The notes beneath the pieces are model-generated. The model searched no databases. It was given only the letters and a program-made list of their open reading frames with translations, and was not told where the DNA came from. This document shows, one piece after another, positions 1 through 64,000 of a DNA stretch of 64,000 bases (position 1 is its first letter; each line of letters begins with the position of its first letter). Source of the DNA: Chromobacterium subtsugae (GTDB lineage: Bacteria > Pseudomonadota > Gammaproteobacteria > Burkholderiales > Chromobacteriaceae); NCBI RefSeq assembly GCF_001676875.1, contig NZ_JYKA01000006.1, positions 62,001 through 126,000 on the forward strand. Reading direction: 5' to 3'. The position numbers and the translations under genes were made by a program.

Positions 1-1069
1 CGCGCAGGCTGCGCGGCACCCGTGCCGCCACCGCGCACATCAGCTCATAGCTGATGGTGCCGGCGGCGGCGGCCACGCGCTCGATCGGCGCTTGCGGCCC
101 CCACAGCTCGACGCGGCTGCCGACGCCGGCCTGCGGCAGATGGCTGAGATCCACCGCCAGCATGTCCATCGACACCCGGCCCACCGTGCCGCTGGCCGCG
201 CCGTCCACCGCCACCGGGGTGCCGTTGGCGGCGATGCGCGGATAGCCGTCGGCATAGCCGCAGGCGACGATGCCGATGCGCATGTCGCGGTCTGCGACGA
301 AACGGCGGCCATAGCCGACCGCGTCGCCGTTGCGCAGCTGCTGCACGGCGATGATGTCGGCCGACAGCGTCATCGCCGGCCGCAGGCCCAGCGCCGCGCC
401 GGTGGAGTCCTCAAACGGCGAAGCGCCGTACAGGACGATGCCGGGGCGGCCGATGTCGCCGTGGGTATGCGGATGGCGCAGCAGGGCGGCGGAGTTGGCG
501 GCGCTGACCGGCAGGGCGCTGTCGCGGGCCAGCGTTGCGAAGTCGCGCCACTGCTCGTCGACGCCATAGGCTTCGTCCGCGGTGGCGAAGTGGGTCATGA
601 TGGCGGCGGGGCGGATGGCGGGTTCGGCGCGCAAGCGGGCCAGCGCGTCGCCGGCTTGCTCGGGGCGGAAGCCCAGCCGGTTCATGCCGCTGTTGATCTT
701 CAGCCAGACTTCCGCCGGCCGCGCGGCGGAACCTTTGGCCAGCCAAGCCATCTGTTCTAGTGAGTGCACGGCGCCGCAGAGCCGATATTCGCCCATGGCG
801 GCGGCTTCGGCGGCGTCGAACGGGCCTTCCAGCAGCGCGATGGGGCGATCGATGCCGGCTTCGCGCAGCGCGACGGCGTCTTCGATATTGAGCAGGGCAA
901 AACCGTCGGCCAAGTCGGCCAACGCCTTTGCAGTGTCCAATATCCCGTGGCCGTAGGCATTGGCCTTGACCACGGCGAACAGGCGCTTGGCTTGAGCGCG
1001 CTGGCGGGTAAACAGGAAATTGTGGCGGATGGCGGAGAGGTCGATCTCCAGCCGGATAGGGCGTGTCAT
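1..1069 (-). CDS. alr: Alanine racemase, 3' end cut by window edge
   Basis: PLP-dependent enzyme that interconverts L- and D-alanine to supply D-Ala for peptidoglycan. The N-terminus reads MTRPIRLEIDLSAIRHN and is followed by AVVKANAYGHG, the signature that carries the PLP-binding lysine (K35). The last visible residues, TISYELMCAVAARVPR, match the usual C-terminal end of Alr, so only a few codons are missing. The gene diverges from the DedA gene; a TATAAT -10 element lies about 30 bp upstream on its strand. The family assignment is secure. Whether this is the biosynthetic (alr) or catabolic (dadX) copy cannot be told from sequence alone; no dadA is adjacent. Confidence 0.95.
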   Translation of the reverse strand, partial: MTRPIRLEIDLSAIRHNFLFTRQRAQAKRLFAVVKANAYGHGILDTAKALADLADGFALLNIEDAVALREAGIDRPIALLEGPFDAAEAAAMGEYRLCGAVHSLEQMAWLAKGSAARPAEVWLKINSGMNRLGFRPEQAGDALARLRAEPAIRPAAIMTHFATADEAYGVDEQWRDFATLARDSALPVSAANSAALLRHPHTHGDIGRPGIVLYGASPFEDSTGAALGLRPAMTLSADIIAVQQLRNGDAVGYGRRFVADRDMRIGIVACGYADGYPRIAANGTPVAVDGAASGTVGRVSMDMLAVDLSHLPQAGVGSRVELWGPQAPIERVAAAAGTISYELMCAVAARVPRSLR

Positions 1070-1098
1070 GTCAAGAAATCGTGAACTAGAGGTGTGCT

Positions 1099-1104
1099 AT
1101 TATA
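1099..1104 (-). promoter_or_regulatory. -10 element of alr
   Basis: The minus strand reads TATAAT here, inside a GTGT...ACAC partial palindrome, at a distance suited to the alr start. No good -35 hexamer is visible, so only the -10 is called. Confidence 0.45.
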
Positions 1105-1181
1105 CACCCCCGTTCTTGGACTTTTGCCGAACTGCCGGCCGCCTGGTCGTGATGACTTGATTGCCGGCAGACGGAACAATA

Positions 1182-1799
1182 ATGGATACACTGCAGATAC
1201 TTCTCGACTTTTTCACCGGTTATGGCTACCTGGCTGTATTTGCGGTGTTGCTGGTTTGCGGTTTCGGCGTGCCGATTCCAGAGGACATTACCTTGGTGGC
1301 CGGCGGCGTGATTTCCGGCCTGGGGTATGCCAATGTGCATTACATGTTCCTGGTGGGCATGGCCGGCGTGCTGGTGGGCGACGGCATCATGTTCATGGCC
1401 GGCCGCACCTTCGGCAACAAGGTGCTGAAATTCCGCCCGATCGCCCGCATCCTTACCCAGGAGCGTTTCGAGGCGGTGCAGGAGAAGTTCGCCAAGTACG
1501 GCAACTGGGTGCTGTTCGTCGCCCGCTTCCTGCCGGGCTTGCGCTCCCCCATCTTCATCACTGCCGGCATGACCCGGCGCGTGCCTTACTGGCGTTTCCT
1601 GCTGATGGACGGCTTCGCCGCGCTGATTTCGGTGCCGGTGTGGGTATACCTCGGTTATTACGGCGCGGCCAACCGCGAATGGCTGATGACGATGGTCCAT
1701 CGCGGCCAGGCCGGCATTCTCGGCGCGGTGGCGCTGCTGCTGCTGGTGGTGGGCGGGGTCTGGCTGAAGCGCCGCCGGGTGTCCTGCGCGAAGAAGTAA
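1182..1799 (+). CDS. DedA family membrane protein
   Basis: Polytopic inner-membrane protein of the DedA/VTT family, whose members act in phospholipid scrambling or undecaprenyl-phosphate carrier recycling and affect envelope homeostasis. About 205 residues, typical for the family. The conserved N-terminal FGVPIPEDITL and the central VARFLPGLRSPIF followed by a Gly-Met segment are DedA signatures. It has several hydrophobic segments and a basic C-terminus (KRRRVSCAKK). The ATG at 1182 follows a GGA; a TTG seven codons upstream is a weaker alternative. It stands alone, divergent from alr. The exact substrate cannot be inferred. Confidence 0.9.
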   Translation: MDTLQILLDFFTGYGYLAVFAVLLVCGFGVPIPEDITLVAGGVISGLGYANVHYMFLVGMAGVLVGDGIMFMAGRTFGNKVLKFRPIARILTQERFEAVQEKFAKYGNWVLFVARFLPGLRSPIFITAGMTRRVPYWRFLLMDGFAALISVPVWVYLGYYGAANREWLMTMVHRGQAGILGAVALLLLVVGGVWLKRRRVSCAKK

Positions 1800-1856
1800 T
1801 TTCTTCTGATCATAAAGATGACTCGGCAGATTGTGGCAAGCGATCTGTGATGGGAG

Positions 1857-2117
1857 TTAAGGCTTTGTCAATCTGGATACGTTCCTTGGCTTAGTTAGGT
1901 CATCGTCCGTGTTAGATTGCCATGTCCATTGGCCGGGTGGTCGATCCTTGAATATAGGACGCTTGACCTGAATCGAGTATGGGTAGTCAATCAGCATCGA
2001 TTCGAGGTCGTTATAGAATTGATGAAGGAAAGCAAGCTCCCCATCTGGCATTTTGGTAGTGCTTCCAAGATTTGGCATACGAGTGGCGGCAGCGTGCAGT
2101 TCTTGTTGCGTATACAT
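1857..2117 (-). CDS. Hypothetical protein, AT-rich orphan
   Basis: 86-residue soluble protein of no family I recognise. It has no signal peptide or membrane segment. It is polar, with an aromatic/proline stretch (YPYSIQVKRPIF, PPGQWTWQ). Reality as a gene is supported by a strong Shine-Dalgarno (AAAGGAGA, about five bases before the ATG) and a TATACT -10-like element upstream on the same strand. Its base composition is about 45% GC, far below its neighbours, which suggests recent acquisition. The overlapping opposite-strand frame has no ribosome site and is judged a shadow. Confidence 0.6.
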   Translation of the reverse strand: MYTQQELHAAATRMPNLGSTTKMPDGELAFLHQFYNDLESMLIDYPYSIQVKRPIFKDRPPGQWTWQSNTDDDLTKPRNVSRLTKP

Positions 2118-2158
2118 CTACTTCTCCTTTGTGCTACTGACTGTTAAGTATAGCTAAG

Positions 2159-2182
2159 CTATCGTGTTTTTTAGGACGATAG
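2159..2182. repeat. 7-bp inverted repeat upstream of orphan gene
   Basis: CTATCGT and ACGATAG arms are separated by 10 nt, next to the promoter region of the AT-rich orphan gene. Six T follow the right arm on the plus strand. It could be an operator for the orphan gene or a weak plus-strand hairpin; the sequence does not decide. Confidence 0.4.
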
Positions 2183-2244
2183 TTTTTTACTGCTGCTTTT
2201 GCAGTTTGGAGAGATGTATGTTTTCCCATAAAGCCAAATGCAAT

Positions 2245-2276
2245 AAAAATGGCCTTCGCACGCGAAGGCCATTTTT
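2245..2276. terminator. Bidirectional terminator
   Basis: A GGCCTTCG/CGAAGGCC stem is flanked by A-tract and T-tract, so it reads as an intrinsic terminator on both strands. It ends the FKBP gene transcript, which runs leftward. Confidence 0.85.
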
Positions 2277-2292
2277 ACATTGAGCAGTTGGA

Positions 2293-2619
2293 TCAGCCCA
2301 CCTGCAGCAGTTCCACTTCGAACACCAGGGTGGCGTTGGGCGGAATCACGCCGCCGGCGCCGCGGGCGCCGTAGCCCAGTTCGGCCGGGATGGTCAGCTT
2401 GCGCTTGCCGCCGACTTTCATCCCTTGCACGCCCTGGTCCCAGCCCTTGATCACGTAGCCGGCGGCCAGCGGGAAGCTGAACGGCTGCATGCGGTCCTTG
2501 CTGGAGTCGAATTTGGTGCCGTCGGTCAGCCAGCCGGTGTAGTGGACGGTGACTTCCTGGCCGGCTACCGCTTCGGCGCCTTCGCCGACAACCAGTTCTT
2601 CGATGATCAGTTCGCTCAT
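2293..2619 (-). CDS. FKBP-type peptidyl-prolyl isomerase
   Basis: Small cytoplasmic rotamase of 108 residues that catalyses cis-trans isomerisation of X-Pro bonds. The single FKBP domain is complete: [18 protein letters not shown], then the [20 protein letters not shown] active-site core and the C-terminal [14 protein letters not shown] strand. No signal peptide. The ATG at 2619 is preceded by AAGGAAA at good spacing; an upstream in-frame extension has no ribosome site and is rejected. Short FKBPs like this are common in betaproteobacteria as stand-alone folding helpers. Confidence 0.93.
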
Positions 2620-2758
2620 GGCGTTTCCTTGCGCGTGATTGGGTTTGATCGCCGGATTGTAGCAGTCCGGCGGCGTCTTTGTGTTTTCCCCGGGGTGGCA
2701 TATAACGAAATTCAGAGCGCCATGTCTCTGTCTTTCCACGCGATGCAAGGGGTATGCC

Positions 2759-3544
2759 ATGGATGTCACTCAACATGAAGTCCCTCCTGTGCGCCCAGTC
2801 GCGCGCCGGGTAGCGTTTTCGCAGCCGTTTGTGTGGTTGAAGAAAGGATTCCGCGACTTCCAGAAAGCGCCGGCCGACTGCCTGTTCTACGGCGCGGTGT
2901 TCGTGCTGATGGGCTACTTGCTGGGCGTTTACGCCGAGCAGGCGCCGGAGCTGGTGATCACCTTCGCCACCATCTTCCTGCTGGCCGGCCCCTTCCTCGC
3001 CATCGGCATCTACGACATCGCCAAGCAGATGGAGGCCTTTGATGGCCACGGCCGGGTGAAGCTGCTGCACAGCATGGCGGCCTGGCGCGTCAACATGCCG
3101 GGTTTCAGCTTGTACGCGGTGCTGTTGGCGGTGCTGGTGTTCGGCTGGTTCCGCGTGTCGCTGCTGATGTTCGCGCTGTTTTACGACACCGCGGCGCTGC
3201 CCAACCTCAACGAGATCGTCGCCGACGCGTTCAATCCGGACAATCTGGAATTCCTGATCGCTTATTTCGCCGTCGGCTTCCTGTTCGCCCAGGTCGTGTT
3301 CTCGGTCAGCGTGGTGTCGATCCCGCTGCTGTTGGACAAGGAAGTGGACACCATCACCGCGATGATAGCCAGCGTGCAGGCGGTGTTCCGCAATGTGCTG
3401 ACGATGGGGCTATGGGCCGTTATCATTGTGGCGATGACGGTGGTGGGCTTCGCCACCTATTACCTGGGCCTGATCATCATCATGCCGGTGCTGGCGCTGG
3501 CCAGCTGGCATGCTTATCGGGATTTGATCACTTTCGAGCGATGA
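2759..3544 (+). CDS. DUF2189 family membrane protein
   Basis: 261-residue polytopic inner-membrane protein. A short polar N-terminus (with WLKKGFRDF) precedes about six hydrophobic segments, including [35 protein letters not shown] and [21 protein letters not shown]. The fold and the final SWHAYRDL pattern fit DUF2189, a proteobacterial family of unknown function sometimes linked to cytochrome c oxidase neighbourhoods; no oxidase gene is adjacent here. Start chosen at 2759 because AAGGGG lies seven bases upstream. The dehydrogenase starts 10 bp after its stop, so the two are probably co-transcribed. Confidence 0.8.
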
Positions 3545-3554
3545 CCGCCGCGCA

Positions 3555-4508
3555 ATGACTTCTCGCAACATTGTATTTCTGGACCGGGACAGCCTGCCTG
3601 TCCCGGTTCCCGTTTTCAGCTTCCCCGCCCATTACCGCGAATATCCGGCCACCGCCGCCGAGCAGCTGCTGGAGCACGCCGCCGGCGCCGAAGTGCTGAT
3701 CAGCAACAAAGTGCCGCTCGACCGCGAGGCGCTGGCGCGGCTGCCGGGGCTGAAGCTGGTCGCCATCGCCGCCACCGGTTACAACCACGTGGATGTCGAG
3801 GCCTGCCGCGAGCGCGGCATCGCGGTGTGCAATATCCGCCACTACGGCGACCACACCGTGGCCGAGCATGCGCTGACGCTGATGCTGGCGCTGATGAAAA
3901 ACCTGCCGGCCTACCAGCGCGACGTGGCGGCCGGGGTATGGAGCCAGGCCAAGCAGTTTTGCCATTTCGGCGCGCCGATACGCGAGATGCGCGGCGCGGT
4001 GCTGGCCATCATCGGCTCGGGCGGCATAGGCGGCGAACTGGCCGCGATGGCGCGCGCTTTCGGCATGGAGGTGCTGTTCGCCGAGCGCAAGGGCGCGGGC
4101 CTGGCCAGGGAAGGACGGGTGCCGTTCGACGCGGCGCTGGCGCGCGCGGACGTGGTGTCGCTGCACTGTCCGCTGACCGACGAAACCCGCGGCATGATCG
4201 CGCAGGCGGAACTGATGGCGATGAAGCCGGGCGCCATCCTGATCAACACCGCGCGCGGCGGCCTGGTGGACGAGGCGGATCTGGTGGCGGCGCTGAAGTA
4301 CGGCCAGCTGGGCGGCGCCGGTTTCGACGTGCTGAGCAGCGAGCCGCCGGCGCCGGACAATCCGCTGTTGAAAGCGCGGCTGCCCAATCTGATCGTCACC
4401 CCGCATGTGGGCTGGGCCAGCGCCGAAGCGATGCGCAGGCTGGCGGCGCAGCTGGCGGAGAATATCGAAGCCTTTGTCCGCGGCGAGGCGCGCAATCGGA
4501 TTGTGTAA
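3555..4508 (+). CDS. D-2-hydroxyacid dehydrogenase (glycerate dehydrogenase/hydroxypyruvate reductase type)
   Basis: NAD(P)-dependent cytoplasmic oxidoreductase of 317 residues. The catalytic N-lobe motif AATGYNHVDVEACRERGI is followed by a Rossmann dinucleotide site (IIGSGGIGGELA), the NTARGGLVDEADL segment and the catalytic TPHVGWAS near the C-terminus. The ATGYNHVD form is typical of the glycerate dehydrogenase (HprA) branch rather than SerA or LdhA, and there is no C-terminal ACT domain, excluding SerA. Substrate is therefore inferred as hydroxypyruvate/glyoxylate. It follows the DUF2189 gene by 10 bp. Confidence 0.88.
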   Translation: MTSRNIVFLDRDSLPVPVPVFSFPAHYREYPATAAEQLLEHAAGAEVLISNKVPLDREALARLPGLKLVAIAATGYNHVDVEACRERGIAVCNIRHYGDHTVAEHALTLMLALMKNLPAYQRDVAAGVWSQAKQFCHFGAPIREMRGAVLAIIGSGGIGGELAAMARAFGMEVLFAERKGAGLAREGRVPFDAALARADVVSLHCPLTDETRGMIAQAELMAMKPGAILINTARGGLVDEADLVAALKYGQLGGAGFDVLSSEPPAPDNPLLKARLPNLIVTPHVGWASAEAMRRLAAQLAENIEAFVRGEARNRIV

Positions 4509-4541
4509 GAGAATATTTAAGCAGGAAAAATCAGAATTGAT

Positions 4542-4580
4542 AAAAGCTGGCTATTTCTGATGGGATAGCCGGCTTTTATT
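4542..4580 (+). terminator. Terminator after the dehydrogenase gene
   Basis: AAAAGCTGGCTA pairs with TAGCCGGCTTTT around a 12-nt loop and ends in a T-rich tail, 35 bp after the stop codon. Confidence 0.8.
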
Positions 4581-4623
4581 CGAGATGACAGTGTCTATTT
4601 TATTGATTTTATTTAAAAAGATT

Positions 4624-4652
4624 TTGATATCGCTTGATTTTCTGACTATGTT
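4624..4652 (+). promoter_or_regulatory. Promoter of candidate small RNA
   Basis: TTGATA at 4624-4629 and TATGTT at 4647-4652 with exactly 17 bp between them. It lies downstream of the dehydrogenase terminator, so it would not be needed for that gene, and no coding frame follows in the same direction before 5.3 kb. Confidence 0.5.
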
Positions 4653-4658
4653 GGGAAG

Positions 4659-4732
4659 GCTTGAACAGCCGTGGCTGTTTGAGTTGCCCCGCTTGTTGCA
4701 CCGTGGCCGGTCCTCCTCCACGGTGTTTTTTT
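4659..4732 (+). ncRNA. Candidate ~74-nt small RNA with CU-rich anti-SD loop
   Basis: Predicted from three ordered elements. A sigma-70-like promoter lies just upstream. Next comes hairpin 1 (AACAGC/GCTGTT with a CGTG tetraloop, 4664-4679). A single-stranded linker leads to a strong terminator hairpin (CACCGTGG/CCACGGTG, 4699-4725) ending in seven T. The 11-nt terminator loop is CCGGTCCTCCT, complementary to AGGAGG-type ribosome sites. Small RNAs that use C/U-rich loops to mask Shine-Dalgarno sequences are known in Neisseria and other bacteria; homology is not shown here. The alternative is a second terminator of the dehydrogenase gene with a chance promoter. Confidence 0.45.
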
Positions 4733-4748
4733 GTCGGCCGCGCCAGGC

Positions 4749-5228
4749 TTAGTCAGGGACATCGTTGGGGTTGACCCGCGGCTGTTCTTCTTCGCCCATG
4801 TCCAGTTTGCCGCGCACGCAGGAAATGTAGCGGTTGACGTCGGGGCCGCCGCCGTAGCGTTGGGCGTGCCAGATCATCTCGCCCAGGCATTCCATGATTT
4901 CGTGCTGGGCGCGGTGCTCGTCGCCGTGGCGCAACGCCAGCTGCGCGTACAGCGCGCGGATGCCGAAGGGCTGGTCTATCGAGCGCTGCTCGGCGATGGC
5001 GACGTGCAGGCCCAGGTGCAGGAAGGGATTGGTCTCGCCCATGTCCGGCGTCCACTCCTGTTCCAGGAAGGCCTCCGGGTTTTCCAGGATGGGATGATAC
5101 TCAGGGTGGTCTATAAGAATGGATAGGACGATTTGTTCCAGATCGGACAAAGCCTGGCCGGATTTGGACTTGCTCCAGGTATCGAAGAAAAAGCGGCGGG
5201 CGTCCTGGCGGCTGGGATTGAACAGCAT
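4749..5228 (-). CDS. DUF1841 family protein
   Basis: 159-residue soluble protein matching the DUF1841 pattern: an N-terminal SRQDARRFFFDTWSK, then a helical core with DHPEYHPILEN, NPFLHLGLHVAIAEQ and a C-terminal HEIMECLGEMIWHAQR. The conserved histidines and acidic residues hint at a metal- or nucleotide-binding helical bundle, but no function is established for the family. GAGG lies ten bases before the ATG. It diverges from the glutathione peroxidase gene. No terminator with a T-tract is visible on its strand downstream. Confidence 0.85.
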   Translation of the reverse strand: MLFNPSRQDARRFFFDTWSKSKSGQALSDLEQIVLSILIDHPEYHPILENPEAFLEQEWTPDMGETNPFLHLGLHVAIAEQRSIDQPFGIRALYAQLALRHGDEHRAQHEIMECLGEMIWHAQRYGGGPDVNRYISCVRGKLDMGEEEQPRVNPNDVPD

Positions 5229-5351
5229 GGATATGAACCTCGGGGGTGACTGACTGGGGCGCGGCGGGGCTTCCGCCTGCCCGGGCCTGGGGTGTCGGGC
5301 CGCAGGCGGTTGCCGTTCCGGGCTGCGGCATTATACGGGATGGAGGTTGCG

Positions 5352-5831
5352 ATGGCCACGTTCTACGATTTCACCACGCGGGCCGCGGACGGCACCGTCT
5401 GCGACTTGTCGGCGTATCGCGGCCAAGTGCTGCTGGTGGTCAATACCGCCAGCGAATGCGGCTACACCCGCCAGTACGCCGGCTTGCAGGAGCTGCAGGA
5501 TTTCTTCGCCGGCCAGGGATTCTCGGTGCTCGGCTTTCCCTGCAACCAATTCGGCGGCCAGGAGCCGGGCGGCGCCGACGAGATCCTGGCTTTTTGCCAG
5601 AGCCGCTTCGGCGTCAGTTTTCCGCTGATGGCGAAGCTGGAAGTCAACGGCGCCGGCGCCGATCCGCTGTGGCGCTGGCTAACCCAGGCGGACTCCGACC
5701 ACCCGCATCCGGTGAAGTGGAACTTCACCAAATTCCTGATCGACGCGCGCGGCCGGGTGGTGAAGCGTTACGAACCGGCGGTGGAGCCGCATGAGCTGGT
5801 AGACGACATCAAGGCTTTGCTGGCGAGGTGA
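5352..5831 (+). CDS. Glutathione peroxidase (Cys type)
   Basis: Reduces hydroperoxides with glutathione or thioredoxin; cytoplasmic, 159 residues. The peroxidatic residue is Cys36 in NTASECGYT, i.e. a cysteine rather than selenocysteine enzyme. The rest of the catalytic set is visible: Gln in FPCNQFGGQEPG and Trp in KWNFTKFLID. The ATG at 5352 is chosen because GGAGG lies five bases before it; an ATG four codons upstream would place that ribosome site inside the gene. It is divergent from the DUF1841 gene and convergent with trmB. Confidence 0.93.
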   Translation: MATFYDFTTRAADGTVCDLSAYRGQVLLVVNTASECGYTRQYAGLQELQDFFAGQGFSVLGFPCNQFGGQEPGGADEILAFCQSRFGVSFPLMAKLEVNGAGADPLWRWLTQADSDHPHPVKWNFTKFLIDARGRVVKRYEPAVEPHELVDDIKALLAR

Positions 5832-5839
5832 TCGATATG

Positions 5840-5863
5840 AAAACGGCCCGCCAAGGCGGGCCG
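5840..5863 (-). terminator. Terminator of trmB operon
   Basis: CGGCCCGCC and GGCGGGCCG pair around a two-base AA centre; on the minus strand the stem is followed by TTTT. It lies 18 bp beyond the trmB stop and between two convergent genes. Confidence 0.8.
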
Positions 5864-5880
5864 CGAGCGATGGGCGAGGC

Positions 5881-6561
5881 TTATTTGCGGCGGAAGATCA
5901 CATCCCACACGCCGTGGCCAAGCTTGATGCCGCGGGCTTCGAACTTGGTCAGCGGACGGTAGTCCGGCCGCGGCGCGTAGCCGTCGGCGCTGTTTTCCAG
6001 GCCATCGACGCTGTTCATCACTTCCAGAATCTGGATCGCGTAGTCTTCCCAGTCGGTGGCGGCATGGATATAGCCGCCCGGCTTCAGCTTGCGCAGCAGC
6101 TTTTCCACCAGCGGCGCCTGGATCAGCCGGCGCTTGTTGTGGCGCTTTTTGTGCCAAGGGTCGGGAAAGAAGATGTGCACGCCGTCCAGGCAGCCGTCGG
6201 CCAGCATATTGTCCAGCACTTCCACCGCGTCGTGGCGCATCAGCCGCAGGTTGGTCAATTCCTTCTCTGCGATCAATTTGCACAGATTGCCTACGCCGGG
6301 GCCATGCACTTCAATGCCCAGATAGTCGTTGCCCGGGTTGGCGGCGGCGATTTCGGCGGTGGCGCCGCCCATGCCGAAGCCGATCTCCAGGATTTTGGGC
6401 GCGGCGCGGCCGAAGGCCTGTTCCAGATCGATCGTCTCCGGATGGTAGGCTATGCCCCACTTGGGCATGCCTTCGTCCATAGCCCGTTGCTGGCCTGCGG
6501 ACAGGTGGCCCTGGCGCAGCACAAAGCTGCGGATCGCGCGATTGAAAGCCGGATTTTCCAT
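5881..6561 (-). CDS. trmB: tRNA (guanine-N7)-methyltransferase
   Basis: SAM-dependent methyltransferase that makes m7G46 in tRNA variable loops. 226 residues. Visible motifs in order are the N-terminal RSFVLRQGHL, the SAM site ILEIGFGMGG, YLGIEVHGPGVG, and the tRNA-site FPDPWHKKRHNKRR, which is diagnostic of TrmB, then DWEDYA. The start at 6561 (MENPAFNRAIRSFV) fits the family; a longer frame would run into the end of the upstream gene. It lies 37 bp after the SDR gene on the same strand, so the two probably share a transcript. Confidence 0.95.
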   Translation of the reverse strand: MENPAFNRAIRSFVLRQGHLSAGQQRAMDEGMPKWGIAYHPETIDLEQAFGRAAPKILEIGFGMGGATAEIAAANPGNDYLGIEVHGPGVGNLCKLIAEKELTNLRLMRHDAVEVLDNMLADGCLDGVHIFFPDPWHKKRHNKRRLIQAPLVEKLLRKLKPGGYIHAATDWEDYAIQILEVMNSVDGLENSADGYAPRPDYRPLTKFEARGIKLGHGVWDVIFRRK

Positions 6562-6598
6562 TTTGCTGGCCTGCTGAAAACTCAAAAAAACCGCGATG

Positions 6599-7516
6599 TT
6601 ACCGAATCTTGGCCTGGCTTGCGAGTATTGCCGCCTTGCGCGGCTCATCCTGGGCCAGCGCCGCCAGATAGTCGAGCACGCTGGGCCAGCGCAGCCGCAC
6701 GCCCAATTCCCGTTTGATGCGCAGATTGTCCAGCCGGCGCGATTCGGCGAGGAACGACCATTGCTGCGGCGTCACCCGCGCCTGGACTTCGGCGCGCGGC
6801 AGCTCGGGCAGGCTGGGCAGCTGGAGCGTAGCGCCCAACTGGCGGTACCAGCGGCTGACCGGCAGCGGCAGGTCGTCGCAGGCGTTGTAGACGCGGATGC
6901 CCTGGCGGCGGCGCAGTGCGGCGGCGCACAGGCTGGCCAGGTCGTCGGCGTGGATGTGGTTGCTGTAGCTGTCCTCCGCGTCGACGATCAGCGGCGAAGC
7001 GTTGGCGAAGCGCGCCAGCGGCAGCCTGTCGTCGGCGTAGATGCCGGGCGCGCGCAATATCGTCAGCGCGCCGCCGTGGCGGCCAACAAAGCGGCGCAAT
7101 TGCCGCTCGGCGTCGACGCGGCGCCGGGCGCGCTCGCTTTGTGGCAGCAGCGCCGCAGTTTCATTTATCAGCATGCCGTTGGCGTTGCCGTAAACGCCGC
7201 TGGTGCTGATATAGACAAATCGCTGTGGTATGCTGTCGCCTTTTGCCAGCGCGTACAATAACTTGCGCATTCGCGGGTCTTCCGCGCCGGATGGCGGCGG
7301 CGGCGCGCACAGCAGCACGGCGTCGGCGATGCCGGCCAGCCGCGCCAGGCTGTCGCCGCGGTCGAGGTCGCCGAGGATGGGCCGGGCACCGAGCGCCCGC
7401 CAGGATTCGGCGGCGGCGGGGTGGCGGCATAGCGCCAGCACCCGCCAATGGGCGAGCAAAGAGGGCAGGGCGCGGCGGGCCACATCGCCGGCGCCGATAA
7501 TCAGCAAAGTACGCAT
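6599..7516 (-). CDS. NAD-dependent epimerase/SDR family protein
   Basis: About 305-residue Rossmann-fold protein of the extended short-chain dehydrogenase/epimerase class. The nucleotide site is IIGAGDVARRALP at the very N-terminus. A VYISTSGVYG segment follows, the place of the catalytic Ser and Tyr region in this class, then a HIHADDLA segment. The YxxxK motif is not obvious, as in many atypical SDRs acting as reductases or regulators. Start at 7516 (MRTLLIIGAG); an ATG three codons earlier is possible. It is followed by trmB and diverges from the flavin reductase gene, only 39 bp away. Substrate unknown. Confidence 0.82.
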   Translation of the reverse strand: MRTLLIIGAGDVARRALPSLLAHWRVLALCRHPAAAESWRALGARPILGDLDRGDSLARLAGIADAVLLCAPPPPSGAEDPRMRKLLYALAKGDSIPQRFVYISTSGVYGNANGMLINETAALLPQSERARRRVDAERQLRRFVGRHGGALTILRAPGIYADDRLPLARFANASPLIVDAEDSYSNHIHADDLASLCAAALRRRQGIRVYNACDDLPLPVSRWYRQLGATLQLPSLPELPRAEVQARVTPQQWSFLAESRRLDNLRIKRELGVRLRWPSVLDYLAALAQDEPRKAAILASQAKIR

Positions 7517-7555
7517 GGTGTGCATTTTAGCCAGAATTCGGGATTGAGATACGAT

Positions 7556-8584
7556 ATGACTTGCCAGGTGAAGGTGCTCCCCAGCGGGCATGCATTCGGT
7601 GTGGAAGCGCACGAAACCATTCTAGAAGCCGCGCTGCGCCAGGGCGTGGGCCTGCCGTACGGTTGTCGAGACGGCGCCTGCGGCGCCTGCAAAGGCAAGG
7701 TGGTGGAAGGCGAAGTGAGCCAGGACGGCTTCCAGGAGAAGGCGCTGTCGGCCGGCGAACGCGCCCAGGGCATGGCCTTGTTCTGTTGCGCGCGGCCGCA
7801 GGGCGATGTCAGCATCGAGGTGCGCGAAGTGACCGGCGCCGGCGACATCCAGATCAAGACGCTGCCGTGCCGCGTGGAGAAGATGGACAAGATCCACGAC
7901 GTGGCGGTGCTGAAGCTGAAGCTGCCGGTGTCGGAGCGCCTGCAGTTCCGCGCCGGCCAATACATCGACATCCTGATGAAGGACGGCAAGAAGCGCAGCT
8001 TCTCCATCGCCAACGCGCCGCACGACGACGCCTTCCTTGAGCTGCATATCCGCCACCAGCCCGGCGGCTCGTTCTCCGACTACGTGTTCAGCCAGATGAA
8101 GGAGCGCGAGATCATGCGCTTCAAGGGCCCGCTGGGATCGTTCTTCCTGCGCGAGGAGTCGGACAAACCCATCGTCTTCATCGCCAGCGGCACCGGCTTC
8201 GCGCCGGTGAAGGGCATCATCGAGCATGCGATCCATCACGGCATCCAGCGTCCGATGCTGTTCTACTGGGGCGCGCGCAGCAAGGCCGACCTCTACATGG
8301 CCGATCTGGCCGAGAGCTGGCAGGCGGCGCACCCGCACATCCGCTACATCCCGGTATTGTCCGAGGCGCTGCCGGAAGACAACTGGAGCGGCCGCACCGG
8401 CTTCGTGCACCAGGCGGTGCTGGAAGACTTCGCCGACCTGTCCGGCCACCAGGTTTACGCCTGCGGCGCGCCGGTGATGGTGGAGGCGGCGCATGGCAGC
8501 TTCACCCGCGAGCGCGGTTTGCCGGAAGACGAGTTCTTCTCCGACGCCTTCTTCCTGTCCAAGGACATGAATGGCGGCAAGTAG
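7556..8584 (+). CDS. 2Fe-2S ferredoxin/FAD/NAD(P) reductase (AscD-like)
   Basis: 342-residue electron-transfer protein made of a plant-type 2Fe-2S domain fused to a ferredoxin-NADP reductase module. Iron ligands are Cys37, Cys42, Cys45 (CRDGACGAC) and Cys77 or 78. The FAD site is RSFSIANAP (about 148-156), the NAD(P) site is SGTGFAPVKGI, and a C-terminal YACGAPVMVEAA completes the fold. Similar proteins are named CDP-6-deoxy-glucoseen reductase or phenol hydroxylase reductase by homology, but there is no sugar or oxygenase partner here, so the electron acceptor is unknown. It stands alone and ends in a strong terminator. Confidence 0.88.
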   Translation: MTCQVKVLPSGHAFGVEAHETILEAALRQGVGLPYGCRDGACGACKGKVVEGEVSQDGFQEKALSAGERAQGMALFCCARPQGDVSIEVREVTGAGDIQIKTLPCRVEKMDKIHDVAVLKLKLPVSERLQFRAGQYIDILMKDGKKRSFSIANAPHDDAFLELHIRHQPGGSFSDYVFSQMKEREIMRFKGPLGSFFLREESDKPIVFIASGTGFAPVKGIIEHAIHHGIQRPMLFYWGARSKADLYMADLAESWQAAHPHIRYIPVLSEALPEDNWSGRTGFVHQAVLEDFADLSGHQVYACGAPVMVEAAHGSFTRERGLPEDEFFSDAFFLSKDMNGGK

Positions 8585-8611
8585 ACAGATAAAACACTGA
8601 TTTACATACAG

Positions 8612-8642
8612 AAAGCCCTCGGCCGCCGCCGAGGGCTTTTTT
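8612..8642 (+). terminator. Terminator of reductase gene
   Basis: AAAGCCCTCGGC and GCCGAGGGCTTT pair around a CGCC loop and end in six T. Confidence 0.9.
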
Positions 8643-8760
8643 ATTTGCTCTGCATCAAATGGCTGGGTTCTGGCATTTGATGTGGGTCAATTTCCGACAT
8701 GGCTGAGTGGGTAATATGTCGTCAGCAAGGAGCTGAGGCCGCGGGCCGGGAGGAGTAATC

Positions 8761-8892
8761 ATGGAATTGCTGACCCTGTTGATGTCTGACGACGTGGGCC
8801 GTTTGAGCCTGCTGACTATCGTAGTGACGATGCTGGTGGTGCTGGGCGCGCTGTGGATGATCTTCAAGAACATCAACAAGCCCGGCAAGTAA
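8761..8892 (+). CDS. DUF3149 small membrane protein
   Basis: 43-residue protein MELLTLLMSDDVGRLSLL, a single transmembrane helix (about residues 18-35), then a basic tail ending KNINKPGK. The length, the SDDVGRLSL N-terminus and one membrane span match DUF3149, a betaproteobacterial family of unknown role. A strong GGGAGGAG lies six bases before the ATG, and a dedicated terminator follows, so it is expressed as its own short unit. Too little sequence to infer function. Confidence 0.75.
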   Translation: MELLTLLMSDDVGRLSLLTIVVTMLVVLGALWMIFKNINKPGK

Positions 8893-8938
8893 GGTTTTAT
8901 CCCTGCAGTTTGGCATTTCCTCTTGATGTGTGTGTTGG

Positions 8939-8970
8939 CGGATACGGTGGTGGGCCGTATCCGTTTTTTT
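8939..8970 (+). terminator. Terminator of DUF3149 gene
   Basis: Perfect nine-bp stem CGGATACGG/CCGTATCCG with a seven-nt loop and seven T. Confidence 0.9.
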
Positions 8971-9309
8971 ATCCGCCGCCAGGCTGCGCCCGCAGGCTGA
9001 ACTTTCCGCGCCGCCCGGGAGTCTGTCTAAGCATGGCGGACGCATGATTTGGCCGCCGCGCCGATCGCATTTGTCCTGACAGGCCGCGCCTGTTCCGCTG
9101 TTCCTCACTTCAATACAGCCTGAAATTCTGTAGTTTTTGTCCAAGGTCATGGCGTTGGCGATGCCGGCTTCCGTTTCACCCCCCTCCGGCTATGCTGAAT
9201 CTGGCCGCGGCGCCAGCGCCGGCATCCCCTTTCGGCAAGTTGCCGTGACGCCTTGTCGTAAGGCCTGGTCGCATCTGCATGAGGTCGAGGGCGGCGCGGG
9301 AAAGCCCGC
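8971..9309. other. Non-coding stretch upstream of arc operon
   Basis: No open frame with a ribosome site or family match is visible on either strand. GC falls towards the arcD promoter. Apart from the FNR-type box just after it, I see no clear element here. Confidence 0.5.
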
Positions 9310-9323
9310 TTGATGTAGGTCAA
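9310..9323 (+). promoter_or_regulatory. FNR/ANR-type box upstream of arcD
   Basis: TTGATGTAGGTCAA matches the FNR consensus TTGAT-N4-ATCAA with one mismatch. It lies about 130 bp before arcD, and an A/T-rich possible -10 region (TTTTAA near 9353) follows at roughly the distance of a class II site. Oxygen-limited induction of arcDABC by an FNR/ANR protein is established in Pseudomonas; here it is inferred. Confidence 0.65.
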
Positions 9324-9446
9324 CTGAATACACGACATGCCTGGAAAGCCTGATTTTAACGGGTATACCATTATTTCAGATGATAAGAATTTAATAATAA
9401 AACAGTACGGAATGCTCGGTTTCACATCTCAGATCGGAGAACGAAA

Positions 9447-10898
9447 ATGTCCACAGAAACTGCAAGCCAAGCCGGTGTGGCGGAAGGCGCCGCACCCAGG
9501 CTGAAGCTGGGCGCGCTGACGGCGCTGGTCGTTGGCTCGATGATAGGCGGGGGCATCTTCTCCCTGCCGCAGAACATGGCGGCCGGCGCCGGCGCCGGCG
9601 CCATCTTGATAGGCTGGGCCATCACCTTCGTCGGCATGCTGGCGCTGGCCTTCGTGTTCCAGATGCTGGCCTCGCGCAAGCCTGAGGTGTCGGGCGGCGT
9701 ATATGGTTACGCCAAGGCCGGCTTCGGCGACTACATGGGTTTCAACTCGGCCTGGGGCTACTGGATTTCCGCCTGGATAGGCAATGTGTCCTACTTCGTG
9801 GTGATGTTCTCGGCGCTGGCCTTCTGGATTCCGGCTTTCGGCGATGGCAATACGCCCACCGCCATCGCCTGCGCTTCGGTGCTGCTGTGGTGCCTGCACT
9901 TCCTGGTGCTGCGCGGCGTGCATGGCGCAGCCTTCATCAACACCATCACCACCATCGCCAAGCTGGTGCCCTTGGCCCTGTTCATTCTGTTGATCGTGTT
10001 CGCCTTCAAGGTCGATACCTTCAGCCTGGACTTCTGGGGCAACGCCAAGCTCGGCTCCATCGTCGACCAGGTGAAGAGCACCATGCTGGTGACGGTGTGG
10101 GTGTTCATCGGCATCGAGGGCGCTTCGATGTTCTCCGGCCGCGCCGAAAGCATGAAGGATGTGGGCAAGGCCACCGTGATCGGCTTCCTGCTGACCATCG
10201 CGCTGTTGGTCGCCGTGTCGGTGCTGTCGCTGGGCGTGATGACCCAGCCTGAGCTGGCCGCGCTGAAGAACCCGTCCACCGCCTACGTGCTGCAGAAGGC
10301 CTTCGGCACCTTCGGCGCCAACCTGATGAACGCGGGCCTGGTGATCTCCGTCGGCGGCGCGCTGCTGGCCTGGACGCTGCTGGCCGCCGAAGCGCCCTAC
10401 CTCGCCGGCAAGGACGGCGTGATGCCCAAGGTGTTCGGCACCGTCAACGGCAACGACACGCCGGCCGCCTCGCTGTGGCTGACCAACGGCCTAATCCAGC
10501 TGTTCCTGATCATCACGCTGTTCAGTTCGGCCGGCTACCTGGCACTGCTGTCGCTGGCCACCTCGATGATTCTGATTCCCTACCTGCTGTGCGCCGGCTA
10601 CTCCTGGCTGGTGGCGCAACGCGGCGAAGGCTATGCCCAAGGCGAGGGCCGCGGCAAGGAGCTGGGCACCGCCATCCTGGCCACCGTCTACGGCGGCTGG
10701 CTGATCTACGCCGCCGGTCCGAAATACCTGTTCCTGTCGATGGTGCTGTACGCCCCTGGCCTGCTGTTCTACCTGTGGGCCAAGAAGGAGCAGGGCCAGA
10801 AGCCGTTCAACCTGATCGAAGCCGCGCTGGCCGCCATCGTGGTGGTGCTGGCGGTGATCGCGGCCTACATGCTGGCCGTCGGCAAGATCGGCCTGTAA
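9447..10898 (+). CDS. arcD: Arginine/ornithine antiporter
   Basis: 483-residue APC-superfamily carrier with about twelve to thirteen membrane segments. It exchanges external arginine for internal ornithine in the arginine deiminase pathway. The N-terminal GSMIGGGIFSLPQNMA is the APC substrate-binding helix 1, with the GGGIFSLPQ form typical of ArcD. GGAG lies seven bases upstream of the ATG. It is first in arcDABC, the same order as in Pseudomonas, behind an FNR-type box, pointing to ATP generation from arginine under low oxygen. Confidence 0.95.
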   Translation: MSTETASQAGVAEGAAPRLKLGALTALVVGSMIGGGIFSLPQNMAAGAGAGAILIGWAITFVGMLALAFVFQMLASRKPEVSGGVYGYAKAGFGDYMGFNSAWGYWISAWIGNVSYFVVMFSALAFWIPAFGDGNTPTAIACASVLLWCLHFLVLRGVHGAAFINTITTIAKLVPLALFILLIVFAFKVDTFSLDFWGNAKLGSIVDQVKSTMLVTVWVFIGIEGASMFSGRAESMKDVGKATVIGFLLTIALLVAVSVLSLGVMTQPELAALKNPSTAYVLQKAFGTFGANLMNAGLVISVGGALLAWTLLAAEAPYLAGKDGVMPKVFGTVNGNDTPAASLWLTNGLIQLFLIITLFSSAGYLALLSLATSMILIPYLLCAGYSWLVAQRGEGYAQGEGRGKELGTAILATVYGGWLIYAAGPKYLFLSMVLYAPGLLFYLWAKKEQGQKPFNLIEAALAAIVVVLAVIAAYMLAVGKIGL

Positions 10899-10923
10899 GC
10901 GAAAGATTTCGAAACCAGTCGTG

Positions 10924-10942
10924 GGGGCGGATCGCCCGCCCC
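10924..10942 (+). repeat. arcD-arcA intercistronic hairpin
   Basis: GGGGCGG/CCGCCCC stem with a five-base loop and no T-tract, in the 75-bp gap. It is a candidate mRNA stability or processing element rather than a terminator. Confidence 0.55.
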
Positions 10943-10973
10943 TGAAGTCAAACAAGACTCAAGGAGTATCGTT

Positions 10974-12206
10974 ATGACCAAGTTTGGTGTTCATTCCGAG
11001 TGCGGCAAGCTGCGAACCGTGATGGTGTGCCGTCCCGGCCTCGCCCACAAGCGCCTGACCCCGGACAACTGCCACGACCTGCTGTTCGATGATGTGATCT
11101 GGGTGGAGCGCGCTCAGCGCGACCACGCCTACATGGTGGAGCAGATGCGCGCCCGCGGCATCGAAGTGATCGAAGTGCACGACGCGCTGGCCAAGGTGCT
11201 GGACGACAAGGCCGCCCGCAACTGGGTGCTGGACCGCAAGGTCAAGGCTGACAACGTCGGCATCGGCATGCTGCAGGATCTGCGCAGCTGGCTGAACGAG
11301 ATGCCGTCGTCGCAGCTGGCCGACCACCTGGTGGGCGGCATCGCCAAGTTCGAGCTGCCGTTCGACCCGAAAGGCCTGTTCGGCGGCTATCTCGACCAGT
11401 CCGAATTCGTGATTCCGCCTATCCCCAACAGCCTGTTCCAGCGCGACCCGTCTTGCTGGATCTATGAAGGCGTGACGCTGAACCCGATGTACTGGCCGGC
11501 GCGCCGCCAGGAAACGCTGATCCTGCAATCGATCTACCAGTTCCATCCGTACTTCGCCGGCAAGGTGAACATCTGGTGGGGCGGTTGCGATTCCGATCAC
11601 GGCCCAGCCACGCTGGAAGGCGGCGACGTGATGCCGATCGGCAACGGCACCGTGCTGATCGGCATGGGCGAGCGCACCAGCCCGCAGGCGGTGGTGCAAG
11701 TGGCCAAGCGCGTGCTGCACCGCGAGGGCGGTGCCAAGCGCGTGATCGCCTGCCAGATGCCGAAATCGCGCGCGGCGATGCACCTGGACACCGTGTTCAG
11801 TTTCCTCGACATCGACCTGCTGTCGGTGTTCCCGGACGTGGTTGATGAAATCACCTGCACCAGCATGTACGCCGGCGACCGCGAGGGCGAGATCCGCTTC
11901 GAGCGCCATGAAGGCGTGAAACTGGTGGAAGTGGTGCGCCAGGCGCTGGGGCTGAAGGAGATCCGCGTGATCCAGACCGGCGGCGACGCCTACCAGCGCG
12001 AACGCGAGCAATGGGACGACGGCAACAACGTGGTGGCGCTGGACCGCCGCGTGGTGGTGGCCTACGACCGCAACACCTACACCAACCGCCTGATGCGCGA
12101 GCACGGCGTGGAGGTGATCGAGATTCCGGCTTCCGAACTGGGCCGCGGCCGCGGCGGCGGCCACTGCATGACCTGCCCGATCATCCGCGACGAAGTGAAG
12201 CTGTAA
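10974..12206 (+). CDS. arcA: Arginine deiminase
   Basis: Hydrolyses arginine to citrulline and ammonia, step one of the ADI pathway; cytoplasmic. 410 residues, the usual length. The guanidino-modifying fold is evident from [25 protein letters not shown] (substrate Asp), [25 protein letters not shown], and the nucleophile Cys398 in GGGHCMTCP near the C-terminus. A clean AAGGAGTA lies before the ATG. Second gene of arcDABC. Confidence 0.97.
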
Positions 12207-12216
12207 GGCTGTTGTC

Positions 12217-12237
12217 CCGGCCGGCGCGTCCGGCCGG
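12217..12237 (+). repeat. arcA-arcB intercistronic hairpin
   Basis: Perfect CCGGCCGG/CCGGCCGG stem with a five-base loop, followed by A-rich rather than T-rich sequence, in the 134-bp gap. Likely to set mRNA processing or stability between arcA and arcB. Confidence 0.55.
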
Positions 12238-12340
12238 AAAAAGAAATCCGCATCTAGTTTGTTTGCAATACGACAGGTTGACCGCCGGCTCCTCCGGGAG
12301 CGACGGCCGGCTTGCCCAGACTCTAATCAGGAGCAACATC

Positions 12341-13351
12341 ATGGCTTTCAATCTGCGCAACCGTAACTTCCTTCGCATGCTGGACTTCACCCCGCGCGAG
12401 ATCCGCTACATGCTGGATCTGGCCCGCGATCTGAAGCGCGCCAAGTATTCCGGCACCGAACAGCAGCACCTGAAGGGCAAGAACGTCGCCCTGATCTTCG
12501 AAAAGACCTCCACCCGCACCCGCTGCGCCTTCGAGGTGGCCTGCTTTGACCAGGGCGCCAACGTCACCTACCTCGGGCCGTCCGGCTCGCAGATCGGCAT
12601 CAAGGAGTCGATGAAGGACACCGCCCGCGTATTGGGCCGGATGTACGACGCCATCGAATACCGCGGTTTCGACCAGGACATGGTGGAAAACGAGCTGGCC
12701 AAGTTCGCCGGCGTGCCGGTGTACAACGGCCTGACCGACGAATGGCATCCGACCCAGATGCTGGCCGACGTGCTGACCATGTGGGAAAACAGCGACAAGC
12801 CGATCTCGCAGATCCGCTACACCTATCTTGGCGACGCCCGCAACAATATGGGCAACTCGCTGCTGGTGATCGGCGCCAAGCTGGGCATGGACGTGCGCAT
12901 CGGCGCGCCCAAGCACCTGTGGCCGACCGACGAGCTGGTGGCGGAATGCCGCGAAATCGCTGCCAAGACCGGCGCCCGCATCACGCTGACCGAAGATGCC
13001 AAGGCCGCGGTCAAGGGCACCGATTTCATCCACACCGACGTCTGGGTGTCGATGGGCGAGCCGGCCGAAGTGTGGGCCGAGCGCATCCGCCTGCTGAAGC
13101 CGTACCAGGTCAACAGCGCGCTGATGGCCGCCGCGGAAAACCCGCAGGTGAAATTCATGCACTGCCTGCCGGCCTACCACAACAGCGAAACCAAGGTGGG
13201 CAAGGAAATCGCCGCGCAGTATCCGGAGCTGGCCAATGGCATCGAGGTGACCGAGGACGTGTTCGAGTCCGAGGCCTGCATCGCTTTCGAGCAGGCGGAA
13301 AACCGCATGCATACCATCAAGGCCATCCTGGTGGCCACGCTGGGCGAATGA
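12341..13351 (+). CDS. arcB: Ornithine carbamoyltransferase, catabolic
   Basis: Phosphorolyses citrulline to ornithine and carbamoyl phosphate, step two of the ADI pathway. 336 residues. The carbamoyl-phosphate site [11 protein letters not shown] is near residue 57, the [20 protein letters not shown] segment is clear, and the C-terminal [10 protein letters not shown] holds the ornithine-site Cys. The catabolic role is inferred from operon context. AGGAG lies before the ATG at 12341; an upstream extension through the intergenic hairpin is rejected. Confidence 0.96.
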
Positions 13352-13380
13352 TCCAGCGCTAGCCATCCGCAGCAACTTCG

Positions 13381-13416
13381 CCGGCCAAGGCTTCCCTGAC
13401 CGGGAGCCCTGGCCGG
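13381..13416 (+). repeat. arcB-arcC intercistronic hairpin
   Basis: Long imperfect stem: CCGGCCA pairs with TGGCCGG at the base and GGCTTCCC with GGGAGCC inside. It is followed by TTTC only, so it is probably a leaky terminator or processing site. Confidence 0.5.
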
Positions 13417-13480
13417 TTTCACATTCAGAACGCGGCTCGCCGCCACGCGCGGCGGGCCCGGCAAGACCGAGGAACAGAAT

Positions 13481-14425
13481 ATGCGAGTCGTCGTAGCCTT
13501 GGGCGGCAATGCCCTGCAGCGTCGTGGCGAAGCCATGACCGCCGATAACCAGCGCGCCAACGTCAAAGTGGCCGCCGAGCAGCTGGCCGCCGTCACCCGG
13601 CTGGGCCACAACCTGGTGATGTGCCACGGCAACGGGCCGCAAGTGGGCCTGTTGGGCCTGCAGAACGACGCCTACGCGCGCCACGTGGACGGCAAGGTGA
13701 CGCCATATCCGCTGGACGTGCTGGGCGCGCAGACCGAGGGCATGATCGGCTACATGGTGGAGCAGGAACTGGGCAATGTGCTGCCGTTCGAAGTGCCGAT
13801 CGCCACCATCCTGACCCAGACCGAAGTGGACGCCAAAGATCCGGCGTTCAAGAACCCGACCAAGTTCGTCGGCCCGGTGTATTCCAAGGACGAAGCCGAG
13901 AAGCTGGCGGCGGAGAAGGGCTGGGCGGTGAAGGCCGATGGAGAGTACTTCCGCCGCGTGGTGCCCAGCCCGAAACCGAAGCGCATTTTCGAGATGCGGC
14001 CGATCAAGTGGCTGATCGAGAAGGGCGTGGTGGTGATCGCGGCCGGCGGCGGCGGCATCCCCACCATGTACCAGGGCGACAAGCTGGTCGGCGTGGAGGC
14101 GGTGATAGACAAGGATCTGGCTTCGGCGCTGTTGGCGCGCGAAGTGGACGCCGATTATTTCGTGATCGCCACCGACGTGAAAAGCGTGTTCGTCGGCTGG
14201 GGCACGCCGGAAGCCAAGGCCATCCGCCATGCGCATCCGGACGAGATGGACAAGCTGGGCTTCGCCGCCGGCTCGATGGGCCCCAAGGTGGAGGCCGCCT
14301 GCGAGTTCGCCCGCCTGACCGGCAAGAAGGCGGTGATCGGCGCGCTGGAAGACATCGAAAAGATCGTCAAGGGCGAGGCCGGCACGGTGATTTCCACCGC
14401 AAAGGCCGGCATAGACTGGTACTAA
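13481..14425 (+). CDS. arcC: Carbamate kinase
   Basis: Converts carbamoyl phosphate and ADP to ATP, ammonia and CO2, the energy-yielding last step of the ADI pathway. 314 residues. The N-terminal [25 protein letters not shown], the central [11 protein letters not shown] and the ATP-site [24 protein letters not shown] are carbamate kinase signatures. GAGGAA precedes the ATG. Last gene of arcDABC, followed 31 bp later by an intrinsic terminator. Confidence 0.97.
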
Positions 14426-14456
14426 GCTGGCTCGAAGCGAAACGGTTTGACGAGAG

Positions 14457-14486
14457 AAAAGGGCTGCCATCCGGCAGCCCTTTTTC
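14457..14486 (+). terminator. Terminator of arcDABC
   Basis: GGGCTGCC/GGCAGCCC stem, ATCC loop and five T. The A-tract on the left could also serve the convergent rebB gene. Confidence 0.9.
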
Positions 14487-14503
14487 TATGCGGCGCGCCG
14501 GCG

Positions 14504-14803
14504 CTATTCGGATTTGAGCTGGTGGATCAGCGCCTCCAGCTCGGCCGCGTCCATCGGCCCGAGCGCCGGCTCGCCGGCGTCCACGCTGTAAATCTGGATC
14601 ACGCCCTGGTTGCTGGCGGCCTGGCCCGCGATGGCGAGCTGTTGCTGCGACGAGGCGGCGTTTTCGTACAGGATGCCGGCGGAGTGGGCGAGGGACTGGT
14701 AGAGGTCGCCCATCGCCATGGCGGGGGCATCGCCCACCACCTTGACATTGGCCTGGGTGACGGCGTCGGTGATCTGGCTGTTGACTGCGGTGGGTAGTGC
14801 CAT
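14504..14803 (-). CDS. rebB: RebB-family R-body protein
   Basis: 99-residue protein whose N-terminal two thirds match the RebB family: AVNSQITDAVTQANVKVVGD followed by APAMAMGDLYQSLAHSAGILYENA. R-bodies are coiled protein ribbons, built from RebA/B/D-type subunits, that unroll as contractile polymers in Caedibacter and other Proteobacteria. GGAGG lies six bases before the ATG. It is the only reb-type subunit gene in the window and follows a degenerate patatin-like gene by 93 bp on the same strand. Whether one subunit can assemble a ribbon is unknown. Confidence 0.8.
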   Translation of the reverse strand: MALPTAVNSQITDAVTQANVKVVGDAPAMAMGDLYQSLAHSAGILYENAASSQQQLAIAGQAASNQGVIQIYSVDAGEPALGPMDAAELEALIHQLKSE

Positions 14804-14896
14804 GGTCTGCCTCCTGGAAATCCGCGCAGCGGTCGCGCGCGCCAGCTTCAGAGTAACCGGCCGCCTCGCCGGATTGAATAGTTGCAACTACGCAGC

Positions 14897-15940
14897 TCAG
14901 GCCTGGATGCCCAATTGCCGCGCATGCTGCCGGCAGGCGTCCTTGCCGGCCTGGTAGCCGGCCTGGTACAGCCTGGCCAGGTTGGAGTACGACCAGTCCA
15001 GCTCTTCGCGCGCGCTTTCCTTGCCGATGTGGGCGTCGAAATTGATTCTCAGCACCTCGGTGCGCGGCTGGCCCTGCTCGTCGCGGTTGTGCAGCGCCTC
15101 GAACAGCCTGAGGTCGTCGCGGGCGATGGCGGTGAGCGGGGCGATGATGGACTGAACCCAGGCGTCGTACAGATTGCGCGGCGGGTGCAGCAGCCGGTCG
15201 CTGCCCAGCACGTCGAACACCACGGTGTAGTCGATGTGTGGATGCAGTTCGAACAGGCGCTTGAAGTTGAGGGTGTCGATGGCGGCGCCTTCGATGTAAT
15301 AGCCGTCCTCCAGCGGGTACGGCGGATAGATGAAGGGGAAGGACAGCGCGGCCAGGAAGTGCTCGTGGGTGACCTCGCGCTTGTCCCAGCAACGCATGGC
15401 GCCGTGGCTGATGTTGTAGGCGTTCAGGTAGAACTCGGGACGGATGTCCTTGAGCTTGGCGAAGTCCACCACCTGCTCGATGAAGGGCACGTGCGCGCAC
15501 AGGCCCTGGCTGTCGCTGGCCAGGCTGCTGGGGCAGAAGCTGGCCAGCAGCAGCGAGGTCCAATCGGCCAGCAGCCTTTGCGCCGGCCCCTGGTCGGCCT
15601 GGCTCTGGATGGCCTGCAGCAGCGGATTGCTCGATTGCAGCCGGCGCCAGGCGTCGGCCAGGCTGCCCGGCTTGTTGAACACCTTGTAGTTGACCGGAAA
15701 TAGATTGTAGATGGGATCGGACACGCCCAGATCGGCCAGCTTGCTCAGCGCCGAGATGGCATCGCCCTGCCGCGGCGCGGCGTAGAGCAGGCCGACGATG
15801 GCGCCGGCGCCGGAGGCGGAGATGATGTCGAAGCTGACGCCGGCTTCGGTGAGCGCCACCAGCGCGCCGGCCATCAGCGTGGCGTTGGGGGCGCCGCCGC
15901 CCAACACCAGGGCGATGGAGGGTTTTGCGGATTCAGCCAT
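14897..15940 (-). CDS. Patatin-like protein with altered catalytic residues
   Basis: 347-residue protein with the patatin fold: an N-terminal ALVLGGGAPNATLMAGALVAL strand-loop, then the nucleophile-elbow region and a long helical C-terminal part. Active patatins have GGGxRG, GxSxG and DG(A/G). Here these read GGGAPNA (Arg19 position is Asn, next Gly is Ala), ASGAG (Gly44 where the catalytic Ser belongs) and EGA (Glu217 for Asp). I checked all three against the nucleotides. It is therefore probably a non-catalytic or altered hydrolase. GGGAG precedes the ATG at 15940. It is paired with rebB and divergent from padR. Confidence 0.75.
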   Translation of the reverse strand: MAESAKPSIALVLGGGAPNATLMAGALVALTEAGVSFDIISASGAGAIVGLLYAAPRQGDAISALSKLADLGVSDPIYNLFPVNYKVFNKPGSLADAWRRLQSSNPLLQAIQSQADQGPAQRLLADWTSLLLASFCPSSLASDSQGLCAHVPFIEQVVDFAKLKDIRPEFYLNAYNISHGAMRCWDKREVTHEHFLAALSFPFIYPPYPLEDGYYIEGAAIDTLNFKRLFELHPHIDYTVVFDVLGSDRLLHPPRNLYDAWVQSIIAPLTAIARDDLRLFEALHNRDEQGQPRTEVLRINFDAHIGKESAREELDWSYSNLARLYQAGYQAGKDACRQHARQLGIQA

Positions 15941-16084
15941 TACGCGTTTCTCCCGTTTCATGTCGTTGGCGAAGACAAAAGCATGGCTGAAGTATGGTTG
16001 CTGATCCGGTTTTTGCAATGCAGCAGGGATGACAATGTTGTGGCGGAAAAACGTCATTGCCATCGGCATGCCATTCTGCAATGA

Positions 16085-16111
16085 AAGATACCTTGCGATG
16101 CAAGGTATCTT
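16085..16111. promoter_or_regulatory. Perfect palindromic operator, probable PadR site 1
   Basis: Arms AAGATACCTTGC and GCAAGGTATCTT (12 bp, no mismatch) flank a GAT centre. It lies midway between the divergent patatin-like gene and padR. PadR proteins bind dyad sites near their own promoters, so autoregulation is the obvious reading. Confidence 0.7.
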
Positions 16112-16154
16112 GTCATACAGTTCAGTCACAGATGCGGATGCAGCAGTCCACCTT

Positions 16155-16177
16155 GGTTCCTTGTAATGCAAGGTATC
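16155..16177 (+). promoter_or_regulatory. Imperfect second copy of the operator
   Basis: The right half GCAAGGTATC is identical to site 1; the left half GGTTCCTTGT differs from GATACCTTGC at three positions. Centre-to-centre distance to site 1 is 68 bp, and the copy ends 31 bp before the padR start, where a promoter would sit. Confidence 0.6.
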
Positions 16178-16208
16178 GTGTATTGCCAGTCGGCTAGGAA
16201 GGTTAAAG

Positions 16209-16550
16209 ATGAAAACGCAATTGAAGAAGGGCACGCTGGACATGTGCGTGCTGGCGGTGCTGTCGCAGGCGGACAGCTACGCCTACGAACTGGTCAGCAA
16301 GCTGTCGCAGGGAATGGAGATCAGCGAAGGCACCATTTACCCGCTGATGCGCAGGCTGCAGAACGAGTCCTGGGTCAGCACCTACCTGGTGGAGTCGTCG
16401 TCGGGCCCGTCGCGCAAGTATTACAAGCTGACGGATATCGGGCGGCGGGAGTTGGCGGTGATGCGCCAGGAATGGCAGGAGTTTGTGACGGAAGTGGAAA
16501 ACGTGCTGCGGGACGAACCGGCGGCCTCGACTGAAGGGACATCGCAATGA
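16209..16550 (+). CDS. PadR family transcriptional regulator
   Basis: 113-residue winged-helix protein. The DNA-binding domain fills residues 1-85: MKKG-like start (KTQLKKGTLDMCVLAVLS), YAYELVSKLS, EGTIYPLMRRLQNESWV as recognition helix, then RKYYKLTDIGRREL as the wing. A short C-terminal helix (EWQEFVTEVENVL) supplies the dimer contact. AGGAAGG lies six bases upstream. It overlaps the next gene by 4 bp (ATGA) and heads a four-gene unit with HAAS and DUF4097-like proteins, the same trio seen in many Firmicutes. The inducing signal is unknown. Confidence 0.93.
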   Translation: MKTQLKKGTLDMCVLAVLSQADSYAYELVSKLSQGMEISEGTIYPLMRRLQNESWVSTYLVESSSGPSRKYYKLTDIGRRELAVMRQEWQEFVTEVENVLRDEPAASTEGTSQ

Positions 16551-17644
16551 CTCGCAAGGACTTTTTACAGCAGCTGGAGAGGGCGCTGTCCGGGCAGAGG
16601 CCGGAAATGGTGCGCGAAATCCTCTCCGATTACGAAGAGTATTTCAACGACGCGCTGGCCGACGGCCGCGACGAGGCCGACGTGGTGGCGGCGCTGGGCA
16701 GCCCGCAGAAGCTGGCGCGCGAACTGAAGGCGCAGAACCACTACCGGCAATGGGAGCAGCACCGCTCCTTCGGCAATCTGTCGCGGGTGGTGGCGTCGAT
16801 CGCCGGGCTGGGCGTGCTGAATTTCTTCCTCGCCATCCCCTTCATGGTCTACCTGATGTTCCTGACCATCGGCTACGTGGTGTCGGTCAGCTTCCTGGTG
16901 GCCGGCCTGGCGGTGGTGCTGGGCTGGGGCAGCCATAGCTTGTTCGGCTGGCCGGAGTTCAGCGTCGACAGCCTGGATATCGGCCATCGCGGCGCGCCGG
17001 GCTTGGTGGACGTCAAGGCGGACGACGGCTCGGCCTCGGGCGAGTTCCGCATCGAGCATGGCCGCCTGGTGCTGGAGCCGGACTCCGGCAGCACGATCCG
17101 GCTGACTACCCGCCAGGGCGATCCCATCGTAGTGAGCCGCAACGGCGACAGCCTGAAGGTGGACGCCAGCCAGCCGGCGCGCCTGCTGCTGCAGCAGACG
17201 GACGACGACGAAGTCAGCATCAACAGCCATGCGGTGGCGGCGCTGGCCTACAGCGGCAGCGGCGGCGACCAGGCCGCGTTCCGGGTCGACGACAACGGCC
17301 GGCTGACCAGTCTGCAGGCGTCGGCCGGCGGCCAGGAGGTGAAGATCGAGGCCAGCGGCCCGCATGGATTGACGGTGCTGAAAGACGGCAACAGCGTGCT
17401 GGAGATCAGCGAGAAGAAGATCACGGTGAAGGACGGCATCAGCTTTGTCCATCTGGACGCGCTGCCGGGGATGTCGGTGGGGATGAGCGCGGCCATCGTC
17501 GGACTGGGCCTGCTGCTGGCCGGCGCGCTGGGACTGGTGTTCTGCGTGTGGCTGACCCGGCTGACTTGGCGCGTGCTGGTGTCCTATGTGAAGTATCAAA
17601 TCGAGTTGGTTTCCGGCAAGGACCGCGAAAACGCCGCGGCTTGA
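16547..17644 (+). CDS. HAAS-domain (DUF1700-type) membrane protein with extracytoplasmic beta domain
   Basis: 365 residues. Residues 1-65 are a helical HAAS/DUF1700 module: RPEMVREILSDYEEYFNDAL, then DEADVVAALGSPQKLAREL, typical of this cytoplasmic signalling domain. Two membrane segments follow (about 80-101 and 104-126), then a long beta-rich region (about 135-305) resembling DUF4097 repeats, and a last membrane segment (about 313-338) with a short basic tail. HAAS proteins are encoded beside PadR regulators and are thought to transmit envelope signals to them. It overlaps padR by ATGA. Confidence 0.85.
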   Translation: MTRKDFLQQLERALSGQRPEMVREILSDYEEYFNDALADGRDEADVVAALGSPQKLARELKAQNHYRQWEQHRSFGNLSRVVASIAGLGVLNFFLAIPFMVYLMFLTIGYVVSVSFLVAGLAVVLGWGSHSLFGWPEFSVDSLDIGHRGAPGLVDVKADDGSASGEFRIEHGRLVLEPDSGSTIRLTTRQGDPIVVSRNGDSLKVDASQPARLLLQQTDDDEVSINSHAVAALAYSGSGGDQAAFRVDDNGRLTSLQASAGGQEVKIEASGPHGLTVLKDGNSVLEISEKKITVKDGISFVHLDALPGMSVGMSAAIVGLGLLLAGALGLVFCVWLTRLTWRVLVSYVKYQIELVSGKDRENAAA

Positions 17645-17678
17645 ACCAGAGCTTCGCCATCCATTGGGAGTGTTGATC

Positions 17679-17972
17679 ATGAAAAACGATGCCTGCCTGC
17701 AGCAATTGCAACTGACCCTGGTCGGGTTGCCGGAAGCCGAGCTGCGCAAGATTCTCAACGACTACCGTTGCTACATCCGCGACGCGGTATCCGACCGCGG
17801 CAGCGAAAACCGCCTGCTGGCGATCCTGACCGAAACCCGGCAGCTGGCCGCCGCCGCCTTCGCCCGCCGCCGCATCCTGCGCCACAGCCGCGGCCAGCTG
17901 GCGATCCACGCGCTGGCCGCCGCCGCCGCGGTGGCGGTCAATGTCGCCAGCTACTGGCTGTACCTGCACTGA
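17679..17972 (+). CDS. Short HAAS-like protein with one membrane helix
   Basis: 97 residues. The N-terminal half, LPEAELRKILNDYRCYIRDAV, repeats the HAAS pattern of the preceding protein (PEMVREILSDYEEYFNDAL), then a basic linker (FARRRILRHSRGQ) and a C-terminal hydrophobic helix (about 76-95). It is thus a stripped-down paralogue without the beta domain. GGGAG lies seven bases before the ATG. It sits 34 bp after the large HAAS gene and 21 bp before the exported protein. Function unknown; possibly a modulator or partner of the larger HAAS protein. Confidence 0.75.
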   Translation: MKNDACLQQLQLTLVGLPEAELRKILNDYRCYIRDAVSDRGSENRLLAILTETRQLAAAAFARRRILRHSRGQLAIHALAAAAAVAVNVASYWLYLH

Positions 17973-17993
17973 ACCATGACGAGGAGACGCATG

Positions 17994-18755
17994 ATGGATA
18001 TCGCCAAGACCGCCGCCTGCCTGCTGCTGATCGGCAGCGGCGCGGCCCGGGCCGAGGAGGCCGGCAACATCGACCGGCTGATTTTCCGCGGCGACGCCGC
18101 CCGGCTGGAGCTGACCGCCGACGCCGCCAAACCGTATAAATTGAGCCTGGAGAAGCGCAATTGGTCCGACGCCGACTGCAAGGTGGCGGCCACCCGCCAG
18201 GGCGGCGACCTGACCTTCCGGATCGACCTGGGCGCGGTGGCGGCGGAGCGCTGCCGGCTGGTGATACGCGGCAACGTCAAGCCGGGCAAGAAGCTGGATG
18301 TCGACTTGAAGGCGGTGGACGGCGACGTGTCCGGCCGCTTCGACCAGGTGCAGATGCGGGGCCAGGCGCTGCATGTCGATTTGAACGGCGAATACGGCGC
18401 GGTGAGGTTGTCCGGCGAGGCGGTCAAGAGCGACGTCAAGGGCCAGGTCGGCGAACTGCGGCTGAAGGGCAACGCGGTGAATCTGGACTTCGACGGCGCC
18501 AGCCGCGCGGTGGCGCTGGATGGCCAGGCGATCAAGGCGGACATCGCGCTGCAGGGCGCGCAGCCGGCAGCCAGCGTGGATGTCAACGGCCAGATGGTGA
18601 AGCTGGAATTCACCGGCAGCAAGGCCGCCAAGCTGGACTACCAGGTCAGCGGGCAGGCCAGCAAGGTCAGCGGCGACTGGGCCAATACTCCCGGCGCGCC
18701 GCTGAAGCTGCGGGTCAAGGGCCAGGCGGTGAAGGTGTCGCTGGAACAGAATTGA
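17994..18755 (+). CDS. Exported DUF4097-like beta-repeat protein
   Basis: About 253 residues with a signal peptide (IAKTAACLLLIGSGAARA) and a mature part made of short alternating strands, e.g. KSDVKGQVGELRLKG and VNLDFDGASRAVALDG, repeated roughly every 20 residues. This looks like the single-stranded beta-helix of DUF4097/GIN-type adhesins. Expected in the periplasm. GAGGAG upstream gives best spacing to the second ATG; the one at 17991 is possible. It is the last gene of the PadR unit and is followed by a terminator 25 bp on. Role inferred only from context: an envelope component sensed or managed by the HAAS proteins. Confidence 0.75.
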   Translation: MDIAKTAACLLLIGSGAARAEEAGNIDRLIFRGDAARLELTADAAKPYKLSLEKRNWSDADCKVAATRQGGDLTFRIDLGAVAAERCRLVIRGNVKPGKKLDVDLKAVDGDVSGRFDQVQMRGQALHVDLNGEYGAVRLSGEAVKSDVKGQVGELRLKGNAVNLDFDGASRAVALDGQAIKADIALQGAQPAASVDVNGQMVKLEFTGSKAAKLDYQVSGQASKVSGDWANTPGAPLKLRVKGQAVKVSLEQN

Positions 18756-18780
18756 GCAACGGTATGACTCCGTGTCCCTT

Positions 18781-18805
18781 GCCCGGCCTTGCGCCGGGCT
18801 TTTTT
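18781..18805 (+). terminator. Terminator of PadR-HAAS unit
   Basis: GCCCGGC/GCCGGGC stem with a five-base loop and six T. Confidence 0.88.
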
Positions 18806-18813
18806 GCGCGCGC

Positions 18814-18835
18814 AAAAAAGGAGCCCGGAGGCTCC
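18814..18835 (-). terminator. Terminator of apt
   Basis: On the minus strand a GGAGCC/GGCTCC stem with a four-base loop is followed by six T, 18 bp past the apt stop. Confidence 0.85.
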
Positions 18836-18853
18836 TGGTTCGCGTGCGCGGGC

Positions 18854-19411
18854 TCAGTGGCCCTTGTAGCTGCAGACGGTGAACAGGTCCAGGCCGCCGT
18901 CGCGCACCAGCTGGCCGCCGCCCAGTTCCGGCAATTCGATGATGGCCGCGGCTTCCAGCACGTCGGCGCCCATGCGCTTGAGCAGCTTGTAGCCGGCCAG
19001 CATGGTGCCGCCGGTGGCCACCAGGTCATCGATCAGGACCACGCGGTCGCCGGGCTTGCAGGCGTCGGTGTGGATTTCCACCGCGGCGTTGCCGTATTCC
19101 AGTTCGTATTCCTCTTCCACCGTGGTGAACGGCAGCTTGCCCTTCTTGCGGATCGGCACGAAGCCGACGTTCAGCTCGTAGGCCAGCACCGAGCCGATGA
19201 TGAAGCCGCGCGCGTCCAGGCCGGCCACCAGGTCCACCTTCTCGGTCATGTAGCGATGGACGTAGATGTCGATCAGCATGCGGAAGGTTTTCGGGTTTTG
19301 CAGCAGCGGGGTGATGTCGCGGAACATCACGCCTTGTTGCGGCCAGTTGGGCACGGTGCGGATCCAGCCCTTCAGGTAGCTGGAGTAGTCGAGATTGCTG
19401 AGGTTTTCCAT
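18854..19411 (-). CDS. apt: Adenine phosphoribosyltransferase
   Basis: Salvages adenine to AMP with PRPP; cytoplasmic, 185 residues. The PRPP-binding motif [14 protein letters not shown] (about 122-135) and the N-terminal [17 protein letters not shown] are APRT signatures; [17 protein letters not shown] forms the active-site floor. The ATG at 19411 fits family N-termini, but no clear ribosome site is visible; a TTG eight codons upstream is an alternative. It is just upstream-adjacent in sequence to the purine permease, though each has its own terminator. Together they form a purine uptake and salvage pair. Confidence 0.95.
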
Positions 19412-19470
19412 GGCGCTATTGTACTTCGAAATCAAGAGACTGCGTGGTTTGCCGACGGGCGGCGCTCAGC

Positions 19471-19499
19471 AAAAAGGCCTGCCGCAAAGGCGGCAGGCC
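19471..19499 (-). terminator. Terminator of purine permease
   Basis: GGCCTGCCGC/GCGGCAGGCC-type stem with a short loop; the minus-strand tail is TTTTT. Confidence 0.88.
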
Positions 19500-19525
19500 A
19501 GATTTGCAAGCCGATTATTGTGCTT

Positions 19526-20824
19526 TTAGGCGAAGAAAGCCAGCTTGAACACCCACAGCGCGGCGATCACCAGCACCGCCGGCTTCAGGTCGGCGAAGCG
19601 GCCGGCCAGGATCTTGATCACCGCGTAGCTGATGAAGCCGAAGGCGATGCCGTCGGCGATGGAGAAGGTGAACGGCATCGCCAGCGCGGTCATCACCGCC
19701 GGCGCGGATTCGGTCAGGTCGTTCCATTCGATTTCGGCGAGGCCGCGCGCCATCAGCACGGCGACGTAGCACAGCGCCGGCGCGGTGGCGTAGGCGGGCA
19801 CGGTGGCGGCCAGCGGCGACAGCCACAGCGCGGCCAGGAACAGCAGCGCCACCACCATGGCGGTGAGGCCGGTGCGGCCGCCCACCGCGGTGCCGGCGGC
19901 GGATTCGATGTAGGCGGTGGTGGACGAGGTGCCCATCACGGCGCCGGCGGTGATGGCGATGGAGTCGGCCATCAGCGCGCGCTTCAGGCGCGGCAGCTTG
20001 CCGTCCTTGTCCAAAAGGCCGGCGCGGTGCGACACGCCGACCAGGGTGCCGGTGGTGTCGAACAGGTCGACGAAGAAGAACACGAAGATCACGCCGATCA
20101 GGCCGGCGTTGAGCGCGCCCTTGATGTCCATCGCCATGAAGGTGGGCGCCATGCTGGGCACCGGGGCGACGATGCCCTTGAACGGCGACAGGCCGAGCGC
20201 GATCGACAGCACGGTCACCACCAGGATGCCGATGATGATGGAGCCCGGCACCTTGCGGTATTCCAGCGCCACGATCAGGAAGAAGCCCAGGATGGCCAGC
20301 AGCGTGGTCGGGCTGTGGATGTTGCCCAGCGTCAGATAGGTGGCCGGATGGGCGGCGATCACGCCGGCGTTCTTCAGCGCGATGATGGCGAGGAACATGC
20401 CGACGCCGGCCGAGATGGCGAACTTCAGCGATTGCGGGATGGCGTTGACGATGGCCTCGCGCACCTTGAACAGGCTGACCGCCAGGAAGACCAGGCCGGA
20501 GATGAACACCGCGCCCAGCGCGGTTTCCCACGACAGGCCCATGCCCTTGACCACGCTGAAGGTGAAGTAGGCGTTCAGGCCCATGCCCGGCGCCAGCGCG
20601 ATCGGGTAGTTGGCCACCAGGCCCATGATGGCGGTGCCGAGCGCGGCGGCGAGGCAGGTGGCGACGAATACCGCGTTGAGGTCCATGCCGGTGCTCGACA
20701 GGATCAGCGGGTTGACCAGGATGATGTAGGCCATGGTCAGGAAGGTGGTGAAGCCAGCGATGACTTCGGTCTTCACCGTGGTGCCGTGTTCCTTGAGCTT
20801 GAACAAGCTTTCCAGCAGTTGCAT
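19526..20824 (-). CDS. NCS2 family purine permease (AzgA/GhxP-like)
   Basis: 432-residue transporter with about twelve to fourteen membrane segments, probably proton-coupled uptake of adenine, guanine or hypoxanthine. The TEVIAGFTTFLTMAYIILVNP start, LAPGMGLNAYF, FFFVDLFDTTGTLVGV and GTSSTTAYIESAAGTAVGGRTG are the conserved AzgA-branch motifs, which distinguish it from UraA/xanthine carriers. Neighbouring apt supports an adenine/hypoxanthine substrate by inference. The 160-bp region before gmk contains its promoter; I see no purine-riboswitch fold. Confidence 0.92.
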   Translation of the reverse strand: MQLLESLFKLKEHGTTVKTEVIAGFTTFLTMAYIILVNPLILSSTGMDLNAVFVATCLAAALGTAIMGLVANYPIALAPGMGLNAYFTFSVVKGMGLSWETALGAVFISGLVFLAVSLFKVREAIVNAIPQSLKFAISAGVGMFLAIIALKNAGVIAAHPATYLTLGNIHSPTTLLAILGFFLIVALEYRKVPGSIIIGILVVTVLSIALGLSPFKGIVAPVPSMAPTFMAMDIKGALNAGLIGVIFVFFFVDLFDTTGTLVGVSHRAGLLDKDGKLPRLKRALMADSIAITAGAVMGTSSTTAYIESAAGTAVGGRTGLTAMVVALLFLAALWLSPLAATVPAYATAPALCYVAVLMARGLAEIEWNDLTESAPAVMTALAMPFTFSIADGIAFGFISYAVIKILAGRFADLKPAVLVIAALWVFKLAFFA

Positions 20825-20925
20825 GAAGCGGTACTCCGGGCGAGTTACAGGGGTATGAAAACGGCGGCATTATCGGCCAGCAAGCGTTCAAACGCCTAAA
20901 TCTTGACGTGAAAATATGTCTTTGC

Positions 20926-20955
20926 TTAACAATTGCCGGGCCGCTGTGCTATCCT
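20926..20955 (+). promoter_or_regulatory. gmk promoter
   Basis: TTAACA (20926-20931) and TATCCT (20950-20955) with an 18-bp spacer, 33 bp before the start codon. Confidence 0.5.
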
Positions 20956-20987
20956 GAAAAATTACTCTCCGGCAAACGTTTGTATTT

Positions 20988-21620
20988 ATGAGCCAGCTTA
21001 TCGGGAACATTTACATCGTGGTCGCGCCGTCCGGCGCCGGCAAGACTTCGCTGGTGGCCGCCTTGCTGCAGGCCGAGCCCAGCGTCGAGCTGTCGGTGTC
21101 CTACAGCACCCGCGCGGCGCGCAAGGGCGAGATCGACGGCAAGCATTACCACTTCGTCGAGCGCTCGGTGTTCGACGCCATGGTGGAGCGCGGCGATTTC
21201 CTCGAGCACGCCGAGGTGTACGGCAACTGCTACGGCACCAGCGCGCCGTGGATCCGCGGCCGCCTGGAGGCCGGCCAGGACATCCTGCTGGAAATCGACT
21301 GGCAGGGCGCCGAACAGGTGCGCGCGGTGTTTCCCGACGCCATCGGCATCTTCATCGCGCCGCCCTCGATCGAGGAGCTGGAGCGCCGCCTGCGCGGCCG
21401 CGACACCGACGCCGAGGAAGTGATCCTGCGCCGGCTGGCCTCTGCCCGCGCCGAGATCGACAAGATCGCCGAGTACGACTACATCGTGGTCAACGACGAC
21501 TTCGAGCGCGCCCGCCAGGACCTGATCAGCATCGTCCGCGCGCAGCGCCTGAAGAGCGGGCCGCAGTGCCGTCGCCTGGCCGAGATGTTCCGCCGCATGG
21601 GCACCGCCGGCGCGCAGTAA
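20988..21620 (+). CDS. gmk: Guanylate kinase
   Basis: Phosphorylates GMP to GDP; essential cytoplasmic enzyme of 210 residues. The P-loop APSGAGKTS is at 13-21. The GMP-binding segment SVSYSTRAARKGEIDGKHYHFV and the EIDWQGAEQVR strand follow in the expected order, and the lid arginines appear in LERRLRGRDTD. It heads the gmk-rpoZ-spoT run, the canonical arrangement linking GTP supply and (p)ppGpp metabolism. Confidence 0.97.
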   Translation: MSQLIGNIYIVVAPSGAGKTSLVAALLQAEPSVELSVSYSTRAARKGEIDGKHYHFVERSVFDAMVERGDFLEHAEVYGNCYGTSAPWIRGRLEAGQDILLEIDWQGAEQVRAVFPDAIGIFIAPPSIEELERRLRGRDTDAEEVILRRLASARAEIDKIAEYDYIVVNDDFERARQDLISIVRAQRLKSGPQCRRLAEMFRRMGTAGAQ

Positions 21621-21702
21621 AAATAGTCCGCCGACGCTGTATTGCAAAGGCGAAAATTCGATATAGTGAACCCTGCAACCTTTAATCCATCCGAGAGAAA
21701 CC

Positions 21703-21909
21703 ATGGCCCGCATTACTGTTGACGACTGCCTGGACCGCATCCAGAACCGCTTTGACCTGACTCTGGCCGCCGCCTACCGCGCGCGCCAGGTGGCTTCCGG
21801 CGCCAGCGCCTTTGTCGAGCCGGGCCGCCACAAGCCGACCGTGGTCGCCCTGCGCGAGATCGCCGCCGGCCACGTCGGCAAGGAAATCCTCAACCGCGGC
21901 AAGGCCTGA
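21703..21909 (+). CDS. rpoZ: RNA polymerase omega subunit
   Basis: 68-residue omega subunit: [20 protein letters not shown], then the helix [12 protein letters not shown] and the conserved [16 protein letters not shown]. It aids assembly of beta-prime and forms part of a ppGpp site. Between gmk and spoT, 18 bp before spoT. A TTGCAA...TATAGT promoter-like pair is just upstream (21642-21667), but the spacer is only 14 bp. Confidence 0.95.
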
Positions 21910-21927
21910 TAGCTGACGGAGCGGACG

Positions 21928-24084
21928 ATGGGCACCGGCATAGAGACAGGCATTGATTACAACGCCCTGATCGATTCCGACGCGGCGGCATTCTTCGAGA
22001 ATGCCGGGCGTTACCTCAAGCCGGAAGACATCGAGCTGCTCAAGCTGGCCTTCGCGGTCAGCCGCGAGGCGCACGAAGGCCAGACCCGCAAGAGCGGCGA
22101 GCCCTACATCACCCATCCGCTGGCGGTGGCCACGATGCTGGCCGAGTGGCGGCTGGACGTGCAGGGCCTGGCGGCCGCCTTGCTGCATGACGTGCTGGAG
22201 GACACCGGCGTCACCAAGCCGACGTTGATCGAGAAATTCGGCAAGATCGTCGCCGATCTGGTCGACGGCCTCTCCAAGCTGGAGCGGCTGGAATACCAGA
22301 CCAAGGAAGCCGCGCAGGCGGAAAGCTTCCGCAAGATGGTGCTGGCGATGGCGCGCGATATCCGCGTGATCATCGTCAAGCTGGCCGACCGGCTGCACAA
22401 TATGCGCACGCTGGACTCGATGCGCGAGGACAAGCGCCGCCGCATCGCGCTGGAAACGCTGGAAATCTACGCGCCGATCGCCAACCGCATCGGCCTGAAC
22501 AAGGTCTACCGCGAACTGCAGGACCTGGCGTTCAAACATCTGCACCCGCACCGCTACGGCGTATTGTCGAAGGCGGTGCGCGCCGCGCGCGGCAACCGCC
22601 GCGAAGTGGTGAACAAGATCCTGCAGGCGGTCAGCCAGCGGCTGGTGCAAAGCAATATCGAAGCCACCATCAAGGGCCGCGAGAAGAACCTCTACAGCAT
22701 CTACAAGAAAATGCAGGAGAAGCACCTGTCCTTCTCCGAGGTGCTGGACATCTACGGCTTCCGCGTGGTGGTCAACGACATCCCGGCCTGCTACCTGGCG
22801 CTGGGCGCCTTGCACAGCCTGTACAAGCCGATTCCCGGCAAGTTCAAGGATTACATCGCCATCCCCAAGGGCAATGGCTACCAGAGCCTGCACACCACGC
22901 TGTTCGGCCCCTACGGCACGCCGGTGGAGATGCAGATCCGCACCCGCGAGATGCACAGCGTGGCCGAGGCCGGCGTCGCCTCGCACTGGATGTACAAGAG
23001 CGGCGGCGGCGTCAACACCGCGCAGCAGCGCACCCACCAGTGGCTGCAGAAGCTGCTGGACATGCAGGAGGAGAGCGACGACGCCGTCGAATTCCTCGAG
23101 CACATCAAGATCGACCTGTTCCCGGACGAGGTCTATGTGTTCACCCCCAAGGGCAAGATCATGGTGATGCCGCAAGGCGCCACCCCGGTGGATTTCGCCT
23201 ACGCGGTGCACACCGATGTCGGCCACCGCTGCATCGCGGCGCGCGTCAACCACGCGCTGGTGCCGCTGCGCACCGTGCTGCGCAACGGCGACACCGTCGA
23301 GATCATCACCTCCACCCAGGCCAAGCCCAATCCGTCGTGGCTGGCCTTCGTGCAAAGCGGCCGCGCCCGCTCCGGCATCCGCAACTACCTGAAGAGCCTG
23401 CAGCGCGAAGAGGCGGTGGCGCTGGGCGAGAAGCTGCTGCGCCAGGCGGTGGGCGCGCTGGCCACCACGCCGCTGGCGGTCAGCGACGACCTGCGGGTCG
23501 AGTATTTCGCCGCCTACGGCGAGAAAATGAGCAGTTTCGACGACGTGCTGGCCGAGATCGGCACCGGCAAGCTGCTGCCCATCGTGGTGGCGCGCCGGAT
23601 GCTGGAGCTGGCCGGCGAGCGCCTGGGCGAGGGCGTGCGCGTCGGCCCGATCACCATCCGCGGCAACGAGGCCGGCATGGTGCAGCTGTCGCCGTGCTGC
23701 AACCCGCTGCCGGGCGACGAGATACTGGGCGTCATCACCAAGGGCCAGGGCCTGGTGATACACCGCGTCGATTGCCCGAACGCCCGCCGCGCCGACCACG
23801 ACAAATTGCTGGAAGTGAACTGGGAGGCGCAGCGCGACCGGATGTTCGGCGTCACTGTCGGCGTGCTGTCGCGCAACGAGCGCGGCGCGCTGGCCGACAT
23901 CGCCACCGCCATCTCGCAGGCGTCGGCCAATATCGAAAGCGCCGACACCCAGGACAGCAGCCGCGACGGCGACGGCCTGTTCAACATCCACTTCCGCCTG
24001 CAGGTGGAAGGCGTCGAGCACCTGGAGCGCGTGCTGAACGCCGTCCGCCAGCTGGCGGTGGTGCAACGCGTGGAGAGAAGATGA
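21928..24084 (+). CDS. spoT: Bifunctional (p)ppGpp synthetase/hydrolase
   Basis: 718 residues. An HD hydrolase domain comes first (HEGQTRKSGEPYITHPLAV; LLHDVLEDTG near 87), with the intact HDxxED motif. The synthetase domain is at about 235-340 (KNLYSIYKKM; DIYGFRVVV; YIAIPKGNGYQSLHT). TGS (VYVFTPKGKIMVMPQGATPVDFAY split across about 395-450) and a C-terminal ACT domain follow. Both catalytic domains keep key residues, so this is a Rel/SpoT-type bifunctional enzyme. ACGGAG precedes the ATG. It overlaps thiS by ATGA. Confidence 0.96.
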   Translation: MGTGIETGIDYNALIDSDAAAFFENAGRYLKPEDIELLKLAFAVSREAHEGQTRKSGEPYITHPLAVATMLAEWRLDVQGLAAALLHDVLEDTGVTKPTLIEKFGKIVADLVDGLSKLERLEYQTKEAAQAESFRKMVLAMARDIRVIIVKLADRLHNMRTLDSMREDKRRRIALETLEIYAPIANRIGLNKVYRELQDLAFKHLHPHRYGVLSKAVRAARGNRREVVNKILQAVSQRLVQSNIEATIKGREKNLYSIYKKMQEKHLSFSEVLDIYGFRVVVNDIPACYLALGALHSLYKPIPGKFKDYIAIPKGNGYQSLHTTLFGPYGTPVEMQIRTREMHSVAEAGVASHWMYKSGGGVNTAQQRTHQWLQKLLDMQEESDDAVEFLEHIKIDLFPDEVYVFTPKGKIMVMPQGATPVDFAYAVHTDVGHRCIAARVNHALVPLRTVLRNGDTVEIITSTQAKPNPSWLAFVQSGRARSGIRNYLKSLQREEAVALGEKLLRQAVGALATTPLAVSDDLRVEYFAAYGEKMSSFDDVLAEIGTGKLLPIVVARRMLELAGERLGEGVRVGPITIRGNEAGMVQLSPCCNPLPGDEILGVITKGQGLVIHRVDCPNARRADHDKLLEVNWEAQRDRMFGVTVGVLSRNERGALADIATAISQASANIESADTQDSSRDGDGLFNIHFRLQVEGVEHLERVLNAVRQLAVVQRVERR

Positions 24085-24290
24085 GTCAATTGAATTTGCG
24101 CATCAACGGCGAAGACCGCAGTTTCGCCGGCATCGCCACCTTCGCCGAGCTGGTCGACGCGCTGCAGCTGGGCGGCAAGCGCATCGCCATCGAGCGCAAC
24201 GGCGAGATCGTCCCGCGCAGCCAGCATGCGGCGGAGCTGCTGGCGGACGGGGATGTGCTGGAGATCGTGGTGGCGGTCGGCGGCGGCTGA
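24081..24290 (+). CDS. thiS: Sulfur carrier protein ThiS
   Basis: 69-residue ubiquitin-fold protein with the required C-terminal Gly-Gly (VVAVGGG) that is adenylated and thiocarboxylated to deliver sulfur to the thiazole ring of thiamin. [13 protein letters not shown] and [16 protein letters not shown] are typical ThiS strands. Its ATG overlaps the spoT stop, so it is translationally coupled to the stringent-response gene. thiG follows 49 bp later. Confidence 0.92.
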
Positions 24291-24339
24291 GACCATCCGC
24301 CCGCGCCATGTCGACGTCAACGGAAGAAAAGGAACGCAG

Positions 24340-25134
24340 GTGGACGATAAACTGGTGATAGCCGGCAGGGAGTTCGGTTCTCGCTTGCTGGTGGGGACCG
24401 GCAAATACAAGGATTTCGAGCAGACCGCGGCGGCGCTGGACGCGTCCGGCACCGAGATCGTCACCGCGGCGATCCGCCGGGTGAACCTGGGGCAAAACGC
24501 TAACGAGCCGAATTTGTTGGACTTTTTGCCGAAAAGCCGGTATAACCTGCTACCCAACACGGCGGGCTGCTATTCCGCCGAGGATGCCATCCGCACCTTG
24601 CGGCTGGCGCGGGAATTGCTCGACGACCACCGTTTCGTCAAGCTGGAAGTGTTGGGCGATCCCAACAATCTGTACCCCAATGTGAAGGAAACCCTCAAGG
24701 CCGCCGAGGTGCTGGTGGCGGAGGGCTTCGATGTTCTGGTTTATACCTCGGACGATCCCATCATCGCGCGCGAGCTGGAGCAGATAGGCTGCTGCGCGAT
24801 CATGCCGCTGGCCAGCCTGATCGGCTCCGGCATGGGCATCCTGAATCCGTGGAACCTGCAACTGATTATCGAGCAGTCCAAGGTCCCCGTTATCGTGGAC
24901 GCAGGCGTCGGCACCGCTTCCGACGCGGCGATCGCGATGGAGCTGGGCTGCGACGGCGTGCTGATGAATACCGCGATTGCCGGCGCCCGCAATCCGGTGT
25001 TGATGGCGCGCGCAATGAAACTGGCCGTGGAAGCTGGCCGCGCCGCCTATCAGGCCGGCCGGATGCCGAAACGTTTTTATAGTGCAACGCCAAGTTCTCC
25101 TAGTGAGGGGGTGATTTCTTCCGTCAAGTCGTGA
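24340..25134 (+). CDS. thiG: Thiazole synthase
   Basis: 264-residue TIM-barrel enzyme that forms the thiazole phosphate moiety of thiamin from DXP, dehydroglycine and ThiS thiocarboxylate. The Schiff-base Lys region [28 protein letters not shown], and the phosphate-binding [18 protein letters not shown] are clear. The start is GTG at 24340, preceded by AAGGAAC at good spacing; the start V-D-D-K-L-V-I-A-G fits family N-termini. No thiO, thiE or thiazole kinase gene is in the window. Confidence 0.95.
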
Positions 25135-25208
25135 TGTTCATGGCCCAGGCTGGCCGCGCCCGAACGCGCAAAACACCACAAGATGACCTGACGTTGTCGT
25201 TTCAGACT

Positions 25209-25236
25209 TTTACAAATGCAGTAACATTGCTAAAAT
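25209..25236 (+). promoter_or_regulatory. rpsU operon promoter
   Basis: TTTACA (25209-25214) and TAAAAT (25231-25236) with a 16-bp spacer, 61 bp before rpsU. Confidence 0.55.
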
Positions 25237-25297
25237 GCTGTTTTTACAGGCAGCGGCCCTGGCCGCGCCCTAAAGAAATCTAAGGACCCTTAAGTAA

Positions 25298-25510
25298 ATG
25301 CCGAATATTCGCGTTAAAGAGAACGAACCGTTTGAAGTTGCTCTGCGTCGCTTCAAGCGCGCTGTGGAAAAGACTGGTCTGCTGACCGAACTGCGCGCCC
25401 GCGAGTTCTACGAGAAGCCGACCACCGAGCGCAAGCGCAAGCACGCCGCCGCGGTTAAGCGCCACTACAAGCGCATCCGCAGCCAAATGCTGCCGCCGAA
25501 ACTCTACTAA
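25298..25510 (+). CDS. rpsU: 30S ribosomal protein S21
   Basis: 70-residue basic protein ([20 protein letters not shown]; later [20 protein letters not shown]) of the 30S platform near the anti-Shine-Dalgarno. First gene of the macromolecular-synthesis run rpsU-yqeY-dnaG-rpoD. The length and the final LPPKLY are typical of betaproteobacterial S21. Confidence 0.97.
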
Positions 25511-25622
25511 GAGTTTTCCCGGCACCAAGCAGGACCGCAGGCCATGCCTGCGGTTTTGCCATTTGTACTCCCGCCTTTTCCTCGCTGCCGCCGCAGCGCC
25601 TGAATCCCAAGCGAGCACGACC

Positions 25623-26069
25623 ATGAGCCTCAAAGTTCGAATCACCGACGACATGAAGTCCGCCATGAAGGCGAAGGAAGCCGACAAGCTGGGCGCGATC
25701 CGCCTGCTGCTGGCCGCCGTCAAGCAAAAGGAAGTGGACGAGCGCATCGAGCTGGACGACGCCGGCATCACCGCCGTCATCGACAAGATGCTCAAGCAGC
25801 GTCGTGACTCCATCGCCCAATACCAGAGCGCGCAGCGCCTGGACCTGGTGGCCAAGGAGCAGGCCGAGATGGATGTGTTGATGGTGTACATGCCTCAGCA
25901 GCTGAGCCAGGCCGAGATCGAGGCGCTGATCGCCAAGGCCGTGGCCGACACCGGCGCCGCCGGCATGCAGGACATGGGCAAGGTGATGGGCGCGCTGCGC
26001 CCTCAATTGGCCGGCCGCGCCGACATGGCGCAGGTGTCCGGTTGGATCAAGGCCGCGCTCAGCGCCTGA
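25623..26069 (+). CDS. GatB/YqeY domain protein
   Basis: 148-residue helical protein similar to the tail domain of GatB: MSLKVRITDDMKSAMKAKEADKL (read in two parts), RLLLAAVKQKEVDER, YQSAQRLDLVAKEQAEMDVL, then the C-terminal tRNA-binding-like bundle. Its cellular role is not settled; tRNA or amidotransferase interaction is assumed from the domain. It sits between rpsU and dnaG, as in many proteobacteria. Start at the ATG 25623; a longer frame has no ribosome site. Confidence 0.9.
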   Translation: MSLKVRITDDMKSAMKAKEADKLGAIRLLLAAVKQKEVDERIELDDAGITAVIDKMLKQRRDSIAQYQSAQRLDLVAKEQAEMDVLMVYMPQQLSQAEIEALIAKAVADTGAAGMQDMGKVMGALRPQLAGRADMAQVSGWIKAALSA

Positions 26070-26090
26070 GCGTAGCCGGGCCGCGCTGTC

Positions 26091-27878
26091 TTGATTCCGC
26101 AGGACTTCATCGATCAACTGCTGTCCCGCGTCGACATCGTCGACGTGGTGGACCGCTACGTCCCCTTGAAGAAGGGCGGGCAGAACTATATGGCCTGCTG
26201 CCCCTTCCACAAGGAAAAATCGCCCTCATTTACGGTAAGTCCCAGCAAGCAGTTTTATCACTGCTTCGGTTGCGGCGCCCACGGTTCCGCCATCGGCTTC
26301 GTGATGGAGTACCAGGGCGTCGGCTTCGTCGACGCCGTCAAGCTGCTGGCCGAAGGCATAGGCATGCAGGTGCCCGACGAGCGGGCGGTCAATCCCGAGG
26401 CCAGCCGCAAGGCGCGCGAGAAGCAGGTGTCGCTGGAGCAACTGATGCAAATGGCCAGCGACTACTACCGCCGCGAGCTGAAAGGCGGGCCCAACGCGGT
26501 GGCCTACTGCAAGGGCCGCGGCCTGTCCGGCGAGATCGCCGCCCGTTTCGGGCTGGGTTACGCGCCGGACGGCTGGCAGAACCTGGAGGCGATCACCGCC
26601 AACTACCAGGACGAAAAACTGGTGGAGGCCGGCTTGGTGATCGTGGCGGAGGACAGCGGCCGCCGCTACGACCGCTTCCGCGACCGGCTGATGTTCCCGA
26701 TCCGCAATCAGCGCGGCGCCATCGTCGGCTTTGGCGGGCGGGTGCTGGGCAAGGGCGAGCCGAAGTATCTGAACTCGCCGGAAACGCCGCTGTTCGAAAA
26801 GGGCCGCGAGCTGTACGGCCTGTACGAGGCGCGCCAGGCGATACGGGATAAGAACCGGGTTTTGGTGGTCGAAGGCTATATGGACGTGGTGGCGCTGGCG
26901 CAGTACGGCGTCGGCTACGCGGTGGCCACGCTGGGCACCGCCACCACCGGCGAGCATGTGCGCAAGCTGCTCAAGCACGCCGACCAGGTGTACTTCTGCT
27001 TCGATGGCGACAAGGCCGGGCAGAAGGCGGCCTGGCGCGCGCTGGAGAACAGCCTGCCGCAGCTGGTGGACGGCAAGGCGCTGAGCTTCCTGTTCCTGCC
27101 GGCCGAGCACGATCCAGACAGCTATGTGCGCGAATTCGGCACCGATGCGTTTGAGGAAGTGTTGGAGCAGCAAAGCCTGCCCTTGTCGGTGTATTTCACC
27201 CGCGAGCTGTGCAAGGAGGTCAATCTCAGCACGCCGGAAGGCAAGGCCGACCTGATACGGCGGGCGGCGCCGCTGCTGGCGCAGATCAGCGCGCCGGCGC
27301 TGGGCTTCATCATCAAGAAGCGCCTGGCCGAACTGGCCGGCGTGGAGGTCGACGAGTTCGACATGCTGACCGGCGGCAAGCCGCGGCAGGCAAGCGGCAA
27401 GAGCGGCAGGCGAGATTACAAGCTGCCGGCCGAGTCGCAGCGGGTGATGAATACCTCAATGGTCAGGAAGCTGATCAAGTGGCTGTTGATGAACCCCGGC
27501 TGGGCGCCGGACGTGCGGCTGCCGGACAGCCTGGCGCTGTCGGACGAGCTGGCCTGCTTCGCGATGCTGGCCGAGCGCGTGCAGGAGCACGGCGAAGAGC
27601 CCAATACCGCGCAGCTGGTGGAAGGCTTGCGCGGCACGCCCTACGAGGGCTTGATCGACAGCGTGCTGCAGCAGGCGATGCAGGACCCGGACGAGTTCGC
27701 CGACCCCGGCGCGGACGACCGGCAGCAGTTCCAGGACGGCAACGCCAGGCTGCTGAAAATGCTGCATGCGGCCCAGCTGGAGCGGCTAAAACAGAAGGAC
27801 CGGCACGAAGGGCTGACCTCCGAGGAGAAAGCCCTGCTCGGCCAGTTGTTGCGGGAAATGTTCTCGTCGCCGAACTAA
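26091..27878 (+). CDS. dnaG: DNA primase
   Basis: 595-residue primase that lays RNA primers at the fork. The N-terminal CHC2 zinc ribbon has Cys37, His40, Cys58 and Cys61. The catalytic TOPRIM domain begins near 255 (VLVVEGYMDVVALAQYGV) and includes the FDGDKAGQKAA metal site. The C-terminal 150 residues form the DnaB-interaction domain. The start is TTG at 26091 (M-IPQDFIDQLL), which matches family N-termini; no ATG is available before the zinc ribbon and the ribosome site is weak, fitting the low expression usual for dnaG. Confidence 0.96.
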   Translation: MIPQDFIDQLLSRVDIVDVVDRYVPLKKGGQNYMACCPFHKEKSPSFTVSPSKQFYHCFGCGAHGSAIGFVMEYQGVGFVDAVKLLAEGIGMQVPDERAVNPEASRKAREKQVSLEQLMQMASDYYRRELKGGPNAVAYCKGRGLSGEIAARFGLGYAPDGWQNLEAITANYQDEKLVEAGLVIVAEDSGRRYDRFRDRLMFPIRNQRGAIVGFGGRVLGKGEPKYLNSPETPLFEKGRELYGLYEARQAIRDKNRVLVVEGYMDVVALAQYGVGYAVATLGTATTGEHVRKLLKHADQVYFCFDGDKAGQKAAWRALENSLPQLVDGKALSFLFLPAEHDPDSYVREFGTDAFEEVLEQQSLPLSVYFTRELCKEVNLSTPEGKADLIRRAAPLLAQISAPALGFIIKKRLAELAGVEVDEFDMLTGGKPRQASGKSGRRDYKLPAESQRVMNTSMVRKLIKWLLMNPGWAPDVRLPDSLALSDELACFAMLAERVQEHGEEPNTAQLVEGLRGTPYEGLIDSVLQQAMQDPDEFADPGADDRQQFQDGNARLLKMLHAAQLERLKQKDRHEGLTSEEKALLGQLLREMFSSPN

Positions 27879-27908
27879 CAGGTTCGGCGGAAAAACCCAG
27901 GTAGTTGT

Positions 27909-27916
27909 GTTATAAT
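27909..27916 (+). promoter_or_regulatory. Extended -10 promoter of rpoD
   Basis: TG-T-TATAAT (TGT from 27908, TATAAT at 27911-27916), 40 bp before the rpoD start, with no good -35. It gives rpoD its own promoter inside the operon. The dnaG stop lies in the loop of a small CCGAAC/GTTCGG hairpin just upstream. Confidence 0.6.
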
Positions 27917-27955
27917 CAACTGTTTTTTTCGGCTTTTTTTCAAGCAGGAAGCGAA

Positions 27956-29881
27956 ATGGCGGCCTCTCCCGAAAACCAGAAAGATGTGCAGGACAGCCAA
28001 CAGGAGGTGATGAGCCTGGAAGAGCAGCGGAAACGCTTGCGCCAGCTGATCGCCCTGGGCAAGGAGCGTGGGTATCTGACCTACGCCGAAATCAACGACC
28101 ACCTGCCGGAAGACGTATCCGACGCGGAGCAGATCGAAAACATCGTGACGATGATTTCCGGTCTGGGCATCCAGGTATGCGAAGAAGCGCCTGACGCCGA
28201 AACCCTGCTGATGTCCGACGCCACGCCGGCGGTCGCCGACGAGGACGCGGTGGAAGAAGCCGAGGCGGCGCTGTCGTCGGTGGATTCCGAATTCGGCCGC
28301 ACCACCGACCCGGTGCGCATGTATATGCGCGAAATGGGTTCGGTCGAGCTGTTGACCCGCGAAGGCGAAATCGAAATCGCCAAGCGGATCGAAGACGGCC
28401 TCAAGTACATGATCCAGGCCATCTCCGCCTGCCCCGGCACCATCGCCGAGGTGCTGGAGCTGATGGAACGCGTGGCGCGCGATGAAATCCGCGTCGACGA
28501 GGTGGTGGATGGCTTCATCGACCTCAACGCGCCCAGCGGCGACGAAGCCGCCTACGCCGAGCCGGAAGCCGAAGACGAGCTGCTGGAAGAGGACGAGGAC
28601 GAGGAGGAGGACGCCGAGGAAGTCGACGCCGACGCCGACGCCGCCGCCAATCTGGAAGAGCTGAAGCAAGAAGCGCTGGAGCACTTCGCCGGCGTGCGCC
28701 TGCTGTTCGACAAGATGGTCAAGGTGCTGAACAGCAAGGGCCATCAGAGCAAGGAATACCTGGAGCTGCAGGACGCGATCACCACCGAGTTCATGCTGGT
28801 GCGCTTCGCCACCCGCCAGGTGGAAAGCCTCTGCGAGTCGCTGCGCGGCCGCGTCAACGAGATCCGCACTTACGAGCGCGACATCCAGGACATCTGCGTC
28901 AGCCGCGTGCGCATGGAGCGCGCCCACTTCATCAAGGTGTTCCCGGGCAACGAGATCAATCTTGACTGGGTGGAGAGCGAAATCTCGTCCGGCAAGGCCT
29001 GGAGCGAGGCGCTGACCCGCTTCAAGCACGCGATCATCGAGAAGCAGACCCGCTTGTCGGACCTGCAGGACCGCGCGATGCTGTCGATCAAGGCGCTGAA
29101 GGAAATCAACCGCCAGATGTCGGCCGGCGAGTCCAAGGCGCGCCGCGCCAAGAAGGAAATGATCGAGGCCAACCTGCGTCTGGTGATTTCCATCGCCAAG
29201 AAGTACACCAACCGCGGCCTGCAGTTCCTCGACCTGATCCAGGAAGGCAACATCGGCTTGATGAAGGCTGTGGACAAGTTCGAATACCGCCGCGGCTACA
29301 AGTTCTCGACTTACGCCACCTGGTGGATTCGCCAGGCGATCACCCGCTCCATCGCGGACCAGGCGCGCACCATCCGCATTCCGGTGCACATGATCGAGAC
29401 CATCAACAAGATGAATCGCATCTCGCGGCAAATCCTGCAGGAAAGCGGCCGCGAGCCGGATCCGGCGGAGCTGGCCGAGAAGATGGAGATGCCGGAAGAG
29501 AAGATTCGCAAGATCATGAAGATTTCCAAGGAGCCCATCTCCATGGAAACCCCGATCGGCGACGACGACGATTCCCATCTTGGCGACTTCATCGAGGACC
29601 AGAACAACCTGGCTCCGTCCGACGCGGCGATGTATTCCAGCCTGAAGGACGCCACCAAGGAAGTGCTGGACACCCTGACCCCGCGCGAGGCCAAGGTTCT
29701 GCGCATGCGTTTCGGCATCGATATGAACACCGACCACACGCTGGAAGAGGTGGGCAAGCAGTTTGACGTGACGCGCGAGCGGATTCGCCAGATCGAAGCC
29801 AAGGCGCTGCGCAAACTGCGTCATCCGACCCGTTCGGAACGCCTGCGCAGCTTCCTCGACAACGAGCCGGGCGGCCAGTAA
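27956..29881 (+). CDS. rpoD: RNA polymerase primary sigma factor (sigma-70)
   Basis: 641 residues. Region 1.1 occupies the first about 80. Region 1.2 follows ([21 protein letters not shown]), then a very acidic spacer (about 200-222, [15 protein letters not shown]) and the non-conserved region. Core regions 2.1-2.4 are at about 390-460, with [15 protein letters not shown] for -10 recognition. Region 3 follows, and region 4.2 ends the protein ([20 protein letters not shown]) for -35 recognition. Last gene of the macromolecular-synthesis run, with its own extended -10 promoter. Confidence 0.98.
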
Positions 29882-29902
29882 AGCGGCATTTGACGGCTAA
29901 GG

Positions 29903-29947
29903 AATCCCCAAGCATCTTGAATAAAGCGCTTGGGGATTTTTGTTTTT
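29903..29947 (+). terminator. Terminator of rpoD
   Basis: AATCCCCAAGC pairs with GCTTGGGGATT; the tail is T-rich. It overlaps the region where a -35 for the tRNA would lie. Confidence 0.88.
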
Positions 29948-29950
29948 TAC

Positions 29951-29959
29951 TGTTATAAT
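29951..29959 (+). promoter_or_regulatory. tRNA promoter (extended -10)
   Basis: TGTTATAAT, 11 bp before the tRNA 5' end. The same TG-T-TATAAT element stands upstream of rpoD. Confidence 0.6.
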
Positions 29960-29969
29960 GGCGCGCTCT

Positions 29970-30048
<79 letters not shown>

Positions 30049-30058
30049 AATAATACGG

Positions 30059-30087
30059 CGGCTTACGGTTTATTCCGTAAGCCGTTT
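30059..30087 (+). terminator. Terminator of tRNA
   Basis: CGGCTTACGG/CCGTAAGCCG stem with a TTTATT loop and a short T tail, 10 bp after the CCA end. Confidence 0.85.
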
Positions 30088-30690
30088 CGCATTTCCGGCG
30101 GTAAGCCTAGGCGGCGAATAGCGGCGGCTGTGGCTTCAAAGCGGGTGATTTTCCTGGTTTGCGGGCTTTGCGCAGCTAATGAGGGCCGAAACCCGCCGCC
30201 GAATGACCCTGGCCGCTGTTTGCGGCATGCGGGCGCTATCAATTGAGCCGTCATGTCGGGTTTATCCGCCAGCCGCTGGCGTGGACATCAATTTTTGAAT
30301 GGCGCGGGTCGTTTTTTCCTTTCCAATTTGTTTTCCCGCTGCGATTTTCTTTAGTTTCTTTTCCGTTCCCTATTCTCGCGGCAAGCGACGGTTCCGATTG
30401 TTTTTTCATTCCCGGCCTGTGGATGCGTGCGGCTTTTCAAAAAGCATGAAGCGGATTTTGTCTTATCTAGATTAGTCTGCCGCTGTCTTGATGGAATGGC
30501 ATTGCATCCTGCCGCCTGCGGATTTCGGCGAAGCTCCGCGCTTGCGTTTCCCGCATTCCATGCGGCGGGCTTCCGGCGCTGCGTTGCGCGCCGGCGAGGA
30601 GGCCGGCCGCGAGCGGAGCGGATGCCGCTTTGCCTGTAAGGCCGCGCAAGTCCGCCCGACTAACAAGCGTATTGTCGCCGGGAGCGCCGC
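30088..30690. other. Gene-free stretch between tRNA and DUF1223 gene
   Basis: About 600 bp without a convincing gene. Short frames on both strands lack ribosome sites and have shadow-like, Arg/Ser/Cys-rich composition. The middle part (about 30300-30420) is pyrimidine-rich on the plus strand and lower in GC. No tRNA-derived direct repeat or integrase remnant is visible, although a tRNA 3' end is a usual integration site. Confidence 0.5.
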
Positions 30691-31458
30691 ATGATCCGCA
30701 TATTCATCGCCTGCTGCCTGTCCGCCGCAGCGTGGGCCGCGCCGGCCGCTTCGCCGCCGTGCCGGGCGCATGGCGAGTCCGGCCCCGCGCGCCAGGTTTC
30801 CCTGTTGGAGCTGTATACCTCGGAAGGCTGCAGCAGCTGCCCGCCGGCCGAGCGCTGGCTGTCGGCCCTGCCGCCGGCCTTTGTCGATGGGCGGCAGGCG
30901 CTGGCGCTGGCCTTTCATGTCGATTACTGGGACGGCTTGGGCTGGCGCGACCGCTTCGCCAGCGCCGCTTATTCCGAGCGTCAGCGCCGGCATGCCGCCC
31001 AGGCGGGCGGCGCGGTGGTTTACACGCCGCAGTTCTTGCTCAACGGCCGCGATTGGCGGCCCGGCGGCGATGGCGAGCTGGCGCAGGCCTTGCCGCAGAG
31101 CGCGTCTGGCGCGACGCTGCAGCTGGATAGCCGGACGTTCGCGGATGGGGTGGATGTGACGCTGCGCGCGCAAACGCCGGTGAAAACGGGGCAGAGGCTG
31201 ATGCTGGCACTGTTTGAGAATGGCCTGCAAAGCTGGGTGGAGGCGGGGGAGAACCGCGGCAGCCTGCTGCGGCATGATGCAGTGGTGCGCGGCCTGTGGG
31301 GGCCGTTCGCGCTGGATGGCGGCGGCCATGCCGCGCTCAGCAGGCATTTGGCGTTCGCCGCGGGCCAGAGGCCGGAGTTCAGCGGCGTGGCGGCTTGGCT
31401 GGAAGACGTGGACAGCGGCGCGGTGAGCCAGGCGGTGGTGGCCGCTTGCCGGCGCTGA
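30691..31458 (+). CDS. DUF1223 secreted thioredoxin-like protein
   Basis: 255 residues with an N-terminal signal peptide (MIRIFIACCLSAAAWAAPAA). The DUF1223 hallmark ELYTSEGCSSCPPAE follows near residue 40 and provides a CxxC pair in a thioredoxin-like position, then HVDYWDGLGWRDRFA and a C-terminal beta domain. DUF1223 proteins are exported, of unknown substrate; the CSSC pair suggests a redox or metal-handling role. GGGAG precedes the ATG. Monocistronic as far as can be seen. Confidence 0.85.
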   Translation: MIRIFIACCLSAAAWAAPAASPPCRAHGESGPARQVSLLELYTSEGCSSCPPAERWLSALPPAFVDGRQALALAFHVDYWDGLGWRDRFASAAYSERQRRHAAQAGGAVVYTPQFLLNGRDWRPGGDGELAQALPQSASGATLQLDSRTFADGVDVTLRAQTPVKTGQRLMLALFENGLQSWVEAGENRGSLLRHDAVVRGLWGPFALDGGGHAALSRHLAFAAGQRPEFSGVAAWLEDVDSGAVSQAVVAACRR

Positions 31459-31562
31459 GGAGTGGCTGAACTGACAGGCGGCCGGGTGGCTTCGCGCTGC
31501 TATGATTTTGCGGTTGTTTCGCCAGCATTCGCCTCGCCATCGCGTTTTCCGGGAGCCCGCGC

Positions 31563-31907
31563 ATGTCGCCAACCGAAGCCCGCAGCATAATCGAAGCCCT
31601 CGCCAATGGAGTCGATCCGGATGGGGGCCAACCCTTGCCGCCGCTGGCGGTGTTTGATCAGCCCGAAGTGATCCGGGCCTTGTTTCTGGCGGCGCGGGCG
31701 CTGGAAATGATGGATGGTCGGGCGCGGCGCGCGCCGCCAGACCATGCCGGCCATCCCTGGTCGGAGCTGGAGGAGACCCAGTTGCTGCAGGCTTTCGATT
31801 CCGGCTTGCCGCTGAAGCAGATCGCGGCCGACCATGGCCGCAGCCGCGGCGCGATCAATGCCAGGCTGCAGCGGCTGGGCCGCATCGGCGAACAGGTGGA
31901 GGGCTGA
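31563..31907 (+). CDS. Small protein with C-terminal HTH-like segment
   Basis: 114 residues. The first half is unremarkable helical sequence (SIIEALANGVDPDGG, EVIRALFLAARALEMM). The second half (about 64-108) reads WSELEETQLLQAFDSG then LPLKQIAADHGRSRGAINAR, which has the Trp, helix spacing and turn of a Myb/SANT- or sigma-region-4-like DNA-binding helix-turn-helix. It is likely a DNA- or RNA-binding regulator, target unknown. It lies between DUF1223 and the convergent mltA gene. No strong ribosome site is seen. Confidence 0.65.
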   Translation: MSPTEARSIIEALANGVDPDGGQPLPPLAVFDQPEVIRALFLAARALEMMDGRARRAPPDHAGHPWSELEETQLLQAFDSGLPLKQIAADHGRSRGAINARLQRLGRIGEQVEG

Positions 31908-31975
31908 GCGCGGCGGATGCCCAGCATCGAATGCGTGCGGATCCGGCTGGGCGGCTTGCGCTTGGGGCCGGAAGG

Positions 31976-32001
31976 AAAACGCGGGGGCGGGCGGCCCCCG
32001 C
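31976..32001 (-). terminator. Terminator of mltA
   Basis: GCGGGGGC/GCCCCCGC stem with a five-base loop; the minus-strand tail is GTTTTCC, so termination is probably partial. Confidence 0.6.
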
Positions 32002-32007
32002 GCTCGT

Positions 32008-33264
32008 TTACAGCGTCGCCGACGGCGACAGGCCCTTGGGCAGCAGCAGCCACAAGCTGCCTTGCTGCTTCATCCGCCCGGCGTACATGCCAGCCTCGGT
32101 GCCGTAGCCCCAGAACAGGTCGGCGCGCAACGCGCCCTTGATGGCGCTGCCGGTGTCCTGAGCGTGGACCAGCCGCACCAGCGGTTCGGCGGAGTGCGGC
32201 CAGGTGGTGGACAGATAGATCGGCGCGCCCAGCGGGATGTAGCGGGGGTCGACCGCGATGCTGTAGCCGCCGGTCAGCGGCACGCCCAGCGCGCCGACCG
32301 GCCCGCCGTTGTCGCCCGGGGTGGTCTTGAAGAAGATGTAGCTGGGATTCACCGCGAACAGCTCGTCGCGGCGTTGCGGATTGCGCGCGAGCCAGTCCTT
32401 GATGCCTTGCATCGACGCGTCGGAGAGCGTCAGCTGGCGCTGGTCGACCAGCCATTTGCCTATCGACTGGTAGGGATAGCCGTTTTGGTCGGCGAAGCCG
32501 ACGTGGATGAAGCTGCCGTCGTCCAGCTGGATGCGGCCGGAGCCTTGCACTTGCAGGAAGAACAGCTCCACCGGGTCTTCCACCCAGGCCAGCACCGGCG
32601 CGCTGCCGGCGATGCTGCCCTGATTGATCTGGCCGCGGGTGAAGTAGGGCAGCAGGCGCGAGCCGGACAAGCGGCCCTTCAGGCGGATGCCGCGCGGATC
32701 GGCCGGGAAATCAGCCGGGTTGACTTCGATATCGCCGCCGGCGGCCAGCGCCAGGCGGTTCGGGCCGATTTGCCTGGCCCGCAGCGCGCCGCGATTGCGC
32801 TGGCTTATCGGCACGTCGACGCTGACCATGTCGCGCGGCACGCCGTATACCGGCCACGGCGTGCGCTCGGAGCGGGTGCGGCTGCCGCTGAGCAGCGGCT
32901 CGTAATAGCCGGTGATCAGGCCGCTGTCGCGGTTGCCGTCGCGCAGCTTCCAGGCGGTGAAGCGGTTTTCGAAGAAGCGGCGCACCGCATCGCCATCGTT
33001 GTCGGCCAACTGGCCGGCTTCGCGGCACACGCCGCGCCAAGCCGGTTTTTTCTGCAGGCTCTTGCAGCTTTGCCGCAGGCCTTGCAGCGTGTCGCCCAGC
33101 GTCTGGGTGTTCCAGGCGGGCAGGGCGGCCAGGCTGCTGGCGTCGCCGCCGCCGGCGCTAGGGAGGGAGGGGAGGCTGCCGGTCGGCGTAGTGGTGCCGC
33201 AACCGGCGAGAAGCAGCAAGGCCAGCCATAGCGGCCAGCGTTTCGGGGACAGGATATGGGTCAT
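32008..33264 (-). CDS. mltA: Membrane-bound lytic murein transglycosylase A
   Basis: 418-residue lipoprotein that cleaves peptidoglycan to 1,6-anhydromuropeptides. The signal peptide ends in the lipobox LLAGC (Cys22), so it is lipidated and probably outer-membrane anchored. The MltA domain is visible from SGLITGYYEPLLSGSR through the GGYSIAVDPRYIPLG and the 3D-type motif with AQDTGSAIKGALRADLFWG, which holds the catalytic aspartate. Divergent from the BON protein gene by about 210 bp. Confidence 0.95.
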   Translation of the reverse strand: MTHILSPKRWPLWLALLLLAGCGTTTPTGSLPSLPSAGGGDASSLAALPAWNTQTLGDTLQGLRQSCKSLQKKPAWRGVCREAGQLADNDGDAVRRFFENRFTAWKLRDGNRDSGLITGYYEPLLSGSRTRSERTPWPVYGVPRDMVSVDVPISQRNRGALRARQIGPNRLALAAGGDIEVNPADFPADPRGIRLKGRLSGSRLLPYFTRGQINQGSIAGSAPVLAWVEDPVELFFLQVQGSGRIQLDDGSFIHVGFADQNGYPYQSIGKWLVDQRQLTLSDASMQGIKDWLARNPQRRDELFAVNPSYIFFKTTPGDNGGPVGALGVPLTGGYSIAVDPRYIPLGAPIYLSTTWPHSAEPLVRLVHAQDTGSAIKGALRADLFWGYGTEAGMYAGRMKQQGSLWLLLPKGLSPSATL

Positions 33265-33475
33265 GCCTACTGGCCGGGCGGCCTTCTCTTGATGAATGGG
33301 ATGGATTGTAACCTGCGGGTCGCGCAGCGTGTCGCTGGAATGCCGCAGTCAGCTCAGTGTCATTGAGCTGCAACAAAACGGAAAAGTTTCATCGCTAACA
33401 TGGAGCCGTTCCGTGTGGTGCGCCGGATGGGAATTGCGCCAGCCGGCATTTGTCGCGAGAAATCTGGAGAAAATG

Positions 33476-33790
33476 ATGAAACGTTTTGCAAGCCAAACCC
33501 TGCTGTTGGCCGCACTGGCCTTTTCGGGCGCCTTCGCCACTCAGGCTTATGCCGAAGGCGCCGTTGCGGTTGCCGCGCCGACCGACGCCGAGCTGGCCGC
33601 CTCCGTCAAGCAGGCGCTGGATAGCGATGCCGAACTGAAGGCGCTGGGCCTGAAAGTGAGCAGCAACAAGAGCGAAGTGACGATCGAAGGCCAAATGAGC
33701 GACGACCAGCAGATGTTCCGCGCCGGCCAGATCGCCGAGCAGATTCCGGGCGTCAAGTTCGTGATCAACAAGATGGAACTGAAGAACTGA
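33476..33790 (+). CDS. Exported BON-domain protein
   Basis: 104 residues: signal peptide (FASQTLLLAALAFSGAFATQAYA) followed by one BON domain (about 35-104), with DAELAASVKQALDSDAELKA, then VTIEGQMSDDQQMFRAGQIAEQIPGV (in two parts) and the closing strand VKFVINKMEL. BON modules bind phospholipid or peptidoglycan; single-BON periplasmic proteins (OsmY-like) are stress-related. GGAG gives best spacing to the second ATG, at 33476. Convergent with lysA through a shared terminator. Confidence 0.88.
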   Translation: MKRFASQTLLLAALAFSGAFATQAYAEGAVAVAAPTDAELAASVKQALDSDAELKALGLKVSSNKSEVTIEGQMSDDQQMFRAGQIAEQIPGVKFVINKMELKN

Positions 33791-33815
33791 GTCTTCCATC
33801 CAGGCGGGATGCGCG

Positions 33816-33842
33816 AAAAGCCGGGCATTGCCCGGCTTTTTC
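33816..33842. terminator. Bidirectional terminator, BON gene and lysA
   Basis: AAAAGCCGGGC/GCCCGGCTTTT stem with a three-base loop, A- and T-tracts on the two sides. Confidence 0.9.
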
Positions 33843-33860
33843 ACGTTTGCCGGCGGCGGC

Positions 33861-35087
33861 TCAGGCTTCCAGCGCCAGCAGCTCGGCCATGGTCTGGCGG
33901 CGGCGGATCTGGCGCACCGCGCCGCCATCCACCAGCACTTCGGCCAGCAGCGGCCGACTGTTGTAGTTGGAGGACATCGTCGCGCCGTAGGCGCCGGCGT
34001 CATGGAACAGCAGCAGGTCGCCGACCGCGGCCGGCGGCAGCGGCCGGGCTTCCACGGTGCCGCCCTCGCGCTGGGTGAACACATCGCCCGATTCGCACAG
34101 CGGGCCGGCGACCACGGTGTCGACGCTGCCGGATTTCGCCGCGCCCTGCGCATCGAGGACGGTGATGTGGTGGTAGCTGCCATAAAGCGACGGCCGCATC
34201 AGGTCGTTGAAGCCGGCATCCACCAGCACGAAGCGGCGGCTGCCCATGTTTTTTACCGCGCGTACCTCGCTGAGCAACACCCCGGATTCTGCTACCAGAA
34301 AACGGCCGGGTTCGATTTCCAGCCGCAGCGGATGGCCGAGCCGGTCGGCTATCTGGCGGCGCGCCTCGTCCCACAGCTCGAAGTAATGATCGGCGTCGAT
34401 GCGGGCGTCGCCGTCGCGGTAGGGGATGGACAGGCCGCCGCCGGCCGAAATGGCCTCGATGTCGCAATCCAGCCGCTGCACCAGCTCCACCATCGCGCCG
34501 CATACCCGCTGCAGGTGGCCGTAGTCGACGCCGGAGCCGATGTGCATGTGGATGCCGACCAGTTGCAGCCGGTGGCGGCGAATCTCCGCCAGCGCCAGCT
34601 CCAGATCGGCGTGCCAGATGCCGTGCTTGCTGTTTTCGCCGCCGGTATTGGTTTTCTGGCTGTGGCCGTGGCCGAAGCCGGGATTGATGCGCAGCCATAC
34701 CGGGTGGCCGGGGGAGGCCGCGCCCAGCTGGCTCAGCATGTCTATCGAGCCGGCGTTGACCGGAATGCCAAGCTCCGCCACCCGCGCCAGCGTGGCGCGG
34801 TCCAGCACATCGGCGGTGAAGATGATGTCGGCTTGCGCGCCGCCCTGATAGCCGGCGGCCAGCGCGCGTTCGATCTCGCCCAGCGACACCGCGTCCACTT
34901 TCACGCCCTGTTCGCGCATCAGGCGCAGGATGTGGGTGTTGGAGTTGGCTTTCTGCGCATAGCGTATGGTATCGAAGTGCGAGAGTTCGGCGATGCGCCG
35001 GCGTATGGTGTCGGCGTGGTAGATCCACAGCGGCGCGCCGTATTGCTGGGCGATGGCGGCGAGCTGGCGGGTGTCGAATGCGTGCAT
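33861..35087 (-). CDS. lysA: Diaminopimelate decarboxylase
   Basis: PLP enzyme that decarboxylates meso-DAP to lysine, the last step of lysine synthesis. 408 residues. The PLP Lys46 is in RYAQKANSN; HMHIGSGVD, the ISAGGGLSIPY glycine loop, IEPGRFLVAESG and the C-terminal GPLCESGDVF and FHDAGAYGATMSSNYNSR complete the fold III decarboxylase set. It lacks other biosynthetic neighbours and is divergent from a LysR-type gene, the arrangement known from E. coli lysA-lysR. Confidence 0.95.
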   Translation of the reverse strand: MHAFDTRQLAAIAQQYGAPLWIYHADTIRRRIAELSHFDTIRYAQKANSNTHILRLMREQGVKVDAVSLGEIERALAAGYQGGAQADIIFTADVLDRATLARVAELGIPVNAGSIDMLSQLGAASPGHPVWLRINPGFGHGHSQKTNTGGENSKHGIWHADLELALAEIRRHRLQLVGIHMHIGSGVDYGHLQRVCGAMVELVQRLDCDIEAISAGGGLSIPYRDGDARIDADHYFELWDEARRQIADRLGHPLRLEIEPGRFLVAESGVLLSEVRAVKNMGSRRFVLVDAGFNDLMRPSLYGSYHHITVLDAQGAAKSGSVDTVVAGPLCESGDVFTQREGGTVEARPLPPAAVGDLLLFHDAGAYGATMSSNYNSRPLLAEVLVDGGAVRQIRRRQTMAELLALEA

Positions 35088-35157
35088 GCTGGGGCTTCCG
35101 GATGGGTTTTTCCCATCATCAGCCGCTTTTCCATAAAAATAAAATAGCAATTTGTGG

Positions 35158-35181
35158 CCATATCTTTCATTTATGATATGG
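35158..35181. promoter_or_regulatory. Palindromic operator between lysA and lysR
   Basis: CCATATC and GATATGG arms separated by 10 nt, in the divergent promoter region. It contains a T-N11-A type dyad of the sort bound by LysR-type regulators and lies 24 bp before the lysR start. Confidence 0.6.
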
Positions 35182-35204
35182 GCTGATTTCCAGGGGGAGC
35201 GGCT

Positions 35205-36122
35205 GTGTCCGTCAATCTGCGTCATATCGAAGTGTTCCGCGCGGTGATGACCAGCGGCAGCGTCAGCGGCGCCGCGCGGCTGCTGCATACCTCGCAACCC
35301 ACGGTCAGCCGCGAGCTGGCGCGTTGCGAGCAATTGCTGGGGCTGGCGCTGTTCGAACGCAGCCGGGGACGGCTGCGGCCCACCCAGCAAGCCTTGCAGC
35401 TGTTTGCCGAAGTGGAGCGCAGCTTCATCGGCCTGGAGCGCATCGTCGGCAGCGCGGCGGCGATCCGCCAGTTCGCCGGAGGCCAGCTCGCCATCGCCTG
35501 CCTGCCGGTGTTCGCCCAGACGCTGCTGCCGGCAGCGTGCGCCGACTTTGTCGCCGGATTTCCCGATGTCGGCATAGACATCAGCCCGCAGGAGTCGCCA
35601 TGGCTGGAGGATTGGCTGGCGGCGCAGCGCTTCGATCTGGGGCTGACCGAGCAGCAGCAGGCGCCGGCCGGTTGCCAGACGCAGACGCTGTGGCAGGGCG
35701 ATGAAGTGTGCGTGCTGCCGGCTGGCCATCCGCTGGCGGCCAAGCGCAGGCTGGAGGCGGCCGACTTCGCCGGGCTGTCCTTCATCAGCCTGGCCGCCAG
35801 CGACAGCTACCGCCAGCAGGTGGATGCCTGGTTCGCGCGCGAGAGGGTGTCGCGGCGCATGCAGCTGTCCAGCCACAGCGCGGCCTCGGTGTGCGCGATG
35901 GTGAGGCTGGGGCTGGGCGTGGCCATCGTCAACCCGCTGACCGCGTTGGCCGAGGCCGGCGATGGCCTGGTGGCTAGGCCGCTGGCCGCATCCATCCCCT
36001 TCAGCGTGCAACTGGCCCTGCCGCAATATCGGCCGGCGTCGCCGCTGCCGGGACGCTTCGCCGATTCGCTGCGGCGGCAAGCGGCCGCGCAAGAGCGGCT
36101 GCTGGCCGCCTTGCTGGCCTAG
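35205..36122 (+). CDS. lysR: LysR-type regulator, probable activator of lysA
   Basis: 305 residues. The winged HTH is at about 3-62 (LRHIEVFRAVMTSGSVSGAA, then TSQPTVSRELARCEQLLGLALF) and the ligand-binding domain at about 90-300. The start is GTG at 35205, with GGGGAGC upstream. Its divergence from lysA across a 117-bp region with a dyad makes it the likely DAP/lysine-responsive activator of lysA; this is inferred from the known E. coli arrangement. Its last codons overlap the convergent secreted-protein gene by 4 bp. Confidence 0.88.
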   Translation: MSVNLRHIEVFRAVMTSGSVSGAARLLHTSQPTVSRELARCEQLLGLALFERSRGRLRPTQQALQLFAEVERSFIGLERIVGSAAAIRQFAGGQLAIACLPVFAQTLLPAACADFVAGFPDVGIDISPQESPWLEDWLAAQRFDLGLTEQQQAPAGCQTQTLWQGDEVCVLPAGHPLAAKRRLEAADFAGLSFISLAASDSYRQQVDAWFARERVSRRMQLSSHSAASVCAMVRLGLGVAIVNPLTALAEAGDGLVARPLAASIPFSVQLALPQYRPASPLPGRFADSLRRQAAAQERLLAALLA

Positions 36123-37090
36123 GGCCGGGCGGTGGCCCAGGACTTGGGATTGTTTTCGTCCGGCGTAGCCGGCTTGTCCGGACAGTCGCTGGCGAACAGG
36201 CAGCACCACTGCGGCTTGGCCGGGCACATTTGCGCCACCTGGTCCCAGGTTTGCGCCGGATCGGGCTTTTCGGCGCGGAAGTGGCTGTAGTTCTGGCTGA
36301 CGATGGGCGCGTCCGGCTCCGGGCTGGGGTCGCCGGAGAAGTAGAACGATTGCGGATGGCGATAAGGCTTGCCGCCGTCGGCGTCGGGGGCGGCCTGCTT
36401 GTAGAAGGCGTAGCCGAACAGGATCTTCTGCGGACCGACCAGCCGCGAATAGGCTTGCAGGCTGTTGTCAAGGTGGCTGCTTTCCGCCTTGTTGTACGGC
36501 AGGTGGCGGATGAAGTCCTGCCGCGGCGGATGGTTGTTCAGCGAGAACTGGCAGCATTGCGGCATGCCCGGCAGGCGGTCGGCGTAGGTCAGGAAATAGG
36601 CCTTGTTGCCCAGCGAGACGAAGCTGCAGCTGTAGTGGTTGCTGCCGGGAAAAATGGGCAAGCAGCGCTTCTCGTAGTGTTCCATCATCGCGCCCTTGCC
36701 GTCGCCGTCGGCCGGTACGTAGCTGGCGTCGTAGTAGCTGGCGCCGTAGGACACTTCATAATCGTCGGGGCTCAGGCCGGCCGGTGGAGAGCTGTACGGC
36801 GGCGGGTATTGCTCGTAGTTCTTGAACACCCGGTACATGGTCCAGTCGCTGACCCACCATTTGGGGAACAGCGGGTTGCTGGGCTGGCCGGGGCTGCGCG
36901 GATAGGTGCAGTTGAACGGTGGCAGGCACCATTTTTCATTGTGGACGCCGCCGGTGTAATAGGTGTGGCGCAGGCGGGCCGCCAGTTCCTGCCAGGGCAG
37001 CGGGGTGGGATCGAAAGTCGGATTCGGCGCGGCGCGGACTGGCAAGGCGAGCAGGCACAGCAGCGCGAGGCTGAGGCGGGGCAGCGGCAT
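36119..37090 (-). CDS. Secreted protein of unknown family
   Basis: 323 residues with a clean signal peptide (MPLPRLSLALLCLLALPVRA). The mature protein is unusual: rich in Tyr, Pro, Trp and Cys, with no hydrophobic segment. Motifs include HTYYTGGVHNEKWCLPPFNC, FPKWWVSDWTMYRVFKNY, SYYDASYVPADGDGKGAMM and a C-terminal CPAKPQWCCLFASDCPDKP. About nine to ten cysteines suggest several disulfides. I do not recognise the family. AAAGGA precedes the ATG at 37090; a start eight codons upstream would lack a ribosome site. Monocistronic. Confidence 0.7.
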   Translation of the reverse strand: MPLPRLSLALLCLLALPVRAAPNPTFDPTPLPWQELAARLRHTYYTGGVHNEKWCLPPFNCTYPRSPGQPSNPLFPKWWVSDWTMYRVFKNYEQYPPPYSSPPAGLSPDDYEVSYGASYYDASYVPADGDGKGAMMEHYEKRCLPIFPGSNHYSCSFVSLGNKAYFLTYADRLPGMPQCCQFSLNNHPPRQDFIRHLPYNKAESSHLDNSLQAYSRLVGPQKILFGYAFYKQAAPDADGGKPYRHPQSFYFSGDPSPEPDAPIVSQNYSHFRAEKPDPAQTWDQVAQMCPAKPQWCCLFASDCPDKPATPDENNPKSWATARP

Positions 37091-37620
37091 GGCGGGCGTC
37101 CTTTCTTCTGGCATGTACTTGGAGGAATAGTCCGTGGGGATGCCGGCTGTCCTGTTCTTTTGGCCAGGTTGTGCGATGCCGGACCCGCCAGGGGCGGCAA
37201 GGGGGTGATTTCAATGCGCCGCTTAAAATTGCAATTAAATGCTTAAATTTCTTACAAAAAGAAATATAAATCGTATTTGCTGTGAAAAATAATAATTTCC
37301 ACGTTAAATTATCTAATGCTTAACTATATGTTGCCAGTGCTGTTGGGATATTTTGGGCTGTTGGCGGCATCCCGCATTGACAGCAAGGTCCATATGCTTC
37401 ATCAATAGTTCCTGAATGCTATCTTTCATCGATTGATGCCTGCAATTTCGGTGTTTTTCTGATTGATGGCGGAAGTTTGCTTAATTTTTCAGTAGTGACC
37501 ACTGTCTGTCCCATCTTGGCGCGACCGGCAACGGCCGGCGCGCTGAGCGTCCGTCGTCGTCGTTGCCGCCGTGGAGGCCCTTCAGGGCATCGCAGCCGTG
37601 GCATCGCGAGGAACTTATTC
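37091..37620. other. AT-rich non-coding region upstream of POT transporter
   Basis: About 530 bp. The part 37220-37340 is strikingly AT-rich and contains TTTCTT/AAGAAA inverted repeats and poly-A runs; 37500-37600 returns to GC-rich sequence. No frame with a ribosome site is convincing. It probably holds the peptide-transporter promoter and a long leader, perhaps with a regulator or nucleoid-protein site; no specific box is recognised. Confidence 0.5.
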
Positions 37621-39108
37621 ATGACGTCGACCGCGCTCAACCCCCTGCGGCAGCCCAAGCCGTTTTACCTGATCTTCTCGATCGAATTCTGGGAACGTTT
37701 CGGTTTCTACGGCCTGCAGGGCATTCTGGCCGTCTACCTCGTCAAGGCGCTGGGTCTGCGCGAGGCTGACTCGTTCACGCTGTTCTCGTCCTTCATCGCG
37801 CTGGTGTACGGCCTGATCGCCGTCGGCGGCTGGCTGGGCGACAAGGTGCTGGGCACCAAGCGGACCATACTGCTGGGCGCGCTGGTGCTGGCCGCCGGCT
37901 ACGGGATGGTGACCGCGTCGGCCGAGCATATCGGCCTGCTCTACCTGGGCATGGGCACCATCGCGGTGGGCAACGGCCTGTTCAAGGCCAACCCGTCGTC
38001 GCTGCTGTCCAAGTGCTACGAGGAAAACGATCCGCGGCTGGATGGCGCCTTCACCATGTACTACATGGCGATCAACATCGGCTCGCTGCTGTCGATGCTG
38101 GCCACGCCGTGGCTGGCCGACAAGTTCGGCTACGCCCACGCCTTCGCGTTGTCGGTGGTGGGCATGCTGATCACTGTCGCCAACTTCCTGCTGATGCAGG
38201 GCTGGGTGAAGCATTACGGTTCCGACGCCGACTTCCGCCAACCCAAGCTGTCCACCTGGCTGGCGGTGCTGGCCGGGGTGGTGGTCGCCTGTGGCGCCGC
38301 CGCGCTGCTGCTGAAGCACGAGATCATCGCCAACGTGGTGCTGGCCGCGCTGTCGATCGGCGTGGTGGGTCTGTACGTGAAGGAAACGCTGCTGCTGAAG
38401 GGCGCCGAGCGCAAGAAGATGATTGTGGCCGCCATCCTGATGCTGCAGGCGACGGTATTCTTCGTGCTGTACAACCAGATGCCGCTGTCGCTGAACTTCT
38501 TCGCCATCCACAATACCGAGCACACGCTGTTCGGCATCCCGGTGCAGCCGGAGCAGTTCCAATCGCTGAATCCGTTCTGGATCATGCTGGCCAGCCCTTT
38601 GCTCGCCGTCTGCTACAACAAGCTGGGCAACCGGCTGCCGATGCCGCACAAGTTCGCGATCGGCATGGTGCTGTGCGCCGGCGCCTTCCTGGTGCTGCCG
38701 CTGGGCGCCAAGTACGCCAACGCGCAAGGCCTGGTATCGTCCAACTGGATGGTGTTGAGCTATCTGTTGCAGAGCGTGGGCGAATTGCTGATTTCCGGCC
38801 TGGGCCTGGCGATGGTGGCGCAATTGGTGCCGCAGCGTCTGATGGGCTTCATCATGGGCGCATGGTTCCTGACCTCGGCAGCGTCGTCGGTGATCGCCGG
38901 CTGGGTGGCGGGCCTGACCGCCGCGCCGGACAACGTCACCAGCCCGCTGGCCACGCTGGAGATCTACAGCCGCGTGTTCACCCAGATCGGCGTGGTGACC
39001 GGGGCGATCGCGCTGCTCACCATCATCATCGCGCCGTGGCTGCACCGGATGACGCTGGACGAGAAGCCGGAGCAGCCGGAACACGAAATGGCGCTGGACG
39101 CGCGCTGA
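37621..39108 (+). CDS. POT/PTR family di- and tripeptide permease
   Basis: 495-residue proton-coupled oligopeptide carrier with about fourteen membrane segments. The N-terminal [17 protein letters not shown] carries the POT ExxER-type motif, and [20 protein letters not shown] follows in the family's place. Closest to the DtpA/DtpB group by pattern. GAGGAA lies eight bases before the ATG at 37621; a longer frame into the leader is rejected. Terminator shared with the convergent AlaX gene. Confidence 0.92.
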
Positions 39109-39126
39109 GCCGCCGGCCGCATGCGC

Positions 39127-39151
39127 AAACGGGAGCCAAGGCTCCCGTTTT
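39127..39151. terminator. Bidirectional terminator
   Basis: AAACGGGAGCC/GGCTCCCGTTT with a two-base centre between convergent peptide-transporter and AlaX genes. Confidence 0.9.
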
Positions 39152-39154
39152 CGC

Positions 39155-39862
39155 TTAATCCGCCAGTTCCACCACCACCCGCTTGTTGCGCGCGCCCTTG
39201 CTCTCTATCTTTTTCACCCGCACCCGGCCGATTTCGCCGGTGCGCGCCACATGGGTGCCGCCGCAGGGCTGCAGGTCCACGCCTTCCACTTCGATCAGCC
39301 GGATTTCCGGCAGGTGAAGGGGCGGCGTCACCGACATGGTCTTGATCAGCTCCGGCTGCGCCTTCAGCGCCTCGCCGCTGGTCATTTTCACCGCGAGCGG
39401 CAGGTCGGCGGCCACCAGCCGGTTCAGCTCGGCCTCTATCTGGTCCTTGTCCAGCTCCATGCCCTCCGGCAGATCGAAATCGAGCCGGCCGGATTCGGCG
39501 GTGAGATTGCCGCCGGTGACGCCGGCCTTGATCACGACCGACAACAGGTGCAAACAGGTATGGATGCGCATGTGGCGATGGCGGCGGTCCCAGTCCAGCT
39601 CCAGCGTCACCTCGGTTCCCGGCGCGAGGCGGACGTCGCCCTCGGTCTGGTGCCGGATGGCGCGGGTGTCGCGGTCGCGGCGGGTGTCGGCGACGCGCAG
39701 CGCGGCGCCGTCGGCCAGCGTCAGCATGGCGCTGTCTCCAGGCTGGCCGCCGCCCAGCGGGTAGCACAGCGTGTCTTCCAGGATCAAGCCCGCGTCGTCG
39801 TGGGACAGCACGCGGGTGGACAGGCGGGTCTGGTAGGGGTCTTGATAGAAGCGTTCCGTCAT
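39155..39862 (-). CDS. Stand-alone alanyl-tRNA editing protein (AlaX)
   Basis: 235-residue homologue of the AlaRS editing domain that hydrolyses Ser-tRNA(Ala) or Gly-tRNA(Ala). Zinc ligands are visible as the HxxxH of RIHTCLHLL and the CxxxH of PCGGTH. The N-terminal half (LEDTLCYPLGGGQPGD) matches the AlaX-M type, which includes the small beta-barrel domain. A trans-editing role in translation quality control is known for the family. Monocistronic; rluA follows divergently about 150 bp away. Confidence 0.92.
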   Translation of the reverse strand: MTERFYQDPYQTRLSTRVLSHDDAGLILEDTLCYPLGGGQPGDSAMLTLADGAALRVADTRRDRDTRAIRHQTEGDVRLAPGTEVTLELDWDRRHRHMRIHTCLHLLSVVIKAGVTGGNLTAESGRLDFDLPEGMELDKDQIEAELNRLVAADLPLAVKMTSGEALKAQPELIKTMSVTPPLHLPEIRLIEVEGVDLQPCGGTHVARTGEIGRVRVKKIESKGARNKRVVVELAD

Positions 39863-40012
39863 GATGCGTCCTTTGTCGTCTTGTCAGGACAGGGTGACGG
39901 CAGCTCGCCGGGATTTCAAGTGACAGCGCCGCGGAGAAAAGACGGTAACAGCTTGTGGCGAAAGGCTTTAGCGCCGATAATCGCCGCCAATCGATTTTCA
40001 AAGCCGTTAGCC

Positions 40013-40690
40013 ATGCAAAGACATAATCTGGAACACTACAATCCGCCGCCGGACACCGGCCTTTCCGTGATCTACGCCGATAGCTGCCTCCTGGTGCTGG
40101 ATAAGCCGAGCGGCCTGCTATCGGTGCCGGGGCGCGGCGAGGACAAGGCCGACTGCCTGATCAGCCGCGCGCAGAAGGCGTATCCGGACGCGCTGACCGT
40201 GCACCGGCTGGACATGGCCACCTCCGGCCTGGTGGTGATGGGGCGCGGCCCCGAGATGCAGCGCGCGCTGTCGATCGCCTTCATGGAGCGCAAGGTCAAG
40301 AAGCGCTACATCGCGGTGGTGGACGGCATCGTCGAGAACAATAGCGGCACCATCGACCTGCCGCTGCTCATCGATTGGCCGAACCGGCCGCGGCAGAAAG
40401 TAGACCTGGAGCACGGCAAGGAAGCCATTACCCATTTCCGCGTGATTTCGCGCGACACCGGCCGCGACATCACCCGGGTGGAGCTGGACCCGCAAACCGG
40501 CCGCGCCCACCAGCTGCGCATGCACATGCTGCACCTGGACATGGGCCACCCGATCCTGGGCGACGACATCTACGCGCCGCCGGAGGCGCTGGCCAAGGCC
40601 GACCGCCTGCTGCTGCACGCGTCCCGGCTGGTGTTGCGCCACCCGGTGACTTTCGAGGAAATGGAATTCGAGGCGCCGGCGCCGTTCTGA
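40013..40690 (+). CDS. rluA: Pseudouridine synthase RluA
   Basis: 225-residue enzyme that isomerises U746 in 23S rRNA and U32 in several tRNAs. The catalytic Asp67 is in VHRLDMATSGLVV, and the KPSGLLSVPGRG, KRYIAVVDG and GRAHQLRMHM motifs follow in family order. There is no S4 domain, as expected for RluA rather than RluC/D. No clear ribosome site precedes the ATG at 40013. It ends in a bidirectional terminator shared with queF. Confidence 0.92.
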   Translation: MQRHNLEHYNPPPDTGLSVIYADSCLLVLDKPSGLLSVPGRGEDKADCLISRAQKAYPDALTVHRLDMATSGLVVMGRGPEMQRALSIAFMERKVKKRYIAVVDGIVENNSGTIDLPLLIDWPNRPRQKVDLEHGKEAITHFRVISRDTGRDITRVELDPQTGRAHQLRMHMLHLDMGHPILGDDIYAPPEALAKADRLLLHASRLVLRHPVTFEEMEFEAPAPF

Positions 40691-40707
40691 CGCCGGGCCA
40701 GGCGCAT

Positions 40708-40738
40708 AAAAAAGGGATGCCGGCAGGCATCCCTTTTG
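40708..40738. terminator. Bidirectional terminator, rluA and queF
   Basis: AAAAGGGATGCC/GGCATCCCTTTT stem with a four-base loop. Confidence 0.9.
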
Positions 40739-40757
40739 TTTTGGCCAACGCGGGCGC

Positions 40758-41594
40758 TTACTGCCGCGCGGTGCGGATATTGTCCGTCGGCGCGGCGTCG
40801 GCGTTGCTGCGCCAGGGGTTGATGTCCAGGCCGCCGCGGCGGGTGTAGCGGGCGTAGACGGTGAGCTCGGTCGGCGCGCAGGCGCGCAGCACGTCGACGA
40901 AGATGCGCTCCACGCATTGCTCGTGGAACTCATTGTGCTGGCGGAAGCCGATCAGGTAGCGCAGCAGCGCCTCGCGGTCTATCTTCGGCCCGGTGTAGCG
41001 GATGGAGACGCTGCCCCAGTCCGGCTGGCCGGTGACCAGGCAGTTGGATTTCAACAGATTGCTGCACAGGGTTTCGCTGACGATGTCGGCGGCGTCGGCT
41101 TTGAGAATCTCGGGGCAGGGCGCGTAGTGGTCGACCTCTATGTCCAGGTCGTCGATGTACTCGCCTGCCAGTTCGCGTACCTGTTCGGCGGCGAAGGCTT
41201 GCGGCAGCGCGATGGAGACGGCGACTTCCGCGCCGGCGGCGTCGGTCAGGTCGCGCGCCAGTTGGGCGGCGAGGGCGTTGACGCTGTCCATCCGCGTCTG
41301 GTTGTAGCTGTTCAGGTACAGCTTGAACGATTTGGACTCGATCAGCCGGGGGCTGGCGGCGGGGATGCGGAAGGTGGCGATGCCGACTTGCGGCTTGCCG
41401 CGCGCGTTCAGCCAGGACAGCTCGAAACCGGTCCAGATGTCGACGCCGGCAAACGGCAGCGCGGCTTCCGCCACGCCGATCTCGTCGCGCTTGGTCTGGC
41501 GCGCGATCGGGAACAGCAGGCTGGAATCGTACTGATCCTGATAGCTGACGGTTTTGCCCAGCGGCGAATGTTCGGGAGTGGCGTGTGTGCTCAT
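40758..41594 (-). CDS. queF: NADPH-dependent preQ0 reductase
   Basis: Reduces the nitrile of 7-cyano-7-deazaguanine to preQ1 in queuosine synthesis. 278 residues, the long two-domain (E. coli-like) form. The active-site Cys lies in SNLLKSNCLVTGQPDWGS, and the QueF motif ESKSFKLYLNSYNQTR is upstream; the C-terminal EFHEQCVERIF is conserved. AAGGAAA precedes the ATG at 41594. It lies 11 bp downstream of a CPBP protein gene and may be part of the murJ transcript. Confidence 0.95.
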   Translation of the reverse strand: MSTHATPEHSPLGKTVSYQDQYDSSLLFPIARQTKRDEIGVAEAALPFAGVDIWTGFELSWLNARGKPQVGIATFRIPAASPRLIESKSFKLYLNSYNQTRMDSVNALAAQLARDLTDAAGAEVAVSIALPQAFAAEQVRELAGEYIDDLDIEVDHYAPCPEILKADAADIVSETLCSNLLKSNCLVTGQPDWGSVSIRYTGPKIDREALLRYLIGFRQHNEFHEQCVERIFVDVLRACAPTELTVYARYTRRGGLDINPWRSNADAAPTDNIRTARQ

Positions 41595-41605
41595 ATCGGT
41601 TTCCT

Positions 41606-42364
41606 TTACAGCAGGCCCTTGCGCCATAGCGCCATCAGGTCCATGGTCAGCGCCACGCTGCAATGCAGCGCGACGCCCAGCCAGATTGATTTATAGCGGT
41701 AGCTGAGCCAGCCCAGCGCCGCGCCGGCGAGAATGGCGGCCAGGCTTTCCAGCGCCGGCTTTTCGAAATGGATCATGCAATAAGGAATGATCATCACGAA
41801 AATCGCCAGCCAGCCGAGGCGCGGCTTCAGGCCGTGCACCATATAGCCGCGGAAGAAGAACTCCAGCGCGGCGAATTGGGCGAAATACAGCAGCTCCCAC
41901 AGCAGCCAGTGCGGCCACAGCGTCTCGCCCGGGCTCAGGCGGAAGAACGGGTAGATCGCCAGAAAGCCGGGCTGCGCCGACGCCCACCACACCAGCGGCA
42001 GCATCAGCGCGTAAAACAGCGGAAACAGCTTGAGGTCGGTTTTCAGCGCGGCGCGGTCCGGCCAGGCTACGCCGTAGTCGGCCAGCCGCTCGCCTTTCAA
42101 CTTGATGTGCAGCAGCGGCAGCAGCGCATAGCCGGCGATGCTGGCCAGCGCCCAGTAGGCGGCGCGGAACAGCTCGGTATGCGGATTGGCGATCACGGCG
42201 GCGCGGAAGGCGTCCGCCGCCCGGGGCTGCGCCAGCGCCAGGGTTTCCAGCATCCAGTAGCGGTTGGCCGGATACTGCAGCCAGACCATGCACAGGCTGC
42301 TGACCAGCAGCACCGCCGCCGCCTGGCGCTCGGCGCGCGGCAGCAAGTCAAGCGTCCGGCGCAT
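41606..42364 (-). CDS. CPBP family intramembrane protein
   Basis: 252-residue membrane protein with about seven hydrophobic segments. The CPBP/Abi motifs are present: EFFFRGYMVHGL (Glu plus Arg of motif 1) and CMIHFEKPALESL (His of motif 2). The domain is related to Rce1-type prenyl-protein proteases, but bacterial members often have unknown substrates. Start at 42364, only 2 bp after the murJ stop, so translation is probably coupled. No strong ribosome site of its own. Together with queF and murJ it forms a leftward unit. Confidence 0.85.
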   Translation of the reverse strand: MRRTLDLLPRAERQAAAVLLVSSLCMVWLQYPANRYWMLETLALAQPRAADAFRAAVIANPHTELFRAAYWALASIAGYALLPLLHIKLKGERLADYGVAWPDRAALKTDLKLFPLFYALMLPLVWWASAQPGFLAIYPFFRLSPGETLWPHWLLWELLYFAQFAALEFFFRGYMVHGLKPRLGWLAIFVMIIPYCMIHFEKPALESLAAILAGAALGWLSYRYKSIWLGVALHCSVALTMDLMALWRKGLL

Positions 42365-42366
42365 GC

Positions 42367-43902
42367 TCAATGCTCGCGGCGCATGAATTGGCGCGGGCGG
42401 AAGCCCAGCGCGAACAGCACGGCGAAGTAGACCACCGCGCCGATCACGACCAGCAGCAGCAGCCACAGCGCGCGCAGCCAGGCGTGGCCGTGCCAGTCTA
42501 TCGGCAGCAGCCATTGCGCCGCCAGCAGCGCGGCGGCCATCGCCGCGATGGCGGTGGCCAATTTGGCGAGGAAGCTTTTCCAGCCGGCCTCTGGGCGGTA
42601 GATGCCGCGTTTTTGCAGCGTGTGCATCAACAGGCCGGCGTTCAGGCAGGAGGCCAGGCCGATGGATAGCGCCAGGCCGGCGTGCTTGAGCGGAAACACG
42701 AAGGCCAGGTTCATCGCCTGGGTGGCGATCAGCGTGGTCACCGCGATGCGCACCGGCGTCTTGATGTCCTGGCGCGCGTAGAAGCCGGGCGCCAGCACTT
42801 TCACCAGGATCAGCCCCAGGAGGCCGAAGGAGTAGGCGATCACCGCCTGCTGCGACATCAGCGCGTCATGGGCGCTGAACTTGCCGTACATGAACATGGT
42901 GTAGAGCAGCGGGCCGGACAAGAGGCCCAGGCCGACGGTGGCCGGCACCGCCAACAGCAGCGACAGGCGGATGCCCCAGTCCAGCAGCACGCTGAACTCG
43001 GCGTCGGACTTGCTGGCGGCGTGCTTGGACAGGGACGGCAGCAGGATGGTGCCGAGCGCCACGCCCAGCACGCCGGACGGGAATTCCATCAGCCGGTCGG
43101 CGTAATACATCCACGACACGCTGCCGGTGGGCAGGAAGGAGGCGAAGGTGGAGTTGATCAGCAGCGAGATCTGCGCTACCGACACGCCGAAGATGGCCGG
43201 GCCCATCTGGCGGATCACCCGCCAGACTTCGGGATCGCGGAAGGCGAACACCGGACGCGCCAGCATGCCTATCTGTTTCAGGAAGGGCAGCTGCCATACC
43301 AGCTGCACCAAGCCGCCGAGGAACACCGCCCAGGCCAGCGCCATGATCGGCGGATGGAAGTAGTGGGTGAAGGCCAGCGTGAACACGATGAAGCTGAGGT
43401 TCAGGAAGGTGGGGGTGAAAGCCGGGATCGAGAACTTGCCCCAGCTGTTGAGGATGCTGCCGGTCATCGACGACAGCGAAATGAAAAAGATATAAGGAAA
43501 GGACACCCTGAGGATGTCGGCGAACAGCGCCGCCTTGGCCGGCTCGCGGTAGAAGCCCGGCGCCGAGATCCACATGATCAGCGGCGCGAACAGCATGCCT
43601 ATCGCGGTCACCAGCAGCAGCACCGATCCCAGCACGCCGGTCACCTTGGCGACGAACTCGCGGGTTTCCTCGTGGGTCTTGTTCTGCTTGTATTCGCCCA
43701 GTATCGGCACGAAGGCCTGGGAAAACGCGCCTTCGGCGAACAGCCGGCGCAGCATGTTGGGAATCTTGAAAGCGGCGTTGAAAGCGTCGGCGGACAGGCC
43801 GGCGCCGAAAGTTCGTGCAACCAGGGTATCGCGGACCAGGCCGAGGACGCGGGACACCATGGTCATGCTGCTGACTGCAGCCAGAGCCTTGAGCAGGTTC
43901 AT
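42367..43902 (-). CDS. murJ: Lipid II flippase MurJ
   Basis: 511-residue polytopic inner-membrane protein with about fourteen segments of the MOP exporter superfamily. It flips lipid II across the membrane for peptidoglycan synthesis and is essential in most Gram-negatives. The N-terminal [40 protein letters not shown] and [16 protein letters not shown] are MurJ signatures, including the conserved arginines. Divergent from rpsT, as is common in betaproteobacteria. Confidence 0.96.
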
Positions 43903-43965
43903 TGGGAATTAGGCAACACAGGGCGGGTTGAGCAAGGGCGCTAGTTTACGCCGGCCCGTTTATTG

Positions 43966-43994
43966 TTGCAAAACCTGAGTTTAGGGCTTAGAAT
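43966..43994 (+). promoter_or_regulatory. rpsT promoter
   Basis: TTGCAA (43966-43971) and TAGAAT (43989-43994) with a 17-bp spacer, 37 bp before the start codon. Confidence 0.7.
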
Positions 43995-44031
43995 CGCGAG
44001 TTTCAGATTCCGCTCATCAGGAGATAGATTC

Positions 44032-44295
44032 ATGGCTAACAGCGCACAAGCTCGCAAGCGTGCACGCACAGCCCTTAAGCAGCGCGCGCACAACGCCAGC
44101 CTGCGTACTGCGTTCCGTACCGCAGTTAAGAAAGTGCTCAAGGCAATCGAAGCCGGTGACAAGGCTGCCGCTAAGGTAGTATTCCACGCTTCCGAAAAAG
44201 TGATCGACCGCATTGCAGACAAGGGCGTGTTCCACAAGAACAAGGCCGCTCGTCACAAGAGCCGTCTGTCCGCTCAGGTCAAGGCAATGGCCTGA
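44032..44295 (+). CDS. rpsT: 30S ribosomal protein S20
   Basis: 87-residue basic helical protein that binds 16S rRNA at the base of the 30S body ([21 protein letters not shown]-terminal [20 protein letters not shown]). AGGAG lies nine bases before the ATG. Monocistronic with its own promoter and terminator. GC is lower than in neighbouring genes because of its Lys/Ala-rich composition and strong codon bias. An antisense frame across it is a shadow. Confidence 0.98.
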
Positions 44296-44323
44296 TCTTC
44301 AGCCCAGGCTGAAAAGAATACGC

Positions 44324-44349
44324 AAAGGCTCCGCAACGCGGGGCCTTTT
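44324..44349 (+). terminator. Terminator of rpsT
   Basis: GGCTCCGC/GCGGGGCC stem (one U-G) with an A-tract before and T-tract after. A second GC-rich stem with TTTT at 44362-44394 backs it up. Confidence 0.85.
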
Positions 44350-44399
44350 GTGTTTGGAACTGCCCCCGCCGGCTTCGCGCCGCGGGGGCTTTTCGTCGC

Positions 44400-45551
44400 C
44401 TACAGCAGCCGCGCCGCCTGGCGGGCCATTTCGCCTTCTTCGTCGGTGGGCAGCACATAGGCCGGCAGGCGGCTGCCGGCAGTGGTGAGCCGGCGCGCGT
44501 GCGCCAGGTTGGCGGCGTGGTCCAGCTCGAAGCCCAGCCAGGACAGCTGCTGCAGTATCCTGGCGCGCACCTCGGCGGAATGCTCGCCGATGCCGGCGGT
44601 GAAAACCAGCGCGTCCAGCCCGCGCAGCGCCGCCGCCAGGCTGGCCGCCTCGCGCGCGGCGCGGTAGCAGAACAGCTCCACCGCTTCGCGCGCGGCCGGC
44701 TGCTCGCTGGCCAGCAGTTCGCGCATGTCGGCGGAGATGCCCGATACCCCCAAGAGGCCGGAGTTCTTGTACAGCTCGCGTCGCACGTCCTTCACCCCCA
44801 TGCCCTCGTGCTCCTGCCAGTACAGGATCACCTCGGGGTCGATATAGCCGGGGCGGGTGCCCATCATCAGGCCGTCCACCGCGGAAAACCCCATGCTGGA
44901 CGCCACGCTCTGGCCGGATTCGATCGCGCAGGCGCTGGCGCCGCTGCCCAGGTGGCACACCACCACCTTGGCGTGGGCGAGGCCCACCTCCGGCAGGCGG
45001 CGGGCGATGGCGGCGTAAGAGAGGCCGTGAAAGCCGTAGCGGCGCACGCCTTCGTCGTGCCAGTGGCGGGCGATGCCGAAGCGGGTGGCGATGGCGGGCT
45101 GGCCGGCGTGGAAGGCGGTGTCGAAGCAGGCGATTTGCGGCAGGCGGCTGTCCAGGCCGGCGAAGGCGTCGATCACTTCCAGGCTGACCGGCTGATGCAG
45201 CGGCGCCAGCGCGATGTAGTCGTCCAGCGCGGCGCGGACGTCGGCGTCTATCTTCACCGCTTGCAGGAAGCGGCTGCCGCCGTGCACCACCCGGTGCGCC
45301 AGCGCCCGCGCTTCCAGGCCTTGGTCGGCCAGGCCGTGCAGCACCGCCGCCAGCGCGGTGTCGTGAGCGGCATCGCCGAGACCGCGCTCGTCCAGTTGCT
45401 GGCCTTTGGCGTCGGCCAGGCTCAGCCTGGCGTCCTTGGCGCCGAAGCGGTCCACCATGCCGCGCGCCAGCAGCGTTTGTCCGTCGGCGCTGAACGCGCG
45501 GAACTTCAGCGTGGACGAGCCGGCGTTGATGGCCAGCAGGCAGGCGCTCAT
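44400..45551 (-). CDS. ackA: Acetate kinase
   Basis: Interconverts acetyl phosphate and acetate with ATP/ADP. 383 residues. The N-terminal LAINAGSSTLKFRAF phosphate loop, the AHRVVHGG and CFDTAFHA motifs, and GFHGLSYAAIARRL identify it; ADP-binding residues lie in FTAGIGEHSAEVR. Its ATG overlaps the stop of the phosphotransacylase gene by 4 bp. Third gene of a leftward fabI-pta-ackA unit. Butyrate/propionate preference cannot be excluded, given the short Ptb-like partner. Confidence 0.93.
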   Translation of the reverse strand: MSACLLAINAGSSTLKFRAFSADGQTLLARGMVDRFGAKDARLSLADAKGQQLDERGLGDAAHDTALAAVLHGLADQGLEARALAHRVVHGGSRFLQAVKIDADVRAALDDYIALAPLHQPVSLEVIDAFAGLDSRLPQIACFDTAFHAGQPAIATRFGIARHWHDEGVRRYGFHGLSYAAIARRLPEVGLAHAKVVVCHLGSGASACAIESGQSVASSMGFSAVDGLMMGTRPGYIDPEVILYWQEHEGMGVKDVRRELYKNSGLLGVSGISADMRELLASEQPAAREAVELFCYRAAREAASLAAALRGLDALVFTAGIGEHSAEVRARILQQLSWLGFELDHAANLAHARRLTTAGSRLPAYVLPTDEEGEMARQAARLL

Positions 45552-46483
45552 GGCCGTTCTCCGTCCTGCCGGCGAGTGTGGGCCAGCAGATTGGCGATGG
45601 CGCTGGAGGCGAGGCGGCCGCTGGCGTCGTCGGCGCGGCTGGTCAGCACCATCGGCACGCGCGCGCCCATCACGATGCCGGCGGAGGCGGCATTGGCCAG
45701 ATAGGTCAGCTGCTTGCCCAGCATATTGCCGGCCTCCAGGTCCGGCACCAGCAGGATGTCCGGATCGCCGGCCACCGCCGAGACGATGCCCTTGCTCTGG
45801 GCGGCTTCCTTGGAGATGGCGTTGTCGAAGGCCAGCGGACCGTCCAGCACCGCGCCGGTGATCTGGCCGCGGTCGGCCATTTTGCACAGCGCGGCGGCGT
45901 CCAGCGTCGAGCGCATGTCCGGATTGATGGTTTCCACCGCCGCCAGTATCGCCACTTTGGGGCAGGGAATGCCCAGCGCGTGGGTCAGGTCGATGGCGTT
46001 CTGGCAGATGTCGCGCTTGGTGACCAGGTCCGGTTCGATATTGATCGCGGCGTCGGTGATGAACAGGTAGCGAGGGTAGCTTTCCACCTTCATCACCCAG
46101 ACATGGCTGATGCGCCGGTCGGTGCGGATGCCGGTATCGCGGGCGAGCGCCGCGCTCATGAACTCGTCGGTGTGCAGGCTGCCCTTCATCAGGATGTCGG
46201 CGTAGCCGTCGCGCACCAGTTGAACCGCCCGTTCGGCGGCGGCGTGGCTGTGCTCGACATCGATGCATTCGAAGCGCTTGAGGTCGATTTCCAGTTCGCC
46301 GGCCAGTTTTTTCAGCTTGGCGAGCGGCGCCACCAGGATGGGGGTGGCGATGCCGTTTTCGGCGGCCTCCACCGCGCCCAGCAGCGATTCGCGGCTGCAG
46401 GGGTGGGCCACCGCCATTGGCAGGGCGCCCAGCTGGCGGGCTTGCTGCAGGATGTCGTCGAAAGCGTGGTCGTCGTGGGTCAT
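45548..46483 (-). CDS. Phosphate acetyl/butyryltransferase, short form
   Basis: 311-residue enzyme converting acyl-CoA and phosphate to acyl phosphate. It has only the catalytic PTA_PTB domain, with no DRTGG regulatory region. PILVAPLAKLKKLA, YADILMKGSLHTDEFM, the TDAAINIEPDL segment and LVPDLEAGNMLGKQL follow the Pta/Ptb pattern. The length and the lack of N-terminal extension leave both acetyl (Pta) and butyryl (Ptb) specificity open. It sits between fabI (10 bp upstream) and ackA (4-bp overlap). Confidence 0.88.
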   Translation of the reverse strand: MTHDDHAFDDILQQARQLGALPMAVAHPCSRESLLGAVEAAENGIATPILVAPLAKLKKLAGELEIDLKRFECIDVEHSHAAAERAVQLVRDGYADILMKGSLHTDEFMSAALARDTGIRTDRRISHVWVMKVESYPRYLFITDAAINIEPDLVTKRDICQNAIDLTHALGIPCPKVAILAAVETINPDMRSTLDAAALCKMADRGQITGAVLDGPLAFDNAISKEAAQSKGIVSAVAGDPDILLVPDLEAGNMLGKQLTYLANAASAGIVMGARVPMVLTSRADDASGRLASSAIANLLAHTRRQDGERP

Positions 46484-46493
46484 GCTGAGCTCC

Positions 46494-47291
46494 TCAAGCC
46501 TTGATGTGGTGGCCGCCGTCTACATAAATGGTCTGGCCGGTCAGGCCGCTGGCGGCGTCGGAAATCAGGAAGGCGCAGGTCATGCCGACTTCTTCGATGT
46601 CGACCAGGCGGTTTTGCGGCGCGCGGGCGATGGCGTCTTCGATCAGTTGGTCGAAATGGGCGATGCCGGAGGCGGCGCGGGTTTTCAGCGGGCCGGGCGA
46701 TACCGCGTGCACGCGGATGCGCTTGGGGCCGAGCTCGTTGGCCAGGTAGCGCGACACGCTCTCCAGCGCCGCCTTGACCGGCCCCATGATGTTGTAGTTC
46801 TCCACCACCTTGTCGGCGCCGTAGTAGCTCATGGTGATCAGGCTGCCGCCCTTTTTCATCAGCGGCTCGGCCAGCCGCGCCATTTCGATGAACGAGTAGC
46901 AGGATACCCGCATCGCCTGCTGGAAGCCGGCCAGCGAGCAATCGGCCACGCGGCCGTGCAGGTCGTCGGCCGGACAGTAGGCGATGGAGTGGATGATGAA
47001 GTCGAGTTCACCCCAGTGGCCGGCGATGCGTTCGAACACCGCGCGCATCTGCTCCGGCTGCTCCACGTCCAGCGGCAGCAACAGCGGCGCCTGCAAGGCC
47101 TCGGCCAGCGGCCGCACGTGTTTCTCGGCCTTCTCGTTCAGATAGGTGACCGCGCATTCCGCGCCCAGCTGGCGCAGCACGCTGGCGCAGCCGTAGGCTA
47201 TGCTGTTCTCGTTGGCGATGCCGACGATCAGTCCCTTCTTGCCGGCGAGAATGTTGCGAATGCTTTCCATCTGACCCTCTTGGTAAACCAT
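46494..47291 (-). CDS. fabI: Enoyl-ACP reductase (NADH), FabI-type
   Basis: 265-residue short-chain reductase that reduces trans-2-enoyl-ACP in fatty-acid elongation. The N-terminal LIVGIANENSIAYG is the FabI form of the Rossmann loop, and the catalytic Tyr and Lys are in ENYNIMGPVKAALES (Y-x6-K), typical of FabI rather than classical YxxxK reductases. Two starts are possible: 47291 with an excellent GGAGG five bases upstream, or 47270 with GAGGG. First gene of an unusual fabI-pta-ackA unit; it may be a second, pathway-specific FabI rather than the housekeeping one. Confidence 0.88.
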   Translation of the reverse strand: MVYQEGQMESIRNILAGKKGLIVGIANENSIAYGCASVLRQLGAECAVTYLNEKAEKHVRPLAEALQAPLLLPLDVEQPEQMRAVFERIAGHWGELDFIIHSIAYCPADDLHGRVADCSLAGFQQAMRVSCYSFIEMARLAEPLMKKGGSLITMSYYGADKVVENYNIMGPVKAALESVSRYLANELGPKRIRVHAVSPGPLKTRAASGIAHFDQLIEDAIARAPQNRLVDIEEVGMTCAFLISDAASGLTGQTIYVDGGHHIKA

Positions 47292-47351
47292 GTAGACCTC
47301 CGGGATAGCGTTGCAGGACGGTGTTGCGATGCGATGATGTAAAAGTGGTTT

Positions 47352-47379
47352 TTGTATTGCCGTTTCAGTCGGATATAAT
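47352..47379 (+). promoter_or_regulatory. Promoter upstream of fmdB
   Basis: TTGTAT (47352-47357) and TATAAT (47374-47379), 16-bp spacer, 150 bp before fmdB. A second TATTAT at about 47491 could serve as a nearer -10. Confidence 0.5.
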
Positions 47380-47528
47380 CGCAGGTTTGCGAGGCGGCGC
47401 ACTTGAGTTTGAAAGCAGGTGGCCGCACCTGTACAGTCAGCCTTGCGCGCAGTTTAGTTCCAGCTGTGGTGCAGTGCAGCATCCGGTTGTATTATGCCAT
47501 TGTGGTCAATTGGCGGGGAAATAAAACT

Positions 47529-47786
47529 ATGCCGATCTATGAATATCGTTGCGGCGCCTGCGGCGTCGCCAAAGAGCATCTGCAAAAACTGAGCGACGCT
47601 CCGCTCGCGGCCTGTCCCGATTGCGGCAGCGCCGACTATCACAAGCAGCTGTCGGCCGCCGGCTTCCAGCTGAAGGGCTCGGGCTGGTACGCCACCGACT
47701 TCAAGGGCGGCTCCTCCTCCAGCGCCGCGGGCGGCGCCGCCAGTTCCGGCGGCCATAGCTGCGGCACCGGCTGCGGTTGCGATTGA
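47529..47786 (+). CDS. FmdB-type zinc-ribbon protein
   Basis: 85 residues. An N-terminal zinc ribbon (MPIYEYRCGACG ... ACPDCGSADY, two CxxC pairs) is followed by a Gly/Ser-rich linker and a Cys-rich end (HSCGTGCGCD). FmdB-like proteins are putative regulators of unknown target. GGGGAA lies before the ATG. Its stop overlaps the start of the DUF502 gene (TGATG). The fmdB-DUF502-aspS order is conserved in betaproteobacteria. Confidence 0.9.
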   Translation: MPIYEYRCGACGVAKEHLQKLSDAPLAACPDCGSADYHKQLSAAGFQLKGSGWYATDFKGGSSSSAAGGAASSGGHSCGTGCGCD

Positions 47787-48463
47787 TGTCGGTATCGCCA
47801 AAGATAAAAATGACCCTGCGGGGGTATCTGATCGCCGGCCTGCTGATCTGGCTGCCGCTGGCGGTGACCCTGTGGGTGCTGAACCTGATCATCGGCTCGC
47901 TGGACCAGACGCTGACGCTGCTGCCGGTGGAGTGGCGGCCCGAGGCGCTGTTCGGCCGCCATGTGCCGGGCCTGGGCGTGGTGTTCGCGGTGCTGGTGGT
48001 GATGGGCACCGGCATGCTGGCCGCCAATGTGCTGGGCCGCAAGCTGGTGGCCTTCTGGCACGGCCTGCTGTCGCGCACCCCGGTGGTGCGCTCGATCTAC
48101 AACAGCGTCAAGCAGGTCAGCGACACGCTGTTCTCCGATTCCGGCAACGCGTTCAAGAACGCGCTCTTGGTGCGCTGGCCGCACCAGAACGCCTGGACCG
48201 TGGCCTTTCAGACCGGCACGCCGGCCCAGGAAATCCTCCGCCACGCGGAGAACGGCGAGGAACTGGTCAGCGTGTACGTGCCGACCACGCCGAACCCGAC
48301 TTCCGGCTATTTCATCGTGGTGCCGCGCAGCGACACTCGCCAACTGGACATGAGCGTCGACGACGCGCTCAAGTACGTCATCTCGATGGGCGTGGTGGTG
48401 CCCAATCCGCCGCCGGGCGCCCAGCGTCCGCGCCTGAATGACGAACATAATCGGCAGGGCTAG
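47786..48463 (+). CDS. DUF502 family membrane protein
   Basis: 225 residues with two membrane segments near the N-terminus (GYLIAGLLIWLPLAVTLWVL; VVFAVLVVMGTGMLAANVLG) and a soluble C-terminal domain. The conserved SRTPVVRSIYNSVKQVSDTL and VFVPTTPNPTSG-like VYVPTTPNPTSGY are DUF502 signatures. Function is unknown; the family is widespread in Proteobacteria and plants. Translationally coupled to fmdB and 77 bp before aspS. Confidence 0.9.
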   Translation: MSVSPKIKMTLRGYLIAGLLIWLPLAVTLWVLNLIIGSLDQTLTLLPVEWRPEALFGRHVPGLGVVFAVLVVMGTGMLAANVLGRKLVAFWHGLLSRTPVVRSIYNSVKQVSDTLFSDSGNAFKNALLVRWPHQNAWTVAFQTGTPAQEILRHAENGEELVSVYVPTTPNPTSGYFIVVPRSDTRQLDMSVDDALKYVISMGVVVPNPPPGAQRPRLNDEHNRQG

Positions 48464-48540
48464 GCCGTCACCCTGTCTAGCCCCTAAACGCCTTCCTCCC
48501 TCGCGGGAGATTCACCGGATTCAATAAAAAGGTTTACCCA

Positions 48541-50334
<1,794 letters not shown>

Positions 50335-50354
50335 GCCCGGCCGGAGCCAAGATG

Positions 50355-50383
50355 AAACGGACAGTTCTCTGTCCGTTTTTTTT
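50355..50383 (+). terminator. Terminator of aspS
   Basis: AAACGGACAG/CTGTCCGTTT stem with a TTCT loop and eight T. Confidence 0.92.
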
Positions 50384-50533
50384 GCGTCCGGCGGCGGCCG
50401 CGCAGACGGCAGCGGGCTTGAAAGCTGAACTCGGCACCCCCATCTTGGTCGGATAGATCAGCGGCGTTTCGCCGGCCGGCCGCGCGCCCGGCGCCGATTG
50501 CAAAACTTTATCGCAACGATATCGATTTACAAT

Positions 50534-50563
50534 TTGCCGGGCCTGGCCAGGCTGATTTATAAA
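50534..50563 (+). promoter_or_regulatory. Peroxiredoxin promoter
   Basis: TTGCCG (50534-50539) and TATAAA (50558-50563), 18-bp spacer, 75 bp before the gene. An ATCG/CGAT-rich dyad just upstream could bind OxyR, but it does not match the consensus well. Confidence 0.5.
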
Positions 50564-50638
50564 GCCTCGCATTCCGCGACGTTTTCCGATGCCCGATCAG
50601 GGAAGCGTTGTCATACCAAGACCTTTAAGGAGATCCAA

Positions 50639-51253
50639 ATGGCCGTACTCGTTGGCAAGCAAGCCCCGTTCTTCGCTGGTGAAAAAACCTTCTCCGCCGT
50701 GCTCGGCGATGGTCAGATCGTTGACAACTACTCCTTCAAGCAAGCCACCGCCGGCAAGTACGCCGTGGTGTTCTTCTACCCGCTGGACTTCACCTTCGTG
50801 TGCCCGTCCGAACTGATCGCCTTCGACCACCGCCTGGCCGACTTCAAGGCCAAGAACGTGGAGGTGATCGGCGTGTCCATCGACAGCCAGTTCACCCACG
50901 CCGCATGGCGCAACACCCCGGTGGAAAAGGGCGGCATCGGCCAAGTCGGCTACACCCTGGTCGCCGACATCCAGCACGACCTGTGCAAGGCCTTCGACGT
51001 GGAAGCCGATGGCGGCGTCGCTTTCCGCGGCTCCTTCCTGATCGACAAGTCCGGCGTGGTGCAGCACCAAGTGGTGAACAACCTGCCGCTGGGCCGCAAC
51101 GTCGACGAAATGCTGCGCATGGTTGACGCGCTGCAATTCACCGAAGAGCACGGCGAAGTGTGCCCGGCTGGCTGGAACAAGGGCAAGAAGGGCATGAAGC
51201 CGTCCGCCGAAGGCGTGGCTTCCTACCTGGCCGAAAACGCCAAGGACCTGTAA
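50639..51253 (+). CDS. Typical 2-Cys peroxiredoxin (AhpC/Prx1-type)
   Basis: 204-residue cytoplasmic thiol peroxidase for H2O2, alkyl hydroperoxides and peroxynitrite. The peroxidatic cysteine is Cys55 in DFTFVCPSE, the resolving cysteine lies near 175 in GEVCPAGW, and the C-terminus extends about 30 residues beyond, as in Prx1-type enzymes sensitive to overoxidation. TAAGGAGA gives a strong ribosome site seven bases before the ATG. Monocistronic; no ahpF is next to it, so thioredoxin is the likely reductant. Confidence 0.95.
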   Translation: MAVLVGKQAPFFAGEKTFSAVLGDGQIVDNYSFKQATAGKYAVVFFYPLDFTFVCPSELIAFDHRLADFKAKNVEVIGVSIDSQFTHAAWRNTPVEKGGIGQVGYTLVADIQHDLCKAFDVEADGGVAFRGSFLIDKSGVVQHQVVNNLPLGRNVDEMLRMVDALQFTEEHGEVCPAGWNKGKKGMKPSAEGVASYLAENAKDL

Positions 51254-51280
51254 TCCGCGGCTGATCCGGATTCCGTCCCG

Positions 51281-51313
51281 CACCCCGCCCGCGCAAGCCG
51301 GCGGGGTGTTTTA
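51281..51313 (+). terminator. Terminator of peroxiredoxin gene
   Basis: CACCCCGCC/GGCGGGGTG stem followed by TTTT-A-TTT. Confidence 0.82.
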
Positions 51314-51332
51314 TTTGGCCGCCGGCGCGCGC

Positions 51333-52556
51333 TCAGGCGGCGGCCGGGCTCAGCATCCTCTTCAGCGCGCCGTGCTGGATGGCCACGCCCAGGCAGGCGG
51401 CCAGCGCGCACAGCCACCACAGCGCCGCGCCGCCTAAATGGCCGTACAGCGCGGTGCCCAGCGCCGGCGCCACCAGGGTGCGGCCGTTCCAGGCGGCGTT
51501 GTAGAGGCCCAGATAGCTGCCGCGCAGCCGGCCTTCGGAGCGGTGCATCACCAGCAGCGCGTAGCACGGCGACAGCAGCAGCTCGCCGCAAGTCAGCGTC
51601 ACCATCATCAGCACCGCCCACGGCGCGCCGTGGCCGGCGTTCAGCCACAGGAAGGAACAGCCGGTCAGCAGGATGCCCAGCTGGGTGCTGCGCCCCAGCC
51701 CCCAGCGCAGGATGCGGCGGCTGATCGGGATCTGCAGCGCCACCACCATCAGGCCGTTGACGGTGAACAGGTAGCCGACCCACTGCGCGCCCAGCTGGTA
51801 GTGTTCGCGCAGGAACAGCGCCAGGGTCACGTACATCTGGTCGAAAGCCAGCGTCACCAGGATCAGCGCGGCGATGCTGCGCAGGAAGCTGACGTCGCGC
51901 CAAGGGCCCGCCAGCGCGCCGCCGCTTTCCTCATCGCGGCGGACGGGGAGGGTGAGCGCGCGGCGGCGGCTGTACGACCAGGCCAGCCAGCAGGCGGCCA
52001 GCAGCGTGCCGCCGGCGTTGGCGGCGTAGACCCACTGGTAGCCGTAGGCGGCGAGAAAGCCGCTGCTGATGCCGGCGATGGCGACGCCCAGATTGAACGC
52101 CACCCGCATCATGCCCTGCGCCACCGGACGCTGTTGCGGCGTGCACGGCTCCAGCGCCAGCCGCTGGTTGACCGGGCGGAAGCCGCCGTCGGCCATGCCG
52201 GACAGCACCAGCACCGGCATGAACAGCCACACCGGAATCCGCAGCGCCAGCAACAGCATGCACAGGCCGGACAGCGATAGCGCCAGCACCGCCAGCGCCC
52301 GGCTGTCGAAGCGGTCGCTCAGGCTGCCGCCCTTCAGCGAGCCGGCCAGCATGCCGGCGCCGTAAAAGGCCATCAGCGCGCCGATCTGGCTGTAGGGCAG
52401 GTGGTAGCTTTCGCGCAGGTAGAGCGGCAGGAACAGCTTGGAGATGCCGCCGACGTTGTTGATGAAGCTGCACAGCGTCTGGATGTAGACGCCGGCCGGC
52501 AGGCCGCGGTACGGCCGCAGCCAGCGCCGCCAGAGCGAGGGGGGATGATCGGGCAT
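51333..52556 (-). CDS. MFS transporter (drug/solute, MdtH-like)
   Basis: 407 residues with twelve hydrophobic segments. The N-terminal half carries the MFS loop motif GSLKGGSLSDRFDSRALAV; RRDEESGG marks the central cytoplasmic loop. General pattern is of the DHA1 drug-efflux or MdtH-type group, but no substrate can be inferred from the sequence or the neighbours (peroxiredoxin and tesA). No upstream regulator is adjacent. The gene is convergent with the peroxiredoxin gene. Confidence 0.82.
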   Translation of the reverse strand: MPDHPPSLWRRWLRPYRGLPAGVYIQTLCSFINNVGGISKLFLPLYLRESYHLPYSQIGALMAFYGAGMLAGSLKGGSLSDRFDSRALAVLALSLSGLCMLLLALRIPVWLFMPVLVLSGMADGGFRPVNQRLALEPCTPQQRPVAQGMMRVAFNLGVAIAGISSGFLAAYGYQWVYAANAGGTLLAACWLAWSYSRRRALTLPVRRDEESGGALAGPWRDVSFLRSIAALILVTLAFDQMYVTLALFLREHYQLGAQWVGYLFTVNGLMVVALQIPISRRILRWGLGRSTQLGILLTGCSFLWLNAGHGAPWAVLMMVTLTCGELLLSPCYALLVMHRSEGRLRGSYLGLYNAAWNGRTLVAPALGTALYGHLGGAALWWLCALAACLGVAIQHGALKRMLSPAAA

Positions 52557-52680
52557 GTGGGTGGGCCGGCAGGGCGGGAAATTTCGCGGGGCGAAGCTCC
52601 GGGGCGCGGCCGGCGGATGTTATTATGCGATTGGCCTATTTTGTTCGTGCTGATGCGAACAAGTCAATCTTGTTGCTGGA

Positions 52681-53277
52681 TTATTTCACTGGCAGTTTCG
52701 CCTTCACCGTGCGCATCATGGTGCTCTGCTTCTCGGCGCGCGGATGCAGGCCGTCGGGCTGGAAGCTGGCCAGGTCGCCGGCGAATCCCGCCACCAGCAA
52801 CGGCACATAGGCCAGATGGTTGCGTTTGGCGATTTCGTCGTAGGCGGCGCGGAACTCGGCGCCGTAACGGGGGCCATAGTTCGGTGGCAGCGCCATGCCC
52901 ACCAGCAGCACCCGGGCGCCGCGCTGGCTGGCCAGGTCCACCATTTGCTGCAGATTGCGCCGCATGTCGGCCAGCGGCAGGCCGCGCAGGCCGTCGTTGG
53001 CGCCCAGCTCCAGGATCAGCACGTCCGGTTTGTGGCGGGCGAGCGCGTCGGGCAGGCGCGACAGGCCGCCGGCGCTGGTTTCGCCGGACACGCTGGCGTT
53101 GACGACCTTGTGGCGCGGCGCCAGCTCGCGGGCCAGCAGCGCCGCCCAACCCTGGCCGGGCGCCAGGCCGTAGCCGGCCGACAGGCTGTCGCCGTACACC
53201 AGGATGGTGGCGGCGTGCGCCGGCAGCTGCCACAGCAGCAACAAGGGGAACAGTATCTTGCAAACGATAGAGCGCAT
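52681..53277 (-). CDS. tesA: Periplasmic arylesterase/lysophospholipase (TesA)
   Basis: 198-residue SGNH hydrolase with a signal peptide (to about residue 22). The nucleophile Ser31 is in GDSLSAGYG, then the Gly and Asn blocks (SGETSAGG; ELGANDGL) and the catalytic pair in DGLHP. Multifunctional thioesterase/protease I/lysophospholipase L1 homologue. Its start codon overlaps that of the divergent ABC ATPase gene, the usual betaproteobacterial and enterobacterial tesA-ybbA arrangement but with no intergenic DNA. Confidence 0.92.
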   Translation of the reverse strand: MRSIVCKILFPLLLLWQLPAHAATILVYGDSLSAGYGLAPGQGWAALLARELAPRHKVVNASVSGETSAGGLSRLPDALARHKPDVLILELGANDGLRGLPLADMRRNLQQMVDLASQRGARVLLVGMALPPNYGPRYGAEFRAAYDEIAKRNHLAYVPLLVAGFAGDLASFQPDGLHPRAEKQSTMMRTVKAKLPVK

Positions 53278-53971
53278 GAGCAATCCAGAGAAAAAGGCGG
53301 TGCTGGCCGCCAGGGAGTTGGCCAAACAGGTGCATTTCCGCGGCGACGTGCTGCACATCCTGCGCAGCGCCTCGCTGACCCTGTATCCCGGCGAGAGCGT
53401 GGCCATCGTCGGCACCTCGGGTTCCGGCAAGTCCACGCTGCTGTCGCTGCTGGCGGGGCTGGACCATCCCAGCGATGGCGAGGTGGCGCTGTTCGGCAAG
53501 CCGCTCTCCAGGCTGAGCGAGGACGCGCGCGCGCTGCTCCGGCGCGACCGGGTGGGCTTCGTGTTCCAGAACTTCCAGCTGCTGCCGCAGCTGACCGCGC
53601 TGGAAAACGTCATGCTGCCACTGGAGCTGGCCGGACGCAACGACGCGCGCGAGGCGGCGCGGCAGATGCTAGAGCGGGTGGGGCTGGCGGCGCGCCTCGG
53701 CCACTATCCGCGCCATCTGTCCGGCGGCGAGCAGCAGCGGGTGGCCTTGGCGCGCGCCTTCGTCATTCATCCCGGCCTGCTGTTCGCCGACGAGCCCACC
53801 GGCAATCTCGATCCGCACACCGGCCGCCAGATCATAGACCTGCTGTTCCAGCTGAACGCCGAGCAAGGCACCGCGCTGGTGCTGGTCACCCACGACAACG
53901 AGCTGGCCAGCCGCTGCGACGCCATCCACCGCTTGGTGGACGGCAAGCTGAACGGAGCGCGCGCCGGATGA
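53276..53971 (+). CDS. ABC transporter ATPase (YbbA/LolD-like)
   Basis: 231-residue ATPase with Walker A GTSGSGKST, Q-loop QNFQLLPQLT, signature LSGGEQQRVALARAF and Walker B LLFADEPTGNLD, followed by the H-loop VTHDN. The MacB/LolD subgroup is shown by the pattern and by the FtsX-like permease that follows with a 4-bp overlap. Start at 53276 shares two bases with the tesA start. It probably powers an envelope-remodelling or lipid/lipoprotein-handling complex. Promoter must lie inside tesA. Confidence 0.92.
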   Translation: MSNPEKKAVLAARELAKQVHFRGDVLHILRSASLTLYPGESVAIVGTSGSGKSTLLSLLAGLDHPSDGEVALFGKPLSRLSEDARALLRRDRVGFVFQNFQLLPQLTALENVMLPLELAGRNDAREAARQMLERVGLAARLGHYPRHLSGGEQQRVALARAFVIHPGLLFADEPTGNLDPHTGRQIIDLLFQLNAEQGTALVLVTHDNELASRCDAIHRLVDGKLNGARAG

Positions 53972-56463
53972 CGCTGCGAGGACGGCTGACCCTGCTGCTG
54001 CGCTTCATCCGCCGCGAACTGGTGTCGGGCGAGTTGACCATACTCGGCCTGGCGCTGCTGGTGGCGGTGGCGGCGATGAGCAGCGTCGCCTTCTTTTCCG
54101 ACCGGGTGGAGAAGGCGCTGACCACCCAGGCCACCCAGTTGCTGGCCGCCGATCTGGTGCTTAGCGGCAACGCGCCGGCGCCGGAAGCCATCCGCGCCGA
54201 GGCGCGCAGGCGCGGCCTCGCGATGGCCGACAACATCGTGTTCCCGTCTATGGCCTTCGCCGGCGGCCAGGCCGCCTTGGCCCAGTACAAGGCGGTCAGC
54301 GCCGGCTACCCGCTGCGCGGCGAAACCACGGTGCGGCTGGCCGACGGCAGCGAACAGAGCGGCCGCCTGCAGCTGCAGCCTGGCCAGGCCTGGATGGATG
54401 CCCGGCTGATGAGCCGGCTCAAGCTGAAGCTGGGCGACGAGATCGGCGTCGGCAATCTGCAGCTGAAGCTGTCCGGCCTGATCGTGCGTGAGCCGGACGG
54501 CAGCATGGACGTCTACAACTTCATTCCGCGGCTGATGTTCAACAGCGCCGACCTGGCCGCCACCGGCCTGGTGCAGGAAGGCAGCCGCATCCGCTGGCGG
54601 CTGCTGTTCGCCGGAGAGGACCGCAAGGTGGCCGCTTTCCGCGGCTGGCTGAGCGCGCGCAAGCCGCCGGGCAGCCGGCTGGAGGATGTGGAAGAGATGC
54701 GGCCGGAAATCCGCACCGGCCTGGAGCGGGCGCGGCGCTTCCTCGGCCTGACCGCGATGCTGACGGTGGCGCTGGCGGCGTCGGCGGTGGCGCTGGTGGT
54801 GCGCCGCTACCTGCAGCGCCATTGGCAGCAGGTGGCGGTGCTGCGCTGCCTGGGCTTGGGCTCGGGCGAGGTGTGGGGGCTGTTCGTCAGCCTGTTCCTG
54901 CTGCTGGGCCTGCTGGCCGGCCTGCTGGGCACGCTGGCCGGCTTCCTGATCCAGCTGGGGCTGATGCAGCTGTTCAGCGGCTACGTCGGCGAGATGCTGC
55001 CCGATCCCGGCTGGCTGCCGTGGCTGATCGGCCCGCTGGCGGCGCTGCTGCTGCTCTCCGGCCTGGCGCTGCCGCCCTTGATGGGCATCCGCGACGTGTC
55101 GCCGGCGGCGGTGCTGCGCAATGAGCTGCCGCCGACGCGGCAGGGCGTGATCGCGCCGGTGCTGGCGCTGGCCACGCTGCTGGGGCTGGCATCCTGGCAG
55201 GTGGGGGAGTTCGCGCTGGCCGGCTGGCTCCTGGCGGCGATGCTGGGCTTTCTCGGCGTGGCCGGCGCGCTGGCGCTGGGCATGGTGATGCTGTTGCGGC
55301 GGCTGCCGCGCGGCGGCAAGGTGGGCTGGCGCTTCGGCATCGCCAATCTGGCGCGGCGGCGCTGGCTGGCGGTGCTGCAGATCGCCTCGCTGTCGGTCGG
55401 GCTGATGGCGCTGCTGACGCTGACCGTCGTGCGCGACGACCTGATCGGCGCCTGGCAGCGCAGCGTGCCGGCCGACGCGCCCAACAAGTTCGTGATCAAT
55501 ATCCAGCCCGGCCAGCTGGACGCGCTGCGCGATGCCTTCGCCGTCGCCGGCAGGCCGCAGCCGGAGCTGTCGCCGATGGCGCGGGCGCGGCTGATCGCCA
55601 TCAACGAGCAGCCGGTGCGGCCGGCCGCTTACGACAGCGAGCAGGCGCGCCGGCTGGCCGAGCGCGAGTTCAATCTGTCCTGGCGCCGCGACCTGCCGCC
55701 GGGCAACCAGGTGACGGCCGGCAAATGGTGGCCGGACGAGAAGCGGGTGAAGCCGCAGTTCTCGGTGGAGCGCGGCCTGGCCGACAAGCTGGGCATCCGC
55801 CTGGGCGACACGCTGGCCTTCGACCTGGCCGGCACCACCTACCGGGCCAAGGTCACCAGCCTGCGCGAAGTGCCGTGGGACAGCTTCCGCGTCAATTTCT
55901 TCGTGATCGGCACGCCGGGGCAATTCCGCCAGCAGCCGGCCAGCTGGATCACCAGCTTCCGGCTGGAGGCGGCGGACGAATCCTTCGCCAGCGCGCTGGT
56001 GGAGCGTTTCCCCAATATCACGGTGATAGACGTCGGCAGCATACTGGCGGAGGTGAGGGCGATGGTGGACAAGCTGACGCGCGGCATCGAGGCGATGTTC
56101 CTGCTGGCGCTGGCCGCCGGCGTGCTGGTGCTGTGGGCGTCGCTGACGGCCACCCGCGACGAGCGGCTGGCCGACATCGGCCTGATGCGCGCGCTGGGGG
56201 CCTCGCGCCGCCAGCTGCGCAGCGTGGTGCTGGCCGAGCTGGTGTGGCTGGGCGCGGTGTCCGGCTTGCTGGCGGCATTGGGAGCGATGGGCATAGGCGT
56301 GCTGGCGGCGGTGAAGCTGTTTTCGCTGCCGGTGCTGATCAATTGGTGGCTGTTGCCGCTGGGCATGGGCGGCGGCGTGCTGGTGGTGACGCTGACGGGC
56401 TGGCCGCTGGTGGGCAGGGTGACGCGCGCGCCGCCGCTGGCCGCGCTGCGCGCGGCGGCTTGA
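53968..56463 (+). CDS. ABC transporter permease, YbbP-type (FtsX domains)
   Basis: 831 residues with about ten membrane segments: one near the N-terminus (about 22-44), a large extracytoplasmic domain (about 45-255), an FtsX core (about 258-400), further helices at about 395-455, a second extracytoplasmic domain, and a last FtsX core with DIGLMRALGASRRQLR-type coupling helix (about 735-752). This double-FtsX layout matches YbbP. Overlaps the ATPase gene by ATGA. The partner and substrate are unknown; proximity to tesA suggests lipid-related work. Confidence 0.92.
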   Translation: MTLRGRLTLLLRFIRRELVSGELTILGLALLVAVAAMSSVAFFSDRVEKALTTQATQLLAADLVLSGNAPAPEAIRAEARRRGLAMADNIVFPSMAFAGGQAALAQYKAVSAGYPLRGETTVRLADGSEQSGRLQLQPGQAWMDARLMSRLKLKLGDEIGVGNLQLKLSGLIVREPDGSMDVYNFIPRLMFNSADLAATGLVQEGSRIRWRLLFAGEDRKVAAFRGWLSARKPPGSRLEDVEEMRPEIRTGLERARRFLGLTAMLTVALAASAVALVVRRYLQRHWQQVAVLRCLGLGSGEVWGLFVSLFLLLGLLAGLLGTLAGFLIQLGLMQLFSGYVGEMLPDPGWLPWLIGPLAALLLLSGLALPPLMGIRDVSPAAVLRNELPPTRQGVIAPVLALATLLGLASWQVGEFALAGWLLAAMLGFLGVAGALALGMVMLLRRLPRGGKVGWRFGIANLARRRWLAVLQIASLSVGLMALLTLTVVRDDLIGAWQRSVPADAPNKFVINIQPGQLDALRDAFAVAGRPQPELSPMARARLIAINEQPVRPAAYDSEQARRLAEREFNLSWRRDLPPGNQVTAGKWWPDEKRVKPQFSVERGLADKLGIRLGDTLAFDLAGTTYRAKVTSLREVPWDSFRVNFFVIGTPGQFRQQPASWITSFRLEAADESFASALVERFPNITVIDVGSILAEVRAMVDKLTRGIEAMFLLALAAGVLVLWASLTATRDERLADIGLMRALGASRRQLRSVVLAELVWLGAVSGLLAALGAMGIGVLAAVKLFSLPVLINWWLLPLGMGGGVLVVTLTGWPLVGRVTRAPPLAALRAAA

Positions 56464-56508
56464 GCGGGCAAGAACAAACAGGCGGGCGGCGCCCGCGGGA
56501 GAAGCAGG

Positions 56509-57030
56509 ATGGACGCAATGGTATTGGCCGCGATGGCCAAATGGCCCAATGTGCCGGCGGTGTTCGGCTGGCTGCGGCTGGACGCGCGCGGGCAGTGGTG
56601 GATCAAGGACGAACGGCTGCAGCACGAGGCGATGGTGGAGTTCTTCAACCGCAACTACGGCCGCGACGGCCAGGGGCGCTGTTATGTGCAGAACGGGCCG
56701 CAGAAGGTGTACGTGACGCTGGACGCGGCGCCGCTGGCGGCCCGGCGCACGCCCAGGGGCTGGAGCACCTTGCCTTACGACGACGATGTCGCCGCGCGCA
56801 CCGCCTGGCTGACGCCGGACGGCATGCTGCTGCTGGAGATAGGCGGCGAATTGGCGGTGGTGGACGACCGCGATCTGCCTGCCCTGCTGGACGAGGCGCT
56901 GCCGGACTGGGACGGCGCGGCGGACAGCCTGCCCGCCAGCCTGCGTCTTGGCGAGGCGGAGCTGCCGCTGGCGCGCGAAGAGCTGGCGGCGCTGTGGCGC
57001 CGCTACGGCATCGTCGCCAAGCCGCGCTGA
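56509..57030 (+). CDS. DUF2946 family protein
   Basis: 173-residue soluble protein. The start MDAMVLAAMAKWPNVPAVFGWLRLDARG is a recognisable betaproteobacterial DUF2946 pattern (written here in part: AKWPNVPAVFGWLRLDARGQ). FFNRNYGRDGQGRCYVQNGP and the Asp-rich C-terminal half follow. No known function. AGGAG-like GGGAGAAG precedes the ATG. It lies 45 bp after the ABC permease on the same strand and may be co-transcribed. Confidence 0.75.
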   Translation: MDAMVLAAMAKWPNVPAVFGWLRLDARGQWWIKDERLQHEAMVEFFNRNYGRDGQGRCYVQNGPQKVYVTLDAAPLAARRTPRGWSTLPYDDDVAARTAWLTPDGMLLLEIGGELAVVDDRDLPALLDEALPDWDGAADSLPASLRLGEAELPLAREELAALWRRYGIVAKPR

Positions 57031-57051
57031 GTCCGGCCGCTTTCGGCATGA

Positions 57052-57078
57052 AAAAGCCCGCCTTCACGGCGGGCTTTT
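57052..57078. terminator. Bidirectional terminator
   Basis: AAAAGCCCGCC/GGCGGGCTTTT stem with a five-base loop between convergent genes. Confidence 0.9.
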
Positions 57079-57095
57079 CGCATTCGGCAGCGGAT

Positions 57096-58358
57096 TCAGA
57101 CGGCGACCGCGCGCACGCCCACCAGCTGCTTGCGGCCGGCCAGCATGCCGACGGTGAGCGCGGCGGCGGCGATCAGGCAGAACAGCATCGCCAGCGGCCA
57201 GGCCGCGTGGCTGTGGCCGCGGATCACGCCCACCGCGAACGGGCCGAGCGAGGCCAGCATATAGCCGATGCCCTGGGCCATGCCCGACAGGTGGGCCGCC
57301 ACGTGCTGGTCCGGCGAGCGGTGCGCCAGCAGGCTCAGCGCGGTGCTGAACAGGCCGCCTTGGCCGAAGCCCAGCAAAATCGCCCACAGCAGCAGACTGC
57401 CGGTCGGCGCGTACAGCATGCCCAGCAAGCCGGCGATCACCGCCAGCAAGGTGATGGCGATAGGCGGGCGCTGGTTGCGGCAGCGGTGCGCCAGCATCGG
57501 CACCAGCAAGGAGGCCGGCACCTGCACCATGGTGGACAGCGACAGCATCAGTCCGCCTTCCATCGCGCTGAGGCCGCGGTCCATCAGGATGGACGGCAGC
57601 CAGCCGAACACGATGTAGGCCAGCGACGATTGCAGGCCCATGAACAGCGTCACCTGCCAGGCCAGCGGGTCGCGCAGCAGCCCGCGCACCTGCCATTGGC
57701 CGGCGGCGGCGGCGTGGCGGGTTTTCAGCTGCGGCCACCACACGGCGATGGCCAGCAACGCCGGCAGCGCCCACAGCGCCAGCGCCGGACGCCAGTCGCG
57801 GCCGAAATGCTCGGCGACCGGCACGGTGAAGCCCGCCGCCAGCGCCGCGCCCAGGCACAGCGCCATGGTGTAGACGCCGGTCATCAGGCCGGCGCGGCTG
57901 GCGAAGTCGCGTTTGACGATGCCGGGCAGCAGCACGCCGATCACGCCGATGCCGGCGCCGGCCAGCGCCGAGCCGGCGAACAGGCCGAACACGCCCAGTT
58001 GAGTGCGCAGCGCGATGCCGGCCGCCAGCAGCGCCAGCACCAGCGCGATGGTTTTTTCGCTGCCCAGGCGGCGCGCCAGATGCGGCGCCAGCGGGCCGAA
58101 CAGCCCTAAGCAGGCCACAGGCAGCGTGGTGAGCAGGCCGGCCAGCGCCGGGGTCAGCCCGGTGTCGCGGCTGACCATGGCCAGCACCGGGGCCAGGCTG
58201 GATAGCGCCGGACGCAGGTTGAGGCCGACCAGCACCAGCCCCAGCAACAGCAACAACGCGCTGCCGCGGCTGGCAGGCAGGCTGGTGGCGGGCGGCGCGT
58301 CGTCGTCGATCAGCAATTCGTCGGCGATGGGCGGATTTTGGATATCGCGGTCGGGCAT
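57096..58358 (-). CDS. MFS transporter, CynX/NimT type
   Basis: 420 residues with a hydrophilic N-terminus of about 30 residues and twelve membrane segments. LVLVGLNLRPALSSLAPVL is the CynX/NimT signature (N-LRP-S-P), and the family handles cyanate, nitroimidazoles or other small organic anions. AGGAAA precedes the ATG. It lies 12 bp downstream of a FadR-type regulator on the same strand, so it is most likely that regulator's target. Substrate unknown. Confidence 0.9.
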   Translation of the reverse strand: MPDRDIQNPPIADELLIDDDAPPATSLPASRGSALLLLLGLVLVGLNLRPALSSLAPVLAMVSRDTGLTPALAGLLTTLPVACLGLFGPLAPHLARRLGSEKTIALVLALLAAGIALRTQLGVFGLFAGSALAGAGIGVIGVLLPGIVKRDFASRAGLMTGVYTMALCLGAALAAGFTVPVAEHFGRDWRPALALWALPALLAIAVWWPQLKTRHAAAAGQWQVRGLLRDPLAWQVTLFMGLQSSLAYIVFGWLPSILMDRGLSAMEGGLMLSLSTMVQVPASLLVPMLAHRCRNQRPPIAITLLAVIAGLLGMLYAPTGSLLLWAILLGFGQGGLFSTALSLLAHRSPDQHVAAHLSGMAQGIGYMLASLGPFAVGVIRGHSHAAWPLAMLFCLIAAAALTVGMLAGRKQLVGVRAVAV

Positions 58359-58370
58359 GGCGTTTCCTGG

Positions 58371-59066
58371 TTATTGGTTTTGCGCGGCCAGCAACTGGTC
58401 CAAGGTGGCCAGCAACGGGCGGGTGATGGCGGCGGCGGCGTCGCCGGCGGCGTCCGGCCGCTTTTGCCGTATGGCTTCGAAGATGGCGGCGTGCTCGGCG
58501 AGGCCGGGATCCGGCAGCGCTTCGTCGCGGATGGCGTCCTGCACGCTTTGCTGCACCGCGCGCGAGAAATAGCGGTACAGGCCGGCCAGCGCCTGGTTGC
58601 CGCTGGCGTCGGCGATGGCCAGATGGAAGGCGATGTCGCGCTCGGCGTAGCTTTCGGGCGTATCGTCGGCCTGGCGGGCCAGGGTATGCAGCGTCGCCTC
58701 GATGCGGACCAGGTCATCGGCGCCGGCGCGCAGGGCGGCCAGGCGCGCCGCGCTTTCCTCCAGCAGGCAGCGCACTTCCAGGTGCTCGCGCAGGCTGGCG
58801 CGGCTGATGGCGCGCATCGCCTCGCCGGGATTGACGGTGGCGCGGACATAGGTGCCATCGCCCTGGCGCACTTCCAGCAGGCCGGCGTACAGCAGCACGC
58901 GCACGGCTTCGCGCACGGTGTTGCGGCTGATGCCCAGCTCGTCGGCCAATTCGGGCTCGGTGGGGATGCGGCTGCCCACCGGCCACCGGCCGTCGGCCAA
59001 TTGCCGGCCCAGGCTGTCGAGCGCGATATCCACCAGCGAGCGTTTGATTGCGGGGTTCGGATTCAT
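58371..59066 (-). CDS. GntR/FadR-type regulator
   Basis: 231 residues. The N-terminal winged HTH (about 8-75) reads LGRQLADGRWPVGSRIPTEP and ELGISRNTVREAVRVLLYAGLLEVRQGDGTYV (in part); the C-terminal FCD all-helical domain (about 85-225) has HLAIADASGNQ and ALYRYFS-type metal-site histidines. FCD proteins bind organic acids via a metal. Overlapping promoter DNA contains a perfect 8-bp dyad. It heads a two-gene unit with the CynX-type carrier. Confidence 0.9.
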   Translation of the reverse strand: MNPNPAIKRSLVDIALDSLGRQLADGRWPVGSRIPTEPELADELGISRNTVREAVRVLLYAGLLEVRQGDGTYVRATVNPGEAMRAISRASLREHLEVRCLLEESAARLAALRAGADDLVRIEATLHTLARQADDTPESYAERDIAFHLAIADASGNQALAGLYRYFSRAVQQSVQDAIRDEALPDPGLAEHAAIFEAIRQKRPDAAGDAAAAITRPLLATLDQLLAAQNQ

Positions 59067-59077
59067 CTGGGTCTTCT

Positions 59078-59102
59078 AATTCATCCAATCATCCGATGAA
59101 TT
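59078..59102. promoter_or_regulatory. Dyad operator upstream of FadR-type regulator
   Basis: AATTCATC and GATGAATT arms, no mismatch, nine-base spacer, 12 bp before the start codon. Probably the regulator's autoregulatory site. Confidence 0.6.
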
Positions 59103-59139
59103 TTACGCGCAAAACACGGGCAGGGTCAAAAGCGGGCGA

Positions 59140-60663
59140 TCAGGCGGTGGCGGAGAAGGTGCCGTTGGGAGACAGGCCCAGGCCCTGTCCTACCAGCAGC
59201 GAGTCCAGCGCGTAGGGCGCGCCCAGCGAGTAGACCAGCGCGTAGGTGGCCAGGCCGCTGATCTGCTGGGCCGACAGATTGCTGTTGGTCTGCAGCAGGT
59301 CGTTCAGGTTGAATGGGAAGGTGTTCGGCGTCAGCGGGGTGTTGCTGGCCAGCTGGTTGGTGCGTTGCTGTTTCAGCAAGGCGTTGGTCTCGTTGACCAG
59401 CGAGCCGTTGCCGTAGGTGGTATAGCTGTTGGCCAGCGAGTTCAGCGCCTGCTCCACCGCGTACAACAGATTGGCGGTGCCGGTGGAGTCGCTGTTGTAG
59501 GCGGCCTGGAGCGAGCTGACGTTCAGGTTCAGCGTGCCGCCCAGGCCGTATTGCGCCGGGCTTTGATAGCTCAGGCCGATCTGGCTCAGCGAGGTCAGCA
59601 GCGAGCTGCCGTTGCTGTAGGTGGTTTGCGCCTGTTGATTCAGCAGCTGGGGCAGCTGGCTGGCGATGGGATCGTTGCTGAAGCTGACCTGGTTGCCCAG
59701 CAGGCTGTTGATGCTGCCCTGCGCGGTATTGAAGGCGGTGGCCAGCGATTGGGCGTTGGTATTGAGTTGGCCGAAGTCGATGTTGACCGAGATGGTGCTG
59801 CTGCCGGTGGCCAGCAGGTTGGCCGATACGCCGCTGCCCAGCTGGATGCCGAAATTGCTGCTGCTGGAAGCCGATGCGCCGTTGACGGTATAGGCGGCGT
59901 TGAGCGCGCTCTGGGTCTGAGTGAGGTTCTGGCCGCTGCCCACTGCCAGGGTCTGATCGAAGGCGAGGCGCGACAAGCCGCTCTGGTCGGTGTTGGTGCC
60001 GTCGTTGTCGCTGACGGCGATGCGGAAATTGTTGCTGCTGCCGGTGCTGGCCGCGCTGACCTGCAATTGATAGGCGCCGGAGGCGTTCTGGATCACGTTG
60101 GCGACCACGCCGGCATTGGCGCCGTTGATGGCGCTGGCGATGCCGGACAGCGTGCCGTTGGTGATGCTGACCGTTACCGGCGTGTCATTGGCGGTGAAGC
60201 TGCTGGCCGAGGTCGAGCTGGTGTAGGTGTAGCTGCCGGTGGTGATGGTCAGGCTGCCGGTGCCCACCGAGGTGGAACTGGTATCCGGCAGGGTGAAGCT
60301 GGTGCTGGCGCTTTGCGCCTGCGCCAGCTGCGACACGGTCAGCAGGTAGTTGGCGTTCTGCGCGCCGCTGGCGGCGCTGACGCTGGCCACGCCGGGATTG
60401 CTGCTGCTGGCGCTGCTGTTGTTGTATTGCAACTCCGGAGCGTACAGTTGCTGCAAGCTGCTTTGGAAGGTATTGAGGATGGACATCAGCTGGCCGAGGC
60501 CGGACAGTTCCACTTGGATGGGGTCGGCGGTGGAGCTGGCCGAGGCGCTGCCGGTGCTGCTGTTGGCGCCCAGCAGCAAACCGCTGGACAACAAACTGCT
60601 CAAGTTCGGCAAAAGACTGTCGAAAGACGAGAGAGAGGAGTTGTATCCAGACAGCGAGTTCAT
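59140..60663 (-). CDS. Orphan FliD-like (hook-associated protein 2) protein
   Basis: 507 residues, very rich in Ser, Thr, Asn and Ala, poor in Lys and Cys. The FliD_N pattern is visible at about 105-140 (LLTVSQLAQAQSAST, then SVGTGSLTITTG), and a central part (about 165-230) has the repeating beta motif DTPVTVSITNGTLSGIASA and FRIAVSDNDG. The normal N-terminal export and coiled-coil residues of FliD (SGLDV-type) are missing, and the C-terminal half is divergent. No flagellar gene is nearby. It could be a cap-like or hook-associated paralogue or a surface protein exported by the flagellar system. Start at 60663 has only a weak ribosome site. Confidence 0.6.
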   Translation of the reverse strand: MNSLSGYNSSLSSFDSLLPNLSSLLSSGLLLGANSSTGSASASSTADPIQVELSGLGQLMSILNTFQSSLQQLYAPELQYNNSSASSSNPGVASVSAASGAQNANYLLTVSQLAQAQSASTSFTLPDTSSTSVGTGSLTITTGSYTYTSSTSASSFTANDTPVTVSITNGTLSGIASAINGANAGVVANVIQNASGAYQLQVSAASTGSSNNFRIAVSDNDGTNTDQSGLSRLAFDQTLAVGSGQNLTQTQSALNAAYTVNGASASSSSNFGIQLGSGVSANLLATGSSTISVNIDFGQLNTNAQSLATAFNTAQGSINSLLGNQVSFSNDPIASQLPQLLNQQAQTTYSNGSSLLTSLSQIGLSYQSPAQYGLGGTLNLNVSSLQAAYNSDSTGTANLLYAVEQALNSLANSYTTYGNGSLVNETNALLKQQRTNQLASNTPLTPNTFPFNLNDLLQTNSNLSAQQISGLATYALVYSLGAPYALDSLLVGQGLGLSPNGTFSATA

Positions 60664-60782
60664 TGCCAACACTCACAAGCCATACCTTGTTCAAGTGTAG
60701 ACTATTGCGTCCAAGTCATTGTTGATTGGGCGTTTTTTCGGCGTCTGGATTGTTTATTTTTTTGCGCTGCGGCAAGCGGCGC

Positions 60783-60818
60783 AAAAAAAACGGCGGGAAG
60801 CCGGGCTCCCCGCCGTTT
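60783..60818 (-). terminator. Terminator of PsiF gene
   Basis: AAACGGCGGG/CCCGCCGTTT stem, extended by an inner GGAGCC/GGCTTCC part; eight T on the minus strand. Confidence 0.88.
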
Positions 60819-60837
60819 CGCGATGGACTGGCGCGGT

Positions 60838-61092
60838 TTATTTGGCCAGCGCGTCCTTCACGCACTTCTTGGCGAAACTCTGCTTGGCGGCGCCGGCCAG
60901 CTTCTTGTCGGCCGCCTTGGCGTCGCAGCTGGCCTGGGCCGCGGCGGTGTCCTTCTCGCATTTTTTCAGGAAGCTTTGCTTGGCGGCGCCGGCCAGTTTC
61001 TTGTCGGCGGCCTTGGCGTCGCAGGCGGCGTCGGCCAGCGCCAGATTGGCGCTGAACAGGGCAAACAGGGCGAGCAATAGCGTTTTGCGCAT
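60838..61092 (-). CDS. psiF: PsiF repeat protein, exported
   Basis: 84 residues: a signal peptide (to about residue 21, ANLALADA) followed by two copies of a roughly 33-residue PsiF unit, each with CDAKAADKKLAGAAKQSF and a KKC end (one Cys at each end of each copy). Named after a phosphate-starvation-induced E. coli protein; function unknown. The 18-residue core is identical in both copies. Start at ATG 61092; a GTG just before it has better GGAG spacing. Between modB and the FliD-like gene. Confidence 0.85.
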   Translation of the reverse strand: MRKTLLLALFALFSANLALADAACDAKAADKKLAGAAKQSFLKKCEKDTAAAQASCDAKAADKKLAGAAKQSFAKKCVKDALAK

Positions 61093-61147
61093 CACGGTTG
61101 GTCTCCATGGCTGAGGAAAGGCCTGCGGACAGGCCGTTGAAAAGGGG

Positions 61148-61822
61148 TCATGCGTCTTTGTCGCGCCTGGCGTTCAGCCAGTAGACGGCGGTCAGCGCCG
61201 CCAGCGCGAACAGCAGCAGCATCAGCGCCAGCTGGTGGGCGGCGCCATAATTGGCCTGCTCCACCTGATTGTACAGCGCGATCGAAATCACCCGGGTTTC
61301 GCCGTCGATATTGCCGCCTATCATCAGCACCACGCCGAACTCGCCGACGGTATGGGCGAAGCCCAGGCAGGCCGCGCTCAGCACGCCGTTGCGGCAGGAG
61401 GGCAGAATCACGTGGCGCATGCGCTGCCAGCGTCCCGCGCCCAGCAGCAGCGCGCTCTCCAGCTCTTCCTGCCGCACCGCGCGGAAGCTGGCCAGCAGCG
61501 GCTGCAGCACGAAGGGCAGCGAATACAGCACCGAGGCGATCACCACGCCGTGAAAGGTGAAGGCGAGTCCGGGAAGATCCAGGGCCGAGGTCAGCTTGCC
61601 CAGCGGCCCGCGCGGGCCGAAAGCCAGCAGCAGGTAAAAGCCCAGCACGGTGGGCGGCAGCACCAAGGGCAGCATCGCCGCCGCTTCCAGCATCGGCCGC
61701 AGCGGCGAGCGGCTGCGCGCCAGCCACCAGGAGCAGGGCACGCACAAGAGCAGCAGCAGCAGGGTGCTGATGCCGGCCAGCTTCAGGGTGAGGCCGATGG
61801 CGCCCCAGTCTTGCGGAGTCAC
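61148..61822 (-). CDS. modB: Molybdate ABC transporter permease
   Basis: 224-residue permease with about five to six membrane segments. The EAA-type coupling loop is ESALLLGAGRWQRMRHVILP, and AHTVGEFGVVLMIGGNIDGETRVISIALY is the ModB signature. The start is GTG at 61822, overlapping the modA stop (GTGA), so the two are translationally coupled. modC, the ATPase, does not follow; a PsiF gene does. The ATPase must come from elsewhere or this is a partial system. Confidence 0.92.
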   Translation of the reverse strand: MTPQDWGAIGLTLKLAGISTLLLLLLCVPCSWWLARSRSPLRPMLEAAAMLPLVLPPTVLGFYLLLAFGPRGPLGKLTSALDLPGLAFTFHGVVIASVLYSLPFVLQPLLASFRAVRQEELESALLLGAGRWQRMRHVILPSCRNGVLSAACLGFAHTVGEFGVVLMIGGNIDGETRVISIALYNQVEQANYGAAHQLALMLLLFALAALTAVYWLNARRDKDA

Positions 61823-62547
61823 GGCTTGAAGCGGTAGCCAGCCTGGGCCATCAGCGCGCGCGCCTGCTCGCCCTTGAGGAAGGCCATCAGGGCGGTCGCG
61901 GCGGGCGAGGGCTTGATCAGCAGCGCGTCCTGGCGGATAGGCTGGTGCAGCTTCTCCGGCACCAGCCAGTAGCGGCTGCGTATGCCCTGCTCCAGCAGTT
62001 GGGAGTAGGCGACGAAGGCGAAGTCGGCGCCGCCGACTTCGGCGAATTGCATGGTTTGGCCGATATTGTCGCCGGTCAGCAGCTTGGCTTTCACCGCCGC
62101 CTCCAGCTTCAGCGCCGCCAGCGTTTCCATCGCGGCGCGGCCGTAGGGAGCGGTGGCGGGATTGGCCACCGCCAGCTTGTTGAACTTGCCCTGGCGCAGA
62201 GCGGCTTCGCCGGCGTCGTCGCGTTTTTTGCTCCACAGCGCCAACTGGCCGTAGGCGTAGGTGAACTGGCTGGCGGGCTGGCCGACGCCGGCGCGGACCA
62301 GTTCGGTCGGACGCTCGTCGTCGGCGGACAGGAATACGTCGAACGGCGCGCCCTGGCGGATCTGCGCGGCCAGCTTGCCGGATGCGCCGGCGCTGGCTTT
62401 GATCTCATGCCCGGTGGCGGCCTTGAAGGCGGCGGCGATTTTGTCCAGCGTTTGCTGGAAATTGCTGGCCACCGCCACATTGACGGTGTCGGCGAGGGCC
62501 AGCGGAGACAGGCAGAGGCAAAGCAGGGCAAGACGCAGGCGGGGCAT
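61819..62547 (-). CDS. modA: Molybdate-binding periplasmic protein
   Basis: 242 residues with a signal peptide (PRLRLALLCLCLSPLALA). The substrate-binding signature VAVASNFQQTLDKIAAAF and ASAGASGKLAAQIRQGAPFDVFLSADDE (seen in parts) marks the ModA/WtpA Mo/W oxyanion-binding group; the C-terminal PEKLHQPIRQDALL is also typical. GGAG precedes the ATG at good spacing for a start at 62547. Paired with modB, with no modC in the window. Confidence 0.92.
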   Translation of the reverse strand: MPRLRLALLCLCLSPLALADTVNVAVASNFQQTLDKIAAAFKAATGHEIKASAGASGKLAAQIRQGAPFDVFLSADDERPTELVRAGVGQPASQFTYAYGQLALWSKKRDDAGEAALRQGKFNKLAVANPATAPYGRAAMETLAALKLEAAVKAKLLTGDNIGQTMQFAEVGGADFAFVAYSQLLEQGIRSRYWLVPEKLHQPIRQDALLIKPSPAATALMAFLKGEQARALMAQAGYRFKP

Positions 62548-62601
62548 GGCGGCGCTCCGGAGGGGTGAGGTGGCCGTCATTATGCAGCCAAAATCGCCAT
62601 C

Positions 62602-63240
62602 CTAGCCAGCTGCCAGCGGCGCCTGCTCGACTTGCAGCACTTGCTGCCAATTGCAGGCCAGCAGATCCGGCCAGCCTTTGCCGGCGGCCGCGGCCTGGCC
62701 GGCGCGGCCGCCGCGCAGATTGACGCCGCCGCCCAGCAGCCTGCCGTCGCCGGCGTCCTCCAGCTGCACGATGCTGGACACCTGCTCTAGATACGGGGCG
62801 ATGCCGCGTGTCAGCGGCGCGCGGTCATCGGACTGGCGCGCCGCCGGCAGGCTGCCGATCTCGCCCTGGAAACTGCGCAAAGCCAGGCGCAGCCTGGCCA
62901 CACGCGGGCCGGCCTCCTCCGCCAGCGGCAGCGCCGGCATCCAGGCGCGCAACAGCGCCTGCAGCCGCAGATTCATGCTGTTGCCCAGCGCGGTGGACAC
63001 CAGTTGCCAGCGGCCGTCGCGGCGCTGGTCAAGCAGCCATAGCGGCTCGAGCAGCACCGCCTGGTAGGAGGCGAGCGACTGCGGCGAGCCGGCGTAGACG
63101 AACTGGTGGCTCTGGCTGCCCTGGCACAAGGCCTGCGGCGGCAGCGGGTCGGCGCCGGCCAGGGCGCCTGGGGTTCGCGCCACCCGGCACAGCTCGCTCC
63201 AGGCGACCAGCGCGCAGCCAAAATTGAAGAAAGGTTTCAT
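62602..63240 (-). CDS. Hypothetical protein, weakly DUF3313-like
   Basis: 212 residues. The N-terminus (MKPFFNFGCALVAWSELCR) is moderately hydrophobic but is not a clean signal peptide, and no lipobox is evident. A LASYQAVLLEPLWLLDQ segment and an ARLRLALRSFQ strand faintly resemble DUF3313 exported proteins; this is a pattern impression only. The C-terminus has a Gly/Ala-rich linker. It is upstream-divergent from mltG and precedes modA on the same strand, with a gap of 54 bp. No recognised family. Confidence 0.55.
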   Translation of the reverse strand: MKPFFNFGCALVAWSELCRVARTPGALAGADPLPPQALCQGSQSHQFVYAGSPQSLASYQAVLLEPLWLLDQRRDGRWQLVSTALGNSMNLRLQALLRAWMPALPLAEEAGPRVARLRLALRSFQGEIGSLPAARQSDDRAPLTRGIAPYLEQVSSIVQLEDAGDGRLLGGGVNLRGGRAGQAAAAGKGWPDLLACNWQQVLQVEQAPLAAG

Positions 63241-63449
63241 CGCCGTCCGTAGCGTGGATGAGTTGGGTCCGCAAGGGCGGATTGCATACCGAAACATAAG
63301 GTAAAAGCGCGCTGTCCGCAGTTGATGTGGGACAAACTCTCCGGCTGAAGGACAGTCTGACCTGTCATGTCGTACAGGACGGCTTGCTGGTATGATTCCG
63401 CCTTTGCCGCCCGAGCGGCTATAGATACCGAATTCTCGACGCATTCAAG

Positions 63450-64000
63450 ATGAAAAAACTATCCGGCTTTCTGTTGATTGTCCTGCTGTGCGCGGCGGGC
63501 TGGCTGGCCTGGGCCGCGCTGCTGCCGGTCGCGCTGCCCGAAGGCGGCTACAAGCTGCTGGTGGGCCCGAACCGCACGATGAAGCAGATCGCCCGCACGC
63601 TGGAACAGGACGGCGCCATCCGCAACCGCCAGCTGATGACGGCGTTGGCGCGGCTGTCCGGCGCCGACCGCAAGGTCAAGGCCGGCCTGTACCGCTTCCA
63701 GGGTCCGCAGAGCATGCTGGACGTGCTGCAGCGGCTGGTGCAGGGCCATCCGGACGAAGCCAGCGTCACCGCGATAGAGGGCTGGACCTTCCGCCAGCTG
63801 CGCCAGGCGCTGGACCGCAACCCCGACGTGCAGCACGAGGCGAAGCCGCTGAGCGACGCCGAGGTGATGGCGCAGCTGGGCATGCCCGGCGCCAGTCCCG
63901 AGGGGCTGTTCTTCCCCAGCACCTATCTGTTCACGCCGGGCGCGTCCGACCTCGACATCTACCGCCAGGCCTTCAATGTGATGCAGCAGCAATTGAACGC
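63450..64000 (+). CDS. mltG: Endolytic murein transglycosylase MltG, 5' part
   Basis: The first 183 codons are in the window; the gene runs off the right edge. An N-terminal membrane helix (about 5-25) precedes the YceG domain: GPNRTMKQIARTLEQDGAI (LysM-like subdomain), AGLYRFQGPQSMLDVLQRL and EGWTFRQLRQAL, then GLFFPSTYLF, which leads into the catalytic region. The catalytic Glu of family members lies around this position or just beyond. MltG cuts nascent glycan chains at the inner membrane. In betaproteobacteria it is usually followed by tmk, which cannot be checked here. Confidence 0.92.
   Translation, partial: MKKLSGFLLIVLLCAAGWLAWAALLPVALPEGGYKLLVGPNRTMKQIARTLEQDGAIRNRQLMTALARLSGADRKVKAGLYRFQGPQSMLDVLQRLVQGHPDEASVTAIEGWTFRQLRQALDRNPDVQHEAKPLSDAEVMAQLGMPGASPEGLFFPSTYLFTPGASDLDIYRQAFNVMQQQLN

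Follow-up and report, generated by a model that had tools for sequence, protein, structure and literature searches.

The window analysed here, a 64,000-nucleotide stretch of DNA from Chromobacterium subtsugae, contains, between two protein-coding neighbours, what is very probably a real and conserved small RNA (sRNA) gene. The upstream neighbour (3555-4508, + strand) encodes a D-isomer-specific 2-hydroxyacid dehydrogenase with Pfam domains PF02826 and PF00389 and is followed by a terminator-like hairpin on the + strand at 4540-4579, with 15-nt arms that are 93% complementary, in keeping with the original prediction that this gene possesses a terminator of its own. An A+T-rich, UP-element-like stretch (4595-4623, +), noted on visual inspection of 12 aligned loci, precedes the promoter TTGATA-N17-TATGTT (4624-4652, +), in which TTGATA at 4624-4629 and TATGTT at 4647-4652 are separated by a 17-nt spacer. 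The 5' hairpin, SL1 (4659-4684, +), comprises 11 pairs including G-U, closed by the loop CGUG, and its first base, 4659 on the + strand, is the predicted transcript start. It is followed by an unpaired linker (4685-4698, +), whose core CCCCGCTTG at 4687-4695 is the proposed seed, and by the terminator hairpin SL2 (4699-4725, +), with arms at 4699-4706 and 4718-4725 that form eight perfect pairs around the loop CCGGTCCTCCT (4707-4717). A run of seven T (4726-4732, +), which is kept in the alignment of homologues, marks the predicted transcript end. The downstream, convergent neighbour on the - strand (4749-5228) encodes a DUF1841 protein (PF08897). Promoter, SL1, linker, SL2 and T run, all of which had been proposed from this single sequence, are present within 4624-4732 as described.

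For the predicted transcript (4659-4732) the fold consists of two hairpins, with an energy of -29.8 kcal/mol and a z-score of -4.18 that none of 200 shuffled sequences equalled; the opposite strand folds worse (z -2.45), 2 of 200 shuffles being as good. The hairpin at 4540-4579, folded as 4535-4585, is very stable on both strands (z -7.4 on +, -5.8 on -), has runs of A and of T within its arms and resembles a two-way terminator. Separately, a sigma-70-like site with 10 of 12 consensus positions, TGGCCA-N17-TATAAT, lies 5' of the DUF1841 gene on the - strand (5330-5358), and it is the top-scoring promoter match among those listed for the first 20 kb.

A promoter recognised by consensus match alone is weak evidence, such sites occurring six times in 20 kb where 3.1 are expected; it is the fixed place in relatives that carries weight. 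Among 23 homologous loci, 22 have, directly before SL1, TANNNT preceded by a -35-like hexamer at a distance of 16-18 nt, the site standing equally far from the hairpin in 21 and being shifted by 4 nt in one (L059). The same test was passed by 19 of 575 control windows further upstream, a rough control, since coding DNA falls within these windows and the loci, being related, are not independent. The copy in genome G010 fails this positional test. When the best-scoring promoter was sought without fixing its place, the outcome was ambiguous, the mean score being 8.09 against 7.37 in shuffled sequences and the best match often lying elsewhere. The comparison among relatives supports the original view of an independent sRNA gene that has a promoter and a terminator of its own, with transcription predicted to begin near 4659 on the + strand.

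Homologues were collected by a DNA search of 61 genomes, which returned 13 syntenic loci besides the one in the window; the remaining matches were short and chance-like. The resulting 14 sequences were aligned and yielded a consensus fold of 16 pairs, 10 of them changed on both sides, and a covariance model, R1. When R1 was run against the 61 genomes of the family, 24 matched at E <= 0.05 and 23 were counted as real, of which 14 had built the model, and so match by construction, and 9 lie outside it. Conservation of the hairpins in relatives, on which the original prediction hinged, is thereby upheld in 23 genomes, with covariation. The sRNA occurs together with both neighbours in 17 of 19 Chromobacterium genomes, the present one included, and in 6 of 10 Aquitalea genomes (genus g7), the dehydrogenase and DUF1841 genes flanking it in 23/23 loci. 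The genome under study contains a single R1 match. The 24th match, in G080 (21.3 bits), and second weak matches in G011 and G016 were dropped as both neighbours were absent.

The weakest of the real matches (39.4 bits) is the G010 copy (L061), which is divergent: its G+C content is 45%, against 56-64% in the other 22, SL1 is largely reshaped, the linker reads CCCCGTTTG and the usual promoter place is empty. A wider search of 300 genomes drawn from the order produced 13 matches at E <= 0.01, namely six members already counted and seven weak matches (22.9-31.9 bits). Four of the seven were rejected after alignment, their terminator hairpin matching and their linker core not; the other three were inspected as sequence only. 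An exact-pattern scan of the genome_contigs collection, which may omit records close to the window's own genome, found 20 stretches, seven from Chromobacterium, one from 'Xenophilus sp. AP218F', five from Aquitalea and seven from unrelated organisms, and a T run followed the stem in none of these last seven.

Of the 38 family genomes that lack a real match, DUF1841 was located in 15, and with the model's filters switched off the best match across these 15 loci did not exceed 11.2 bits. G003, G004, four Aquitalea genomes and six others carry the two neighbours and no such RNA in the gap, and the dehydrogenase was not found at the remaining three DUF1841 loci (L134-L136). Clean empty sites, with both neighbours kept, occur in six close relatives (L122-L127, in G003, G004, G063, G065, G067 and G066), which fall in two clades of the tree. 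With the gene missing from its usual site in these relatives, the sRNA is dispensable over evolutionary time, and the six genomes constitute natural deletion strains for comparison. A single gain in the Chromobacterium-Aquitalea ancestor followed by two losses would fit the tree, which was built from the two neighbour proteins, was read by eye and has some poorly supported inner nodes. In a locus without the sRNA from genus g2 (L128), the gap between the two neighbours contains a linker-like sequence, GATTTGCCTCGCTTGTC, at 1420-1436, possibly a remnant or a chance occurrence. The R1 matches on the + strand of this locus (9.1 and 7.5 bits, at 397-442 and 1346-1383) both lie away from it, the one at 1346-1383 being an ordinary terminator, and L128 was therefore not counted as a member.

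The alignment of all 23 copies supports the structure by compensatory change. In this alignment, which was fitted to R1 and is hence biased toward the model structure, 94.3% of the cells are paired, against 28-50% when the structure is slid along the sequences, and 11 of 16 pairs have changed on both sides. The covariation score is 0.435, against 0.229 in shuffled alignments, and none of 500 shuffles reached it; a less clear measure, the number of further pair types, was 23 against 20.5 in shuffles, 41 of 500 of which did as well. An independent MAFFT alignment of the 14 initial sequences likewise gave 92.9% paired cells, 10 pairs changed on both sides and a covariation score of 0.341 against 0.205. 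On the + strand, paired cells comprise 312 Watson-Crick, 33 G-U, 2 A-C and 19 other combinations in the 23 rows, and 183, 25, 3 and 13, respectively, in the MAFFT alignment. The excess of G-U over A-C (33 against 2) identifies the + strand as that of the RNA. Within the structure, all nine consensus pairs of SL1 have changed on both sides, with 90.2% of cells paired, and in the alignment SL1 is conserved in shape and free in sequence; its length varies by 1-2 nt among homologues, which means that no reading frame is kept. The sequence observation behind the original prediction is confirmed, and is stronger than claimed, whereas its interpretation is partly supported, half of it not being borne out.

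The distribution of constancy along the RNA shows which half this is. Two segments stay constant, the linker core CCCCGCUUG, in 22 of the 23 loci, and the SL2 stem in its sequence; the nine-nucleotide form CCCCGCTTG is identical in the same proportion, the exception being G010. Mean column entropy is 0.28 bits in the linker, 0.19 and 0.22 bits in the two SL2 arms, 1.07 and 1.06 bits in the SL1 arms, 1.44 bits in the SL1 loop and 1.07 bits in the SL2 loop. The SL2 stem CCGTGG/CCACGG is thus nearly invariant, and the loop that it closes (4707-4717) is variable. The linker core is also the more open segment, with a mean unpaired probability of 0.88, against 0.60 in the SL2 loop, part of which is paired inside. 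The most constant part of this RNA is a short unpaired linker and not the loop that resembles a ribosome-site partner.

These data bear directly on the mode of action originally proposed, in which the CU-rich terminator loop pairs with ribosome-binding sites as an anti-Shine-Dalgarno element. The window's own loop does contain CCTCC, as do those of three other loci, and by eye the SL2 loops are pyrimidine-rich on their 3' side. Furthermore, CU-rich pairing over ribosome sites has been predicted for the Burkholderia double-hairpin RNAs (PMC5688073), and in the gonococcal sibling RNAs it is mainly SL2 that blocks ribosome sites (PMC9973317). Nevertheless, CCTCC is found in only 4 of 23 loops, or 4 of 16 distinct ones, and CTCC in 5 of 23; together with the high entropy and partial closure of the loop, this makes a conserved anti-Shine-Dalgarno element decidedly improbable, although the pyrimidine-rich loops may have a looser role of this kind. 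The accompanying claim that AGGAGG sites are common in the window holds weakly: the motif occurs 19 times on both strands, with 7 occurrences located 3-10 nt before ATG or GTG, and by a stricter count of 51 gene-like open reading frames it precedes a candidate start in one (1/51), GGAGG or AGGAG doing so in 10/51. A CU-rich loop seen in one genome is, as this case cautions, a poor guide to function.

Taken together, the comparison points to a stand-alone gene whose product, an RNA of about 74 nt, is probably an Hfq-assisted, trans-acting sRNA with the linker as its seed. In this model, RNA polymerase would start near 4659 from the sigma-70-type promoter and stop in the T run at 4726-4732. SL1 would shield the 5' end, a function for which its shape alone would be needed, and SL2 with the U tail would terminate the RNA, leaving a 3' end of the type held by Hfq. 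Protection of the 5' end by a hairpin and Hfq binding by a U tail are general features of such RNAs, and an Hfq gene is present in 6/6 genomes searched. Between the hairpins, the open linker UGCCCCGCUUG would act as the pairing seed, a role that we consider reasonably likely in an antisense action, and mRNAs with CAAGCGGGG-like stretches would, most likely, have their translation or stability lowered. Support for the linker as seed comes from its conservation and its openness, not from any target.

The exact complement CAAGCGGGG occurs at 41, 38 and 24 sites in G000, G015 and G032, and its reversed control at 29, 22 and 41, so that the exact complement is not clearly enriched. After the antisense of each genome's own sRNA was left out, 100 of these 103 sites were used, and 13 of the 100 lie near a plausible start. 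No cross-genome DNA similarity was detected around the 100 exact 9-nt sites of the three genomes at E <= 1e-6, and the same test applied to the sRNA loci as a positive control recovered 3/3 genome pairs; hence no exact 9-nt target site appears to be conserved, not even from one species of the genus to another. Looser patterns were more frequent than their reversed controls, degenerate or start-tied forms of the complement occurring 261 times against 116 in G000 and, in a second count, 52 against 19, 42 against 16 and 30 against 22 times in three genomes; this excess was given no weight, since reversal alters the sequence context and the controls are rough.

A related pattern, AAGCGGGG, was sought within 20 nt before ATG in the three genomes and occurred at 110 distinct places. 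Among the 100 examined, 15 had plausible starts, no two of which were alike by blastp, and no shared gene emerged. In two cases, AAGCGGGG stands just before the start codon and right after the stop of the preceding gene, in permease-like genes of two species, the genome under study (L190) and G015 (L218), and these two genes have no likeness by blastp. The putative transporter permeases at L190 and L218, a putative MoxR-like ATPase at L205, a putative sensor protein at L262 and a cheA-like gene at L264 are single-genome candidate targets, which we do not take as evidence.

A linker seed does not account for the constancy of the SL2 stem, a feature that would allow for a protein partner. The linker and SL2 stem could together form a protein-binding module through which the RNA titrates or guides a protein, rather than acting mainly by mRNA pairing. 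The low entropy of the SL2 arms fits this idea, as SL1 demonstrates that stems in this RNA can covary, and so does the finding that G000, G015 and G032 do not use the SL2 stem pattern as a common terminator. The stem followed by 0-3 nt and T5 occurs once each in G000 and G032, at the sRNA itself, and was not found in G015, whose spacer between stem and T run is longer; given this rarity, the constancy of the stem does not reflect a genome-wide terminator type. The lack of a conserved exact target among the 100 sites of the three genomes also favours a protein module, but a run of invariant unpaired bases would equally be the appearance of a seed, and we regard this reading as unlikely. A more specific form, in which the 3' module of CCCCGCUUG linker, fixed stem and U tail, below a freely changing 5' hairpin, is recognised by a protein that is so far not known as an sRNA binder, is quite unlikely; if true, the RNA would titrate or guide that protein instead of regulating by antisense pairing, and would be restricted to Chromobacterium and Aquitalea.

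Two further readings derive from the genomic position. The synteny fixed in 23/23 loci would suit a cis-antisense RNA overlapping the convergent DUF1841 transcript at its 3' end, and in the window the possible terminator of that mRNA is the two-way hairpin at 4540-4579, beyond the sRNA. The scan for such sites covered only two further loci: the Aquitalea locus L060 has a terminator-like site on the DUF1841 strand before the sRNA, and in L048 the scan found no terminator, yet by eye a hairpin with four T is visible. Since cis-antisense pairing would not need an invariant linker alongside a free SL1 and loop, this alternative appears very unlikely. It is harder still to credit that there is no sRNA at all, and that the region is a spare terminator or a piece of the 3' UTR of the dehydrogenase gene, downstream of which it does lie in 23/23 loci. 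A promoter of its own stands in place in 22/23 loci, a terminator requires neither an invariant linker nor a covarying SL1, and the window's upstream gene is already followed by a hairpin of its own. The preferred reading remains a stand-alone sRNA with its linker as the proposed seed.

Chromobacterium is a genus noted for violacein, for quorum sensing and for opportunistic infection, and the literature on its small RNAs is seemingly scant. No description of this sRNA appears among the literature matches listed, a set with thin coverage of subscription journals, and PMC11019928, in its accessible part, mentions sRNAs only in general terms. It looks like a so far unlisted small RNA gene common to Chromobacterium and Aquitalea. 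A syntenic, covarying family with a seed-like linker and relatives that have lost the gene offers a clean start for finding a regulon.

No Rfam family matched the sRNA at gathering score in the window and 13 homologous loci, which were also scanned at relaxed thresholds; the only gathering match in the window is a tRNA at 29970-30045. Full-length but weak matches to ncS16 (RF02866; 12.8 bits in the window against a gathering score of 48) and ncS54 (RF02871; 11.8 bits in the window and 22.2 in L012, against 43) were rejected, and RF02866 exceeded its cut-off in 0/21 genomes. The location differs as well, as the Burkholderia ncS16 starts in the 3' UTR of ompA (PMC5688073). The Burkholderia double-hairpin RNAs of RF02278, which is absent from the Rfam matches of the window and homologous loci, share some features: they are short, intergenic and betaproteobacterial and consist almost wholly of two hairpins (PMC5688073). 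Unlike them, the present RNA has one copy and a near-invariant CCCCGCUUG linker. The gonococcal NgncR_162 and NgncR_163 (PMC9973317) similarly have stem-loops joined by single-stranded regions, and they pair with mRNAs by SL2 and sometimes through the unpaired stretch that separates SL1 from SL2. They differ in being two siblings with three stem-loops (PMC9973317), whereas the Chromobacterium RNA is single-copy with two helices. By analogy, and with no membership implied, this RNA would work like those sRNAs of Neisseria and Burkholderia that pair through linkers and loops.
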